Assembly: GCA_027214125.1 (NCBI GenBank)
Contig: JAPWHF010000004.1
Coordinates: 161,777-225,776, forward strand
Direction of reading: 5' to 3'
DNA from: Zoogloeaceae bacterium G21618-S1
GTDB taxonomy: Bacteria > Pseudomonadota > Gammaproteobacteria > Burkholderiales > Rhodocyclaceae
Length of the DNA: 64,000 bases
In this document: piece after piece, positions 1 to 64,000 of the stretch
How the letters are laid out: the number at the start of each line of letters is the position of its first letter
Numbering within the stretch: the first letter of the stretch is position 1
Translations under genes and position numbers: made by a program
Notes under the pieces: generated by a model
Database searches by the model: none
Told to the model about the DNA's origin: nothing
The model's input: the letters and a program-made list of their open reading frames with translations, nothing else

Positions 1-115
1 GGGGGGCGGGGCGGGGGCGAAGTTACCGGGCGTGGTTCGCCGCCGCGCGGGCTTGGGTCGGGTCTTTGTGGCCCCCGGCGGCCCCCCCCCCCCCCCCCGG
101 CGGGGGGGGGCCCGC
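1..115. other. Low-complexity G/C homopolymer end, probable sequence artefact
   Basis: The left edge is G-rich, then holds a run of about 17-18 C near 82-98 followed closely by a run of about 10 G. The receiver-protein reading frame that enters from the right becomes a string of Pro and Gly codons here and stops resembling a receiver domain. Such complementary homopolymers at an extremity are more typical of a contig-end or polymerase/assembly artefact than of a gene. Nothing should be annotated from this stretch. Confidence 0.7.
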
Positions 116-376
116 GGCGGTCTGCATGATGACGGGAATGTCGGCCAGCCGCCGGTCGGCCTTGATCCAGCGCAGCAGCTCCAGCCCGTCGATGCCCGGC
201 ATCATGCGATCGAGCACCACCAGATCAAACTGCGAATCGCCGCGACGCAGATACGCCCAGGCCGCCTCACCGCTCTCGGCCATCTGCAGCAAATAGCCGG
301 CGCCCTCGAGATACTCGCTGATGATGTCCAGATTGAATGGCTCATCATCAACCACAAGAATGCGGATTTGACTCAT
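23..376 (-). CDS. Response regulator receiver protein, 3' part lost at window edge
   Basis: This is the N-terminal half of a CheY-like receiver: RILVVDDE with the acidic pair near residues 10-11, the phospho-acceptor region FDLVVLDRMMPG near residues 50-60, and PVIMQTA at the switch-residue strand near residue 85. After that the frame runs into the homopolymer tract at the edge and codes only Pro/Gly, so the lysine strand (usually YLTKP) and any output domain are not visible. Its ATG overlaps the stop of the upstream kinase gene (ATGA at 373-376), indicating translational coupling, so it is very likely the cognate regulator of that kinase. The wording of its motifs resembles the receiver at 10209-11129. 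Real coding sequence can be trusted only from about 110 to 376. Confidence 0.75.
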   Translation of the reverse strand: MSQIRILVVDDEPFNLDIISEYLEGAGYLLQMAESGEAAWAYLRRGDSQFDLVVLDRMMPGIDGLELLRWIKADRRLADIPVIMQTAAGPPPPGGGGGAAGGHKDPTQARAAANHAR

Positions 377-3300
377 GGTTCCACGTGCTCCTTCACCAAA
401 CTTCTGTCGGCCGGCGAAAACGTCGGCAGAATGATCTCAAAGCAAGCCCCCCCGCCCGCGACGTTTCGGGCATGAATCTGACCGCCATGCGCGCTCAGGA
501 TTTCACGGCAGATGGCCAAGCCCAGACCAGTGCCACCGGCACCGGTTCGCGTGGCACTACTTTGCACGAATTTGTCGAACACGGCTTCAAGCTCCGCCTC
601 GGGTATGCCCACGCCTTGATCGATCACGCGCAGCACGACGGCATCACGCCCCCCAATGTCGTCGACGCGCCTACCACTGGGCAAGGTGTCCCGGCCCATT
701 TCCACAAAAATCTGCCCGCCCAAGGGCGAAAACTTGATGGCGTTGGACAACAAGTTGCGCACCACCTGACCGATGCGCAAGGCATCTCCCGCGACCGCCG
801 GTACCTCCGGCATCTGCGCCACCAACTCGATCCCGCGGGCCACTCGCAGCCCTTCGACTTCGTCGAGCACCTCGGCCACCACCGTGCTCAGCACCAAGGG
901 CTGGATGTCGAGCACCATGCGCCCGGCCTCCAGCTTGGACAAGTCGAGCAGGTTGTCGACCAGTCGCAGCAGCCGGTCTCCGCTGCTGCGAATACGCTGA
1001 AAATAGTCTTGCAGCTTCTCCGGCGGCGCGCTGAGCGCCTTGTCCTCACCCAGCCGCGCATAGCTCAACACCGCATGCATCGGTGAGCGCAACTCGTGCG
1101 ACATGTTGGCCAGGAAGCGCGACTTGGCTTCGTTGGCCCGCTCGGCCGCCTCCTTCGCGTCGATCAGGCTGGCCGTCTTTTCCGTCACCAGCTCGGCCAG
1201 GTGGTCGCGGTGCTGGCGCAAGGCCTCACGCGCTTTCTTTTCGTTTGAAATATCGATGCCAACACCGATGAAGCCCACGAGGTGGCCCTGATCCTCGATA
1301 CGCGGCTCACCCTTGATCATCAGCCAGGCATACCGCCCTGTTGCCTGACGCACTCGAAATTCCCCCTGGTAGGCCGCTTGCGTCCGGCGCACCTGCCGCC
1401 CCAGCTCTTTCACGGCGGCAAGGTCGTCCGGATGAACGAAGCGCAACCAGTCCACGCCCAAGGTTTCCACCGACGCCATACCTGTCAGCATCAGCCACGC
1501 GCGATTGGCATAGGTGATATTGAGCGCAGTGTCGGCCAGCCAGATCACCACGGGCGCGGCATCTGCCAGCAAACGGAATCGGGCCTCACTCTCGCGCAGC
1601 GCACGTTCCCGCGCCTTCAGTGCCGACACATTGCGCAGCACCACCAGCAAGCCGCCGGTACCCACAGGCGCCACCCGTGCCTCGTAATCCTGCATGGCTC
1701 CGTCGGAGTCTGGCGCCCGGTATTCCACACACTGCAGCTCGCCGCTGAACTGGGCTCGGCGCAGCGTTGGCACCACTTGGGTAAAACGCTTCTGCGAGAT
1801 GATTTCGTCCAGCGGACGACCCCGCGCGTCGTCCATATCCACGGTCAGCTGCGCCCCTTTCCGGGTGCGCACCGCGACCAGACGCAAATTGGCGTCGAAC
1901 TGCACCAGGATGTCAGGCATCGCTTCGATGATGGAGGCGTTGGTGGCGTGCGCCGCCGCCAACGCCTCCTCGGCCGCCTTGCGCTCCGAGATGTCTTCCA
2001 CCACGGTCCAGATCGCCGTGCCGCTATCGGCATCACGCATCACCGCACCGCTCAACAGTACCGGCACTTCGGTGCCGTCGGGGCGGACAAAGGCACGCTC
2101 GTATGGCGTCACCACGCCCTGATGCAGCGCATCAAGCGTCTTCTCACGATCCAGCGCATGCAAATGCTCCGGCGTCAGCGCGGCATACCGCATCCCCGGC
2201 AAAGCCTCCGCCTCGACACCAACAATCTTCGCAAATGCCTCATTGACCCGCACGATGCTGCCGTCAACCCGGACCATCGCCATGCCGAGCGGCGAGTTGC
2301 GGAACAGTGCGTCGAGCTCGGCCAGTGACGACTTGAGCGCCCGCTCCGTCCGACGCAAGGCGGTCACATCGGTGATCGTCACCAAAACCACCGGCTCACC
2401 CTCAAGCCCGGCAACGCCGACCTTGCTGATGATCGCGTCGTGCTCGTTGCCGTTGTCCTGCGTCAGATGGAACTCTTGCGAGCTCACCACGCCAGAGAGC
2501 GCCCGCTCGTCTTCCGCCAGGTGCCTGGCCGACTGCCCCGGCAAGACATCTTCGGTTCGCAAGCCCACGATGCGTTCGGCATCGCGCCCAAGAAACACCC
2601 CGGCGGCCTGATTGGCGAGTACGTAACGGTGATCAACCGACTTCACCAGCACCGGATGCGGCAGGAAATCGAGTACCCGCGCATAGAACTCGCGCGCCCG
2701 CTCCAGCGCCAGTTCCCGCTCGTGCAGAAGAGACACATCCGAAATCGCACCGGCCACCCGGGCCGGCCGGCCCATCGCATCCCACGCCGCTCGCCCGCGA
2801 ATCAGCAACTGGCGGTGTTCGCCATCGGCGCGCGGAACACAAATCGCCACCTCCAGCGGTTGCCGATGGCGCAGATGCCCGCGCAAGGCGAGCAACAACA
2901 CCCGTCGCTCCGCAGGTGGCAAACAATGCAGCACATCGCGCCAGCCGATCGGGCCCGGCCTTGGGCCTCCAAACAGCATGGCCTGCGCCCGCCCCGACAG
3001 ATACATCTCGGACCGGTCCGACGCCCACTCCCAGATCCCGTCGCTGGTTGCCGTCGCCGCCAGCGCAAAGCGCCGCTCGGACTCTTCCAGCGCGCCGCCG
3101 ATGCGCTCGGCCGATGCCAGGGCGCGATGTCGCCCCGATGCCAGATAGAAGGTGAGCAAGGCAAACGCCAGCGTCATCAACGCGCCAGCCGCGCGAACCG
3201 TCAGCCCAGCCACGCTATCGCCACGCTGCGCGACCGGGTAAAACACAAGACGCAACTGACGGCCGCCGACAACCAGGCGCCTCGACACACTGGCACCGGC

Positions 3301-4167
3301 AGGGGTTTCTTCAAGCGCGACGAGACGCACGGCGTCGTCGTCGCTTTCATCAAACAATTCCACCCGAACTCTGTCCGCCCAGTCCTTCGAGACCGAGGCG
3401 ATCCAGTTGCCATAGCGTATGCCAAGCACAACGACACCACGCACCAAATCGCCGTCGGGGACATCGCGCATCAAGTCTTTCGCCGGATCAAACACCGGCA
3501 AAACAAGGATGCCCGCAGGCGACGCCTCCCCGGCATCCTGGAGCGTAATCGCCCCGCTGAGCACCACATCGCCTCGCGTGATCGCGGCGTCAATCGCGGC
3601 GCGCCGGGTCGGATTCGAGGCCAGATCAAAGCCCAGGATTACCTCCAGCGTGCTGACCCGTGGCGCCGCAAACTGGGCCGGAAACGCCGCGCCTTCGGTG
3701 GAGCCCCGAATCGAGATGACCCGGTCGTAGGCGTAGAACATGAAGTCTTCCCAATCGGTCCGCCGATCGGCCGCGACACGCGGCGCGTACACCAGTCCCG
3801 CGGCGCCCATCTCGTTGAGCGGGCGCAACTCCGTGGTGGCAATGTAGCGCTCCCACTCAAACAGGCTCACCCGCTCAGAGGCGACAAACAGGCCAGCCGT
3901 GGCACGCATGTGGGCGGTGTAGTAATTCAACCGCTCCAGCAAGGACGAGGTCACGCGGTTGACGGCGTGATCGGTCTCTTGTGTCGCGCGCGTAGACTCC
4001 AATCGATCAACATAGTGCGCGCCGACCCAGGTCAAGACCACACCCAGCAACAAGACCACCAACGCGAGGGGAAGCGCCCGACGCAAGGACGCGACGCGGG
4101 CAGCTTGCGTATCAGCGTTCAGGCGTTTATGGGGCGGACTCAGCGATGCGGGGCCGGGGGACGACAT
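373..4167 (-). CDS. CHASE-domain, multi-PAS sensor histidine kinase
   Basis: This is a membrane sensor kinase of 1264 residues. A first transmembrane helix lies near residues 30-50. A periplasmic CHASE-type domain follows, with the characteristic GFDLASNPTRR and LVLPVF stretches around residues 170-230, then a second helix near 325-345. After that come about five PAS-like segments up to residue ~980. The HisKA dimerisation domain has the phospho-accepting His in MSHELRSPMHA near residue 1022, followed by a HATPase with the GVGIPE and GTGLGLAI boxes. No receiver is fused; the regulator is the overlapping downstream gene (ATGA). The start is the only reasonable ATG, but its ribosome site is poor. 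The gene lies 58 bp downstream of the DUF2892 gene on the same strand, so read-through from the pump operon is possible. The ligand is unknown; CHASE domains usually bind small extracellular molecules. Confidence 0.85.
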   Translation of the reverse strand: MSSPGPASLSPPHKRLNADTQAARVASLRRALPLALVVLLLGVVLTWVGAHYVDRLESTRATQETDHAVNRVTSSLLERLNYYTAHMRATAGLFVASERVSLFEWERYIATTELRPLNEMGAAGLVYAPRVAADRRTDWEDFMFYAYDRVISIRGSTEGAAFPAQFAAPRVSTLEVILGFDLASNPTRRAAIDAAITRGDVVLSGAITLQDAGEASPAGILVLPVFDPAKDLMRDVPDGDLVRGVVVLGIRYGNWIASVSKDWADRVRVELFDESDDDAVRLVALEETPAGASVSRRLVVGGRQLRLVFYPVAQRGDSVAGLTVRAAGALMTLAFALLTFYLASGRHRALASAERIGGALEESERRFALAATATSDGIWEWASDRSEMYLSGRAQAMLFGGPRPGPIGWRDVLHCLPPAERRVLLLALRGHLRHRQPLEVAICVPRADGEHRQLLIRGRAAWDAMGRPARVAGAISDVSLLHERELALERAREFYARVLDFLPHPVLVKSVDHRYVLANQAAGVFLGRDAERIVGLRTEDVLPGQSARHLAEDERALSGVVSSQEFHLTQDNGNEHDAIISKVGVAGLEGEPVVLVTITDVTALRRTERALKSSLAELDALFRNSPLGMAMVRVDGSIVRVNEAFAKIVGVEAEALPGMRYAALTPEHLHALDREKTLDALHQGVVTPYERAFVRPDGTEVPVLLSGAVMRDADSGTAIWTVVEDISERKAAEEALAAAHATNASIIEAMPDILVQFDANLRLVAVRTRKGAQLTVDMDDARGRPLDEIISQKRFTQVVPTLRRAQFSGELQCVEYRAPDSDGAMQDYEARVAPVGTGGLLVVLRNVSALKARERALRESEARFRLLADAAPVVIWLADTALNITYANRAWLMLTGMASVETLGVDWLRFVHPDDLAAVKELGRQVRRTQAAYQGEFRVRQATGRYAWLMIKGEPRIEDQGHLVGFIGVGIDISNEKKAREALRQHRDHLAELVTEKTASLIDAKEAAERANEAKSRFLANMSHELRSPMHAVLSYARLGEDKALSAPPEKLQDYFQRIRSSGDRLLRLVDNLLDLSKLEAGRMVLDIQPLVLSTVVAEVLDEVEGLRVARGIELVAQMPEVPAVAGDALRIGQVVRNLLSNAIKFSPLGGQIFVEMGRDTLPSGRRVDDIGGRDAVVLRVIDQGVGIPEAELEAVFDKFVQSSATRTGAGGTGLGLAICREILSAHGGQIHARNVAGGGACFEIILPTFSPADRSLVKEHVEP

Positions 4168-4225
4168 TCCTGCTTATCGGCCCCGAGCGGGACCGACTTG
4201 AGGACAAAACGCTCCCGCGCCGAAC

Positions 4226-4450
4226 TCAACCGCAGCCGACGCTGTCTTTCACGCCGAACTTGCGCAGAATGGTCTCCAGCGGACAGAGCCCGGTGAAGCC
4301 GCTCTGGAACAGATTGGCGCCGACAAACGCCGTAAACCACAGGAAATTGACGTTCACAAACAGGGGCGACGCCTCGACACCCAGCGCGAGCGAAATCAAG
4401 ACAAAGGCGCCGGCGAAAATACGGACGAACTGGTTGACGGTGAGATTCAT
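4226..4450 (-). CDS. YgaP-type DUF2892 small membrane protein
   Basis: A 74-residue protein with two hydrophobic segments (about 8-24 and 32-48), followed by the DUF2892 signature GLCPLETILRKFGV. The family includes the membrane anchor of the E. coli rhodanese YgaP and stand-alone copies that travel with sulfide-oxidation genes. Here there is no fused rhodanese domain. It has a Cys within the signature and another near the C-terminus (VGCG). Its ATG overlaps the stop of the RND permease gene by 4 bp, so it is the last gene of that operon. The operon also encodes a sulfide:quinone oxidoreductase, which supports a role in sulfur or persulfide handling. The biochemical function of the stand-alone form is not established. 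Confidence 0.8.
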   Translation of the reverse strand: MNLTVNQFVRIFAGAFVLISLALGVEASPLFVNVNFLWFTAFVGANLFQSGFTGLCPLETILRKFGVKDSVGCG

Positions 4451-7400
4451 GAGGCGGGTCCTTCCGATTGGAGTTCTGCGACCTTGTTGCGCATGGCCGC
4501 GAAATAAAGCACCGGGATCACCACCAGCGTCAACACGGTGGACACCAGGATGCCAAAAATGAGGCTGATCGCCAGACCGTTGAAGATCGGGTCGTCAAGA
4601 ATGAAGGCCGCGCCGATCATGGCCGCCAAGGCGGTCAGACCAATCGGCTTGGCACGCACCGCGGCCGAGGTGATCACCGCCTCGGCAAAGGGCACGCCCG
4701 CGCGCACCTGGTGGTTGATGAAGTCGACCAGCAGAATCGAGTTGCGCACGATGATGCCGGCCAGCGCGATCATGCCGATCATCGAGGTGGCGGTGAATTG
4801 CGCGCCGAGCAGCGCATGCCCCGGCATCACCCCGATGATGGTCAGCGGGATCGGCGCCATGATGATCAGCGGCACCAGATAGCGGCGGAACTGCGCCACC
4901 ACCAGCAGGTAGATCAGGATCAGGCCGACCGCGTAGGCCGCGCCCATGTCGCGAAAGGTCTCGTACGTAACCTGCCACTCGCCATCCCATTTCACGCTGT
5001 AGCCAGCGTAGGGGTCGTGCGGCTGCCGGATGAACCATTCGTCCAACACACCGGCCAGGCGCTCGCCCACCAGCGGCATGTCCTTGATCTGGCTGCGGAT
5101 GTCGAACATGCCGTAGAGCGGTGAATCGAGCGCACCGGCCATATCGGCGGTCACATACACCACCGGCAGCAAGTCCTTGTGGTAGACCACCTGGTCGCGC
5201 TCGGTGGGGTGCACGCTGACCAGCTCTGACACCGGCACCAGCGTGCCGTCTTGCGCCCGCAGCTTGAGCTGCAGCAGATGCGCCACCGTCGACTGCTGCG
5301 AGGGCGGCAACTGGATGCGCACCGGAATCTCGTATTTGTTGTCGCCGCCATGCAGCGGCGTCACGCTCTCGCCGGCCAGGCCGAGGCGCATCACCTCGAC
5401 GATCTGCGCCTGCGCCACGCCCATCAGCGCCGCCTTGGCCTGATTGACCCGCAACACCAGCTTGGGTGCGGTCTCGTCGACGGTGTCGTCGGCGCCGACG
5501 ATGTCGGGCGTACGATCGAAGACATCGCGCACCTGCTGCGCCACCGCCAACTGACCGGTGTAGTCCGGTCCATACACCTCGGCCACGATGGGCGAGAGTA
5601 CCGGCGGGCCCGGCGGCACTTCCACCACCTTGGCATTGCCGCCGTGCGCTCGAGCAATGGCCGTCACTGCCTCACGCACCGCGCCGGCCACCTCGTGACT
5701 GCTGCGGTCGCGCTTGTGCTTGTCGACCAGATTGATCTGCAGATCGCCTTGCTCGGGTGCGCTGCGCAGATAGTACTGACGCACCAGACCATTGAAGTTG
5801 ATCGGGCTGGCGGTGCCGGCGTAGGCCTGCCAGTCGGTCACTTCGGCCGTCTTGCCCACCGCTTCGCCGATCTCCAGCAAGACCTGTGCGGTGCGCTCCA
5901 GCGGCGTGCCGACCGGCATGTCGAGCACCACCTGGAATTCGGACTTGTTGTCCAGCGGCAACATCTTGAGCACCACCAGCTTGACCGCCGCCAGCGCCAC
6001 CGAGCCGGCGATCAGCGCGATCACCAGCAGCCACAGCAGGCTGCGGTTGCGCCGGCCGCGGCGGGCGTCGATCAACGGGCCGATCACGGCGCGGAAGAAG
6101 CCGGTCAGCCGTCGCGTCATGCGGTCTTCGCCAGCATGCGCGTGGCCATCGGTCGACTTGAGCAGTTTTTGCGCCAGCCACGGGGTGACCACAAAAGCCA
6201 CCAGCAGCGAGATGAACATGCCCATCGAGGCGTTGATCGGGATCGGGCTCATGTAGGGCCCCATCAGGCCGCTGACGAAAGCCATCGGCAGGAGCGCAGC
6301 GATCACCGTAAAGGTGGCCAGGATGGTCGGCCCGCCGACCTCGTCCACCGCCTTGGGAATCAGTTGCCACAAGGGCTTGTCGGGATCGAGCAGATGCCAG
6401 CGGTGGATGTTTTCGACCACCACGATGGCGTCGTCCACCAGAATGCCGATCGAGAAAATGAGCGCGAACAGGCTGACCCGATTGAGCGTGAAGCCCCAGG
6501 CCCAAGAGGCAAACAGCGTCGCCGCCAGGGTCAGCGTCACCGCCAGGCCGACGATGACCGCCTCGCGCCAGCCCAACGTGAGCAGCACCAGCAAGACCAC
6601 CGCGCTGGTGGCGAACACCAGCTTGCCAATCAGCTTGTTGGCCTTGTCGTTGGCGGTGTCGCCGTAGTTTCGGGTGACGGTGAGATTGACGCCATCGGGG
6701 ATGACCGTACCTTTCAGTGTCTCGACACGGGCGATCAGCTGGTTGGCTACATCAGAGGCGTTGGCGCCGGGCTTTTTCGACACCGACAGCGTCACCGCGG
6801 GCGACACCCCGGCGGAGTCGATGCCGCGCTCGGCCGCCGCCGCGCCGGCGCCGAACCACACATAGCGCGAGGGCTGATCCGGCCCGTTGACCACCTCGGC
6901 CACATCCGACAGATACACCGGCTTGCCGTCGGCCACACCCACGACAAGCGCACGCACATCCTGCGCCGAGCTGATGTAGGTGCCGGTCTGCACCAGCACC
7001 TCCTGGTTGTCGGCCACCAAGCGCCCCGCCGACTGCGAGGCGTTGGCCACTTGCAGCGCGGCTTTCAGGTCCGCCGCGGTCACCCCGTGGGCATTCATCC
7101 GCGCCGGGTCCATCAGCACCCGCAGCACATGGCCGGGGCCGCCGATCGTCACCACGTCGCGTGTACCGGGGATGCGCTTGAGGTCGATCTCGATGGCGCG
7201 CGCCACCTGCTGCATGTCGAAGCCGGCGCGTTCGGGGTCCTCGGTCCACAGCGTGATGCCAACAATCGGCACATCGTCGATGCCCTTGGGTTTGACGATG
7301 GGTTCGAGCACGCCCAATTCGGGGCGCAACCAGTCGCGATGCGAATCGAGCGTGTCGTAGAGGCGCACCAGCGCCTCCTGGTTCGGCACACCGACCTCGA

Positions 7401-7713
7401 ACTGCACGGTGAGCACCGACATGTCCGGCTGCGACACCGAATACACATGCTCGACCCCCGCCATGCGCGAGAGCACCTGCTCGGCCGGACGCGATACCAG
7501 CGACTCGACCTCCCGCGCCGACGCCCCCGGAAAAGGTACGAAGACGTTGGCCATGGTCACATCGATCTGCGGCTCTTCTTCCTTGGGGGTAATGAAGGTC
7601 GCGAACACCCCCATCAGGAACAGCACCAGCGCCAGCAGCGGTGTCAGCGCATTGCGCTGAAAGCCGCTGGCGATCTTTCCGGACAGGCCGAGGGCGGGGG
7701 TGTCATTGCTCAC
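4447..7713 (-). CDS. RND efflux transporter permease (AcrB/HAE-type superfamily)
   Basis: The inner-membrane proton-driven pump of a tripartite efflux system, 1088 residues, within the usual RND size. It shows the N-terminal helix, the porter-domain opening FPGASAREVESLVSRPAEQ, and the TM4 motif SIGILVDDAIVVVENIHR with the paired Asp that carries protons in AcrB. A second repeat covers the C-terminal half. In TM10 the position of the AcrB relay Lys reads Arg (GIIVRNSILLVDF). It lies 10 bp after the SQR gene and overlaps the DUF2892 gene by 4 bp; the adaptor is encoded upstream. No outer-membrane channel gene is present, so a TolC-like protein elsewhere is expected. The substrate is unknown. 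The Asp pair argues against a CusA-type metal pump, and the SQR linkage points to a sulfur-related stress. Confidence 0.9.
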   Translation of the reverse strand: MSNDTPALGLSGKIASGFQRNALTPLLALVLFLMGVFATFITPKEEEPQIDVTMANVFVPFPGASAREVESLVSRPAEQVLSRMAGVEHVYSVSQPDMSVLTVQFEVGVPNQEALVRLYDTLDSHRDWLRPELGVLEPIVKPKGIDDVPIVGITLWTEDPERAGFDMQQVARAIEIDLKRIPGTRDVVTIGGPGHVLRVLMDPARMNAHGVTAADLKAALQVANASQSAGRLVADNQEVLVQTGTYISSAQDVRALVVGVADGKPVYLSDVAEVVNGPDQPSRYVWFGAGAAAAERGIDSAGVSPAVTLSVSKKPGANASDVANQLIARVETLKGTVIPDGVNLTVTRNYGDTANDKANKLIGKLVFATSAVVLLVLLTLGWREAVIVGLAVTLTLAATLFASWAWGFTLNRVSLFALIFSIGILVDDAIVVVENIHRWHLLDPDKPLWQLIPKAVDEVGGPTILATFTVIAALLPMAFVSGLMGPYMSPIPINASMGMFISLLVAFVVTPWLAQKLLKSTDGHAHAGEDRMTRRLTGFFRAVIGPLIDARRGRRNRSLLWLLVIALIAGSVALAAVKLVVLKMLPLDNKSEFQVVLDMPVGTPLERTAQVLLEIGEAVGKTAEVTDWQAYAGTASPINFNGLVRQYYLRSAPEQGDLQINLVDKHKRDRSSHEVAGAVREAVTAIARAHGGNAKVVEVPPGPPVLSPIVAEVYGPDYTGQLAVAQQVRDVFDRTPDIVGADDTVDETAPKLVLRVNQAKAALMGVAQAQIVEVMRLGLAGESVTPLHGGDNKYEIPVRIQLPPSQQSTVAHLLQLKLRAQDGTLVPVSELVSVHPTERDQVVYHKDLLPVVYVTADMAGALDSPLYGMFDIRSQIKDMPLVGERLAGVLDEWFIRQPHDPYAGYSVKWDGEWQVTYETFRDMGAAYAVGLILIYLLVVAQFRRYLVPLIIMAPIPLTIIGVMPGHALLGAQFTATSMIGMIALAGIIVRNSILLVDFINHQVRAGVPFAEAVITSAAVRAKPIGLTALAAMIGAAFILDDPIFNGLAISLIFGILVSTVLTLVVIPVLYFAAMRNKVAELQSEGPAS

Positions 7714-7723
7714 GTGATGCGAT

Positions 7724-8998
7724 CTACCGATTCTTGAGTTTCATGATGCCGAGCGCTTCGAGCACGATCTTTTCGTAAACCGGCTCGGTCGTGCCCTTCT
7801 TCATCTTGCGCAAGAAGTATTTCTCGAAGCCGACCTTGGCCAGATGCACCCAGCGCCCTTCCGAATACCAGTTCACATTCCGCGGAGGGATCTGCGGCAG
7901 CGCCACAAAGGCCGCGCCGGTGTCACCGAAATCGGCCAGACAGATGGCGTTCCAGGTGGCACGCTCTTCGGGCGCCTTGCCATCGAGCACGGCGCGGATA
8001 TTCTTGGCGGTGGCGGTGACCATCGACTCGATCATGTAGCCCGTTTTGGGCACCCCGGTCGGAACAGGTGTCGCCTCCACCGGCGGAATCGCCACGCACA
8101 CGCCAATCCCGTAGATATTGGGATAGCGCGGATTGCGCTGGAATTCATCGATCAGTACGAAACCACGCGGGTTGACCAAGCCCTCGACCCCGCGCACCGC
8201 GTCGATACCGCGAAAGGCCGGCAGCATCATCGAGTACTTGAAGGGCAGCTCGTGCTGGCGTTTCGGTTTGCCATCGTCGTCATGCTCGGTCACGAACATG
8301 GTGCCGGCCTCGACCTTGTCCACCTTGGCGTTACAGATCCACTTGATGTGGCGGTCGCGGAACATCGACTCGATCATGCCCTTCGAGTCGCCCACGCCGC
8401 CCAGGCCGAGGTGGCCAATATAGGGTTCGGAGGTGACGAAGGTCATCGGCACGCGGTCGCGCAGCTTGCGCTTGCGCAGATCGGTTTCCATGATGCGGGC
8501 AAACTCGTAGGCCGGACCGAAGCAGGACGCACCCTGTACCGCACCGACCACGATCGGGCCGGGGTCATCGACAAAGGCCTGCCAGTTCGACTCAGCACCC
8601 ACCGCATGATCGACATGGCAAATCGACTGCGTGAAGCCCTCCGGCCCGAGGCCGGGAATTTCATCAAAGGCCAGTTGCGGGCCGGTCGCGAGCACCAGCA
8701 CGTCGTACTCGAGACTGCTGCCGTCGGCCAGGGTCAGGCTGTTGTCCGAGGCGTGCACCTGGGTCACTGCCTGCTCGACGAAATCGATCTTTTTCTTCGC
8801 CAGCAAGGGCGCGATTTCAAGCTCGATGTCGTCGCGCTTTCGCCAGTTCACCGCCACCCACGGGTTGGACGGCGTGAAGTGGAAGCGGCCGGTATTGGCC
8901 ACCACCGTAATCCGGTCTTCCGCGCGTGCCAGCGCTTTCATTTCGTAGGCCATCGGCAGTCCGCCGAGCCCCGCTCCGACAATCACTATGTGCGCCAT
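7724..8998 (-). CDS. sqr: Sulfide:quinone oxidoreductase, type I-like
   Basis: A 424-residue flavoprotein of the FAD/NAD(P) disulfide reductase superfamily that would oxidise H2S to zero-valent sulfur and pass electrons to quinone at the membrane. The N-terminal FAD-binding motif VIVGAGLGGLP starts at residue 4 and a second motif LVLATGP lies near 101. Three cysteines sit where type I SQR has its catalytic set: C127 (QSICHVDH), C159 (GASCFGPAYE) and C353 (AICLADFGD). These match the 128/160/356 numbering I recall for the Acidithiobacillus enzyme. The C-terminus is amphipathic and Lys-rich, suited to membrane association. The start was chosen at the ATG at 8998 because GGAGGAGA precedes it. 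Being between the adaptor and permease genes is unusual. NADH dehydrogenase-like paralogues lack this cysteine triad. Confidence 0.87.
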   Translation of the reverse strand: MAHIVIVGAGLGGLPMAYEMKALARAEDRITVVANTGRFHFTPSNPWVAVNWRKRDDIELEIAPLLAKKKIDFVEQAVTQVHASDNSLTLADGSSLEYDVLVLATGPQLAFDEIPGLGPEGFTQSICHVDHAVGAESNWQAFVDDPGPIVVGAVQGASCFGPAYEFARIMETDLRKRKLRDRVPMTFVTSEPYIGHLGLGGVGDSKGMIESMFRDRHIKWICNAKVDKVEAGTMFVTEHDDDGKPKRQHELPFKYSMMLPAFRGIDAVRGVEGLVNPRGFVLIDEFQRNPRYPNIYGIGVCVAIPPVEATPVPTGVPKTGYMIESMVTATAKNIRAVLDGKAPEERATWNAICLADFGDTGAAFVALPQIPPRNVNWYSEGRWVHLAKVGFEKYFLRKMKKGTTEPVYEKIVLEALGIMKLKNR

Positions 8999-9088
8999 CG
9001 TCTCTCCTCCAAGCCATGAGCACTGGTGCATCCGATCCGGGCGCCGGCCTTGCCGAGGTCCCGTCCAGACACGTTCTGCGAGTCCGCG

Positions 9089-10141
9089 CTATTGTTGTGA
9101 AGCGTTTTGTTGGCGCAACAGGCTCGCTTTGACGGGATCCAGAGCCACCCTGTCTCCCACATTCAATCCGGCCAGAATCTCGATCCGGCCGTCCGGCAAG
9201 CGCTCGCCGGGACGTATCTGGCGCAGGCGAAAGCCCGCGTCGGTCTGGACATACACCGCCGTCACCTCACCACGGCGCAGCACGGCGGAGGCCGGCATGG
9301 TCAAGCGCGGCGTGGTGCCGACTTGCAGCACCAAGCGGGCAAACTGGCCCGGCACGACACCGACCACCGTCGCCGGCAACACGGCGCGCACTTCCATGGT
9401 GTGGGTTTTCGGGTCAGCCGACGGCACCAGCATCACCGCGCTCGCTGCCACAGCGCCGTCGCGCCCGGTCAGCACGATATCGGCGGCCAGCGGCGCACCC
9501 GACACGCCTTGCGCTACCGACTGCGGCAACTGGGCCACGACGCGCAACTGGCGGGGGTCATACAGGGTCAGCAGGGGTCGGCCGGGCTGGGCCATTTCAC
9601 CCACTTCGGCATGGCGCTCGGCTATGACACCGCTGATCGGCGCCGCAATACGGGTGAAATCGCGCACGGTGGCCGCCTGCCCGCGACCGGCCTGGGCGGC
9701 GCTCAGCCCCGCGGCGGCCACATTCATCGCCGCCACGGCCTGATCGACGACAGCCTGACTGACAAAGCCCTTTTCCTTCAACGACACATTGCGCCGCCAT
9801 TCGGCCTGCGCATTCACATACCTGGCTTGAGCCTGAGCGACCGACGCTGCCGCGCCGGCGACCGCCTGATTGGCTTCGCTGGCATCGATGCGCATCAACA
9901 ACTGGCCCGCGCTCACGCGGTCGCCTGCATCGGCCGCCACCTCAATGATGCGGCCTTGCACCTGGGCAGCGATCGTGGCGCTATTGACCGCCTCGACCAC
10001 GCCTTCGGCCACATGGCGCACACCGGTAGGCGCGCGCTCGACCTGCGCGGTTTCAATCTCGGCGGCAATGGCGACCGGCGCTGCCACGAGAGCAGCCACA
10101 CACAGCGCGGCAAAGAAGAAGGGAGGGGTCAGGGATTTCAC
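9089..10141 (-). CDS. RND efflux periplasmic adaptor (membrane fusion protein)
   Basis: An adaptor of 350 residues with a Sec signal peptide (KSLTPPFFF then an Ala/Val-rich core ending near AIAAE) and no lipobox. The biotinyl-lipoyl-like half-motifs are visible as VNSATIAAQVQGRIIEV and AGDRVSAGQLLMRID. They flank a coiled-coil hairpin rich in Ala and Gln (about residues 80-145), followed by the beta-barrel part with RIAAPISGVIAERHAEVG. It would join the RND permease to an outer-membrane channel. The first plausible start compatible with the signal peptide is GTG at 10141. It has no Shine-Dalgarno sequence and lies almost at the predicted transcription start, so leaderless translation is likely. 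It is the first gene of the pump-SQR operon. Confidence 0.85.
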   Translation of the reverse strand: MKSLTPPFFFAALCVAALVAAPVAIAAEIETAQVERAPTGVRHVAEGVVEAVNSATIAAQVQGRIIEVAADAGDRVSAGQLLMRIDASEANQAVAGAAASVAQAQARYVNAQAEWRRNVSLKEKGFVSQAVVDQAVAAMNVAAAGLSAAQAGRGQAATVRDFTRIAAPISGVIAERHAEVGEMAQPGRPLLTLYDPRQLRVVAQLPQSVAQGVSGAPLAADIVLTGRDGAVAASAVMLVPSADPKTHTMEVRAVLPATVVGVVPGQFARLVLQVGTTPRLTMPASAVLRRGEVTAVYVQTDAGFRLRQIRPGERLPDGRIEILAGLNVGDRVALDPVKASLLRQQNASQQ

Positions 10142-10176
10142 GCATATTAGTTTATTCTTATATGCGGAAGTGTCAA
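10142..10176 (-). promoter_or_regulatory. Promoter with palindromic operator before the adaptor-SQR-RND operon
   Basis: On the minus strand a perfect -35 hexamer TTGACA lies at 10171-10176. A candidate -10, TAAACT, lies at 10149-10154 after 16 bp. Between -35 and the GTG is the AT-rich inverted repeat CGCATAT / ATATGCG (arms 10160-10166 and 10141-10147, 12-nt spacer). It would cover the -10 and the transcription start, a classic repressor position. The AT-rich character is reminiscent of ArsR/SmtB-family sites such as those of BigR/SqrR persulfide sensors, but no regulator of that family is encoded in this window. Confidence 0.5.
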
Positions 10177-10208
10177 GACTTAAAGCCGGGCTGTGCACAC
10201 CCGACCGA

Positions 10209-11129
10209 TCAAGCCGGGCAAACCACCGCGGGCGCGCAACTTACCGTCACCTCGCGCCCGCCATCGCGATACTCGACCGACAGAAAACCGAGCCGGCAGG
10301 CCAGCGAGATCCCGCGACCGTTCACCTGGGTCGCTCGCTCGGCCGACAGCACCATGAACGGCTGCCAGTCAAAACCCTCACCCTCATCGCGAATGGTGAT
10401 GCTGATCGACTCGACGGCGCGTCGAACCTCCACCCACACCCGGCGGTCGCGATAGGCAGGCAAGCGCATCCGGCGGTCGATTTCATCGCGCCAACGGCCG
10501 CTCTGCACCAAAGCCGCCTTCGTCTCATAGCCGATGCCAAGATTGCCGTGTTCAACCGCATTGCGCAGCAGCTCGGACAAGCCGATGGCTGCCAGATCCG
10601 GCGTAGCGCACAAGACCGCCAGTCCGTGGGCAAGCGCACTGGCCTCGTCCACACTGCGCAAGCGAAACTGCGCGGCGTCAAGCAAACCCACCGTTCGGCG
10701 CAGTTCGCGCGCCTCCAGCGACAACTGAGCGCGCTCGGCATGATTTGCCAACGCCGCGCGCACCAGCGTGAGCAGCGAGTTCGAGCGATACGGCTTGGTG
10801 AGGTAGTAATACGCCCCCGCCGCAATGCCTTCGGCCACGGTATCCGGATCGGCCACAGCGGTCTGGATGATCACCGGCGTCAGCGCCTGTTGCGGCAAGG
10901 CCCGCATCTCGCGCAGCACTTCAAAGCCATCGGGCGGCGCCATGCGCTGATCCAGCACGACCAGATCGAAGCCTGCCGGGCAGGCGTTCATTTGCGCCAG
11001 CGCGCTCCGTCCGCAGTCTGCCGTACTCACGTCGTAGGCCTGACCGGACAAGGCATTGGCCATGAGTTCGAGGTTGAAAGCCTCGTCATCGACCAGCAAA
11101 ATCCGCGGTCGTGCTGCCGCGGCACTCAT
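10209..11129 (-). CDS. Receiver domain fused to a GHKL (RsbW-like) ATPase
   Basis: A 306-residue protein. Residues ~8-125 form a receiver: ILLVDDE, phospho-Asp in VVLDQRM, PVIIQTA, and YYLTKPY for the conserved Lys. The C-terminal ~150 residues form an HATPase_c-like fold with the N-box LLRNAVEHGNLG and the G1-like DEGEGFDW, but there is no HisKA domain. This arrangement resembles anti-sigma/RsbW-type serine kinases or signal modulators rather than a DNA-binding response regulator. The start at ATG 11129 overlaps the stop of the kinase gene (ATGA), and the longer in-frame alternative has no support. It is probably the phospho-partner of the adjacent CHASE kinase. The downstream target is not visible; no sigma factor or STAS protein is encoded nearby. 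Confidence 0.8.
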   Translation of the reverse strand: MSAAAARPRILLVDDEAFNLELMANALSGQAYDVSTADCGRSALAQMNACPAGFDLVVLDQRMAPPDGFEVLREMRALPQQALTPVIIQTAVADPDTVAEGIAAGAYYYLTKPYRSNSLLTLVRAALANHAERAQLSLEARELRRTVGLLDAAQFRLRSVDEASALAHGLAVLCATPDLAAIGLSELLRNAVEHGNLGIGYETKAALVQSGRWRDEIDRRMRLPAYRDRRVWVEVRRAVESISITIRDEGEGFDWQPFMVLSAERATQVNGRGISLACRLGFLSVEYRDGGREVTVSCAPAVVCPA

Positions 11130-13768
11130 GCCTTGACCCCCGCCACCACACCGACCTGGGCACACGGCAACTGCACCCGAAACACCGCGCCGCCCCCCTC
11201 GCCGTTGGCCGCCTCGATGCGCCCGCCAAAGGCTTCCACAAACTGGCGGCAGATCGACAGTCCCAGTCCGCTACCCGGAGGCGAATCCGGCAACTCGGGA
11301 TGGCCGCGAACAAAGGCCTCGAAGAGCCGCTCGGCCCCGCCGTCGGGCAGCCCGATGCCCCGGTCAAGCACCTCAAGTTCCATCACCTCGCCATGCATCG
11401 GATCGGCCGGCAGCGTCACACCGGCGCGCACCGCGAGGCGCAAAACGACCGGCGTGCCTACCGGTGAAAACTTGATCGCATTGGTGACCAGATTCATCAC
11501 CACCTGCTGCAACCGCAAGCCGTCGGCACGTACCGGGCACAATCGATCGGCCAGCTCGAGATGGAGGTGCATGTCCTTCGCCTGAGCAAGCGCCTCGCAC
11601 TCATCGACGACGTCACGGCACACCATCGCCCAATCGACCGGCGCAAGCGCCAGCTTTCCGCGCGTCGACTCGGTGCGCGCCACATCCAGCAGATCCGACA
11701 CCATGCCAAGCAGACGCTGGCCGCTGAGTTCGATCCGCTGCAAGCAGTGGGTACGTCGCGCTTCATTCACCTCTGGCTTCAGCCCCATTTCCGCAAAGCC
11801 CAGAATGGCATGCAGGGGCGTGCGCAATTCATGTGACAAGGTGGCCAGAAACTCACTCTTGCCGCGGCTGGCGCGGTCGGCAGCATCCTTGGCCAACAGC
11901 AGATCAATTGTCTGCTCCGCCACCAGGTCGGCGAGGTTGTCACGATGACGCGTCAGCTCCTGCTCGGCGCGCCTGAGTTCACTCAGATTGCGCACGATGC
12001 ACAGAAACCCGCCGGTCTCCACCCGCACCACCCGCCCCTCGAAACTTTGCGCCTCGCCGCTCAGGGTGTTGAGCGTGTATTCCAGATGCTCCACGCCGCC
12101 ATGCGCGGCCACCTTGCGGCAGGCCTCGTCCAGCGCGGCCGACACGCCCGCGGGGAGGACTTCCACACTGCGCTTGCCGAGGAAGTCTTCCGGCGCCATC
12201 GCCAGATCGCGCTCGTTGCCCGCGTGATAGCCCACGTAACGACAGTCTTCATCAAACTCGAAGAGCAGATCCGGCAGCGCCGCGAGCGCGCTGGCATGTC
12301 GCGCCGCCAGGCGTGCTTGCGCCTGTGCCGCCAGTTGCTCGGCGGTGATGTCGGCAATGAAGCCGGCCACCCCAAGCACTGCGCCGGTCGTATCCCGCCG
12401 GGCTTTGCCGCGGGTGCGCAACCAGCGCGTGAGGCCATCGGGCAGCACGATGCGATAGCGCATGTCGAGCGGCGCGTCGAAATCGACATGCTGCGCAATC
12501 GCCGCATCGACCGCGGCACGATCCTGCGGATGCAAGCGGCTGCGCCAGACGGCCAGCAACTGGCTGGCCGGGTGATGTTCAATCACCCCGAGAATTTTCA
12601 AGGCGCGATCCGAAGCCAGCATGCCGCCGCGCGCCGGGTCCCAGTCCCACCAGCCTTCCTGGGCCCCTTCGAGTGCCAGACGCAGACGCTGTTCTTTCTC
12701 GCGCAAGACCATGGTCATGTGCCTGGCGAGCCGGTCCGCACGGCGCCGCGTCGCCCCCAGCATGCCGACCAGCACCACCAGCAGCACGCCGACGGCGGCC
12801 ACCCCTGCGGCGACAACATGCGCCTGCCACCAGGGAATCAAGGCCTCGTAAGCCGGCGTTGAACTCAGTCTGAAATACCAGGCGTGACCGCCAAAATGAA
12901 GCGGCCGCTCGGCGGTAAACCGGGCCGAGGGCTCATCGACACCACGCACCGCCAGACGCTCGGCGAGATCGGCATCACGCGAGTCGTAGAGTTGCACCGC
13001 CAGCAAGCGACCCCGGCCGATCAGCACCGACTCCAGAAATTCGGCGGCACGGAATTCGGCGCTGATCACGCCGATGGCCACCGCCTCACGCTGCGCCTCC
13101 TCGAGGGGTGGCGCAGGCGTGGCATACACCGGCATCAACAGCGAAAACGCGGGCTCGCCCTCGCCCGAATCGCCGCGCACGGCCGTGTGCGCCGACAAGG
13201 CCACATCACCCACGCGCCAGGCATACTCGGCCGCTACGCGACGTACCGGGTCCGACAACAGATCAAAGCCCAGCACCCGCGACAGATCCATCGGCGCCGG
13301 CGCCACCCGCACCACGGGCAGATACACGGGCCGCTCGCCGGCGGGCCGGATATCGAAATACTCCCCGACGGCCCCACTCACCCACGCGTCGAGCTGATCG
13401 CGTCGTTCCGGCGAAATACGCCAGCCCAGCGACAGGCTGGAAAAGCCCGGAAACACACGCGCCAACTTGAGCCCATCAACATAGGCCTCCCAGTCGCCGG
13501 TGGGCACCGTCACCGCCACGCGAACCAAACCTGCCGCGCCGCGCTGAACTTCGGCAAAGCGCGCCAGACGCGCCTCCGCCGTCGCCACCACCGCATCGGC
13601 ATCGTCGGCAAACTGCTGCCGGGCGGTCTCCAGCACCCGCGCCTGCATCCCCACCCAGCTCGCCAGCGCGAGGACGACCAGGCCGACCGCCACCCACGCC
13701 GCCACCCAGCCGCCCTTGCGCGGTACGGCGGGAGAAACGTCGGACGGAAGGTCTGAGGGTGTCGTCAC
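11126..13768 (-). CDS. CHASE-PAS sensor histidine kinase
   Basis: A membrane sensor kinase of about 880 residues. A first transmembrane helix lies at residues ~20-45 (WVAAWVAVGLVVLALASW). A periplasmic CHASE domain follows, with GFDLLSDPVRR and FSLLMPVY, then a second helix near residues 310-335. Two PAS-like modules come next (RLALEGAQEGWWDWDP and a later module with a YVGYHAGNE stretch). The HisKA phospho-His is in LSHELRTPLHAILG near residue 645, and the HATPase has LDRGIGLPD and GSGLGLSI. GTG at 13768, preceded by AGG, is preferred; a TTG 30 bp upstream is possible but lacks a ribosome site. It has the same layout as the kinase at 373-4167 and is translationally coupled to its receiver-ATPase partner. 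The CbiX-like gene ends only 48 bp upstream. Confidence 0.83.
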   Translation of the reverse strand: MTTPSDLPSDVSPAVPRKGGWVAAWVAVGLVVLALASWVGMQARVLETARQQFADDADAVVATAEARLARFAEVQRGAAGLVRVAVTVPTGDWEAYVDGLKLARVFPGFSSLSLGWRISPERRDQLDAWVSGAVGEYFDIRPAGERPVYLPVVRVAPAPMDLSRVLGFDLLSDPVRRVAAEYAWRVGDVALSAHTAVRGDSGEGEPAFSLLMPVYATPAPPLEEAQREAVAIGVISAEFRAAEFLESVLIGRGRLLAVQLYDSRDADLAERLAVRGVDEPSARFTAERPLHFGGHAWYFRLSSTPAYEALIPWWQAHVVAAGVAAVGVLLVVLVGMLGATRRRADRLARHMTMVLREKEQRLRLALEGAQEGWWDWDPARGGMLASDRALKILGVIEHHPASQLLAVWRSRLHPQDRAAVDAAIAQHVDFDAPLDMRYRIVLPDGLTRWLRTRGKARRDTTGAVLGVAGFIADITAEQLAAQAQARLAARHASALAALPDLLFEFDEDCRYVGYHAGNERDLAMAPEDFLGKRSVEVLPAGVSAALDEACRKVAAHGGVEHLEYTLNTLSGEAQSFEGRVVRVETGGFLCIVRNLSELRRAEQELTRHRDNLADLVAEQTIDLLLAKDAADRASRGKSEFLATLSHELRTPLHAILGFAEMGLKPEVNEARRTHCLQRIELSGQRLLGMVSDLLDVARTESTRGKLALAPVDWAMVCRDVVDECEALAQAKDMHLHLELADRLCPVRADGLRLQQVVMNLVTNAIKFSPVGTPVVLRLAVRAGVTLPADPMHGEVMELEVLDRGIGLPDGGAERLFEAFVRGHPELPDSPPGSGLGLSICRQFVEAFGGRIEAANGEGGGAVFRVQLPCAQVGVVAGVKA

Positions 13769-13816
13769 AAGAACCTGTCGGGTGTCGATGTTGAGCAATA
13801 AAAAATCACCCCAACA

Positions 13817-14185
13817 TCATGCAACCCCCAAGGCATAATCTGCAAGTGCCTCGACCACGCCGTCGGACTCGCCCGCCGCAAGCACCTGCGTGATCGCTAG
13901 CGCCGGATGACGCGCTGCTGCCTCGGCCACGAGCAGGGGCACATCGCGCTTCAAATGCCCGCCCTGCGCCAGAAAGACCGGCACCACGGTGATGTGCTCG
14001 ACGCCCGCCGCCGCAAGCGCATCGACAGCCTCGTTCAGCGTCGGTGTCAGGAACTCCATGAAGGCCACACCCACCGGTGTGTCGGGCGAACGCGCGGCAA
14101 TACGCGCGGCCACGCGCTTCATGGGACCGGCCCATTCCGGGTCGCGCGCGCCATGTCCGAAAAGTACAATGCCCTTTGCCGCCAT
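13817..14185 (-). CDS. CbiX/SirB-like sirohydrochlorin chelatase domain protein
   Basis: A 122-residue single-domain member of the class II chelatase family. The strand IVLFGHGARDPEW carries the first metal-binding His (about residue 10). The second His is in LAQGGHLKRDVP near residue 73, followed by Leu-rich helices. Short CbiX/SirB proteins insert Co or Fe into sirohydrochlorin for cobalamin or sirohaem synthesis; which metal applies here cannot be told. The start was chosen at ATG 14185 with AAGGAG a few bases upstream; an in-frame GTG 51 bp earlier looks like leader. It is the first gene of the minus-strand block that continues with the CHASE kinase. It is divergent from the M23 peptidase, with about 70 bp between the starts. 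Confidence 0.8.
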   Translation of the reverse strand: MAAKGIVLFGHGARDPEWAGPMKRVAARIAARSPDTPVGVAFMEFLTPTLNEAVDALAAAGVEHITVVPVFLAQGGHLKRDVPLLVAEAAARHPALAITQVLAAGESDGVVEALADYALGVA

Positions 14186-14255
14186 CTGTTTCTCCTTGTG
14201 GGTCGTGCCTCCGTCGCGGCGTGTGTCGCCAGGCACAAGTCGTTATCATGCGCCC

Positions 14256-15086
14256 ATGATGACATCCCTGCCCCCATGGCGTCGCGCCCTGCTGGCCGCT
14301 GCGTTCTGCCTTGTCAGCCCCTGGGCGCTCAGCGCCCCCACCCCCTCACTGGTGCCTGGCGGCATCGCCCGCCTCACCATCGCGCCCGCCAGCGAGCCGC
14401 GCCCAAGCGTGCGCTTCGGCGACACGCCGGTACTGGTGCGGCGCGAGGGCACGCAGTGGACGGCCTGGATCGGGCTGCCGCTCGATCTCGCGCCCGGCAA
14501 GCACAGCGTCGCGGTGAAGCGTCAGGGCAAGGCCTCGGCACTGAGCCTGACCCTCAAGGACAAAGCCTATCCGGTGCAGCACCTGCGCCTCAAGAATCAG
14601 CGCATGGTCGAGCCGGACCCGGCCGACCTGCGCCGCATCGAAGCCGAGGCGGCCACGCAAAATGAAGTCAAGACCCTGTTCCGCGACACCGATGCAGTAC
14701 AGCTCGACTTCGTCACGCCCGTGCCCGGCCGGCGCTCCAGTGCCTTTGGCCTGCGCCGCACCTTCAATGGGCAGCCGCGTGCACCGCACCGCGGGCTCGA
14801 CATCGCCGCCGGCAAAGGCACACCCATCGTGGCGCCAGCCGCCGGCGTGGTCACCCATGTGGGCGATTTTTTCTTCAACGGAAACACGGTATTTATCGAC
14901 CACGGACAAGGCCTGATCTCGATGTTCTGCCACCTGGACAGCGTCGCCATCGCCGCCGGCACGCCAATCGCCCAAGGCAAAACCGTTGGCACCGTGGGGC
15001 AGACCGGCCGGGCCACCGGGCCGCACCTGCACTGGAGCGTGTTTCTGAATGGCACGCCAGTCGACCCGGCCTTATTCCTGCCCTGA
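14256..15086 (+). CDS. M23-family zinc metallopeptidase, periplasmic
   Basis: A 276-residue secreted protein with a Sec signal peptide (ALLAAAFCLVSPWALSAP, cleavage near residue 28). Next comes a beta-rich N-terminal domain of about 120 residues, then a lysostaphin-type M23 domain. The zinc site is intact: HRGLD near residue 181 (HxxxD) and GPHLHW near residue 256 (HxH). M23 peptidases cut peptidoglycan cross-links during cell-wall remodelling or division; specificity cannot be read from sequence. Two tandem ATGs (14256 and 14259) are equivalent start candidates, and the ribosome site is weak. The 3' end overlaps the convergent tcdA gene by 15 bp. Confidence 0.87.
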   Translation: MMTSLPPWRRALLAAAFCLVSPWALSAPTPSLVPGGIARLTIAPASEPRPSVRFGDTPVLVRREGTQWTAWIGLPLDLAPGKHSVAVKRQGKASALSLTLKDKAYPVQHLRLKNQRMVEPDPADLRRIEAEAATQNEVKTLFRDTDAVQLDFVTPVPGRRSSAFGLRRTFNGQPRAPHRGLDIAAGKGTPIVAPAAGVVTHVGDFFFNGNTVFIDHGQGLISMFCHLDSVAIAAGTPIAQGKTVGTVGQTGRATGPHLHWSVFLNGTPVDPALFLP

Positions 15087-15863
15087 ATCGGAGACAGGTG
15101 CCAGCAGGCGATCGATCGCCCGGCTGGCGGCCGCCAAGCCAAAGCTGGCCGTCACCGCCATGCTGGAGCCAAAGCCGGCACAGTTGAGCCCGGCGGGCCC
15201 GACCACGGCGTCGCAGCTGCCCTCGGGGTAGCGCAGCGGCTCGGTCGAATACACCGCGTCAATACCAAAACGCCGCGCTGGATTGCGCGCAAAGCCGTGC
15301 TTCTGTCGCAGGCGCTTGCGCAACCGGGCCAGCAGCGGATCTTGCTCGGTGCGCGATAAATCACCAATCACGATCCGCGTCGGGTCGGTCTGCCCGCCAG
15401 CCGCCCCCAACGTAATCAGCCGGATACCGTGACGCCGGCAGTGCAGCACGATCGCCGCCTTGGCGGACAAGTCATCGATCGCGTCGACCACCAGATCGAC
15501 CGGCCCGGCGAGCGTGGTGGCCACATTGTCTTCGGTCACGAAATCATCGATGCATTCAACGACGATGCCCGGGTCGATCAGCCGGATGCGCGCCGCCATG
15601 GCCTCGACCTTGGCCTGCCCAAGCGTGTCGTCGAGCGCGTGTATCTGGCGGTTGATGTTCGACTCGGCCACATGGTCGAGATCAATCAGCCGCAGATGCC
15701 CCACGCCGCTGCGCGCCAGCGCCTCGACCACCCACGAGCCCACCCCGCCAATGCCCGCCACCGCCACGCGCGCCTGCTGCAAGCGCGCCAGCGCCGCCCC
15801 GCCATACAAGCGCGCCACACCGCCAAAACGCCGCTCACGATCGACTGACTGCGAAATACTCAT
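15072..15863 (-). CDS. tcdA: tRNA threonylcarbamoyladenosine dehydratase (TcdA/CsdL)
   Basis: A 263-residue E1-like (ThiF/MoeB superfamily) protein. It has the N-terminal RRFGGVARLYG, the ATP-binding glycine motif VAGIGGVGSWVVEALARSGVG, LIDLDHVAESNINRQ with its Asp/Arg pair, and VVDAIDDLSAKA. Enzymes of this type cyclise N6-threonylcarbamoyladenosine at position 37 of ANN-decoding tRNAs, using ATP. The length fits TcdA rather than the larger MoeB/ThiF proteins. The start was set at ATG 15863 (MSISQS), preceded by GGAG; the upstream in-frame residues are Arg/Trp-rich and not family-like. It is convergent with the M23 gene and divergent from the Sel1 protein gene, 56 bp away. Confidence 0.88.
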   Translation of the reverse strand: MSISQSVDRERRFGGVARLYGGAALARLQQARVAVAGIGGVGSWVVEALARSGVGHLRLIDLDHVAESNINRQIHALDDTLGQAKVEAMAARIRLIDPGIVVECIDDFVTEDNVATTLAGPVDLVVDAIDDLSAKAAIVLHCRRHGIRLITLGAAGGQTDPTRIVIGDLSRTEQDPLLARLRKRLRQKHGFARNPARRFGIDAVYSTEPLRYPEGSCDAVVGPAGLNCAGFGSSMAVTASFGLAAASRAIDRLLAPVSDSGQE

Positions 15864-15919
15864 CTCACTGAACTCCAAGCGCGCATCAAGCTCCAACGAA
15901 AAACCCGTTGGAGCCCCAC

Positions 15920-16585
15920 ATGCCTTTTCGACCCCTTGCCCTGGCGCTTGCGCTGACGCTGTCGTTTTCCACGGGCGCAGCCACCACTCCGGCGCAAGCG
16001 CAAACCCTCGAAACCCTTCGCATCGCGCAAAGCGGCACCGAGGCCTACGAAGGCGGCGATCATGCCACGGCCGCACGCTATTTCGAAGTGGCCGGGCGCC
16101 GCGGCAACCGCCTCGCCCAATTCAACCTCGCCATGATGCTCTACCGCGGCGAAACCGAAACCGACAACGCCAACGCGATGTGGCAGTGGTTGCGCCGCGC
16201 CGCCCAGGCCGGCCTGCCACAGGCCCAATTCAATTTTGCCCTGCTCTACGACCATGGTGACCATGTCACCCGGTCCTTCTCGACCGCCGCCGAGTGGTAT
16301 CGCCGCGCCGCCGAGCAAGGTCACATGGAAGCGCAAATTTCACTGGCCACACTGTACTTCCTGGGCCAGGGCGTACCGCAGGACTACGCCCACGCCGCCC
16401 ACTGGTATCGCGCTGCCGCCAACGCCGGCGACCCCGGCGCGCAATACCTGATCGGCCACATGTACGAAGAAGGCTATGGCGTCGAGCAAGACACCCGCCT
16501 CGCCCGCCATTGGTATCTGCAAGCCGCGCTGCAGGGCGACCGCGGCGCTCAGGCCAAATTCGAGGCGCTGGGTGAAAAACCCTAG
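15920..16585 (+). CDS. Sel1-like repeat protein, exported
   Basis: A 221-residue protein with a signal peptide (ALALALTLSFSTGAATTPAQAQ) and about five Sel1/TPR-like repeats. Typical units are AQFNLAMMLYRG, AAQAGLPQAQFNFALLYDHG, AAEQGHMEAQISLATLYFLGQG and AANAGDPGAQYLIGHMYEEGYG. Such solenoids mediate protein contacts, often in envelope or signalling contexts; the partner is unknown. The start is the ATG at 15920, with GGAG six bases upstream. The gene ends 7 bp before the convergent MBL-fold gene. Confidence 0.82.
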   Translation: MPFRPLALALALTLSFSTGAATTPAQAQTLETLRIAQSGTEAYEGGDHATAARYFEVAGRRGNRLAQFNLAMMLYRGETETDNANAMWQWLRRAAQAGLPQAQFNFALLYDHGDHVTRSFSTAAEWYRRAAEQGHMEAQISLATLYFLGQGVPQDYAHAAHWYRAAANAGDPGAQYLIGHMYEEGYGVEQDTRLARHWYLQAALQGDRGAQAKFEALGEKP

Positions 16586-16592
16586 CGCAAGC

Positions 16593-17537
16593 TCACACCC
16601 CGCTATCCAGCCACACCTCCAGACCCTGCGCATTCAGCTCGATATCCACCGCAAACAGATCAAACAGCGCCGTCTCATCCAGCGTCCATTGCTGACGCCG
16701 GGCCTCGTCACGCAACAGCGCCGACAGGCCGGAACGGATGATCTGGTGACGATGGTCGATCGCCCCCGCGCCGGCCTTGGCGATGGCCACATGCGCGTCG
16801 ATCAGGCGGTGCAGATCAGCCGCCAGCCGGGGCAGGTCGGTGACCCGGCTGAAGTGGGTGAGATACATCGCGCTCGGTTCCGCCGCCATCAAGCGGTCGA
16901 TAGACGCATGCAGCGCCGGCGGATCGAACTGCACCGGCGTGGTGCTCGGAAACACGAAGGCCATGCCATCGCGATCCAGCTCACGATACGACAGGCCGAA
17001 CACATCGCCGGTAAACCACGAACGGCTACGTTCGTCGAAATAGCACACATGATGTCGCGCATGCCCCGGCGTATCAGCCACCCGCAAGACACGACCGTTG
17101 AGATCGATCAGCATGTTGTCGGTCGCCTCGACAATGCGCTCGGCTGCAATCGGCAAAATCTCGCCGTAACGGGCCGTCGCGTCCGCCTCGCCATACACCG
17201 CCACCGTGCCCGCCCACAGCTTCGACGGATCAGCCATATGCCGCGCACCGCGCGGATGCACCACCAACGTCGCATTCGGGCAGGCCGCCATGAAGGCGCC
17301 CGCGCCACCGGCGTGGTCCAGATGGATATGCGTCAGCAACACATGGCTGACCGCCTCGGCACTCAGCCCAAGCTCGGCCAGCGCCGCCATCACATGCGGC
17401 ACCGAGGCATTGTTGCCGGTATCGACAATCGCCACCCGGTCGCCCGAACGGATCAGATGAATCGCCGCCAGTTGCGGGCGCATATAACACGCATCGACCG
17501 CATAAATATCGTCCGGCCAGGGGATCAGCACCGACAT
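16593..17537 (-). CDS. MBL-fold metallohydrolase
   Basis: A 314-residue metallo-beta-lactamase-fold hydrolase. The complete binuclear metal set is visible: THIHLDHAGG (HxHxDH) near residue 75, ADTPGHARHH near residue 160, WFTGDVFG (bridging Asp) and YLTHFSR (last His). The C-terminal 70 residues are helical. No substrate-specific motif was recognised, so it could be a thioesterase-, lactonase- or glyoxalase-like enzyme. The second ATG (17537) was chosen because GGAGAG lies about 7 nt before it; the first (17549) has no ribosome site. It is divergent from the small conserved gene at 17729. Confidence 0.8.
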   Translation of the reverse strand: MSVLIPWPDDIYAVDACYMRPQLAAIHLIRSGDRVAIVDTGNNASVPHVMAALAELGLSAEAVSHVLLTHIHLDHAGGAGAFMAACPNATLVVHPRGARHMADPSKLWAGTVAVYGEADATARYGEILPIAAERIVEATDNMLIDLNGRVLRVADTPGHARHHVCYFDERSRSWFTGDVFGLSYRELDRDGMAFVFPSTTPVQFDPPALHASIDRLMAAEPSAMYLTHFSRVTDLPRLAADLHRLIDAHVAIAKAGAGAIDHRHQIIRSGLSALLRDEARRQQWTLDETALFDLFAVDIELNAQGLEVWLDSGV

Positions 17538-17728
17538 TCCACTCTCCATTGAATCAGCATGACACTCATTTTAGCGGGCATCCGCCAAGCCATTGCCACG
17601 GATCAATCTTTCGAATGTGTATCAGTGATTTACTGTAATCAAAACGTCATGACGCCGAGCGGTATCGCCGGCGCAGCCTGAATCCGGTGATACCTCCCCC
17701 TCGCGCGTCCAACAAGGAGGGAGCCATC

Positions 17729-17992
17729 ATGCTAACGATTCAGGACTGTATTGAACTTTCCGAACTCACCGAAGAAGAAATCCTCGCCATCGCGGAGCAT
17801 GAGCATCTGCCCGAAATGGTCGCCGTCGAGCTCGGCAACTACCTCACCCACACCGCCAGCGGCGAAAAGCGCATCAAACGCATGATCTGCGACGACATCG
17901 AAGCCGCGCGCGCCAAAGGCGACAAGCACCGGCTGAGCACGCTCAAGATGGTGCTCAAACACTTCGTTGAGCATCACGGCGGTGGCATCTAG
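17729..17992 (+). CDS. Small conserved acidic helical protein, function unknown
   Basis: An 87-residue protein beginning MLTIQDCIELSELTEEEIL. It is predicted to be almost wholly helical, with an acidic N-terminal half and a basic patch (GEKRIKRM) in the middle, ending in a His-rich tail (HFVEHHGGG). A strong ribosome site (AAGGAGGGA) decides this start over the upstream in-frame codons. I recall similar short proteins from other proteobacteria but know of no assigned function. It has its own upstream region of about 190 bp shared with the divergent MBL-fold gene and is followed by the PatB-like gene on the same strand after 83 bp. Confidence 0.7.
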   Translation: MLTIQDCIELSELTEEEILAIAEHEHLPEMVAVELGNYLTHTASGEKRIKRMICDDIEAARAKGDKHRLSTLKMVLKHFVEHHGGGI

Positions 17993-18075
17993 CCATCGAG
18001 CCACGCAACGCGCAATACCGCAAACGGGCTTGATACACTCACAGGCCCGTTTGCCACATTCAAGCCCGACACCCC

Positions 18076-19227
18076 ATGTTTGACTTCGACACCGTCATCG
18101 ACCGCCGCGCCATCCCCGACGAAAAATGGGCGCGCTACGCCGGTCGCGACATCCTGCCCATGTGGGTCGCCGACATGGACTTCGCCACGGCGCAGCCCAT
18201 CCTCGACGCCCTGCATGCGCGCATCGACCAAAAAGTCTTTGGCTACGCCGGCCCCTGGCAATCGCTGATCGACACCGTCGTTCAAAGCATCGAACACGAC
18301 CACGACTGGCGCATCGACCCCGACTGGCTGGTCTGGCTGCCCGGCGTGGTCACCGGCTTCAATGTCGCCTGCGCCATTGCAGGCGAACCCGGCGACGGCG
18401 TGCTCACCGCCACCCCGGTTTACCCGCCCTTTCTGCACGCCCCCGCCAACACCGGGCGCACCCTGCAAACCGTCGCGCTGGTTGAAGACGGAAACCAGTG
18501 GGGTTGGGACTGGGACGCGGTCGACGCCGCCATCGACGCGCGCACCCGCATGCTGCTGCTGTGCAACCCGCACAACCCGGTCGGCCGCGTGTTCACCCGC
18601 GACGAACTCACCGCCCTGGCCGAACGCGCCGAGGCGCACGACCTCATCGTCTGCTCCGACGACATCCACTGCGGCCTCGTCCTCGACGGCACGCACACCC
18701 CCATCGCCGCGCTCAACGAATCCATCGCCCGGCGCAGCATCACCCTCATGGCGCCCAGCAAAACCTGGAACATTGCCCCGCTCTACGCCGGCTTCGCCAT
18801 CATTCCCGACGCCTCGCTGCGCAAGCGCTACCAACGCGCCATGCACGGCCTCATCCCCTACCCCAACGTCCTCGGCCTGGTCGCCACGGAAGCGGCCTAC
18901 CGCGACGGCGACCCCTGGCGCCGCGCCCTCATCGACTACCTGCGCGGCAACCGCGACCGCGTCGTCGACGCCATCGCCGCCATCCCCGGCCTGCGCACCA
19001 CCCGCCCCGAAGCCACCTACCTGGCCTGGATCGACTGCCGCGACGCCGGCCTCACCGACCCCGCCGCCTTCTTCGAAGACCACGGCATCGGCCTCTCCGA
19101 CGGCCGCCACTTCGGCGCCCCACCGGGGTTCGTACGACTCAATTTTGGTTGCCCGCGCCAAACGCTGGACGAAGGCTTGCGGCGGATAGCCGCGGCAATG
19201 ACTGCGCAGCATCCCGGCTACGCATAA
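18076..19227 (+). CDS. patB: PatB/MalY-family PLP-dependent C-S lyase
   Basis: A 383-residue fold-type I aminotransferase-like enzyme. The family opening FDTVIDRR and LPMWVADMDF is intact. The PLP-phosphate and substrate regions are VTATPVYPPF-like, NPHNPVGRV supplies the pyridine-contacting Asn, and the Schiff-base Lys is in APSKTWNIA near residue 228. Members cleave cystathionine or cysteine conjugates, releasing thiol or sulfide, ammonia and pyruvate (beta-lyase). The exact substrate is not decided by sequence. The gene ends at a strong bidirectional terminator shared with ssb. Confidence 0.87.
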   Translation: MFDFDTVIDRRAIPDEKWARYAGRDILPMWVADMDFATAQPILDALHARIDQKVFGYAGPWQSLIDTVVQSIEHDHDWRIDPDWLVWLPGVVTGFNVACAIAGEPGDGVLTATPVYPPFLHAPANTGRTLQTVALVEDGNQWGWDWDAVDAAIDARTRMLLLCNPHNPVGRVFTRDELTALAERAEAHDLIVCSDDIHCGLVLDGTHTPIAALNESIARRSITLMAPSKTWNIAPLYAGFAIIPDASLRKRYQRAMHGLIPYPNVLGLVATEAAYRDGDPWRRALIDYLRGNRDRVVDAIAAIPGLRTTRPEATYLAWIDCRDAGLTDPAAFFEDHGIGLSDGRHFGAPPGFVRLNFGCPRQTLDEGLRRIAAAMTAQHPGYA

Positions 19228-19229
19228 AA

Positions 19230-19257
19230 AAACGGGGCGCCCGAAAGCGCCCCGTTT
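19230..19257. terminator. Bidirectional intrinsic terminator between patB and ssb
   Basis: A GC-rich hairpin (ACGGGGCGC at 19232-19240 with GCGCCCCGT at 19247-19255, loop CCGAAA) is flanked by an A-run on the left and TTT on the right. It starts only 3 bp after the patB stop and lies 31 bp beyond the ssb stop, so it serves both convergent genes. Confidence 0.85.
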
Positions 19258-19287
19258 CACCATCTGAGGAGCCCGAATTGGGCTGAA

Positions 19288-19809
19288 TCAGAACGGAATA
19301 TCGTCGTCAAAATCCCCAAACCCACCGCCCGACCCGCTGGCCGGTGCCGGCTTGTTGCCACCGCCGCCTTGCTGCGGGCGCTGCTGTTGCGGCGCGGGGC
19401 GGCTGTTGCTGGCCGGGCGCTGGTCGTAGCCGCCGTCGTCCATGGGGGCGTCGCCGCCGCTGCCGCCGCCACCTTCACGACCGCCGAGCATTTGCATTTC
19501 GCTGGCGCGGATTTCGGTGGTGTAGCGGTCCTGACCGTTCTGGTCTTGCCACTTACGCGTCTGCAGGCGGCCTTCGACGTAGATGGCGCGACCTTTCTTG
19601 AGGTACTGACCTACGATTTCAGCAAGCTTGCCGAAGAACACCACGCGGTGCCATTCGGTGGCTTCTTTCTTCTCGCCGGTTTGCTTGTCTTTCCAGGTAT
19701 CCGTGGTGGCGATGCTGACGTTGCAGATGGCGTCGCCGGACGGGGCGTAGCGGATTTCCGGGTCGCGGCCCAGGTTGCCGACCAGAATTACTTTATTGAC
19801 CGATGCCAT
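19288..19809 (-). CDS. ssb: Single-stranded DNA-binding protein
   Basis: A 173-residue SSB. The N-terminal OB-fold (residues 1-110) begins [18 protein letters not shown] and includes [15 protein letters not shown] and the GRLQTRKWQ strand. A Gly/Gln/Pro-rich disordered linker follows, ending in the acidic tip DFDDDIPF that recruits DNA-repair and replication partners. The start ATG 19809 has GGAGGAGAAG upstream. That site lies inside the 3' end of the MFS gene, whose stop is 1 bp away, so the two are probably co-transcribed. The uvrA gene is divergent from this pair, which makes a DNA-repair neighbourhood. Confidence 0.95.
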
Positions 19810-19810
19810 T

Positions 19811-21166
19811 TCAGACTTCTCCTCCGATGAGTTGGCGCAGGCGGGATTCGTCCCACCGGTCCAGATTGACTTTGAGATGCGCCATGCGCGCATCGTGTTC
19901 AATGACGGCTTCGCGTACGCCGGGCAAATCGAGAATTTGCCGGCGTACAGCCTCGATGTCTACCGTGGCGGCGATCGGGTAGCTGCGCGCGGCCACTTTG
20001 GGCGGCGGCAACATGGTCATGGCGACACCCAACCACAGCAGAGCCATGAGCGCGGTGACGACAAAAACGCTGCCGGGTCCGAAGTGCTGACTGAGCACGC
20101 CGCCAAGCATGCCCCCCAGGAACAGGCCAAGCGCCTGGCTGGTGTTGTAAATGCCGAGCGCTGCGCCCTTGGAGGCCGGCGGCGCAACGCGCGAGACCAG
20201 CGAGGGCAGCGTGGCTTCGAGAATATTGAAGGCGACAAAGAAGGCGACCAGCAACACGGCCATCTGCCACACCTGTTCGCGGCCGAACAACAGGCCGATC
20301 TGGGTGAGCGTGAGCAACGCGACGGCCGCCATGAAAATGGGTTTGAGCAAGTTTTTGCGCTCGGCCACGATGATGGCGGGAATCATCAGCGCGAAGCTGA
20401 CCAGCACGGCGGGCAGGTAGATTTTCCAGTGCTCGGCGATCGGCAGGTTGCCGCGAGCGACCAGCGCCGCCGGCACCACCACGAACATGGCCATCTGCAC
20501 CGTGTGCAGCGTAAAGATGCCGAGGTTGAGGCGCAGCAGCTGGCCGTCGCGCAGCACGCCGGCGAAGCGCACCATCTTGGCCTCGACCTTGGGCGGGTCG
20601 GGCACCACGCGGCGCAGCACCACAATGGCAAACAGCGCGAGCCCGGCGGTCATCCAGAAAATGCCCGACATGCCGATGGCGGCATACAGCACCGGCGCGA
20701 CGACCAGCGAGATGGCAAACACCAGCCCGATGCTGGAGCCGATCATGGCCATGACCTTGGTGCGATGCTGCTCGCGAGTGAGGTCGGCCGCCAGGGCGGT
20801 AACCGCCGCGGAAATGGCGCCCGCGCCTTGCAAGGCACGGCCGGCGATGATCCACGGCAGGGTCTCAGCCATGGCCGCCATCACTGAACCCGCGGCAAAC
20901 AGCAGCAGGCCAAAGATGATGACCGGCTTGCGGCCGAGGCGATCGGAGGCGATGCCGAAGGGAATCTGGAAGCAGGCCTGGGTCAGGCCGTAAATGCCCA
21001 GTGCCAGGCCCACCAGGGTGAGGTTGTCGCCGCCGGGCAGGCCGCGCGCGTAAACCGCGAACACGGGCAGGATCAGGAACAGGCCGAGCATGCGCAGGCC
21101 AAAGATGCCTGCCAGCGACGCGCCGGTGCGCCTTTCGGCGGATGTCATGGTATCGGTATCGGCCAT
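19811..21166 (-). CDS. MFS transporter with C-terminal ferredoxin-like (YAM) domain, YajR-like
   Basis: A 451-residue major facilitator with 12 predicted helices. The family motif A lies between TM2 and TM3 ([13 protein letters not shown]). After TM12 there is a ~60-residue soluble extension ([24 protein letters not shown]) that resembles the ferredoxin-like YAM domain of E. coli YajR. It is likely a proton-driven exporter; its substrate is unknown. It lies immediately upstream of ssb and divergent from uvrA (152 bp between starts). An internal ATG at 21148 is an alternative start, since neither has a clear ribosome site. Confidence 0.85.
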
Positions 21167-21318
21167 GGGGGTCGAAACTTGGTCCGGGCGAAGTGAATTG
21201 CGTATATTAGCAGGTTGCGCCCGGCGGGCTGCAGTGCACGATCGACTGACAGGCTGGCCGGCGAGATCTCAAAAGGGCCCGCCCTGGCGCGGCCCGAACT
21301 CGGTAACAAAAGCCCGGC

Positions 21319-24198
21319 ATGGACAACATTCGAATTCGCGGTGCACGCACGCACAACCTCAAAAACATTGATCTCGATCTGCCGCGCAATCGCCTGACGG
21401 TGATCACCGGCCTGTCGGGCTCGGGCAAGTCGTCGCTGGCCTTTGACACGCTCTATGCCGAGGGGCAGCGACGCTATGTCGAGTCGCTGTCAGCCTACGC
21501 GCGGCAATTTCTGCAGTTGATGGAAAAACCCGATGTCGATCTGATCGAGGGCCTCAGCCCGGCGATCTCCATCGAGCAGAAGGCCACCAGCCACAACCCG
21601 CGCTCGACCGTGGGCACGGTCACCGAAATTCACGATTACCTGCGCCTGCTTTTCGCCCGCGCCGGCACGCCTTATTGCCCCGACCACCCGGACAACCCGC
21701 TCGAGGCACAGAGCGTGAGTCAGATGGTCGACCATGTGCTGGCGCTGCCCGAAGACACCAAGCTGATGATCCTCGCACCGGTGGTGGCCAGCCGCAAGGG
21801 CGAGCAGCTCGACCTGCTCTCGGAGCTGCGTGCCCAGGGTTTTGTGCGGGTGCGTATCGACGGCGAAGTGGTCGACCTCGACGCCGCGCCCAAGCTGGAC
21901 AAGAACAAACGCCACAGCATCGACGTGGTGGTCGACCGCCTCAAGGTGCGAGGCGACGCCCGCCAGCGCCTGGCCGAGTCCTTCGAGACCGCGCTCACCC
22001 ATGCCGAAGGCCGGGCCATCGCGCTGGAAATGGACAGCGGCACCGAGCATCTGTTTTCGTCGCGCTTCGCCTGTCCGGTGTGCAGCTTTGCGCTGGCCGA
22101 GCTGGAGCCGCGCCTGTTCTCCTTCAACAACCCGGCCGGCGCCTGCCCCAAATGCGACGGCCTGGGCGCGATGGAGTTCTTCGATGCGCAGCGTGTGGTG
22201 GCGCATCGCGAGCTGTCGCTGGCCGGCGGCGCGATCCGCGGCTGGGACCGGCGCAACCAGTTTTACTATCAGATGCTCACCTCGCTGGCCAAGCACTATA
22301 AATTCGACATCGAGGCGCCCTTCGAAGCGCTGACCGAAGAGGTGCGCGAGGTGGTGCTGCACGGCAGCGGCAAAACGGCCATCGCCTTTCGCTACCTGTC
22401 GGACAGCGGCCGCTCGGTGCTCAAGGAGCACCCCTTCGAGGGCATCATTCCCAACCTCGAGCGCCGCTACCGCGAGACCGATTCGATGGCCGTGCGCGAA
22501 GAGCTCGCCAAGCTGCGCGGCACCCAGGCCTGCCCGGTGTGCGCAGGCGCCCGCCTGCGCGCCGAGGCCCGCAATGTGCGCATCGGCACCCACACGCTGC
22601 CCCAGCTGAGCCATCTACCGCTGGCTGACTGCGCCCACTATTTCGAGAATTTACAGCTCACCGGCCACCGCGCACAGATCGCCGACAAGATCGTGCGCGA
22701 GGTCACGAACCGTCTGAACTTCCTGATCAACGTCGGGCTCGACTACCTCACCCTGCAGCGCTCGGCCGACACGCTCTCGGGCGGCGAAGCGCAGCGCATC
22801 CGCCTGGCCAGCCAGATCGGCTCCGGCCTGACCGGCGTGATGTATGTGCTCGACGAGCCGTCCATCGGCCTGCACCAGCGCGACAACGACCGCCTGCTCG
22901 GCACGCTCAAGCGCCTGCGCGACATGGGCAACACGGTGATCGTGGTCGAGCACGACGAAGACGCCATCCGCGCCGCCGACCACGTGGTAGACATGGGCCC
23001 CGGCGCTGGCGTGCATGGCGGCGAGGTGGTGGCCGAGGGGCTGCCTGAAGACATCATCCACCACCCCGATTCGCTCACCGGCGCCTATCTGTCGGGCCGA
23101 CGCGCCATCGCCATCCCGGCCCAGCGCGTGGCCCCGCGTGAAGACCGCGAGCTGGTGCTGCGCGGCTGCACCGGCAACAACCTCAAAGGGGCCGACCTGC
23201 ACTTGCCTGTCGGGCTGTTCACCTGCGTGACCGGGGTGTCCGGCTCTGGCAAATCGACCCTGATCAACGACACCCTGTATGCCGTGGCGGCGCGCCATCT
23301 GTATGGCTCCAACGCCGAACCGGCACCCTACGAGCATGTGGAAGGGCTGGCCTTTTTCGACAAGGTCATCAATGTCGACCAGTCGCCCATCGGCCGCACG
23401 CCACGCTCCAACCCGGCCACCTACACCGGCCTGCTGACCCCGATCCGCGAGCTGTTTGCCGGCGTGCCCGAGGCGCGCACCCGTGGCTATGGGCCGGGGC
23501 GCTTCTCCTTCAACGTCAAAGGCGGGCGCTGCGAGGCCTGCCAGGGTGACGGCCTGATCAAGGTCGAGATGCACTTTTTGCCCGACATGTATGTGCCCTG
23601 CGACGTGTGCCACGGCAAGCGCTACAACCGCGAGACGCTGGATGTGCGCTACAAGGGCAAGACCATTCACGACGTGCTGTCCATGACCGTGGCGCAGGCA
23701 CTGGAGTTTTTCGCGCCAGTGCCCACCGTCGCGCGCAAGCTGCAGACCCTGGACGACGTCGGTCTCGGCTACATCGGCCTCGGCCAGAGCGCGACCACGC
23801 TGTCGGGCGGCGAGGCGCAACGCGTCAAGCTGGCGCTGGAGTTGTCCAAGCGCGACACCGGCCGCACCCTCTACATCCTCGACGAGCCGACCACCGGCCT
23901 GCACTTCCAGGACATCGAAATGCTGCTGGCGGTGCTGCATCGCCTGCGCGACCATGGCAACACGGTGGTGGTGATCGAACACAACCTGGATGTGATCAAG
24001 ACCGCTGACTGGCTGATCGACCTCGGCCCAGAGGGCGGCAACGGCGGGGGCACCATTCTGGCCGCCGGCACACCAGAAACCATCGCGGCCACACGCGGCA
24101 GCCACACCGGAAAATACCTCGCGCCCATACTGACTCGTATTGCGGAAGAACCGCAGCACGCGGTGATCTCGGACGAGATCCCGCCATTCAAAAATTGA
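21319..24198 (+). CDS. uvrA: Excinuclease ABC subunit A
   Basis: The 959-residue damage-recognition ATPase of nucleotide excision repair. It contains two ABC modules: Walker [10 protein letters not shown] near residue 31 and [10 protein letters not shown] near residue 640, with signature motifs [12 protein letters not shown] and [12 protein letters not shown] and Walker [11 protein letters not shown] and [10 protein letters not shown]. Two zinc modules are visible: CPVC with CPKC near residues 253-283, and CEAC with CDVC near residues 738-764. The length matches the family. The ribosome site at the ATG is weak. I could not find a clear LexA box in the 152 bp upstream. It is divergent from the MFS-ssb pair. 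Confidence 0.97.
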
Positions 24199-24266
24199 TT
24201 CAGCACAAATCAGGCACCCGGCAAGCAGCGTAGCGTTTCGCACACTGCATTGTCACGGCCGTGCCC

Positions 24267-26807
24267 ATGAGCATTCGCTTCTTCATCCTGCTGACCTCAG
24301 CCATCGTTGGCTTGGTATTTGTCGGCGGCAGCTGGTTTGCCGTCACCCGCGGCTTTGAAGACACGCTGACCCGGCATGCGCGCACCCAGGCGGCCGAAAA
24401 CGCCCGGCTGACGCAAGCGGCGCTTTACGAAGTGATGAACACGGGCTGGCATCCCGAGCAGGCACGCGCCTTCGATACTGCGCTGCGTGCCGGCAATCCG
24501 GACCAGAGCATTCGCATCTACGGCGCAACCGAGATATCCGACCCCAGCCGCTCACCCGACGCCATGGTGCAGGCCGCCCTGCGTTCCGGCAGCGCGCAGG
24601 AGCAAAGCACCAACGGCGTGCTGCGCACCGTGGTCCCGCTCAAGGCCGAAGCGCGCTGCCTGAACTGCCACACGCAGGTTCAGGAAGGGCAGGTCCTGGG
24701 CGCCATCGAGGTGCGCGCACCGCTCGCTCAAGTGGTATCCGAAGCGCTGTGGGCCTTTTTCTTCAGCGCAATGCCCAGCCTGCTGCTGGGTGCCGGCATT
24801 GCCAGCGGCGCGGTCTGGTGGGTCAGCCGCCGCATCGGTCGGAGCGTTGACGGCGTCGAGGCCCAAGTCAACGCCATCAGCACCGTCGCCGACCTGAAAC
24901 AACTGAGCAGCCCGCGCGCACATCAAGGTTTCGAAGAGATCGAACGCATCCAGCACGCGCTCGGCACGCTGGCCACACGGCTGCGTTCGATTGCGGTCGA
25001 CAAGGACATCCTGTTGTTCGAGATTGGTTTGCTCGAAAAATTCGTCATCACCTCGGACGTGATTCGCGACTGGCGCGAGTACGTCACCCAGTTGCTGAGC
25101 GACATCAACGCGATGATCGAGGTGCATGTACTGTTTTCGGTGTTTCAGATCGACGACGAGGCCTTTGACGTCGACGTGTTCTGGCACGGCCAGCCCAGCG
25201 CCAGCTTGCGCGCCAAGGTCGAAGCGCAGATTTCGGAGGCGGTGCAGACCCACCCGAGATTGTCCGGCCCGGCCGAGGTGACGCTACGCCATCATCACGA
25301 CAGCACGCAGCCACTCGCCGACGATGTCGATACCGCCGATCTGGCACTCAAGGTGAAGTCCTTGTTTGTCGAGCAGCCAAAAATCGGGGGCATCGTCGGC
25401 ATCGGTGTGCACACCGAAACCCTCACCGACCAGACGCACATGCTGGTGCTGGAGAGCATTCTGTCGACGCTGCTCAACGTGGTCGGCTCAATCAAGGCGA
25501 TCCACAAATACACCCGCGATCTGGAGTACTACGCCACCCGCGACCCGCTCACCAGTCTCTACAACCAGCGGGTGTTCTGGGAGCTGCTCGGCTACGAGAT
25601 CGGCCGCAGTCAGCGCCACTCGGTGCCCTTTACCTTGCTGCTGCTCGATCTGGACAACTTCAAGCTCATCAACGATCACTACGGCCACGCCAGCGGCGAC
25701 CGATTTTTGCAGCAGTTCGCCAGCAGTGTCAGCGCGGCCCTGCGACCGGGCGACATTTTCGCCCGTTACGGTGGCGACGAGTTCGTGGTGGTGCTGCCCG
25801 AGGCCGACATGGAGCAAGGCTACACGGTGGCGCAGCGCGTGCTCGACGTGGCGCGCGGCGTGTCGATCGAGACCAAGAACGGCGAACGGGCGCATGCGTC
25901 CGCCTCCATCGGCGTGGCAGTCTTCCCCGACCATGCCGCCGATGCAAAGGACTTGTTCCTGTTTGCCGACACCATGATGTATCGCGCCAAGGCCGAGGGC
26001 AAAGAGCGTGTGCGCCTGCCCACCAACGCCGACGTCATGGCGGTGTTCCGTGATTTGTCCGAAATGGGTGTGGCGGTGCTGGCTGCGGTGGAAGAAAAGC
26101 GCATCACGCCTTATTTCCAGCCGATCATGGGGGTGGGCAACCACAAGATCGCCGCACTGGAGGTGCTTTCGCGCATCGAGCTCAACGGTGAGAGCATTCG
26201 CGCCGATCAATTCATCGAAATTGCCGAGAAAGTCGGTGTGATCCACCGCCTCGACGCCATCGTCATCGAAGCGGCATTGACCAAAATACAAGGCACCGAC
26301 TACGACGGCTACCTGTTCTTCAACCTCTCGCCGCGGGCACTGGTGCTGTCGGAATTCACCGCCACCTTGCGCGCCGTCGTGGCGGCATCGGGCTTTCCGC
26401 CGGAACGCATCGTGTTCGAAATCACCGAGCGCGACACGGTCAAGAACCTGGCCCTGATGCAGCGTTTCTTGTCGGAGCTGCGCTCAGAGGGCTTCAAGCT
26501 GGCGATCGACGACTTCGGTTCAGGCTTCTCCTCCTTCCACTACCTGCGCAACTTTACCTTCGACTTCCTCAAGATCGAGGGTGATTTCGTCGCCAACATG
26601 CTCAACAACGATCGCGACCAGGTTTTTGTGCGCAGCATCACGGCGCTTGCGCGCGAACTCGATATCGAAGTCATCGCCGAATTTGTCGAAAGCGAAGAGA
26701 TTCTCGCCCTGCTCGAAGAGATTGGTATCGAATACGCGCAGGGCTATCTGATCGGCCGGCCGTCAGCCGAGACGCCGGGCAATCCGCTGCCAGCGTACGC
26801 GGCCTGA
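24267..26807 (+). CDS. Haem-c periplasmic sensor linked to GGDEF and EAL domains
   Basis: A predicted membrane cyclic-di-GMP enzyme of 846 residues. Two helices (about 4-24 and 158-185) enclose a periplasmic domain carrying CLNCH at residues 131-135, a c-type haem attachment motif. The domain resembles the Tll0287-like/DUF3365 family. After a HAMP-like and GAF-like stretch, the diguanylate cyclase domain has an intact active site (RYGGDEF near residue 501) and an upstream RPGD inhibitory site. The phosphodiesterase domain keeps EVLSR (in place of EALxR) near 632, FNLSP, EITER, DDFGSG, LKIEG and AEFVE, so both activities look possible. ATG 24267 is preferred over a GTG two codons upstream. It probably senses redox state or a gaseous ligand such as NO or O2 and adjusts c-di-GMP. 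Confidence 0.87.
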   Translation: MSIRFFILLTSAIVGLVFVGGSWFAVTRGFEDTLTRHARTQAAENARLTQAALYEVMNTGWHPEQARAFDTALRAGNPDQSIRIYGATEISDPSRSPDAMVQAALRSGSAQEQSTNGVLRTVVPLKAEARCLNCHTQVQEGQVLGAIEVRAPLAQVVSEALWAFFFSAMPSLLLGAGIASGAVWWVSRRIGRSVDGVEAQVNAISTVADLKQLSSPRAHQGFEEIERIQHALGTLATRLRSIAVDKDILLFEIGLLEKFVITSDVIRDWREYVTQLLSDINAMIEVHVLFSVFQIDDEAFDVDVFWHGQPSASLRAKVEAQISEAVQTHPRLSGPAEVTLRHHHDSTQPLADDVDTADLALKVKSLFVEQPKIGGIVGIGVHTETLTDQTHMLVLESILSTLLNVVGSIKAIHKYTRDLEYYATRDPLTSLYNQRVFWELLGYEIGRSQRHSVPFTLLLLDLDNFKLINDHYGHASGDRFLQQFASSVSAALRPGDIFARYGGDEFVVVLPEADMEQGYTVAQRVLDVARGVSIETKNGERAHASASIGVAVFPDHAADAKDLFLFADTMMYRAKAEGKERVRLPTNADVMAVFRDLSEMGVAVLAAVEEKRITPYFQPIMGVGNHKIAALEVLSRIELNGESIRADQFIEIAEKVGVIHRLDAIVIEAALTKIQGTDYDGYLFFNLSPRALVLSEFTATLRAVVAASGFPPERIVFEITERDTVKNLALMQRFLSELRSEGFKLAIDDFGSGFSSFHYLRNFTFDFLKIEGDFVANMLNNDRDQVFVRSITALARELDIEVIAEFVESEEILALLEEIGIEYAQGYLIGRPSAETPGNPLPAYAA

Positions 26808-26815
26808 ATGGCGGT

Positions 26816-27115
26816 TTAGGCGGCAGCGGCCGCCGAGACCTCGTCGGAAGGCTGTTCGCCCCGGCTCAGATAAATCGTGCAGGCCACCCGCAGCAAGGAC
26901 GAAAAATTGCCCACATCGCCGCGCTTGTGCACGAGCTCCCCGTACAGACGCGCGAGAAACTGCGGCAAGCTGAATCCCTCGGTCGCCGCCAGGCGCTCGA
27001 GAATGTCCCAGAACTGACGCTCCAGCGCCACGCTGGTGACATGGCCATTCAGACGGATCGAGCGCTTTACCGTCTCGTAGTTGGCCGGGTCCTGCCCCGA
27101 ATACAAATTGCACAT
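26816..27115 (-). CDS. Ribbon-helix-helix (RHH_4) domain protein
   Basis: A 99-residue protein beginning MCNLYSG. The core [24 protein letters not shown] followed by [13 protein letters not shown] matches the RHH_4 family, in which an N-terminal beta-strand contacts DNA. It is a probable small transcriptional regulator, although family members have few defined targets. The start at 27115 has AAGGAG seven bases upstream; longer in-frame codons are not family-like. It is divergent from the DJ-1/PfpI gene with 115 bp between the starts. It is convergent with, and only 8 bp from, the end of the GGDEF-EAL gene. Confidence 0.8.
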
Positions 27116-27230
27116 CTCAGCTCCTTGTAGCACCTCACTACTACCCCAAGCGCCAGCCGGCTCCCTACAGTGTAGTTGCCTTCGCGACGATGTCACCCCT
27201 GCGCGAAGCCCACCCCTGGAGGAGACAAGC

Positions 27231-27812
27231 ATGACTCGAAAAATTCTGATTCTGACCGGCGATTTCGTCGAAGACTATGAACTGATGGTACCGTTTCAGG
27301 CCCTGCTGGCCATCGGCTACACGGTGCACGCCGTGTGCCCGGACAAACAGGCCGGCGACCAGATCGCGACTGCTATTCATGATTTTGAAGGTGACCAGAC
27401 CTACACCGAGAAGCGCGGTCACAACTTCACACTCAATGCCAGCTTCGAGGCGATCGACCCGGCCGACTACGACGGTCTGTGCATCCCTGGCGGGCGGGCG
27501 CCCGAGTACATCCGCCTCAACCCGCGCGTGCTCGAGATCGTGCGGCACTTCGACCAGGCCAACAAGCCGATCGCCGCCGTCTGCCATGGCTTGCAGGTGC
27601 TGGCCGCTGCCGACGTGCTGCGCGGCAAACACTGCACGGCCTACCCAGCCTGTGGCCCGGATGTGCGCGCCGCGGGCGGTCATTTCGAAAGTATCGCGGT
27701 GGATGCGGCCATGACGGACGGCAACCTGGTCTCCGCACCCGCCTGGCCAGCGCATCCGCAATGGATCGCACAATTCATTGCGCGCCTGGGCACCACGATT
27801 CATCACGCGTAA
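27231..27812 (+). CDS. DJ-1/PfpI family protein
   Basis: A 193-residue class I glutamine amidotransferase-like protein. It shows the N-terminal strand [22 protein letters not shown], the acid residue loop in [12 protein letters not shown] and the nucleophile elbow AVCHGLQVL with the reactive Cys near residue 120. Relatives act as deglycase/chaperones, proteases or catalase-like proteins, and the function here is open. GGAGGAG before the ATG fixes the start. The RHH gene is divergent and could regulate it. Confidence 0.85.
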
Positions 27813-27960
27813 TCACCCCCGATCCGGTCAGCGGCCGTTATCGGCCGGGTAGCGCCTGCGCGCCACGGCGACCAAACGCGTGTGCTAATTTGGGAAGTGC
27901 TGACAGACGGGGCAATGTGCCGTCTATCAGCACCCCCACTTGCCGCCAAGGAGGTCTGCC

Positions 27961-28272
27961 ATGCCGGACCCGACACCCAGCACCGCCCGGGATCCACAAA
28001 GCCGGTATCTGCGCCGCGTCGAACGTCGTCTCAAAGTACTCGAAACGCTTGATCAAGCCGGTCTGGGTATTTTTCTGTCGTCTGACAGCCAGCAGCGCAA
28101 ACATCACATCGAGCTGTTTGCACGGCTCATCGCCCGACAGAGCGAGTTACCCCAGCTGAATCGAAGCACATTCGAGCAGGCGGCCAAGCTCCTGGAGCAG
28201 CGCCTCGAGGCAATGCAGAAACATCTGCCCAGCGACGTGCAACACCGAAATCGAATTCGCCGCAACTGGTAG
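27961..28272 (+). CDS. Small hypothetical helical protein
   Basis: A 103-residue basic, wholly helical protein (LRRVERRLKVLETLDQ, then FEQAAKLLEQRLEAMQ) ending in NRIRRNW. No family is recognised. A strong AAGGAGG ribosome site just before the ATG and a codon usage like neighbouring genes support expression. It is preceded by a 148-bp gap after the DJ-1 gene. The Leu/Arg heptad-like spacing suggests a helical bundle or coiled coil. No transmembrane or signal segment is present. Confidence 0.6.
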   Translation: MPDPTPSTARDPQSRYLRRVERRLKVLETLDQAGLGIFLSSDSQQRKHHIELFARLIARQSELPQLNRSTFEQAAKLLEQRLEAMQKHLPSDVQHRNRIRRNW

Positions 28273-28541
28273 TGCTCACGCGCTTGTTGCGCCGGTGCCG
28301 GACTCAGTCGCGACGCCTTTGGCAGGCGCACATGCAAATCACGCCGCGGAAACGGCATCCCGACACCGATGGCGCACACCCCCGAATCACTGAAAGCCTC
28401 GCGCTGGTTTCGGGCCAGACGCATCAGCGCGCGCTCGACCTGCGCGCACCCCACCAGGGCAACAGCAAGATGAGGCACCGGCCGACGAGGCATCTGCGCC
28501 GCCCACAGTGAGCAAGGGCTGACTCAGCCGCGACAGCGCGT
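28273..28541. other. Unassigned 269-bp stretch
   Basis: No confident gene lies here. A minus-strand reading frame from 28493 gives about 75 residues of plausible composition (for example DSGVCAIGVGMPF) but has no ribosome site and then runs into the coding strand of the preceding gene. It could be a decayed gene fragment or chance. No promoter or terminator was seen. Confidence 0.4.
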
Positions 28542-28844
28542 TCACCGAGGTTTGTTCTGGGCCGGCAATGTCGCGGGCGCAGGCGACGACCGCGGGGTCG
28601 CGGGGGGCACCGCGGCATCCGCCAGCTGGTGGCGGACCTGGCGGACTTCTTTGCGCGTACGCAAGGTCCAGGGCAGCATCGCCAGCGCCCCGATCAACAC
28701 GCCAAGCACCAAGGCCAGCAGGAGTGCGACGGAGAGCGAGGACTCAAAACGCCAGATGACAAAGCTCAGCTCCACGGTATGAAAGTTCTGCAGCGCGAAC
28801 ACCGCCGCCAACACCACCAACACCGCCAAAAGCACGTTACGCAT
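28542..28844 (-). CDS. LapA-domain (DUF1049) inner-membrane protein
   Basis: A 100-residue protein with two membrane helices (about 3-19 and 38-63) around the LapA signature ALQNFHTVELSFVIWRFE, then a cytoplasmic tail of Lys/Arg and Pro/Ala. The E. coli LapA protein works with LapB in regulating lipopolysaccharide synthesis. Here the lapB partner is not adjacent. The start at 28844 lies inside the end of the antiporter gene (8-bp overlap), with GGAG upstream, so it is the last gene of the marR-antiporter unit. Confidence 0.8.
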   Translation of the reverse strand: MRNVLLAVLVVLAAVFALQNFHTVELSFVIWRFESSLSVALLLALVLGVLIGALAMLPWTLRTRKEVRQVRHQLADAAVPPATPRSSPAPATLPAQNKPR

Positions 28845-30123
28845 CTTTGCTCTCCATGACTGCCGAAACCTCAGGCGCGTCGCCCGTCGGCGCACCGTCA
28901 TTCACCGGCGCTCGCGCCCCTCCGGCGAGGATGCCAGGCACCTCGCCGCTTTGTTTGAGCGCGTACTCGGTCAATAGCGGCCCGATGGTTTCGAGGATCA
29001 CGATGGCGCCGAGCACAATGGCCGACAAGGTCGCCGCAAACTCAGGGTAGCGTGCGGCAGTCATCTGCGTCAGGCCGATCGCCATACCCGCCATGGGCAC
29101 AAGCGTCAGACCGGTCAGCGCAGACTGCCGAAAATCCAGCCCGGCGCGGGTCAGCAACATCACGCCTGCACTCTTGCCGAGGAAGCGCGCCAATACGAAG
29201 GCGACGGCCGCAAAGCCGGCGGAGCTCAGGTCCGCCAGGTGCAATCTGGCACCTGCCACAACGAACAGGATCACAAAGAAGATCTCCCCGCCGTTGCCAA
29301 AATCAACCGGCAACACATGCGAATGGCGATCGAGGTTGCGGGTCATGACGCCGAGCGCAAGCAGACTCAGCAGCATCGAGCCGTTGGCCAACTGGGCCAC
29401 CCCGACCGTGCCAACAACCATGCCGATCAACAGCGCGAACTGCGTGGTTTCGTCTTTGGGCAGCATGCGCGCCAACCGCAGCAACAACCACGCAAACACG
29501 CCGGCGATACCCAGGGACACACCAAGCACATACAAGGGCTCAAGTACGGCAATCTCCCAGCCCGAGTTGTGCGCGTAGTGAATAAAGGGCAACAAAGCGG
29601 TGTAGGCGAGAAAGGAGAAGATGTTGTTCATCGCCACCAGCATCAGGCTGCGATCCGTCAGCGGCCCCTTGGCGCCGAGTTCCTTGACCACCAGCAGCAC
29701 CACCGCGGGGGACGATGAAATGCCGATCGCCGCAGCGACCGCCGCCTGCATCGGTGCGATACCAAACTGGGTCAGCACCGCAAAAATCCCCGCGAAGGCG
29801 AGACCGGCTTCCGCAATGGCCGCGGCAAACAGCGAACGCTCCCGCCGGGCCAGCGACAGATCGAGGAGGCGCCCCAGCTGAAACAGAATCAGCCCAAGTG
29901 CGACATCAACGAACACCTGGGCACCGTCGAGCATCTCGGCAGTGAGCACGCCGGCCAGACTGGGGCCAAGCACAAAACCGATCGCGATGAAGCCCGTGAT
30001 GCGCGGCACGAAGCCGCTGCGGTGCGCAGCCTCGCCACCGAGCAGTCCGGCCAGCATGAGCAGGCCGAACAGAATGAAGCCATTGATATCAGGTGGCCAC
30101 GCGGGCAGAAACGGCCAATTCAT
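28837..30123 (-). CDS. CPA2-family cation:proton antiporter
   Basis: A 428-residue integral membrane protein with about 12-13 helices, of the KefB/GerN/Na+-H+ exchanger type. Recognisable parts are GFIAIGFVLGPS in the second helix region, the LGLILFQLGRLLDL helix, and a discontinuous helix around SSSPAVVLLVVKE. There is no C-terminal RCK/TrkA domain, so it is shorter than KefB and probably a simple Na+(K+)/H+ exchanger. It lies 24 bp after the marR gene and overlaps the LapA gene, forming a small operon probably under MarR control. Confidence 0.83.
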   Translation of the reverse strand: MNWPFLPAWPPDINGFILFGLLMLAGLLGGEAAHRSGFVPRITGFIAIGFVLGPSLAGVLTAEMLDGAQVFVDVALGLILFQLGRLLDLSLARRERSLFAAAIAEAGLAFAGIFAVLTQFGIAPMQAAVAAAIGISSSPAVVLLVVKELGAKGPLTDRSLMLVAMNNIFSFLAYTALLPFIHYAHNSGWEIAVLEPLYVLGVSLGIAGVFAWLLLRLARMLPKDETTQFALLIGMVVGTVGVAQLANGSMLLSLLALGVMTRNLDRHSHVLPVDFGNGGEIFFVILFVVAGARLHLADLSSAGFAAVAFVLARFLGKSAGVMLLTRAGLDFRQSALTGLTLVPMAGMAIGLTQMTAARYPEFAATLSAIVLGAIVILETIGPLLTEYALKQSGEVPGILAGGARAPVNDGAPTGDAPEVSAVMESKDA

Positions 30124-30147
30124 CGTCGGCGCCGGTCGATGGGTCGT

Positions 30148-30624
30148 TCAGAGTTCGGAAAAGGGCCGGCCGGCAGCATCTTCCTGCACAGCCATGCGGG
30201 TCGCCAGCAGTTGCAGGTCAGCGCTGAGACGGAGCAACACGTCCTGCGGCAAACGGGCCAGCGCGTCGGGCAGCAAACCCGCGACCGGCTCGGGCGCTTT
30301 GGCCAAGGTGGCCACGCCAAGCTCGGTCAGATAAAGTTTGACTACTCGCTGATCCGCCTGCGAACGCTCGCGTCGCAGCAAGCCCCCCTTCTCGGCCTTG
30401 GCCAGCAGGTTGCTGGCCGTCGACGGGTGGATGGCCATCGCGACTGCCAGCTCGGTGACCCGGATGCCGGGCTGGCGAGCGACCAGAGCCAAGGCCCACA
30501 CCTGAGCACCGCTGGCGCCACAGCGCCGCTCGATATTCTGCAAATGGTGGCGTACGCCAGCATAAATGCTGCGGAACAGGCGCAAGGCTTCGTGGGTGGC
30601 GTTGTCAGTGGCGGAGCCGGTCAT
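30148..30624 (-). CDS. MarR-family transcriptional regulator
   Basis: A 158-residue winged-helix regulator. The N-terminal dimerisation helix is followed by the HTH region IRVTELAVAMAIHPSTASNLL and the wing LLRRERSQADQRVVKLYLTELG. A C-terminal helix completes the dimer interface. It is upstream of, and probably co-transcribed with, the antiporter and LapA genes, and is likely autoregulated through the inverted repeat just before its ATG. The ligand is unknown. Confidence 0.87.
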   Translation of the reverse strand: MTGSATDNATHEALRLFRSIYAGVRHHLQNIERRCGASGAQVWALALVARQPGIRVTELAVAMAIHPSTASNLLAKAEKGGLLRRERSQADQRVVKLYLTELGVATLAKAPEPVAGLLPDALARLPQDVLLRLSADLQLLATRMAVQEDAAGRPFSEL

Positions 30625-30631
30625 GATTTAC

Positions 30632-30643
30632 TTTTGTGCAAAA
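30632..30643. promoter_or_regulatory. Candidate MarR operator
   Basis: The inverted repeat TTTTG-TG-CAAAA lies 7 bp upstream of the marR start codon, in the leader where an autoregulatory MarR site would be expected. It is short, so it could be chance. Confidence 0.4.
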
Positions 30644-30702
30644 ACAAACCGCATCATAGGCGGGCCGCCTTTCGGCGTCCAGCGCGACACCCGCTTGCAC
30701 GC

Positions 30703-31722
30703 TCAGGCGCCGTAACCGTCGGGGTTGCCAGACTGCCAGCGCCAGGCATCGGCGCACATATCCGCCAGACCATGCTCCGCACGCCACCCCAGTTCAGCCA
30801 AGGCCAGCGCCGGGTCGGCATAACACTGCGCGATGTCGCCCGCACGGCGCGGCGCGATCCGGTAGGGCACGGACTTGCCGGATGCCTGCTCGAAGGCTTT
30901 GACCACCTCCAGCACGCTGTAGCCGCGGCCAGTACCGAGATTCAGCGTCAGCACCCCTGCACCCGCCATCAGTCGCTCGACCGCGCGCACGTGCCCGAGC
31001 GCCAGATCGACCACATGAATGTAGTCGCGCACGCCCGTGCCATCCACCGTCACATAATCGTCGCCAAACACGTTCAGTTCGGCCAGTTTGCCCACGGCCA
31101 CCTGACTGACATAGGGCATCAGATTGTTCGGGATGCCGTTGGGGTCTTCGCCGATCAGCCCCGAGGGATGCGCCCCAACCGGGTTGAAGTAGCGCAGCAA
31201 GGCCATTTGCCAGCTCGGGTCTGCCGCCGCCACATCCTGCAGGATGAACTCGAGCATCCACTTGGTCCGCCCATAAGGGTTGGTCGGCCCGGTCGGAAAG
31301 TCTTCGCGAATCGGCACGCTGGCCGGGTCCCCATACACCGTTGCCGACGAGCTGAACACCATGCGTTTGACGCCATGCGCCGCCATCACCTCCAACAGCA
31401 CCAGCGTGCCGGTGACATTGTTGTCGTAGTAGGCATGCGGTTTCTGCACCGATTCACCTACCGCTTTCAGGCCGGCAAAGTGGATCACTGCATCCACGCG
31501 CCGCGCGGCAAACACCGCCTCCAGCCCCGCGCGGTCGCGGATGTCGACCTCATGGACTGCCGCCACCGGTCGGTCGGCGATCTGGGCAACACGTGTCAAC
31601 GCAAGTGGATTGCTGTTGCTGAAATTGTCGACCACAACGACCTCGTGCCCTGCCGCGAGCAGCGCAACGCAGGTGTGCGATCCGATATACCCCGCACCGC
31701 CGGTGACAAGAATGCAAGCCAT
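30703..31722 (-). CDS. galE: UDP-glucose 4-epimerase
   Basis: A 339-residue extended short-chain dehydrogenase that interconverts UDP-glucose and UDP-galactose for surface polysaccharides. The NAD motif GGAGYIGSH lies at residues 7-15. [13 protein letters not shown] is visible, and the catalytic set is SSSATVYG (Ser/Thr) with YGRTK (Tyr-x-x-x-Lys). The substrate strand [13 protein letters not shown] and the C-terminal [13 protein letters not shown] are typical of GalE. The start at 31722 has AGGAGG upstream; longer in-frame residues are rejected. It is followed by the marR gene on the same strand after 78 bp. Confidence 0.92.
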
Positions 31723-31791
31723 GCCGAACCTCCTGAATAAGCGTTCGGCCGGATCATACCCCGTCTGACAGACAGGCGATGTCGCCCCAAG

Positions 31792-31816
31792 AAAAAAGGC
31801 CGCCCGCAGGCGGCCT
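31792..31816 (-). terminator. Intrinsic terminator after the PCuAC gene
   Basis: On the minus strand AGGCCGCC, loop TGCG, GGCGGCCT is followed by a run of T. It lies 22-46 bp past the PCuAC stop and before galE, so it separates these two genes. Confidence 0.85.
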
Positions 31817-31837
31817 CGGAGCAACCGACGCGATGAC

Positions 31838-32308
31838 TCAGTGCACGCCGTGCTTCATTTTCATGGCGGGCGCTGCCAGCTCACGCACGGGCGCCTCCAC
31901 CTGGACGTCTTCTCGCTGTCCGTCGGCCGCCTCAAAGCGCAACGTCAGCGGCACGGTGGCGCCCGCACTCAGCGGCGCGGTCAGCCCCATCAGCATGATG
32001 TGATAGCCGCCGGGCTTGAGTGCCACCGTCTGGCCCGCCGGCAGGTCAATCGCCGCCACCGGACGCATCTTCATCACATCGTTTTCCATTCTCATCTCGT
32101 GAACCTCGACCACCGGCGCCGCCGGGCTGCTTGCCCCGACCAGCCGCATCGGTTTCGCCGCCGTCAGCCCCATGAACGCGCCAGTGGCTTTCTGCGCAGC
32201 CACCGTGCCGCGCACCCAAGGCTCGCTGACCGTCACATCGCCCGCCATCGCGGCCACCGCAGAACAGGACAGCACCAGCGCCGCCGCCAAGTTTCGAACA
32301 TTCTTCAT
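31838..32308 (-). CDS. Periplasmic copper chaperone PCu(A)C
   Basis: A 156-residue exported copper-binding protein. A signal peptide ([19 protein letters not shown]) precedes the cupredoxin-like domain with the copper ligands [15 protein letters not shown] and YHIMLMGL, the family H(M)x10Mx21HxM pattern. It delivers Cu(I) to the CuA centre of cytochrome oxidase, often with a SCO protein. A His/Met-rich tip (MKMKHGVH) ends the protein. ATG 32308 was chosen with GAAGGGAA upstream. It is divergent from the RegB-type kinase gene, 116 bp apart, suggesting shared redox control of respiration. Confidence 0.9.
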
Positions 32309-32424
32309 GACATTCCCTTCCATTGATTCATCGCGCAGAAGCCTACTCCAAACACATCCAAGCGCGCTGCGGCAGTTCGTCGCACCAGAGCGCCGCGTCT
32401 GGGCTTCCGCCATAATGTGGAGCG

Positions 32425-33705
32425 ATGCCAACGCCCACGCTCTCCCTGCCAGACACCACGGCGCCGCGCGCCGACAGCCGTCCGCTCGTACGACTTGTGT
32501 CACTGCGCTGGTATTCGGTCGCCGCCATGCTGGTGCTAGCCATCGCCGCCGCGCCCGCGCTGAGCATCAGCATTCCCGCCGTCCCGATCCTGCTCATCGC
32601 CGGCGCACTCGGGGCATGGAACGCGATGACCCGGTTCGTTTTCCTTGCACGCCACGAACCCGGGCCTTGGGGCCTGCTCCTCGAACTGGTGGTGGACCTG
32701 GCCGCCTGGAGCGCTGTGCTCTACCTGACGGGGGGTGCCACCAATCCACTCATTTCGCTTTTCCTGCCACTGATTGCCGTCGGCGCCGCCGTGCTGCCAG
32801 CGATGCAAACCTGGTTGCTCGCAGCACTGTCGATCTCGGTCTACTCCTGGCTGTGGACGCATCATCGCCCCCTTGGCCTCGCAGACCCGACACGCGCCAT
32901 CGATTGGCACCTGGCCGGGATGTGGGGCACTTTCGCAGTGTCGGCACTAGTCATCACGTGGTATGTGTCACGCATGACCGCGACCGTCCGTGCCCGCGAC
33001 CTCGCACTCGCACACGCTCGGGAGCGCAGGCTGCGCAACGAACGCATCGTCGCCATGGCCAACCTGGCCGCTGGCGCGGCACATGAGATGGGCACGCCGC
33101 TGGGCACAATGCGTCTGATCATCGACACCCTGCAAGCCAAGTGCTGCGATGATCCCGAAACGCGCGAGGATCTGAGCACCATGGCGCAGCAGATCAGCCA
33201 TTGCCGAGCCATCCTCTCCCGCCTGACCGCGTCGGGCGGACAGGCGCGGGTCGAAGCCGGCGGTGCGCTCGACATCGCCCACTGGCTCGATGACCTGGTG
33301 ATGACCATCGAATCACAACGCCCGGATGCTCGCATTGATTGGGCCGACTCGGACCCGCTCACCGGACTGCGCATGGTCGCTGACCAATCCGTAACTCAGG
33401 CGCTACACAATCTCATAAATAACGCGCTAACCGCATCGCCTAACCAATGCGCCACCGTCACGGCCCATCATCACGGCAGCATTGTGTCGATCAACATAGC
33501 TGACCAGGGCCCGGGCATTCCGCCTGACATACTCAACGCCTTGCATGAAGCGCCGCGGCACCCCGGCCAAGATGAGGGCGGCCTGGGTATTGGCCTGCTC
33601 CTCAGCCTGGGCGCCATCGAAGCCTTTGGTGGCACGCTGCGTTACGCCCCACGCGACGGAGGCGGTACCATAACCACCGTCACACTTCCCCTTCTGAGCA
33701 CATGA
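32425..33705 (+). CDS. regB: RegB/PrrB-type redox sensor histidine kinase
   Basis: A 426-residue kinase with six membrane helices in the first ~185 residues. It has the quinone-site motif GGATNP (near residues 103-108), and the RegB-type H-box AAHEMGTPLGT with the phospho-His near residue 220. The HATPase has NLINNAL, DQGPGIP and GGLGIGLLL. Two adjacent Cys (KCC, around residue 240) lie after the H-box, where RegB proteins have a redox-active Cys; that they serve this purpose is inference. RegB senses ubiquinone redox state and oxygen to regulate respiration and other energy pathways. The stop overlaps the regA start (ATGA). Confidence 0.9.
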   Translation: MPTPTLSLPDTTAPRADSRPLVRLVSLRWYSVAAMLVLAIAAAPALSISIPAVPILLIAGALGAWNAMTRFVFLARHEPGPWGLLLELVVDLAAWSAVLYLTGGATNPLISLFLPLIAVGAAVLPAMQTWLLAALSISVYSWLWTHHRPLGLADPTRAIDWHLAGMWGTFAVSALVITWYVSRMTATVRARDLALAHARERRLRNERIVAMANLAAGAAHEMGTPLGTMRLIIDTLQAKCCDDPETREDLSTMAQQISHCRAILSRLTASGGQARVEAGGALDIAHWLDDLVMTIESQRPDARIDWADSDPLTGLRMVADQSVTQALHNLINNALTASPNQCATVTAHHHGSIVSINIADQGPGIPPDILNALHEAPRHPGQDEGGLGIGLLLSLGAIEAFGGTLRYAPRDGGGTITTVTLPLLST

Positions 33706-34244
33706 CGACTCTTGGCATTCAGACCGTTCTGGTGATCGACGACGACCCGGCTTTCAACCGGATCCTCTGCCGCACCTTGTCGCATCGCGGACTCGCATGC
33801 TGCGGCGCGCTCGACACCACCACCGCGCTGCAGGAAATGCGTCGTCTGCGACCTGACGCCGTCATCCTCGACCTGAACCTCGATGGCAGCTCCGGCCTCC
33901 CGCTGATTGCGCCTTTGCGCGAAATACGGCCCGACACGCGCATACTCGTTCTCACCGGCTACGCGAGTATCACCACAGCAGTAGAGGCGATCAAACTTGG
34001 CGCCCACCAATACCTTGCGAAGCCGGCAGACGCCGACAGCATTCTTCGCGCACTGCTCGACGCAGTCCCCGACGCCAACGACCCTGCGCCGCTCGAAACC
34101 ATGTCGGTCGATCGTCTCGAATGGGAACATATTCAACGCGTTCTGGCGGAGAACCAAGGCAATATTTCGGCGACCGCGCGCGCCCTCAAGATGCACCGAC
34201 GCACCCTGCAACGCAAGCTGGCAAAACGCCCGGTGCGCGAGTGA
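33702..34244 (+). CDS. regA: RegA/PrrA/ActR-type response regulator
   Basis: A 180-residue two-domain regulator. The receiver has VIDDD, the phospho-Asp in VILDLNLDG, TGYASITTAVEA and YLAKPAD. A short linker leads to a Fis-type helix-turn-helix: EWEHIQRVLAE, GNISATARALKMH and RRTLQRKLAKRPVRE, closely matching the RegA family C-terminus. It is the partner of the overlapping kinase. Its targets probably include terminal oxidases and, by position, perhaps the divergent copper chaperone. Its TGA overlaps the GTG of hslR. Confidence 0.93.
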   Translation: MTTLGIQTVLVIDDDPAFNRILCRTLSHRGLACCGALDTTTALQEMRRLRPDAVILDLNLDGSSGLPLIAPLREIRPDTRILVLTGYASITTAVEAIKLGAHQYLAKPADADSILRALLDAVPDANDPAPLETMSVDRLEWEHIQRVLAENQGNISATARALKMHRRTLQRKLAKRPVRE

Positions 34245-34627
34245 GCACCGAAACAGGCCCGCGAATCGACAAATGGCTTTGGGCCGCGCGATTCTTCAAG
34301 ACCCGCGGTCTGGCCAAAACCGCCATCGACGGCGGACACATCCACCTCAACGGTGTTCGCGCAAAACCGGCGCGTACGCTTCGCTGCGGCGATCTGCTCG
34401 ACATCACGGTCGGCACACGGAGAATCTCGGTCGTCGTTGAAGCCCTTTCAGAGTCGCGCGGCTCCGCCACCGTCGCGCAACAGCTCTACACCGAAACCCC
34501 CGAGAGCATTGCACGCGCCGACGCCATGCGCGCCCAACGAGCAGCACAGACCGAACCCCGCCAGGGCGGGCGCCCCACGAAGCGCGACCGCAGAGCCATC
34601 CACCGCTTCAACGAGGATGCCGGCTGA
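34241..34627 (+). CDS. hslR: S4-domain RNA-binding heat-shock protein 15 (HslR)
   Basis: A 128-residue protein with an S4 RNA-binding domain: RIDKWLWAARFFKTRGLA, then HIHLNGVRAKPARTLRCGD, followed by a basic C-terminal tail. Hsp15 binds stalled 50S subunits carrying peptidyl-tRNA and aids their recycling. The start is GTG at 34241, overlapping the regA stop by GTGA; this is the only family-consistent start. Translational coupling to a redox regulator pair is notable. It is followed by a very strong terminator. Confidence 0.88.
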   Translation: MSTETGPRIDKWLWAARFFKTRGLAKTAIDGGHIHLNGVRAKPARTLRCGDLLDITVGTRRISVVVEALSESRGSATVAQQLYTETPESIARADAMRAQRAAQTEPRQGGRPTKRDRRAIHRFNEDAG

Positions 34628-34679
34628 TAGCCGACGCGCATGGCACCGCGAATGTTGCGCAGAGCCAAACCGACACCAC

Positions 34680-34718
34680 AATACAAAACGCCCCGAACGT
34701 GTCGGGGCGTTTTGTATT
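34680..34718. terminator. Strong bidirectional terminator between hslR and rplQ
   Basis: A perfect 17-bp inverted repeat (34680-34696 with 34702-34718, 5-nt loop) has a GC core CGCCCCGA/TCGGGGCG flanked by AAAA and TTTT on the two sides. It terminates hslR on the plus strand and the whole alpha operon on the minus strand. Confidence 0.92.
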
Positions 34719-34754
34719 CCAAACCTGGCGAGCCGAAGCCCGCCTCATTCGAAC

Positions 34755-35162
34755 TTAAGCAGCCTGCTCTTCAGCGGGCGCTTCAACCGGCGCAGCGGAC
34801 TCTTCCGGACGATCCAGCAGCTCGACAATCGCCATCGGCGCATTATCGCCGTCACGGAAGCCAAACTTCAGAATACGCAAGTAGCCGCCGTTGCGGGTCG
34901 CGTAACGCGGGCCCAGCTCGTTGAAGAGCTTGACCACCATGTCGCGATCGCGCAGGCGATCAAATGCCAGGCGGCGATTGGCCACCGTCGCTTTCTTGCT
35001 CAGCGTGATGAGGGGCTCAACCACCCGGCGCAATTCCTTCGCCTTCGGGAGAGTCGTCTTGATGACTTCGTGCTGCAGCAGTGAGTTTGCCATGTTGCGG
35101 AACATTGCCTGGCGGTGTGCACTGGTGCGGTTCAGCTTGCGAAGACCGTTACGGTGACGCAT
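34755..35162 (-). CDS. rplQ: 50S ribosomal protein L17
   Basis: A 135-residue L17 located near the exit-tunnel opening of the large subunit. It begins [20 protein letters not shown] and has the [20 protein letters not shown] stretch typical of the family. The C-terminal tail is Ala/Glu-rich (EAPAEEQAA), longer than the E. coli tail. It is the last gene of the alpha operon, 26 bp after rpoA, and ends in a strong bidirectional terminator 37 bp past its stop. Confidence 0.97.
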
Positions 35163-35188
35163 GATCTCGTTCCTTTATCCCTGCCGAA

Positions 35189-36169
35189 TCAACCGAGCTT
35201 CTCGAGCCCGGCCGGCGGCCAATTTTCCAACTTCATGCCGAGCGTCAGGCCGCGCGAGGCGAGCACTTCCTTGATCTCGTTCAGCGACTTGCGTCCGAGA
35301 TTCGGCGTCTTGAGCAGTTCGGTTTCCGTCCGTTGGATCAGGTCACCGATGTAGTAGATGTTCTCTGCCTTGAGGCAGTTAGCCGAACGAACCGTCAGCT
35401 CCAGATCATCCACCGGGCGCAGCAGCACCGGATCGATCGTCGGCGCCTGTGCGGCCTCAACCTCAACCGGCGTACCTTCGAGATCAGCAAACACAGACAG
35501 CTGATCCACGAGCACACGTGCAGCAAAGCGAATCGCTTCTTCCGGATCGACCGCACCATTGGTTTCAATGTCGATCACCAGACGATCCAGGTCGGTACGT
35601 TGCTCAACGCGAGCACTCTCGACCTTGTAGCTGACACGACGAACCGGGCTGAACGACGCATCCAGCACCACATGGCCAATCGACTTGGATTCACCATTCG
35701 TCGGACGCTGGTTCGCCGGCTGATAGCCACGACCTTCCTCGACCTTGATTTCCATGTCGAGCTTGCCGCCCGGTGCCAGATGAGCGATCACGAAGTCAGG
35801 GTTGATCACCTCAACGTCGTGCGTCGTCTCGATGTCAGCCGCCGTCACAATACCTTCGCCCGATTTTGCCAGGCGCAGCGTAGCATCCGTGCGATTGTGC
35901 ATTTTCAACACAACGCCCTTCAGATTCAGCAGCAGATCAACGACGTCCTCACGAACACCATCCAGCGTGGAGTACTCGTGCAGCACCCCCTGGATGCTGA
36001 CTTCAGTCGGAGCACAGCCGGGAAGCGACGAGAGCAAAATCCGACGCAGGGCATTACCGAGCGTGTGTCCGAATCCGCGCTCGAACGGCTCCATCGTGAC
36101 CCGTGCATGCACGGTCGACAGGCTTTGTACGTCAATGATGCGCGGTTTCAGCAGTACATTGCTTTGCAT
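35189..36169 (-). CDS. rpoA: DNA-directed RNA polymerase subunit alpha
   Basis: A 326-residue alpha subunit. The N-terminal assembly domain includes [22 protein letters not shown]. The C-terminal domain that contacts UP elements and activators has the helix [23 protein letters not shown] and the [13 protein letters not shown] box. It lies 39 bp after rpsD and 26 bp before rplQ, in the standard alpha-operon order. Nothing unusual was seen. Confidence 0.98.
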
Positions 36170-36208
36170 CAGCAGTCCTTGTTTCGCAAATTACGTCAGA
36201 AGCCGCAA

Positions 36209-36838
36209 TCAGCGGGAATAAAGTTCGACGACCAGACCTTCGTTCAGCGTTGCGGGCAGTTCGCTGCGCTGCGGGTAGGCTTTGAAAACGCCTTTGCCAG
36301 CCTTCACGTCCACTTCGATCCACTCGGGGAAACCGCGGGATTCAGCCGCTTCCAGAGCAGCTTTAACACGCAGCGTGCCACGAACGGCTTCAGTCACTTC
36401 AATGACGTCGCCAGGGCGAACGTTATAAGAAGGAATGTTCACACGCTGGCCATTGACCAGAACACCGTTGTGACGAACGATCTGACGCGATTCAGCGCGG
36501 GAGACACCAAAACCCATACGATAGGCAACGGCGTCCAGGCGACCTTCCAGCAGTTGCAGCAAATTCTCACCGGTCTGACCGCGACGGCGATCTGCCTCGG
36601 CGTAGACTTTCCGGAACTGGCGCTCGAGCACACCGTACAGACGACGGATCTTCTGCTTTTCGCGCAGCTGCACGCCATAACCAGACATCCGCTGACCGGA
36701 ACGCTGACCGTGCTGACCCGGCGCGTATGCGCGGCGCTCGATGGCGCACTTATCGGTAAAGCACTTCTCGCCTTTCAGGAACAGCTTCTCGCCTTCACGG
36801 CGACACTGGCGGCACTTGGGATCAAGATTGCGGGCCAC
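36209..36838 (-). CDS. rpsD: 30S ribosomal protein S4, zinc-type
   Basis: A 209-residue primary 16S-binding protein and, by analogy with E. coli, translational repressor of the alpha operon. The N-terminus has four Cys in a C-x2-C ... C-x4-C pattern ([12 protein letters not shown]), the zinc-binding form; many proteobacterial S4 proteins have lost this. The S4 RNA-binding domain begins near residue 98. The start codon is GTG at 36838 with AAGGAG upstream. The gene lies 13 bp after rpsK. Confidence 0.97.
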
Positions 36839-36851
36839 GTTTTACTCCTTG

Positions 36852-37241
36852 TTAGATACGGCGCTTTTTGGGCGGCCGGCAACCATTGTGCGGGATCGGC
36901 GTGATATCGGTGATGCTGGTCACCTTGATACCCAGCGCGTTCAGCGCACGCACCGACGACTCACGCCCCGGACCCGGGCCCTTGATGCGCACTTCGACGT
37001 TCTTCACACCACATTCCTGAGCCGCCTTGCCAGCAGCTTCTGCGGCCACCTGGGCTGCGAACGGAGTGCTCTTACGCGAGCCCTTGAATCCGGCACCACC
37101 GGAGGTCGCCCAGGACAATGCGTTGCCCTGGCGATCGGTAATGGTGATGATCGTGTTGTTGAAGCTCGCATGAACATGAACGATGCCTTCGGCGACGTTC
37201 TTCTTTACCTTCTTGCGAACTTTGGTTGCAGTCTTAGCCAT
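36852..37241 (-). CDS. rpsK: 30S ribosomal protein S11
   Basis: A 129-residue S11 of the small-subunit platform. It shows the basic N-terminus with [11 protein letters not shown], the strand [18 protein letters not shown] and the C-terminal [13 protein letters not shown]. It is tightly packed between rpsM (12 bp) and rpsD (13 bp) in the alpha operon, with the normal length for the family. Confidence 0.98.
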
Positions 37242-37253
37242 ATCTCGTCTCTA

Positions 37254-37616
37254 TCACTTCTTGCCGGCAATTGCCTTGCGCGGTCCCTTACGGGTGCGGG
37301 CGTTAGTGCGGGTACGCTGACCACGACACGGCAGACCGCGACGATGGCGCAGCCCACGATAGCAACTCAGGTCCATCAGGCGCTTGATGCTCATCGTGAT
37401 TTCACGACGCAAATCGCCTTCAACCGAGAATTTGCCCACCTCGTCGCGCAGACGCTCCATATCCGACTCAGTCAAGTCCTTCATCTTCGTCGAACGTGCA
37501 ACACCGGCTGCGTCGCAAATTTTTTGCGCGCGAGTCCGGCCAACCCCGAAAATCGCCGTCAAAGCGATTTCCGCGTGTTTGTGATTGGGAATGTTTACCC
37601 CAGCAATACGGGCCAT
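37254..37616 (-). CDS. rpsM: 30S ribosomal protein S13
   Basis: A 120-residue S13 from the head of the small subunit, which bridges to the large subunit. It begins [14 protein letters not shown], and the helix-two-turn-helix region is followed by [15 protein letters not shown] and the Arg/Lys-rich tail that reaches the tRNA site. It is the first large gene of the alpha operon, 53 bp after rpmJ. Confidence 0.98.
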
Positions 37617-37669
37617 CCGATCACCCCAGAAAGTTAAACCTTAAATTATAGTTCTGATAGCTTGCGCTA

Positions 37670-37783
37670 TCAACCCTGACGCTGTTTGTGACGCGGATCG
37701 GTGCAAATCACACGAACCACGCCCTTACGGCGAATGATCTTGCAATTTCGGCAGAGGCGCTTCACAGAAGCTTGAACTCTCAT
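37670..37783 (-). CDS. rpmJ: 50S ribosomal protein L36
   Basis: A 37-residue protein beginning [14 protein letters not shown] and ending PRHKQRQG. The zinc ribbon ligands Cys11, Cys14, Cys27 and His32 are all present, so this is the zinc-dependent (C+) form. It lies between infA (21 bp) and rpsM (53 bp), the normal place at the spc/alpha boundary. AGGAG precedes the ATG. Confidence 0.97.
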
Positions 37784-37804
37784 TTCTTTCTCCTGAACAT
37801 CTTG

Positions 37805-38023
37805 TTACTTGGTGCGGAAAGTTATCCGCCCCTTGGTCAGATCGTATGGCGTCAATTGCACCGTGACGCGGTCCCCTGGCAGGATCCGAATATAGTGCTT
37901 GCGCATCTTTCCGGAAATGTGGCCAAGAATCGTATGGCCATTTTCCAGGCGAACCTTAAACATCGCATTGGGAAGCGTCTCAATCACTTCCCCTTGCATC
38001 TCGATGCCGTCTTCCTTCGTCAT
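37805..38023 (-). CDS. infA: Translation initiation factor IF-1
   Basis: A 72-residue OB-fold factor that binds the ribosomal A site during initiation. It begins [19 protein letters not shown] and includes the RNA-binding strand [20 protein letters not shown]. The start at 38023 gives the standard length; the upstream in-frame extension is unlike the family. It is placed between secY (13 bp) and rpmJ, as in many bacteria, rather than as an isolated gene as in E. coli. Confidence 0.96.
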
Positions 38024-38036
38024 GGTGCTCTTACTC

Positions 38037-39362
38037 TTACCGCATCGGCATTCCCGCACCTTTGAAGTTGGCCTTCTTGAGAAGGCTCTCGTACTGGTGC
38101 GACATGATGTAAGCCTGAACCTGCGCCATAAAGTCCATCGTTACGACGACGATGATCAATAGCGAGGTCCCCCCGAAATAAAACGGTACGTTCCACTTCA
38201 GAATCAAGAATTCCGGAAGCAGACACACCAGCGTGATATACACCGCACCCGCCATCGTGAGCCGCATCAAGATACGGTCGATGTAACGTGCAGTTTGCTC
38301 ACCTGGACGAATACCCGGCACAAATGCGCCACTCTTCTTCAGGTTGTCCGCCGTTTCACGCGCATTGAACACCAGCGCCGTATAGAAAAAGCAGAAAAAC
38401 ACAATTGCAGCCGCATACAACATGACGTAAATCGGCTGACCCGGTGCCAAAGTTGCGGAAATATCCCGCAACCACGTCATTCCTTCCGAAGCGCCGAACC
38501 ACTGACCCAAGGTTGCCGGGAACAGAATGATGCTCGATGCAAAAATCGGAGGAATCACACCCGCCATGTTCAACTTCAGCGGCAAATGAGAACTTTGCCC
38601 GCCGTAAACCTTGTTACCAACCTGGCGCTTGGCGTAATTAACAAGAATCTTTCGCTGTCCGCGCTCAACAAACACCACCAACGCGGTCACCAGCACCACA
38701 AGAATGCAGATGAACAAAGCGATGAAGGGGTGCATTGCGCCCGTCCTGACGAGCTCAAACAAGCCGCCAATCGCATTCGGCAAACCAGACGCGATACCCG
38801 CGAAGATAATCAGCGAGATACCATTGCCCAGACCACGTTCGGTAATCTGCTCACCCAGCCACATCAGAAACATGGTGCCGGTGACAAGCGTAGCAACTGT
38901 CACAAATCGGAACATCAGGCCAGGATCCAGCACCAAGCCTGCCTGCCCCTCAAGTGCCACCGAAATGCCAACTGCCTGAAACAACGCCAGACCCAATGTG
39001 CCATAGCGGGTGTACTGCGTAATCTTGCGACGCCCGGCCTCACCCTCTTTTTTAAGCGCTTCAAGTTGAGGCGAGGCAACGCTCATCAACTGCATGATGA
39101 TCGATGCCGAGATATACGGCATGATCCCGAGCGCGAAGATGGTGAATCTCGACAACGCTCCGCCGGAAAACAGGTTGAAAACCCCCAGAATTCCGCCTTG
39201 CTGTGTCTGAAACAGATCCGCCAAACGCTGCGGATCAATTCCAGGCACAGGAATGTGCGCGCCAATCCGATACACCACCAGCGCCCCCAACAGGAACACA
39301 AGGCGGCGGCGTAGATCGCCGAACTTGCCCTGAGTACCGAGGGTCGCGGGTTGTTTTGCCAC
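38037..39362 (-). CDS. secY: Preprotein translocase subunit SecY
   Basis: A 441-residue ten-helix channel of the Sec machinery. The plug region lies in [25 protein letters not shown], and cytosolic loop 4 has [18 protein letters not shown], which contacts SecA and ribosomes. A later loop [13 protein letters not shown] matches the C5 loop. Translation starts with GTG at 39362. It is 11 bp after rplO, as usual in spc operons. Confidence 0.98.
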
Positions 39363-39373
39363 GATCTGCCGCC

Positions 39374-39808
39374 TTACGCCGCGACGCTGCCGCCGGCAGC
39401 CTGAATCGCAGCAAGCGCACCCTTGGTCGCGCCGACGCCCGACAGGGCGACTTTACGCGTAATGGCACCCGAAAGAATCACTTTTGCCGACAGCGCATCG
39501 GCGGGAATCACGCCCGCCTGCTTCAGCACCAGCAGATCGATCTGGTCGACCGGCAGCTGATCCAGTTCTGACAAGCGGACTTCAACGTTACGGCCACGCA
39601 CCAGCGAGACAAAGCCGCGCTTCGGCAGACGGCGTTGAATCGGCATCTGGCCGCCTTCAAAACCGACTTTGTGGAAACCGCCGGAACGGGACTTCTGACC
39701 TTTGTGACCGCGACCGGCAGTCTTGCCGAGTCCGCTGCCAATTCCGCGACCGACACGCTTGCGTGCGTGCTTGGCGCCTTCGGCCGATTTGATGGTATTG
39801 AGTTGCAT
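39374..39808 (-). CDS. rplO: 50S ribosomal protein L15
   Basis: A 144-residue L15 from the core of the large subunit. It begins [22 protein letters not shown], with the glycine/arginine-rich extension [18 protein letters not shown] and the [17 protein letters not shown] motif. Its ATG immediately follows the rpmD stop, and secY follows after 11 bp. Length and sequence are ordinary. Confidence 0.97.
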
Positions 39809-39991
39809 TTAGCCCTCGCACTTCACCAGGTAGGCGACTTTGTTAACCATGCCGCGCACCTCGGGGGTGTCCTGAAGCTCAACCGTATGGTTAAGACGGC
39901 GCAAACCCAGGCCGCGCACCGTCGCGCGATGAGATTGCTTGGTTCCGATGACGCTCTTGATGAGCGTTACTTTTACTTTTTTGTCAGCCAT
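39809..39991 (-). CDS. rpmD: 50S ribosomal protein L30
   Basis: A 60-residue L30 with the typical core [23 protein letters not shown] and [20 protein letters not shown]. It is directly adjacent to rplO with no gap and 4 bp after rpsE, consistent with translational coupling. Confidence 0.96.
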
Positions 39992-39995
39992 GAGT

Positions 39996-40520
39996 TCACC
40001 CCATCACTTCTTCGACCGTCTTGCCGCGCTTGGCAGCAATCTGGGCCGGAGTGCGAACTGCGAAGAGACCATTCAACGTAGCGCGAACCACGTTGTACGG
40101 GTTCGATGAACCCTGGCTCTTGCAAATGATGTCGGTCACGCCCATCACCTCGAAGACGGCACGCATCGGCCCGCCTGCGATGATCCCGGTACCGGTAGGT
40201 GCCGGCTGCATGAGAACCGTTGCCGCTCCGTGCTTTCCGATCACTGCGTGATGCAAGGTGCCATTTTTCAGGGAGACTTTCGCCATCTTGCGACGCGCTT
40301 CGTCCATTGCCTTCTGAACGGCAACAGGCACTTCACGGGACTTGCCCTTGCCCATGCCAACCGTGCCATCACCGTCACCGACAACCGTCAGCGCTGCGAA
40401 GCCCAGAATACGACCACCCTTGACAACCTTGGTGACCCGATTAATGGCCACCATTTTTTCGCGAAAGGAATCATCGCGTTCTTCGGCTGCCGGGGCGCGT
40501 TTGGTTTGCTGTTTCGCCAT
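39996..40520 (-). CDS. rpsE: 30S ribosomal protein S5
   Basis: A 174-residue S5 involved in decoding accuracy and mRNA unwinding. The N-terminal double-stranded RNA-binding fold has [22 protein letters not shown], and the C-terminal fold has [21 protein letters not shown]. No change was seen at the VVKGGR region associated with spectinomycin resistance. It lies 12 bp after rplR. Confidence 0.97.
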
Positions 40521-40532
40521 TGCTAACCTCGC

Positions 40533-40889
40533 TTAGAACTTGAGGCCGGCTTCGCGAGCCGCCTCTGCCAGCGCCTTGACGCGGCCGTGATAGTGGAATC
40601 CAGCACGATCGAACGCAACCGTTTCGATGCCGGCGGCCTTGGCGCGTTCGGCAATGGACTTGCCGACCGATGCCGCGGCGGCAACGGTGCCGCCCTTGCC
40701 AGCTTCGCCACGCACACCTTGCTCGACCGTCGAGGCCGCAGCCAGAACGCGGGAGCCGCAACCAGAAATGATCTGTGCGTAGATGTGCAGATTCGAACGG
40801 AACACCGTCAGTCGAACCGCTTTCAGCTCGGAGATTTTGGCTCGGGTTTTGCGAGCCCGACGCACACGCGTCGCTTTTTTGTTCATCAT
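40533..40889 (-). CDS. rplR: 50S ribosomal protein L18
   Basis: A 118-residue L18 that carries 5S rRNA into the large subunit with L5. It shows [31 protein letters not shown] and the C-terminal [24 protein letters not shown]. Two tandem ATGs (40889 and 40886) could serve as the start. It lies 12 bp after rplF. Confidence 0.96.
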
Positions 40890-40901
40890 GACAAACGGCC
40901 C

Positions 40902-41435
40902 TTACTTCTTCTTGGTTTCGCGGATGACCACAACCTCGTCCGCGTAACGAACGCCTTTACCCTTGTAGGGCTCAGGACTCCGATAGGCGCGCACTTCGGC
41001 GGCAACTTGACCGACTTGCTGCTTGTCGACACCCTTGATCAGAACTTCCGTCTGGGTCGGCGTTTCCACCGTCACGCCAGCGGGCATCTGATGCGACACA
41101 GGGTGCGAGAAACCAAGACTGAGATTCAGCTTGTCGCCCTGAGCCTGAGCACGGTAACCAACGCCCACCAGGGTGAGCTTGCGCTCAAAACCCTTGGTCA
41201 CACCGGCAACCATGTTGGCCACCAGCGAACGCATCGTTCCGGACATCGCCCGACCTGCGACTTCGCTTTCAACCGCTGCACACTGAACCTCGTCGCCATT
41301 CAAGACGACCGTAACGGCCGGATGAAGCGCACGAGTCAGCGAACCCAGCGGCCCCTTGACAGTAATGTTTGCTGCGTCGATCTTGACATCCACACCCTTG
41401 GGCACGGAGACCGGATTTTTTGCTACACGCGACAT
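40902..41435 (-). CDS. rplF: 50S ribosomal protein L6
   Basis: A 177-residue two-repeat protein at the factor-binding region. It begins [20 protein letters not shown], and the C-terminal repeat has the family tail [19 protein letters not shown] 41435 was chosen with AAGGAGG upstream; an in-frame extension of 21 residues is spurious. It lies 10 bp after rpsH. Confidence 0.97.
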
Positions 41436-41445
41436 GTCCGCCTCC

Positions 41446-41841
41446 TTACGCCACGATGCAGATGACTTCGCCACCGACACGACCAGCACGTGCGGCACGA
41501 TCGGTCATCACACCCTTGGGGGTCGACACAATCGCAACGCCCAGGCCGTTCATAACGCGGGGCAAATCCTGGCTGCCTTTGTACACACGCAGGCCAGGCT
41601 TGGAAATACGCTCGATACGCTCGATCACGGGCGCGCCGGCATAATACTTGAGCACCACATCAAGCTCAGGCTTGCCGCCAGCTTCTCGCACCGAGAAACC
41701 GTCGATATAACCTTCTTCTTGCAGCACTTTGGCAATCGCCACCTTCAGCTTCGAAGAGGGCATTGCAACAGTCGACTTTTGCGCCTGCTGACCGTTACGG
41801 ATGCGGGTCAACATATCGGCGATCGGATCAGACATACTCAT
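41446..41841 (-). CDS. rpsH: 30S ribosomal protein S8
   Basis: A 131-residue primary 16S-binding protein, and in E. coli the translational repressor of the spc operon. It begins [19 protein letters not shown], with the C-terminal [20 protein letters not shown] and [15 protein letters not shown] upstream supports the first ATG. It lies 12 bp after rpsN. Confidence 0.97.
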
Positions 41842-41853
41842 CTTCGTCTCTCC

Positions 41854-42159
41854 TTACCAGCTCGCCTTGGTCATACCCGGCACCTCACCACGGAAAGCGA
41901 CTTCCCGAAGCTTGTTGCGACACAGACCGAATTTACGGAACACACCCCGCGGACGACCCGTCAGGCTGCAACGATTACGACCACGCGTCGGATTTGCGTT
42001 GCGCGGCAGCTGCTGAACTTTCAGCCGTGCTGCCATACGCTCTTCGTCCGACAGACTGGAGTCGTTGATTTGCGCTACCAGCGCAGCCCGCTTGGCGGCA
42101 TATTTTGCCACCAGCTTGCGACGCTTCTCTTCGCGATTGATCAGAGCCAGTTTCGCCAT
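41854..42159 (-). CDS. rpsN: 30S ribosomal protein S14
   Basis: A 101-residue S14 of the long, zinc-independent type (no CxxC pairs), with the C-terminal [20 protein letters not shown] and ending GMTKASW. It contrasts with the zinc-type S4 and L36 in the same cluster. It lies 7 bp after rplE. Confidence 0.97.
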
Positions 42160-42166
42160 ATCGCCC

Positions 42167-42706
42167 TCAATTCTTGAACGGAAACTTGAACGCGGTCAGG
42201 AGCGCTCGCGCCTCTGCGTCAGTCTTCGCGGTCGTCGTAATACTGATATTCATGCCGCGCAGGGCATCAACCTTGTCGTATTCGATTTCCGGAAAAATAA
42301 TTTGCTCTTTGACGCCGACGTTGTAGTTGCCCCGACCATCAAAGCCTTTCGCGCCGATACCACGGAAGTCGCGAACGCGCGGCAGAGCAACCGTAACAAA
42401 GCGATCCAGGAACTCGAACATACGAGGACCACGGAGCGTCACCATGCACCCGATCGGGTAGCCATCGCGAATCTTGAAGCCAGCGATCGACTTCCGCGCC
42501 CGGGTCACCACCGGTTTCTGACCGGCCACTTTGGCCATGTCACCCACCGCGAACTCGAGAATCTTCTTGTCGCCAACCGCCTCACCGACACCCATATTCA
42601 GGGTGATCTTCGTGATTCGCGGAACCTCCATCACCGACTTGTAGCCAAACTGCTTGACCAAGCCAGGAACGACGGTTTCCTTGTAGAAATCTTGCAAGCG
42701 TGCCAT
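42167..42706 (-). CDS. rplE: 50S ribosomal protein L5
   Basis: A 179-residue 5S rRNA-binding protein. It shows [40 protein letters not shown] in two segments, and the C-terminal [20 protein letters not shown]. In E. coli, S8 binds at the rplE start to repress the spc operon; I did not verify a matching fold here. It lies 9 bp after rplX. Confidence 0.97.
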
Positions 42707-42715
42707 CGCGTTTCC

Positions 42716-43033
42716 TTAAGCGTCGACCAGTTCGCCGTTCGACTTGAAGACGCGCGCTTTGCGACCATCCTCAAGCACCTTAATCCCAACACGGTCGCCT
42801 TTCTGGACCGAAGGATTGAACAGCGCAACATTGGAAACATGGATCGGCATGTCTTTTTCGACAATACCACCCACCTCACCCTTCATCGGGTTCGGGCGCA
42901 CGTGCTTCTTGACACGATTAACACCCTCAACAACGACCAGCTCGGCATCCACTCGACGCAGAACAACACCGCGACGACCACGATCCTTACCAGTCAGAAC
43001 GACGACTTCGTCGCCCGTACGAATCTTCTTCAT
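42716..43033 (-). CDS. rplX: 50S ribosomal protein L24
   Basis: A 105-residue KOW-domain protein that starts assembly of the large subunit. It begins [22 protein letters not shown], with the [21 protein letters not shown] stretch in two parts. It lies 9 bp after rplN, with standard size. Confidence 0.97.
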
Positions 43034-43042
43034 GACCGCTCC

Positions 43043-43411
43043 TTACAGAACTTCAGGTGCGAGCGAAACGATCTTCATGAAGCGCTCGGTACGCAGCTCG
43101 CGCGTCACCGGCCCGAAGATACGCGTCCCGATCGGCTCCATCTTGGAGTTCAGCAAGACCGCCGCATTGCCATCGAATTTGATGAGCGCACCATCCGAAC
43201 GGCGAACGCCCTTCGCTGTACGCACCACCACCGCGCTATACACATCGCCCTTCTTGACACGACCACGAGGCACAGCCTCCTTGATCGCCACTTTAATGAT
43301 GTCACCCACCCCGGCGTAACGGCGCTTTGAGCCGCCCAACACCTTGATGCACATCACCGAACGCGCGCCGGAGTTATCGGCGACGTTCAGCACCGTTTGC
43401 ATTTGAATCAT
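43043..43411 (-). CDS. rplN: 50S ribosomal protein L14
   Basis: A 122-residue L14 with the conserved opening [18 protein letters not shown] and the strand [20 protein letters not shown]. It is the first gene of the spc operon. It is separated from rpsQ by a 131-bp gap, one of the longest gaps in the r-protein run, which carries a candidate promoter. Confidence 0.98.
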
Positions 43412-43495
43412 GAGTTTTACACTCCAACTTGGCCCGCCAGGCGGTCAGTCTTGGAACCCGTTCGGGTTTTATGCTCGAAAGAGCAAAGAAGCGGA

Positions 43496-43524
43496 ATTGT
43501 AGTGGCTCGCTGAATTTTTAGCAA
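43496..43524 (-). promoter_or_regulatory. Candidate spc-operon promoter before rplN
   Basis: On the minus strand, TTGCTA (43519-43524) and TACAAT (43496-43501) are separated by exactly 17 bp, with transcription predicted to start about 75-80 bp before rplN. The elements lie within an inverted repeat TAGTGGCT / AGCCACTA (43500-43507 and 43524-43531). The position equals that of the E. coli spc promoter. Confidence 0.6.
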
Positions 43525-43542
43525 GCCACTACCGTCATTTAT

Positions 43543-43812
43543 TTAAATGACTCGCGCCTTCTCAAGCACTTTGGAGATTTTCCAGTTTTTTGAGCGCGAG
43601 ATCGGACGGCATTCCTCGATTTCCACCAAGTCGCCAGCCGCTGCCACGCCCTCTTCGTCATGCGCATGATACTTCGCTGAGCGCATGATGATCTTGCTAT
43701 ACAGCGGATGCTTGACGCGACGCTCAACCAGCACCGTCACCGTCTTCTGCATCTTGTCGCTAACTACTTTACCCACCAGCGTGCGGGAAGATTTCACCGT
43801 TTCCTGAGTCAT
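43543..43812 (-). CDS. rpsQ: 30S ribosomal protein S17
   Basis: An 89-residue OB-fold protein. It shows [43 protein letters not shown] and the final [16 protein letters not shown]. It is the last gene of the S10 operon; its ATG overlaps the rpmC stop by 1 bp. Confidence 0.97.
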
Positions 43813-44003
43813 TACTGAGCCGCCTTTTCACGCAGAAGGGTCCGAATGCGTGCAATGTCGCGACGCACCTTGCCAAGCTGGCTGGTATTGGTCAGTTGCT
43901 GGGTTGCCAATTGCATGCGCATACTAAATTGCGCCTTAAGCAATTCCAGCATTTCTTTATTGAGTTCTTCAACGCTCTTCGCGCGGAGTTCACTTGCTTT
44001 CAT
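43812..44003 (-). CDS. rpmC: 50S ribosomal protein L29
   Basis: A 63-residue helical hairpin protein near the exit tunnel: [20 protein letters not shown], then [21 protein letters not shown]. It sits 2 bp after rplP and overlaps rpsQ by 1 bp, indicating coupled translation. Confidence 0.96.
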
Positions 44004-44005
44004 GA

Positions 44006-44419
44006 CTACCCCACATGACGTGTCACGAACGTGGTCGAAAACGGCAGCTTCGCCGCCGCGAGGCGGAAGGCCTCGCGCGCCAGGGATTCGTCGACACCAT
44101 CCATTTCATACAACACTTTGCCCGGCTGAATCTCGGCTACGTAGTATTCCGGATTACCTTTACCCGAGCCCATCCGCACTTCGGCGGGCTTGCGGCTGAT
44201 CGGCTTGTCTGGAAACACACGAATCCAGATGCGGCCACCCCGCTTGATGTGACGCGTCATGGCACGACGAGCCGACTCAATCTGACGAGCAGTCAGACGA
44301 CCACGGCCCGTGGCCTTGAGTCCGTACTCACCAAAGCTGACTTTGGCGCCGCGCGTTGCCAGGCCGGTATTCCGGCCCTTTTGTTCTTTGCGGTACTTTC
44401 TTCTTTTCGGCTGAAGCAT
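44006..44419 (-). CDS. rplP: 50S ribosomal protein L16
   Basis: A 137-residue L16 near the A-site. It begins [20 protein letters not shown], with [22 protein letters not shown] and the [18 protein letters not shown] loop split by two residues. Its ATG overlaps the rpsC stop by 1 bp. Confidence 0.97.
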
Positions 44420-45198
44420 TATTCACTCCTGCTCTCAGTAGGCGCATCGACACCGGTATCGGCACGACGAGGCGCGCGGCGCTGGCCGCGATTGTCGCCG
44501 TCATTACGGCCACCACGGCGTGCGCGACGCGGTTCATTTTCCGGCTCTGTTGCAGCAGGCTGCTCATTGCGGCCCAGCATCTCGCCCTTGTAAACCCAGA
44601 CTTTGATACCCGAGATACCGTAGGTGGTTTTGGCTTCAGCCACACCGTAATCGATATTCGCGCGCAGCGTATGCAAAGGTACGCGGCCTTCGCGATACCA
44701 CTCGGTCCGAGCAATTTCAGCGCCGTTCAAACGACCGGAGCTCATGATCTTGATGCCCTGAACGCCCAGACGCATGGCGTTCTGGATTGCGCGCTTCATG
44801 GCACGACGGAACATGATCCGGCGCTCGAGCTGCTGAGCGATGGAGTCGGCGATCAACTGTGCGTCGGTTTCCGGCTTGCGGACTTCTTCGATATTCACGT
44901 GCACCGGCACGCCAATCATCTTCTGAAGGTCGGCTTTCAGGCGCTCGATATCTTCGCCTTTCTTGCCGATCACCACGCCAGGACGTGCGCTGAACAAAGT
45001 GATGCGTGCATTCTTGGCGGGCCGCTCGATCAGCACACGACCCACAGAGGCGTGAGCCAGGCGCTTTTTCAGGTAAGCACGCACCGCGAGGTCGTCAGCC
45101 AAAGTCTTGGCGAAGTCCTTTTTCGATGCATACCAACGGGCGGTCCAGTCCCGAGTTACCGCAAGGCGGAAACCGGTAGGATGAATTTTCTGACCCAT
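44419..45198 (-). CDS. rpsC: 30S ribosomal protein S3, with extended C-terminus
   Basis: A 259-residue S3 at the mRNA entry site. It begins [18 protein letters not shown], with the KH domain [15 protein letters not shown] and the C-terminal fold [21 protein letters not shown] tail of ~45 residues rich in Arg, Gly and Glu makes it longer than E. coli S3 (about 233). The tail is probably disordered. It lies 9 bp after rplV. Confidence 0.97.
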
Positions 45199-45207
45199 GA
45201 GTTCCCC

Positions 45208-45537
45208 TCAGTTCCCGACGGTCACGTAAACGTGACACGTCGGCTTCAGAATACGATTGCCTCGACCTTTGGCGCGCGCGGTAAAACGCTTCAGCGTCAT
45301 ACCTTCTTCAACGTGAATCGTCTTCACCTTGAGCTCGTCAATATCGGCGCCGTCGTTATGCTCGGCGTTTGCAATCGCGGACTCGACCACCTTCTTGATG
45401 ATCTGTGCGCCTTTTTTCGGGGAAAACGCCAAAATGCTCAGCGCCTGCTCCACCGGTTTTCCGCGGACCTGGTCTGCCACAAGACGCCCTTTTTGAGCGC
45501 TGAGGCGGACGCCGCGGAGGATGGCTTTAGTTTCCAT
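45208..45537 (-). CDS. rplV: 50S ribosomal protein L22
   Basis: A 109-residue L22 lining the exit tunnel. It begins [20 protein letters not shown], and its beta-hairpin loop region ends with [23 protein letters not shown] 45537 was chosen (AAGGAG upstream) over an in-frame TTG two codons earlier. It lies 12 bp after rpsS. Confidence 0.97.
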
Positions 45538-45549
45538 TACCAAGACTCC

Positions 45550-45825
45550 TTAACGTTTCGCCTTTTTGCTGGCGAGATGCCCCTTGAACGTACGCGTCAG
45601 GGCGAATTCACCAAGCTTGTGGCCTACCATGTTTTCCGACACATAAACCGGGACGTGCTGACGGCCGTTATGCACGGCGATCGTCAAACCGACGAAATCC
45701 GGCAGTACCGTCGAGCGACGTGACCAGGTCTTGATCGGGCGCTTGTCGTTGCTACCCCGCGCCGCGTCCACCTTATTCAAAAGGTGAGCGTCGACAAACG
45801 GGCCTTTTTTCAGAGAGCGAGTCAT
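45550..45825 (-). CDS. rpsS: 30S ribosomal protein S19
   Basis: A 91-residue head protein. It begins [19 protein letters not shown], with [21 protein letters not shown] split at the family position and [15 protein letters not shown]. It lies 10 bp after rplB. Confidence 0.97.
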
Positions 45826-45835
45826 CCGTTACCCC

Positions 45836-46663
45836 TTAACGCTTCTTGCGGCGCTGAACAATCATCGAATCGGTGCGCTTGTTATTACGCGTCCGATAGC
45901 CTTTGGCGGGCGTACCCCACGGGCTGACCGGAACGCGGCCCTCGCCCGTACGGCCTTCACCACCACCGTGGGGGTGATCAACCGGGTTCATCACCACCCC
46001 GCGAACGGTCGGGCGAATACCACGCCAACGATTCGCACCAGCTTTACCGATCTTGCGCAACGCATGCTCACCGTTACCGACCTCACCGACGGTCGCGCGG
46101 CACTCGACGTGCACCCGACGAATTTCGCCGGAGCGCAAACGAAGCTGTGCGTACGAACCTTCACGCGCCAGCAACTGGACCGATGCACCTGCCGAACGCG
46201 CCAGCTGAGCACCTTTACCCGGCTGCATCTCGATGCAGTGGATCACGGTACCGACCGGAATATTCCGGATCGGAAGCGCATTACCCACCTTGATCGGTGC
46301 CTCGGAGCCGCTCACGACCTGCTGACCCACTTCGATATTGCGCGGCGCAATGATGTAACGACGCTCGCCGTCGGCATAGCACAGCAGCGCGATGTTCGCA
46401 GAGCGGTTGGGGTCATATTCGACGCGCTCAACCTTTGCGACGATACCGTCCTTGTTGCGACGGAAATCGATCATGCGGTAGTGCTGCTTGTGTCCGCCGC
46501 CCTGATGACGCACCGTGATGCGGCCTGCATTGTTGCGGCCCGCATTCTTCGACTGCTTCTCGATCAAGGCTGCATGCGGACGCCCTTTGTACAGATCTTT
46601 ATTGACAACCTTAACAACCGCGCGACGACCAGCGGATGTCGGCTTAACTTTTACCAACGCCAT
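45836..46663 (-). CDS. rplB: 50S ribosomal protein L2
   Basis: A 275-residue L2 needed for subunit joining and the peptidyl-transferase centre. The conserved [17 protein letters not shown] loop with its catalytic-region His is intact, as are [18 protein letters not shown] and the C-terminal [17 protein letters not shown]. It lies 7 bp after rplW. Confidence 0.98.
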
Positions 46664-46670
46664 AGCTCAG

Positions 46671-46976
46671 TCACTCCCCAGCCGCGAAGTTGATTTCTTG
46701 GCCCGGCTGCAAGCAGACAAACGCCTTCTTCCAACCCTTGCGCTGACCGGTGATTTTTCCGAAGCGCTTGACCTTACCCTTGACGTTCGTGGTCTGAACC
46801 GACTTCACCTTCACATTGAAGAGCGACTCAACCGCCGCCTTCACTTCGGGCTTGGTCGCATCCGAAACGACGCGGAACACCACTTGCTCATTCTTGTCGG
46901 CGATATAAGTCGCCTTCTCGGAGATCTGCGGTGCGAGCAGCACCTTCAGCAGACGCTCTTGCTTGAGCTGACTCAT
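46671..46976 (-). CDS. rplW: 50S ribosomal protein L23
   Basis: A 101-residue L23 at the tunnel exit, docking site for trigger factor and SRP. It begins [21 protein letters not shown], and [18 protein letters not shown] lies on the loop. ATG 46976 overlaps the rplD stop (ATGA) and has GGAGG upstream, so it is preferred over a GTG two codons earlier. Confidence 0.97.
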
Positions 46977-47596
46977 TGCCACACCTCCTGCATCTTCGCC
47001 AGCGCACCCTTGGTCACAACGACCTGCGGGAAACGCACCAGCGACACCGGATCCGCTTCGGAAACCTCGAGCACCAGCACGTCGCGCAGATTGCGCGAAG
47101 CCAGGAAGAGGTTTTCGCTCAGCTCGTCGGTAATCACAAGAACCGAATCCACAAAGCCCATGCCCTTCAGTTTTTCGGCAACCAGGCGCGTCTTCGGTGC
47201 GTCGAGAGCAAAATCCTCAACCACGGAAATACGGCCTTCGCGAGCCAACTGGGACAGAATCGACGCCAGACCGGCGCGATACATCTTGCGGTTAACCTTG
47301 TGCGAGAAGTTCTCGTCGGGCGAGTTCGGGAAAATCCGACCACCTCCGCGCCACAGCGGGCTCGACGCCATACCGGCACGAGCACGGCCCGTACCTTTCT
47401 GACGCCACGGCTTCCGAGTCGACTTGGCGATTTCGGAGCGCCCTTTCTGCGCACGGTTACCCGAACGGGCATTGGCCTGATAAGCCACAACGACCTGATG
47501 AATCAGTGCCTCGTTGTACTCACGACCAAACAGGACATCAGACACCTGAACTGTTTCGGCAGCCTGACCCTGCTCATTAAGAAGCTTAAGTTCCAT
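46973..47596 (-). CDS. rplD: 50S ribosomal protein L4
   Basis: A 207-residue L4 lining the exit tunnel, and in E. coli the repressor of the S10 operon. The tunnel loop [17 protein letters not shown] and [12 protein letters not shown] are present. It overlaps rplC by 1 bp and rplW by 4 bp. Confidence 0.97.
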
Positions 47597-48237
47597 TACG
47601 CCCCCTTGACCGCCGGCCGAACAACCACATCACCGCCCCGAGCACCGGGAACAGCACCTTTCACCAGCAGCAGCTGACGCTCGGCATCCACACGAATCAC
47701 TTCCAGATTCTGCATGGTGCGCTGAACGGCGCCCATGTGACCCGCCATGCGCTTACCCGGAAGCACGCGACCCGGATCCTGCGCCTGACCAATCGAACCG
47801 GCCGAGTTGTGCGACAGCGAGTTACCGTGGGAAGCACGGTTGGAAGAGAAGTTGTGACGCTTGATCGCGCCAGCAAAACCCTTACCGATGGACGTGCCGA
47901 CGATATCAACCTTCTGGCCAACACCGAAAATATCCACGCTCAGCGCATCACCCGGCTTAACGCCTTCGAGCGCCGACGCATCGACACGGAACTCCTGAAG
48001 TAGCCAGCTGGCTTCAACACCAGCCTTGGCAAGGTGACCCGCGAGCGGTTTACCCACCCGGCTAGCGCGACGCTTGCCGAAGGCAACCTGGACGGCCGTA
48101 TAGCCGTCGGTCTCAGCGGTCTTGATCTGGCTAACGCGGTTGTCGGACATGTCAAGCACAGTCACCGGGATGGTTTGACCATCGTCGGTGAATATGCGAG
48201 TCATCCCGACCTTGCGACCTACAAGGCCTAGACTCAT
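47596..48237 (-). CDS. rplC: 50S ribosomal protein L3
   Basis: A 213-residue L3 near the peptidyl-transferase centre. It begins [20 protein letters not shown], and the central extension has [20 protein letters not shown] and [10 protein letters not shown]; the Gln there is the residue methylated in E. coli L3. It follows a 109-bp gap after rpsJ that carries regulatory-looking signals. Confidence 0.97.
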
Positions 48238-48301
48238 TTTATTCTCCCAAATCCCGGTTGCGATTGACCGGGGCCGTAAAGATTTTGCGCGAAAAACGCA
48301 A

Positions 48302-48338
48302 GGGCCGGATTATACCGGCCCAGGCGCACAGAACACAA
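48302..48338 (-). promoter_or_regulatory. GC palindrome with embedded TATAAT between rpsJ and rplC
   Basis: The minus-strand sequence GGGCCGG-TATAAT-CCGGCCC (48302-48321) places a perfect -10 hexamer (48309-48314) in the loop of a 7-bp GC stem. TTGTGT at 48333-48338 is a possible -35 with 18-bp spacing. It may be a promoter with a symmetric operator, or a terminator/attenuator, because TTGCGTTTTT follows the stem. Confidence 0.5.
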
Positions 48339-48346
48339 GCCAAGAA

Positions 48347-48658
48347 TTACTGCAACTTGATTTCCACATCGACGCCCGCGGGCAGATCGAGTTTCATCAG
48401 GGCGTCAACCGTCTTTTCCGTCGGATCAACGATATCCATCAAACGCTGATGCGTACGGATTTCGAACTGATCGCGCGACGCCTTGTTGACGTGCGGCGAA
48501 CGCAGCACGTCGTAGCGTTCGATACGCGTCGGCAACGGAACCGGCCCACGAACCACAGCGCCGGTGCGCTTCGCCGTTTCGACGATTTCAAGCGCGGACT
48601 GATCGATCAGACGATAGTCGAAGGCCTTCAGGCGGATACGGATTTTTTGGCTTTGCAT
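48347..48658 (-). CDS. rpsJ: 30S ribosomal protein S10
   Basis: A 103-residue S10/NusE protein used in the ribosome and in antitermination complexes with NusB. It begins [19 protein letters not shown], with [19 protein letters not shown] and the C-terminal [19 protein letters not shown] 48658 is the family start. It lies 55 bp after tuf. Confidence 0.97.
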
Positions 48659-48713
48659 AATAGATTCCAAAGAGCGAGGGCGGCACGTCGTGCGCCGCCC
48701 GGGACTGTGTTGT

Positions 48714-49904
<1,191 letters not shown>

Positions 49905-49940
49905 TGCTCAATTTCCTTGTATCTTGTCGAAAATCAGAGA

Positions 49941-52034
49941 TTACTTGCTCTTGATCACAGCTTCGGCCACGTTCTTCGGGGCTTCGCTGTAGTGCTTGAA
50001 TTCCATCGAGTACGTTGCACGACCCTGCGTCAGCGAACGCAGCGAAGTCGCATAGCCAAACATCTCGGCCAGCGGCACTTCAGCACGAATACCCTTCATG
50101 TCGCCTGCAATGTCGTCCATGCCGAGCACGATGCCGCGACGGCCTGACAGGTCGCCCATTACGTTGCCCATGAAGTCTTCCGGGGTCTCGACTTCGACCG
50201 CCATCATCGGCTCCAGGAGCACCGGATTGGCTTTGCGCATGGCGTCCTTGAACGCCATCGAACCAGCCATCTTGAACGCGTTTTCGTTCGAGTCAACATC
50301 GTGGTACGAACCGTCAAACAGCGTGACCTTGACATCCACCACCGGGAAGCCTGCCAGCACACCACTCGGCAAGGTGTCGCGAATACCGCGGTCGACTGCC
50401 GGAATGTACTCGCGCGGCACCACGCCACCCTTGATGGCGTCGACGAACTCGTAGCCCTTGCCGGCTTCATTCGGCTCCAGCTTGATCCAGACGTGGCCAT
50501 ACTGACCGCGGCCACCGGATTGTTTGACGAACTTGCCTTCCTGTTCAACCGCTGAACGCACGGCTTCGCGGTAAGCCACTTGCGGCGCGCCCACGTTGGC
50601 TTCAACGTTGAATTCGCGCTTCATGCGGTCAACGATGATCTCAAGGTGCAGTTCGCCCATACCCGAGATGATGGTCTGACCGGACTCTTCGTCGGTACGC
50701 ACACGGAAAGACGGATCTTCCTGGGCCAGACGGCTCAGTGCGATACCCATTTTTTCCTGGTCACTCTTGGTCTTCGGCTCAACAGCGACGTGAATCACCG
50801 GGTCCGGAAACTCCATACGCTCGAGAATGACCGGTGAATCCAGTGAGCAGAGCGTTTCACCCGTCGTCACGTCCTTGAGACCCACACACGCCGCGATATC
50901 GCCAGCGCGCACTTCCTTGATCTCGATACGATCATTAGCATGCATCTGCAGCAGACGGCCGATGCGCTCTTTCTTGTCCTTGATCGAGTTCAGCACGGAG
51001 TCGCCGGAATCGAGCACGCCCGAGTAAACGCGGATAAAGGTCAGCTGACCCACAAACGGGTCGGTCATCAACTTGAATGCCAGCGCCGAAAACTTCTCGT
51101 CGTCAGACGACTTGCGAATCACTTCATTGCCATCTTCGTCCGTGCCCGTGATAGCCGCCACTTCGACCGGCGAAGGCATGAATTCGATGACGGCGTCCAG
51201 CATGCGCTGAACACCTTTGTTCTTGAACGCAGTACCGCACAGCATCGGCTGAATTTCGCAGGCGATGGTGCGGCGACGCAGACCGGCAATGATTTGCGCT
51301 TCGCTCAGATCGCCGCTCTCCAGGTACTCGTTCATGAGCTCTTCGGTCGCCTCGGCAGCTGCCTCGACCATCTGCTCACGCCACTTGGCTGCCTCTTCGA
51401 CCAGATTCGCGGGAATCTCCGCGTAGTCGAACTTGGTGCCTTGCGACGCCTCGTCCCAGACGATCGACTTCATTTTGATCAGATCGACCACACCCTCGAA
51501 GTGCTCTTCAGCGCCAATCGGCAACACCACCGGCACCGGATTGGCCTTCAGGCGCGACTTCATCTGTGCGACAACCTTGAAGAAGTCAGCACCCGAGCGA
51601 TCCATCTTGTTAACGAACGCAAGACGCGGCACACGGTACTTGGTTGCCTGACGCCACACCGTCTCGGACTGGGGCTGCACACCACCCACCGCGCAATAAA
51701 CCATGCACGCACCATCCAACACCCGCATCGAACGCTCAACTTCAATCGTGAAGTCCACGTGCCCCGGGGTGTCGATGATATTGATGTGGTGCTCGGGATA
51801 GCTCATGTCCATCCCTTTCCAGAAGCAAGTGGTCGCGGCGGAAGTGATGGTAATGCCACGCTCCTGCTCCTGCGCCATCCAGTCCATGGTTGCAGCGCCG
51901 TCGTGAACTTCACCAATCTTGTGGTTCACGCCGGTGTAGAAAAGAATACGCTCGGTCGTCGTTGTCTTGCCGGCGTCAATGTGAGCTGAAATACCGATAT
52001 TGCGGTAGCGCTCAATAGGTGTCTTGCGAGCCAC
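49941..52034 (-). CDS. fusA: Elongation factor G
   Basis: A 697-residue translocation GTPase. It begins with [20 protein letters not shown] after the start, with P-loop [19 protein letters not shown] and NKMD, and C-terminal domains IV-V. The start is GTG at 52034, preceded by GGAAGGG; the in-frame TTG six codons earlier is not family-like. It is preceded by an intrinsic terminator in the 97-bp gap after rpsG. Confidence 0.97.
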
Positions 52035-52088
52035 GGTGGCAACCCTTCCCAATCACGCTAACGCGCAATTTTCTTTCAAGTCGATTAC

Positions 52089-52113
52089 AAAAAAACGAGC
52101 CCTGACGGGCTCG
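52089..52113 (-). terminator. Intrinsic terminator between rpsG and fusA
   Basis: On the minus strand CGAGCCC, loop GTCA, GGGCTCG (52096-52113) is followed by seven T (52089-52095). It lies 18 bp after the rpsG stop and ends about 55 bp before the fusA GTG, so rpsL-rpsG and fusA-tuf could be partly separate transcripts. Confidence 0.85.
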
Positions 52114-52131
52114 ATCCACGTCGCATCCAGA

Positions 52132-52620
<489 letters not shown>

Positions 52621-52635
52621 TTATTGAGCCAACAA

Positions 52636-53013
52636 TCAAGCTTTCTTCGGGCGCTTGGCGCCGTACTTGGAGCGCGATTGCTTCCGATCCTTAACACCCT
52701 GCAGGTCCAGCGATCCGCGGACGATGTGGTAACGCACACCCGGCAAGTCTTTTACACGACCACCACGAATCAGGACCACGGAGTGCTCCTGGAGGTTGTG
52801 GCCTTCGCCGCCGATGTACGAAATAACCTCAAAGCCGTTGGTCAGGCGAACCTTCGCAACCTTACGCAGAGCGGAGTTCGGCTTCTTCGGCGTCGTGGTG
52901 TACACGCGAGTGCACACACCACGCTTCTGAGGGCAGGCTTCCAGCGCCGGCACCTTGCTTTTGAGAACGGCAGATTTCCGCGGTTTGCGGACGAGCTGAT
53001 TAATTGTTGGCAT
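52636..53013 (-). CDS. rpsL: 30S ribosomal protein S12
   Basis: A 125-residue decoding-site protein. It begins [20 protein letters not shown]. The streptomycin-determining Lys residues are both wild type: [12 protein letters not shown] near 43 and [12 protein letters not shown] near 88. ATG 53013 is the family start. Its ribosome site (GGGAAA) lies directly after the T-run of the upstream terminator hairpin. Confidence 0.97.
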
Positions 53014-53029
53014 AGCTTGAGAATTTCCC

Positions 53030-53062
53030 AAAAAACCGAGGCAGCCCTTTGGGCCGCCTCGG
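53030..53062 (-). terminator. Terminator hairpin in the rpsL leader (attenuator or rpoC terminator)
   Basis: On the minus strand CCGAGGCGGCCC, loop AAA, GGGCTGCCTCGG gives a 12-bp stem with one G-U pair, followed by six T. The T-run ends 16 nt before the rpsL ATG. It can end rpoBC transcripts, but it also lies downstream of the only good promoter in the gap, so it may attenuate the str operon. Confidence 0.85.
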
Positions 53063-53080
53063 GCGGTGTATTCCGGCTGC

Positions 53081-53102
53081 GACTGACTACGATTGGTCAG
53101 TC
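53081..53102 (-). promoter_or_regulatory. Upstream hairpin in the rpoC-rpsL gap
   Basis: A perfect 7-bp inverted repeat GACTGAC / GTCAGTC with an 8-nt loop lies between the candidate promoter and the terminator hairpin. It would be the first structure of the rpsL leader RNA. Confidence 0.55.
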
Positions 53103-53119
53103 TACATAAAAGAGGCCGG

Positions 53120-53145
53120 ATTTTACCCCCGTTCGTTTTAAAAGG

Positions 53146-53149
<4 letters not shown>
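53120..53149 (-). promoter_or_regulatory. Candidate str-operon promoter
   Basis: On the minus strand, TTGACC (53144-53149, overlapping the rpoC stop) and TAAAAT (53120-53125) are separated by 18 bp. Transcription would start near 53113, about 100 nt before rpsL. Confidence 0.6.
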
Positions 53150-57429
<4,280 letters not shown>

Positions 57430-57467
57430 GTGTCACTCCATCCGATTGAGCTGTGGGCTCAGTCGGC

Positions 57468-61601
<4,134 letters not shown>

Positions 61602-61694
61602 AGATGCTCCGGGTAGCGTTCAGACGTGGGAAGACAGGAGACAACAAGCCGTCAGTGACGACGTCGCTCTCTTCTGGCTTCGAAAAGTACGAAA

Positions 61695-61724
61695 GGGCTG
61701 GCGCCCATTTTCGGGTGCCAGCCC
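61695..61724 (-). terminator. Attenuator-like hairpin between rplL and rpoB
   Basis: On the minus strand GGGCTGGCACCC, a 6-nt loop GAAAAT, and GGGCGCCAGCCC pair over 12 positions (one G-U), followed by the T-rich TTTCGTACTTTT. It starts 17 bp after the rplL stop, the same place as the E. coli rplL-rpoB attenuator that lowers rpoBC expression. Confidence 0.75.
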
Positions 61725-61741
61725 TGCCTGAGACCGGGAAA

Positions 61742-62122
61742 TTACTTGATCTCGACCTTGGCGCCAGCGTCTTCGAGCTGCTTCTTGAGGCCTTCGGCTT
61801 CAGCCTTGGCCACACCTTCCTTGACAGCCTTCGGAGCACCGTCAACCAGGTCCTTGGCTTCTTTCAGGCCCAGGCCAGTGGCAGCGCGCACGACCTTGAT
61901 GACTTCGACTTTCTTGTCGCCAACGGCGGCCAGGATCACGTCGAATTCGGTCTGCTCTTCTGCAGCGGCAGCGGCTTCGCCGGCGACGGCGGGGCCGGCG
62001 ACAGCAACAGCAGCGGCGGCGCTCACGCCAAACTTCTCTTCCATCTGCTTGATCAGTTCGGACAGTTCCAGAACCGACATGGACGCGACTGCGTCAAGGA
62101 TTTCGTCTTTGCTAATAGCCAT
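61742..62122 (-). CDS. rplL: 50S ribosomal protein L7/L12
   Basis: A 126-residue stalk protein. The N-terminal dimerisation domain ([20 protein letters not shown]) is followed by an Ala-rich hinge (residues ~35-55). The C-terminal factor-binding domain has the [19 protein letters not shown] helix. It has normal length and lies 62 bp after rplJ. Confidence 0.97.
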
Positions 62123-62184
62123 TTGAATTACTCCTGATTACTGAACTAACGCCGCTTCCGGAGAATCGGCGATTACTCGTGAAA

Positions 62185-62709
62185 TTACGCAGCCTCTTTC
62201 GCGTCCCGAACCGCTGCGAGCGCACGCACGAACTTGGAAGGCACCTCGTTGAGCGTCTGGACAAACTTGGCGATCGGCGCCTGCATCGTACCGAGCAGCT
62301 TTGCAAGCAGCTCTTCACGACTCGGCATGGTGGCCAGTGCCTTGATCCCAGCTGCGTCCATGACGTAGTTGGGCATGACACCGCCTTTAATGATCAGTTT
62401 GTCACTGGTCTTCGAAAATTCCTGCAAAACCTTGGCCGGGGCCACCGGATCTGCGGACATGCCGTAGATCAGCGGACCAACCAACTGGTCAGACAGGCCA
62501 TCGAAGTGCGTGCCGGCAATGGCACGCTTCGCCAGGGTGTTCTTCAGTACGCGCAGGTAAACGCCCGACTCACGTGCCTTGGCACGCAATGCAGTGATTT
62601 GACCCACTTCGAGACCACGGTACTCAGCGACAACGATCACCTGAGCGTTCGCCACTTCGGCGGACACTTCGGCAACAACTGCCTTCTTACCTTCAAGATT
62701 GAGACCCAC
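62185..62709 (-). CDS. rplJ: 50S ribosomal protein L10
   Basis: A 174-residue stalk base protein that, with L7/L12, also represses its own mRNA in E. coli. It shows [34 protein letters not shown] and [17 protein letters not shown] at 62709 is chosen because GGGAG lies six bases upstream; the ATG two codons earlier abuts that site and is too close. It follows a ~294-bp leader. Confidence 0.95.
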
Positions 62710-63003
62710 GGTCATCTCCCACTGAATGGTTACGCCTTGCCCAGGCATGCTGCCCCGGGTTCGGACTACTTGCGGCGACCGTCATTCAGGGGATCAAGAG
62801 CATCGGCATGGCCGATAATGAATCCTGATTCGGGCTTCGCCATCTACGCTGGGCCTCCGCCGCAAACAACAGTGCGGAGATTTGAGATCGCGCCCGGACA
62901 AGCCGGACAATGATCCCCAACGGTCTTTGACAACCTGCAGCCCCTTCGGAGCTGCAGCCCAAAGACCCGACCGCCCCTTACGGGTCGACCGGGCAAACTG
63001 GCA
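62710..63003 (-). promoter_or_regulatory. Structured rplJ leader (L10-leader-like region)
   Basis: This ~294-bp gap has no gene. Near its 5' end on the minus strand lies a nested inverted repeat: outer arms GGTCTTTG (62922-62929) with CAAAGACC (62960-62967), inner arms CTGCAGC with GCTGCAG (62935-62957). GACCCG (62964-62969) can instead pair with CGGGTC (62981-62986), so two folds compete. The rest up to the start codon shows no clear signal. In E. coli this location holds the L10/L7-L12 autoregulatory leader. Confidence 0.6.
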
Positions 63004-63702
63004 TCAAGCGCTGATAACGCTCGACGGCTCCACGCGCATCCCGGCACCCATGGTGCTGGACACTGCAACGCGGCGCAGATACAAACCTTTCGACGTGGCC
63101 GGCTTGGCTTTGTTCAAGGCATCGACCAGCGCTGCGGCGTTCTGCTGCAGCGATTCGACCGAGAACGACGCACGACCGATGGTGGCATGCACGATACCGC
63201 CCTTGTCGGCGCGATACTGAACCTGACCGGCCTTGGCGTTCTTCACGGCGGTTTCGACGTCCATGGTCACCGTACCCACTTTCGGGTTCGGCATCAGGCC
63301 ACGCGGGCCGAGAATCTGGCCCAGCTGACCGACAACACGCATGGCGTCCGGCGTCGCGATACACACGTCGAAATTGAGGTTACCGGCCTTGACCTGCTCA
63401 GCCAGATCGTCGAAACCGACGACATCTGCACCAGCGGCCTTAGCCAGTTCGGCCTTGTCACCCTGTGCAAACACGGCGACACGAACGCTCTTGCCGGTAC
63501 CGGCGGGCAGCACGACCGAACCACGGACCACCTGATCCGATTTACGCGGATCGATACCGAGATTCACGGCCACATCAACCGACTCATCGAACTTGGCGCT
63601 CGCCAAATCCTTGATCAGCGCAAGCGCCTCGGCCATCGGGTACACACGATTGCGATCAACCTTGGCGCGGATCGCTTGCACGCGCTTGGAAACTTTTGCC
63701 AT
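63004..63702 (-). CDS. rplA: 50S ribosomal protein L1
   Basis: A 232-residue L1-stalk protein. It begins [20 protein letters not shown], with [18 protein letters not shown] and the C-terminal [20 protein letters not shown] in the family position. In E. coli it represses the rplKA message. It lies 2 bp after rplK. Confidence 0.97.
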
Positions 63703-63704
63703 GA

Positions 63705-64000
63705 TCAGAGCCCCTCAACCGTCACGCCCATGCTGCGAGCCGAACCAGCAATGGTCCGCACAGCACCCTCAAGATCCGCCGCCGTCAGGTCGGGCATCTT
63801 GGTCTTGGCAATTTCTTCGACCTGCGCGCGCGTCACGCTACCCACCTTGTCGGTGTGCGGCTTCGCGGAACCCTTCTGCAGACCGGCGGCTTTCTTGATC
63901 AGGATCGACGCCGGCGGCGTCTTCATGATGAAGGTGAAGCTCTTGTCGCTGAAGGCGGTGATCACGACCGGAATCGGCAGTCCGACCTCAAGGCTCTGCG
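63705..64000 (-). CDS. rplK: 50S ribosomal protein L11, 5' part outside window
   Basis: The C-terminal ~97 residues of L11, reading [20 protein letters not shown] and then [39 protein letters not shown] and the end SMGVTVEGL. This is the GTPase-centre RNA-binding domain. The N-terminal domain continues past the right edge. It is co-transcribed with rplA (2-bp gap). Confidence 0.96.

What the first reader, a model, noticed from the sequence alone, without database searches (positions are those of the whole stretch)
4226..10141. Sulfide:quinone oxidoreductase built into an RND efflux operon with a DUF2892 protein
Seen: adaptor, SQR, RND permease and DUF2892 genes lie on one strand, with gaps of 90 and 10 bp and a 4-bp overlap. 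The SQR keeps C127, C159 and C353. Known: DUF2892 proteins occur with sulfide-detoxification genes, and SQR makes persulfide/polysulfide. Inference: the pump may export a sulfur species or a compound linked to sulfide stress, with SQR feeding it or protecting it. An RND system with its own SQR is not a standard textbook arrangement, although I cannot exclude that it is known in databases.
Basis: partly seen in the sequence, partly recalled or inferred. Interest (0 to 1): 0.78.

Follow-up and report, generated by a model that had tools for sequence, protein, structure and literature searches.

The report
Sulfide-linked efflux pump and its switch
A bacterial efflux pump is encoded in one operon with a sulfide-oxidising enzyme and carries a DNA switch that it shares with an outer-membrane channel operon, so it looks like a pump that cells turn on against reactive sulfur, though what it exports is not shown.

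Summary
In detail: adaptor, SQR, RND permease and DUF2892 genes lie on the minus strand as stated (gaps 90 and 10 bp, 4-bp overlap; Cys 127/159/353). The same operon is in print: Azospira suillum PS Dsui_3440-3443, sulfide-induced and flagged by Bar-seq, but its deletion left the sulfide oxidation rate unchanged (PMC5358917). I add regulation and breadth. A palindrome, ATATTAG-N6-CTAATAT, overlaps the putative -10 box before the adaptor (window 10144-10163). It scores >=11/14 upstream of 79 of 116 related pump operons, against 0.9% of shuffles and 0.2% of other genes, and upstream of a PCMT-(rhodanese)-TolC operon in 24 of 27 genomes that carry a two-cysteine BigR/SqrR-like ArsR protein, 0 of 3 without. 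So pump and TolC very likely share one sulfane-sulfur-type regulon. SQR is an optional module (17 of 38 near, 0 of 60 distant pump loci). The permease has no cysteine (106 of 120 family rows). The substrate is not shown; reactive sulfur is my best guess. Regulator binding is inferred, the phylogeny-aware test is too small to be significant, and the bare site pattern is only modestly above its control genome-wide.

The parts
9089..10141 (-). RND periplasmic adaptor (MFP), GTG start at 10141, signal-peptide-like N terminus (by reading)
   Evidence: TIGR01730 166 bits over cut-off 94.9; PF16576, PF13437
7724..8998 (-). sulfide:quinone oxidoreductase, 424 aa, Cys127/159/353
   Evidence: phmmer 1e-160 to 3sz0 over residues 12-434 of P0001, the three Cys aligned; positions recomputed
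4447..7713 (-). RND permease, 1088 aa, no cysteine, TM4 Asp-Asp kept
   Evidence: PF00873 3.8e-148; Cys count 0; motifs
4226..4450 (-). DUF2892 / YgaP-like transmembrane protein, 74 aa
   Evidence: PF11127 3e-13, 50.1 bits over cut-off 25.3
10144..10163 (-). operator ATATAAGAATAAACTAATAT (13 of the 14 specified positions of ATATTAG-N6-CTAATAT), ends 2 bp before the start codon
10149..10176 (-). putative promoter: TTGACA (10171-10176), 16-bp spacer, TAAACT (10149-10154) inside the operator; would give a leaderless or near-leaderless mRNA (inference)
   Evidence: sequence; TTGa and TATACT recur at these distances in the consensus of the 35 operator-bearing operons whose pump is >=66% identical

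Best explanation
The operon encodes a sulfane-sulfur-inducible tripartite efflux pump with SQR as an attached enzyme. At rest a BigR/SqrR-type ArsR repressor (in this genome the two-cysteine protein at G000:C22:266005, next to a rhodanese gene) sits on ATATTAG-N6-CTAATAT over the -10 box and shuts the promoter. When sulfide is oxidised to persulfide/polysulfide the two cysteines react, the repressor leaves, and the adaptor-SQR-permease-DUF2892 mRNA is made together with a PCMT-rhodanese-TolC operon elsewhere, which supplies the outer-membrane channel. SQR passes sulfide electrons to quinone and makes zero-valent sulfur; the pump moves reactive sulfur (polysulfide, zero-valent sulfur or sulfur adducts) from the periplasm or inner membrane to the outside. 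Shown by sequence: the genes, the operator, its recurrence on pump and TolC operons, the regulator's family. Published for a relative: sulfide induction. Inferred: repressor-operator binding, persulfide as signal, the TolC pairing, and above all the substrate.
For: Operator >=11/14 in 79 of 116 pump operons vs 0.9% of 2320 shuffles and 0.2% of 497 upstream regions of other genes in the same loci. Same operator starting 28-89 bp before PCMT-(rhodanese)-TolC in 24 of 27 ArsR+ and 0 of 3 ArsR- genomes; the consensus was fixed, before this set was read. Own genome: exact ATWAG-N6-CTWAT at only 4 places: this operon, PCMT-rhodanese-TolC, a Tll0287-like gene, a psd/TetR-MFP-ABC divergon. The ArsR protein's best solved relatives are BigR 3pqj, YgaV, HlyU, the 6o8k-o ArsR set and NolR, its Cys pair aligned in BigR, YgaV and HlyU; the site contains the NolR consensus (A/T)TTAG-N9-A(T/A) (PMC8960804, passage). 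A close (>=65% identical) ArsR gene directly upstream of the adaptor: operator in 7 of 7; a divergent ArsR nearby: 0 of 10. By operon, operator present in 66 of 86 with the ArsR and 1 of 10 without (Fisher 6e-5). Permease cysteine-free in 106 of 120 family rows against a mean of 3.7 in 26 family-B rows and 1-5 in six other RNDs of this genome. Azospira operon of the same make-up is sulfide-induced (PMC5358917). Weaker: in congener G002 the site lies 81 bp before an MBL-fold (persulfide-dioxygenase-like)-TauE pair, in G004 between rhodanese and peroxiredoxin-SLAC1 genes.
Against: No binding, expression or transport datum for this genome. On the pump tree only 7 independent pairs differ in ArsR; the operator goes the same way in about 3.4, never the other way, p about 0.25, so the Fisher value overstates independence. 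Genome-wide the exact pattern is only modestly above its reversed control: 34 vs 15 places in seven Denitromonas-like genomes, 1 vs 11 in three others, so single sites such as G002 MBL-TauE may be chance. Two close ArsR genes about 3 kb from the pump (L203, L212) go without the site. The ArsR gene itself scores under 11 upstream in 28 of 30 loci, 11 in two (L311, L318). 37 of 116 pump operons score under 11, though L159 and L192 among them have a perfect site outside the scanned stretch. The consensus was learned from pump operons, so 79/116 is partly circular; the PCMT-TolC set is not. In Azospira, deleting sqr or the operon did not change the sulfide oxidation rate. Absence of Cys alone does not prove a sulfur substrate.
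Confidence: 0.57

Rival explanations
1. The pump exports small toxic organic compounds (thiols, disulfides, organosulfur or other hydrophobic poisons) met in sulfidic places; sulfide or persulfide is only the cue, and SQR is a separate detoxification step.
For: Pumps without SQR keep the operator as often (16 of 20) as pumps with it (14 of 17) in the window and relatives; the permease scores best against a multidrug-type RND model (RND_permease_2, 437 bits).
Against: It is under the cut-off of all 16 NCBIfam models listed. Near-absence of Cys and the operator shared with a rhodanese-TolC operon point towards sulfur chemistry itself, though neither is proof.
Confidence: 0.23
2. The pump removes metals or metal-sulfide complexes formed under sulfide, the reading proposed by the authors of the Azospira study.
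For: Proposed in PMC5358917 (section 10 and a Discussion passage), where metal efflux genes or proteins rose with sulfide.
Against: CusA/CzcA model TIGR00914 gives 240 bits against a cut-off of 701; the regulator's nearest solved relative, BigR, is described as a sulfide sensor (PMC5823870, passages).
Confidence: 0.11
3. A housekeeping RND pump into which SQR was inserted by chance, sharing only a promoter.
For: SQR is patchy: 17 of 38 pump loci of the window and relatives, 0 of 60 distant ones.
Against: On the SQR tree (91 rows, 36 pump-linked) linkage takes 11 changes, at least 5 on well-supported branches, against a shuffled mean of 28.6; gene orders differ (SQR before the adaptor in L027, after DUF2892 in L014), and a second RND family also stands near SQR in L067, L069, L077, L083 and L147.
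Confidence: 0.07

Closest known systems
Azospira suillum PS operon Dsui_3440-3443 (Mehta-Kolte 2017, PMC5358917)
   Same: Same four kinds of gene in the same order by their annotation; highly expressed with sulfide; flagged by Bar-seq. The A. oryzae DSM 21223 locus L008/L135 was compared here: SQR 78%, permease 69%, DUF2892 75-76% identity; pump operator 11 of 14, PCMT operator 14 of 14.
   Different: The Dsui sequences themselves were not fetched. In the parts read (section 10 and passages) I saw no operator, ArsR regulator, TolC partner or distribution.
bigR operon of Xylella/Agrobacterium (BigR, Blh, TauE; PMC5823870)
   Same: ArsR repressor with a sulfur-reactive Cys pair controlling sulfide detoxification genes (passages); in congener G002 the operator pattern lies before an MBL-fold-TauE pair.
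   Different: The passages read mention no RND pump in that operon; here the regulator gene is unlinked to the pump.
SqrR/SoxR/sHdrR ArsR family (PMC10451225, PMC12423496)
   Same: PMC12423496 already names RND pumps among likely target genes of this repressor family (passage).
   Different: Operator, TolC link and SQR-pump operon were not in the passages read.

Membership tests
Acidithiobacillus-type SQR | full-length similarity with the three redox cysteines | tested here: met
   1e-160 to 3sz0 over residues 12-434, Cys127/159/353 aligned; the enzyme's organism is recalled
Acidithiobacillus-type SQR | sulfide:quinone activity | not testable with these tools
   no assay
RND superfamily permease | ACR_tran domain over gathering score; TM4 Asp-Asp | tested here: met
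   495.5 bits vs 28; DD in 120 of 120 family-A rows
AcrB-like proton relay | TM10 Lys and TM11 Arg..Thr (recalled) | tested here: not met
   by regular expression: Arg at the TM10 place in 119 of 120 rows, no match in 1; TM11 Lys..Thr in 99, Arg..Thr in 6, no match in 15; charge is kept
CusA/CzcA heavy-metal RND | TIGR00914 over curated cut-off | tested here: not met
   240 bits vs 701.45
Named multidrug RND families of NCBIfam | any named model over its cut-off | tested here: not met
   best RND_permease_2, 437 bits vs 1250; all 16 listed models below cut-off
Azospira Dsui_3440-3443 type operon | adaptor-SQR-permease-DUF2892, one strand, that order | tested here: met
   window; paper
Azospira Dsui_3440-3443 type operon | induced by sulfide | not testable with these tools
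   in print for Azospira only
BigR/SqrR-type persulfide regulon | genome encodes a two-Cys BigR/SqrR-like ArsR | tested here: met
   P0005: BigR 1.3e-17, YgaV, HlyU, the 6o8k-o set; both Cys aligned in the BigR, YgaV and HlyU alignments printed
BigR/SqrR-type persulfide regulon | operator shared with known sulfide-detoxification genes | tested here: inconclusive
   MBL-fold-TauE in one congener (G002) and two sites before an MBL-fold gene in G052, but the bare pattern has a chance rate of about 2 places per genome in the genus; the rhodanese-TolC link is strong
BigR/SqrR-type persulfide regulon | regulator and operator go together independent of ancestry | tested here: inconclusive
   7 independent pairs, about 3.4 agree, 0 disagree, p about 0.25
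BigR/SqrR-type persulfide regulon | repressor binds the operator and releases with sulfane sulfur | not testable with these tools
   needs EMSA
Tripartite RND-adaptor-TolC system | outer-membrane factor | tested here: inconclusive
   none in the operon; a TolC-family protein (PF02321, 1.2e-59) under the same operator is encoded elsewhere; pairing not shown

The most novel reading that the evidence does not exclude
This is a dedicated exporter of zero-valent sulfur: SQR makes polysulfide/S0 at the membrane, the cysteine-free pump takes it up and passes it through the co-regulated TolC to the outside, so that extracellular sulfur globules are a pumped product. That would supply one answer to how S0 crosses the outer membrane, a step called unknown for Chlorobaculum in PMC12285230 (abstract and passages). 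The SQR-less pumps would do the same for sulfur from other sources.
Probability: 0.28. Interest if true: 0.87.

Novelty: new variant of a known kind. Interest (0 to 1): 0.65.

Why it matters
RND-TolC pumps are mostly studied as drug pumps, and their natural substrates and cues are often unclear. Here one nearly cysteine-free pump family, found in at least 103 of 369 sampled genomes of the class (capped list), is tied by a recurring operator to a sulfur-sensing repressor type and to a specific TolC operon. That gives a cheap test of whether bacteria pump out reactive sulfur, and bears on how zero-valent sulfur leaves the cell.

Tried and rejected
Longest-ORF gene calling failed in these GC-rich loci because shadow ORFs won; it was replaced by a codon-usage caller. 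Its start sites are approximate, so operator distances are approximate too.

The upstream ~100-aa gene was first taken for a regulator; that cluster (24 loci) reads as CbiX-like, not ArsR (by reading). The downstream LysR/AI-2E/PhoH/Bcp genes of distant pumps and the rhodanese-grxC-secB-gpsA genes beside some pumps look like household neighbours (names by reading) and were not counted as evidence. A 300-aa neighbour protein had no Pfam hit; a DsrE2-like gene (PF13686) stands near the pump in 6 of 60 loci.

The SqrR site ATTC-N8-GAAT (PMC9774250, passage) and the HlyU site (PMC4330345, passage) do not match; the NolR consensus does. Pattern hits without an evident sulfur gene: L323, L327, L328 (inside a gene), L330, L332; I looked at 11 of the 35 places, and saw four more (PCMT sites) through. 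PMC10128140, PMC6504805 and PMC11267869 were looked at by passage only and gave nothing on this operon. As far as seen not in print: the searches in one open-licence library gave no listing that I recognised as linking this operator or a TolC to the SQR-pump operon; most subscription papers are not covered, and most listed papers were seen as listings only.

Rows dropped: six near-copies (L004-L006, L008, L018, L064) before the counts; also operons without a called adaptor, with under 150 bp, or with N. The 120-row Cys counts and the 26 family-B rows keep near-copies. Only 60 of the 102 non-own class genomes with a family-A pump, and 30 of the 57 genomes with a PCMT match, were read as DNA.
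Full report
What is there. On the minus strand, in order of transcription, lie an RND adaptor (9089-10141), an SQR (7724-8998), an RND permease (4447-7713) and a 74-aa DUF2892/YgaP-like membrane protein (4226-4450). Gaps of 90 and 10 bp, the 4-bp overlap and Cys127/159/353 were recomputed. The SQR matches the solved enzyme 3sz0 over residues 12-434 (1e-160). The window belongs to a Denitromonas-like genome: SQR 96-97% identical to D. ohlonensis, D. iodatirespirans and D. halophila loci L004-L006. That genome has one close SQR (two others at 27-28%), one pump at E <= 1e-100, six other full-length ACR_tran genes and two DUF2892 genes.

How widespread. Of 80 SQR loci kept, 26 carry a pump over 50% identical within the fetched flanks, usually in the window's gene order. 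Among 38 pump loci of the window and relatives 17 have an SQR on the same strand within 6.5 kb (one, L124, a distant 29% relative; one, L129, 4.3 kb away) and 34 have DUF2892 within 2.5 kb; among 60 distant loci 0 and 4. So DUF2892 goes with the pump mainly near the window's lineage, and SQR is an optional extra. On the SQR tree (91 rows, 36 pump-linked) linkage needs 11 changes by parsimony, at least 5 on well-supported branches. A second RND family (about 40-44%) also stands near SQR in L067, L069, L077, L083 and L147.

The switch. Upstream of the adaptor is ATATAAGAATAAACTAATAT (10144-10163). With the consensus ATATTAG-N6-CTAATAT, 79 of 116 family-A operons score at least 11 of 14 in the 250 bp before the first gene plus 60 bp, against 0.9% of 2320 dinucleotide shuffles and 0.2% of 497 upstream regions of other genes in the same loci. 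The site is as frequent without SQR (16 of 20) as with it (14 of 17) in the window and relatives, and is rare before family-B pumps (2 of 26) and before SQR genes without a family-A pump (4 of 54). In the consensus of the 35 operator-bearing operons whose pump is at least 66% identical, a TTGa -35 and a TATACT -10 fall at fixed distance, the -10 inside the palindrome, and a start codon follows within a few bases. A repressor there would block RNA polymerase, and the mRNA may be leaderless (inference).

The regulon. In the own genome an exact ATWAG-N6-CTWAT occurs at four places (reversed control pattern: one). One is the window. One starts 33 bp before a PCMT-rhodanese-TolC operon, which would supply the outer-membrane factor the window lacks. 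Across 30 genomes (own included) the site stands before the PCMT gene in 24 of 27 with a close ArsR and 0 of 3 without. The three misses with ArsR (G046, G047, G050) show no rhodanese hit there, but neither does G027, which has the site. A third place precedes a Tll0287-like gene, seen also in G001 and G003; a fourth lies between psd and TetR-MFP-ABC genes (psd and ABC by reading). In congener G002 the site precedes an MBL-fold gene followed by TauE, and in G004 it lies between rhodanese and peroxiredoxin-SLAC1 genes. These single sites are weak evidence: the pattern has 34 places against 15 for its control in seven genomes of the genus and 1 against 11 in three others, and several hits have no sensible gene beside them.

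The regulator. P0005 (109 aa, next to a rhodanese gene) is nearest, among solved proteins, to BigR, then YgaV, HlyU, the ArsR set 6o8k-o (SqrR, name recalled) and NolR; the printed alignments put its two cysteines on those of BigR, YgaV and HlyU. BigR is described as a sulfide sensor through Cys persulfidation (PMC5823870, passages). The operator contains the NolR consensus (PMC8960804, passage). Close ArsR genes (E < 1e-30) are in 32 of 36 pump-bearing genomes of the near set and 5 of 25 without the pump, and in 54 of 60 distant pump genomes. By operon, the operator is present in 66 of 86 with the ArsR and 1 of 10 without. Where a close ArsR gene is directly upstream of the adaptor the operator is there in 7 of 7; where a divergent ArsR is nearby in 0 of 10; two close ArsR genes about 3 kb away (L203, L212) go without it. 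Against this: on independent pairs the test is too small (about 3.4 of 7 agree, 0 disagree, p about 0.25), and the ArsR gene scores under 11 upstream in 28 of 30 loci and 11 in two. In G052, which lacks the close ArsR, two operator-like sites lie before an MBL-fold gene that heads the adaptor-SQR-permease-DUF2892 genes.

The pump itself. The permease has no cysteine, like 106 of 120 family-A rows (10 have one, 4 two), while 26 family-B rows average 3.7 and six other RNDs of this genome have 1-5. Adaptors lack Cys after residue 40 in 115 of 120. This suits a pump exposed to persulfides but does not prove it. The TM4 aspartates are kept in 120 of 120; by regular expression the TM10 lysine of AcrB (recalled) is arginine in 119 of 120, and the TM11 arginine is lysine in 99.

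What is known. The operon itself is in print: Azospira suillum PS Dsui_3440-3443, highly expressed with sulfide and flagged by Bar-seq; deletion of sqr or of all four genes left the perchlorate-linked sulfide oxidation rate unchanged (PMC5358917, section 10 read whole, other passages). The authors thought of metal sulfides. PMC12423496 names RND pumps among likely targets of SqrR-like repressors (passage). In nine searches of one open-licence library I recognised nothing on the operator, the TolC link or the cysteine-free family.

Verdict. The new part is a predicted two-operon regulon that turns an orphan RND pump into an inducible tripartite system under a sulfane-sulfur-sensing repressor type. 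Export of reactive sulfur is the best guess, not a result.

Noticed in passing
window 23-376 (-), G/C run at about 70-112: The response regulator after the CHASE kinase is cut short by a long run of G and C; the relative L004 has an intact 299-aa protein. It looks like a sequencing or assembly artefact.
   Followed up: partly
window 373-4167 and 10209-13798 (-): CHASE-PAS histidine kinases with response regulators flank the operon on both sides. Response regulators of this cluster stand near the pump in 20 loci and kinases in 18, own and near-copies included; they may be a second control input.
   Followed up: partly
window 13817-14236 (-): A CbiX-like gene lies upstream of the pump in 24 loci, own and near-copies included; kinship by sequence reading only.
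   Followed up: no
window about 34000-64000: GC falls from about 0.64 to 0.55-0.61 for the rest of the window; it could be a differently acquired region.
   Followed up: no
L259 6041-6622, L325 1515-2096, L335 921-1502: A Tll0287-like gene carries the operator pattern in this genome and in congeners G003 and G001 (L335 by sequence reading); its role under sulfide is unexplained.
   Followed up: partly
L149 4437-11236: In G052 an MBL-fold gene (persulfide-dioxygenase-like) stands just before adaptor-SQR-permease-DUF2892, with two operator-like sites before it.
   Followed up: partly
L154-L213: Distant pump loci lack SQR but often carry a LysR gene (25 of 60 loci) and sometimes a DsrE2-like gene (6 loci) or an unknown 300-aa protein without Pfam hit (8 loci) (LysR by reading).
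   Followed up: partly
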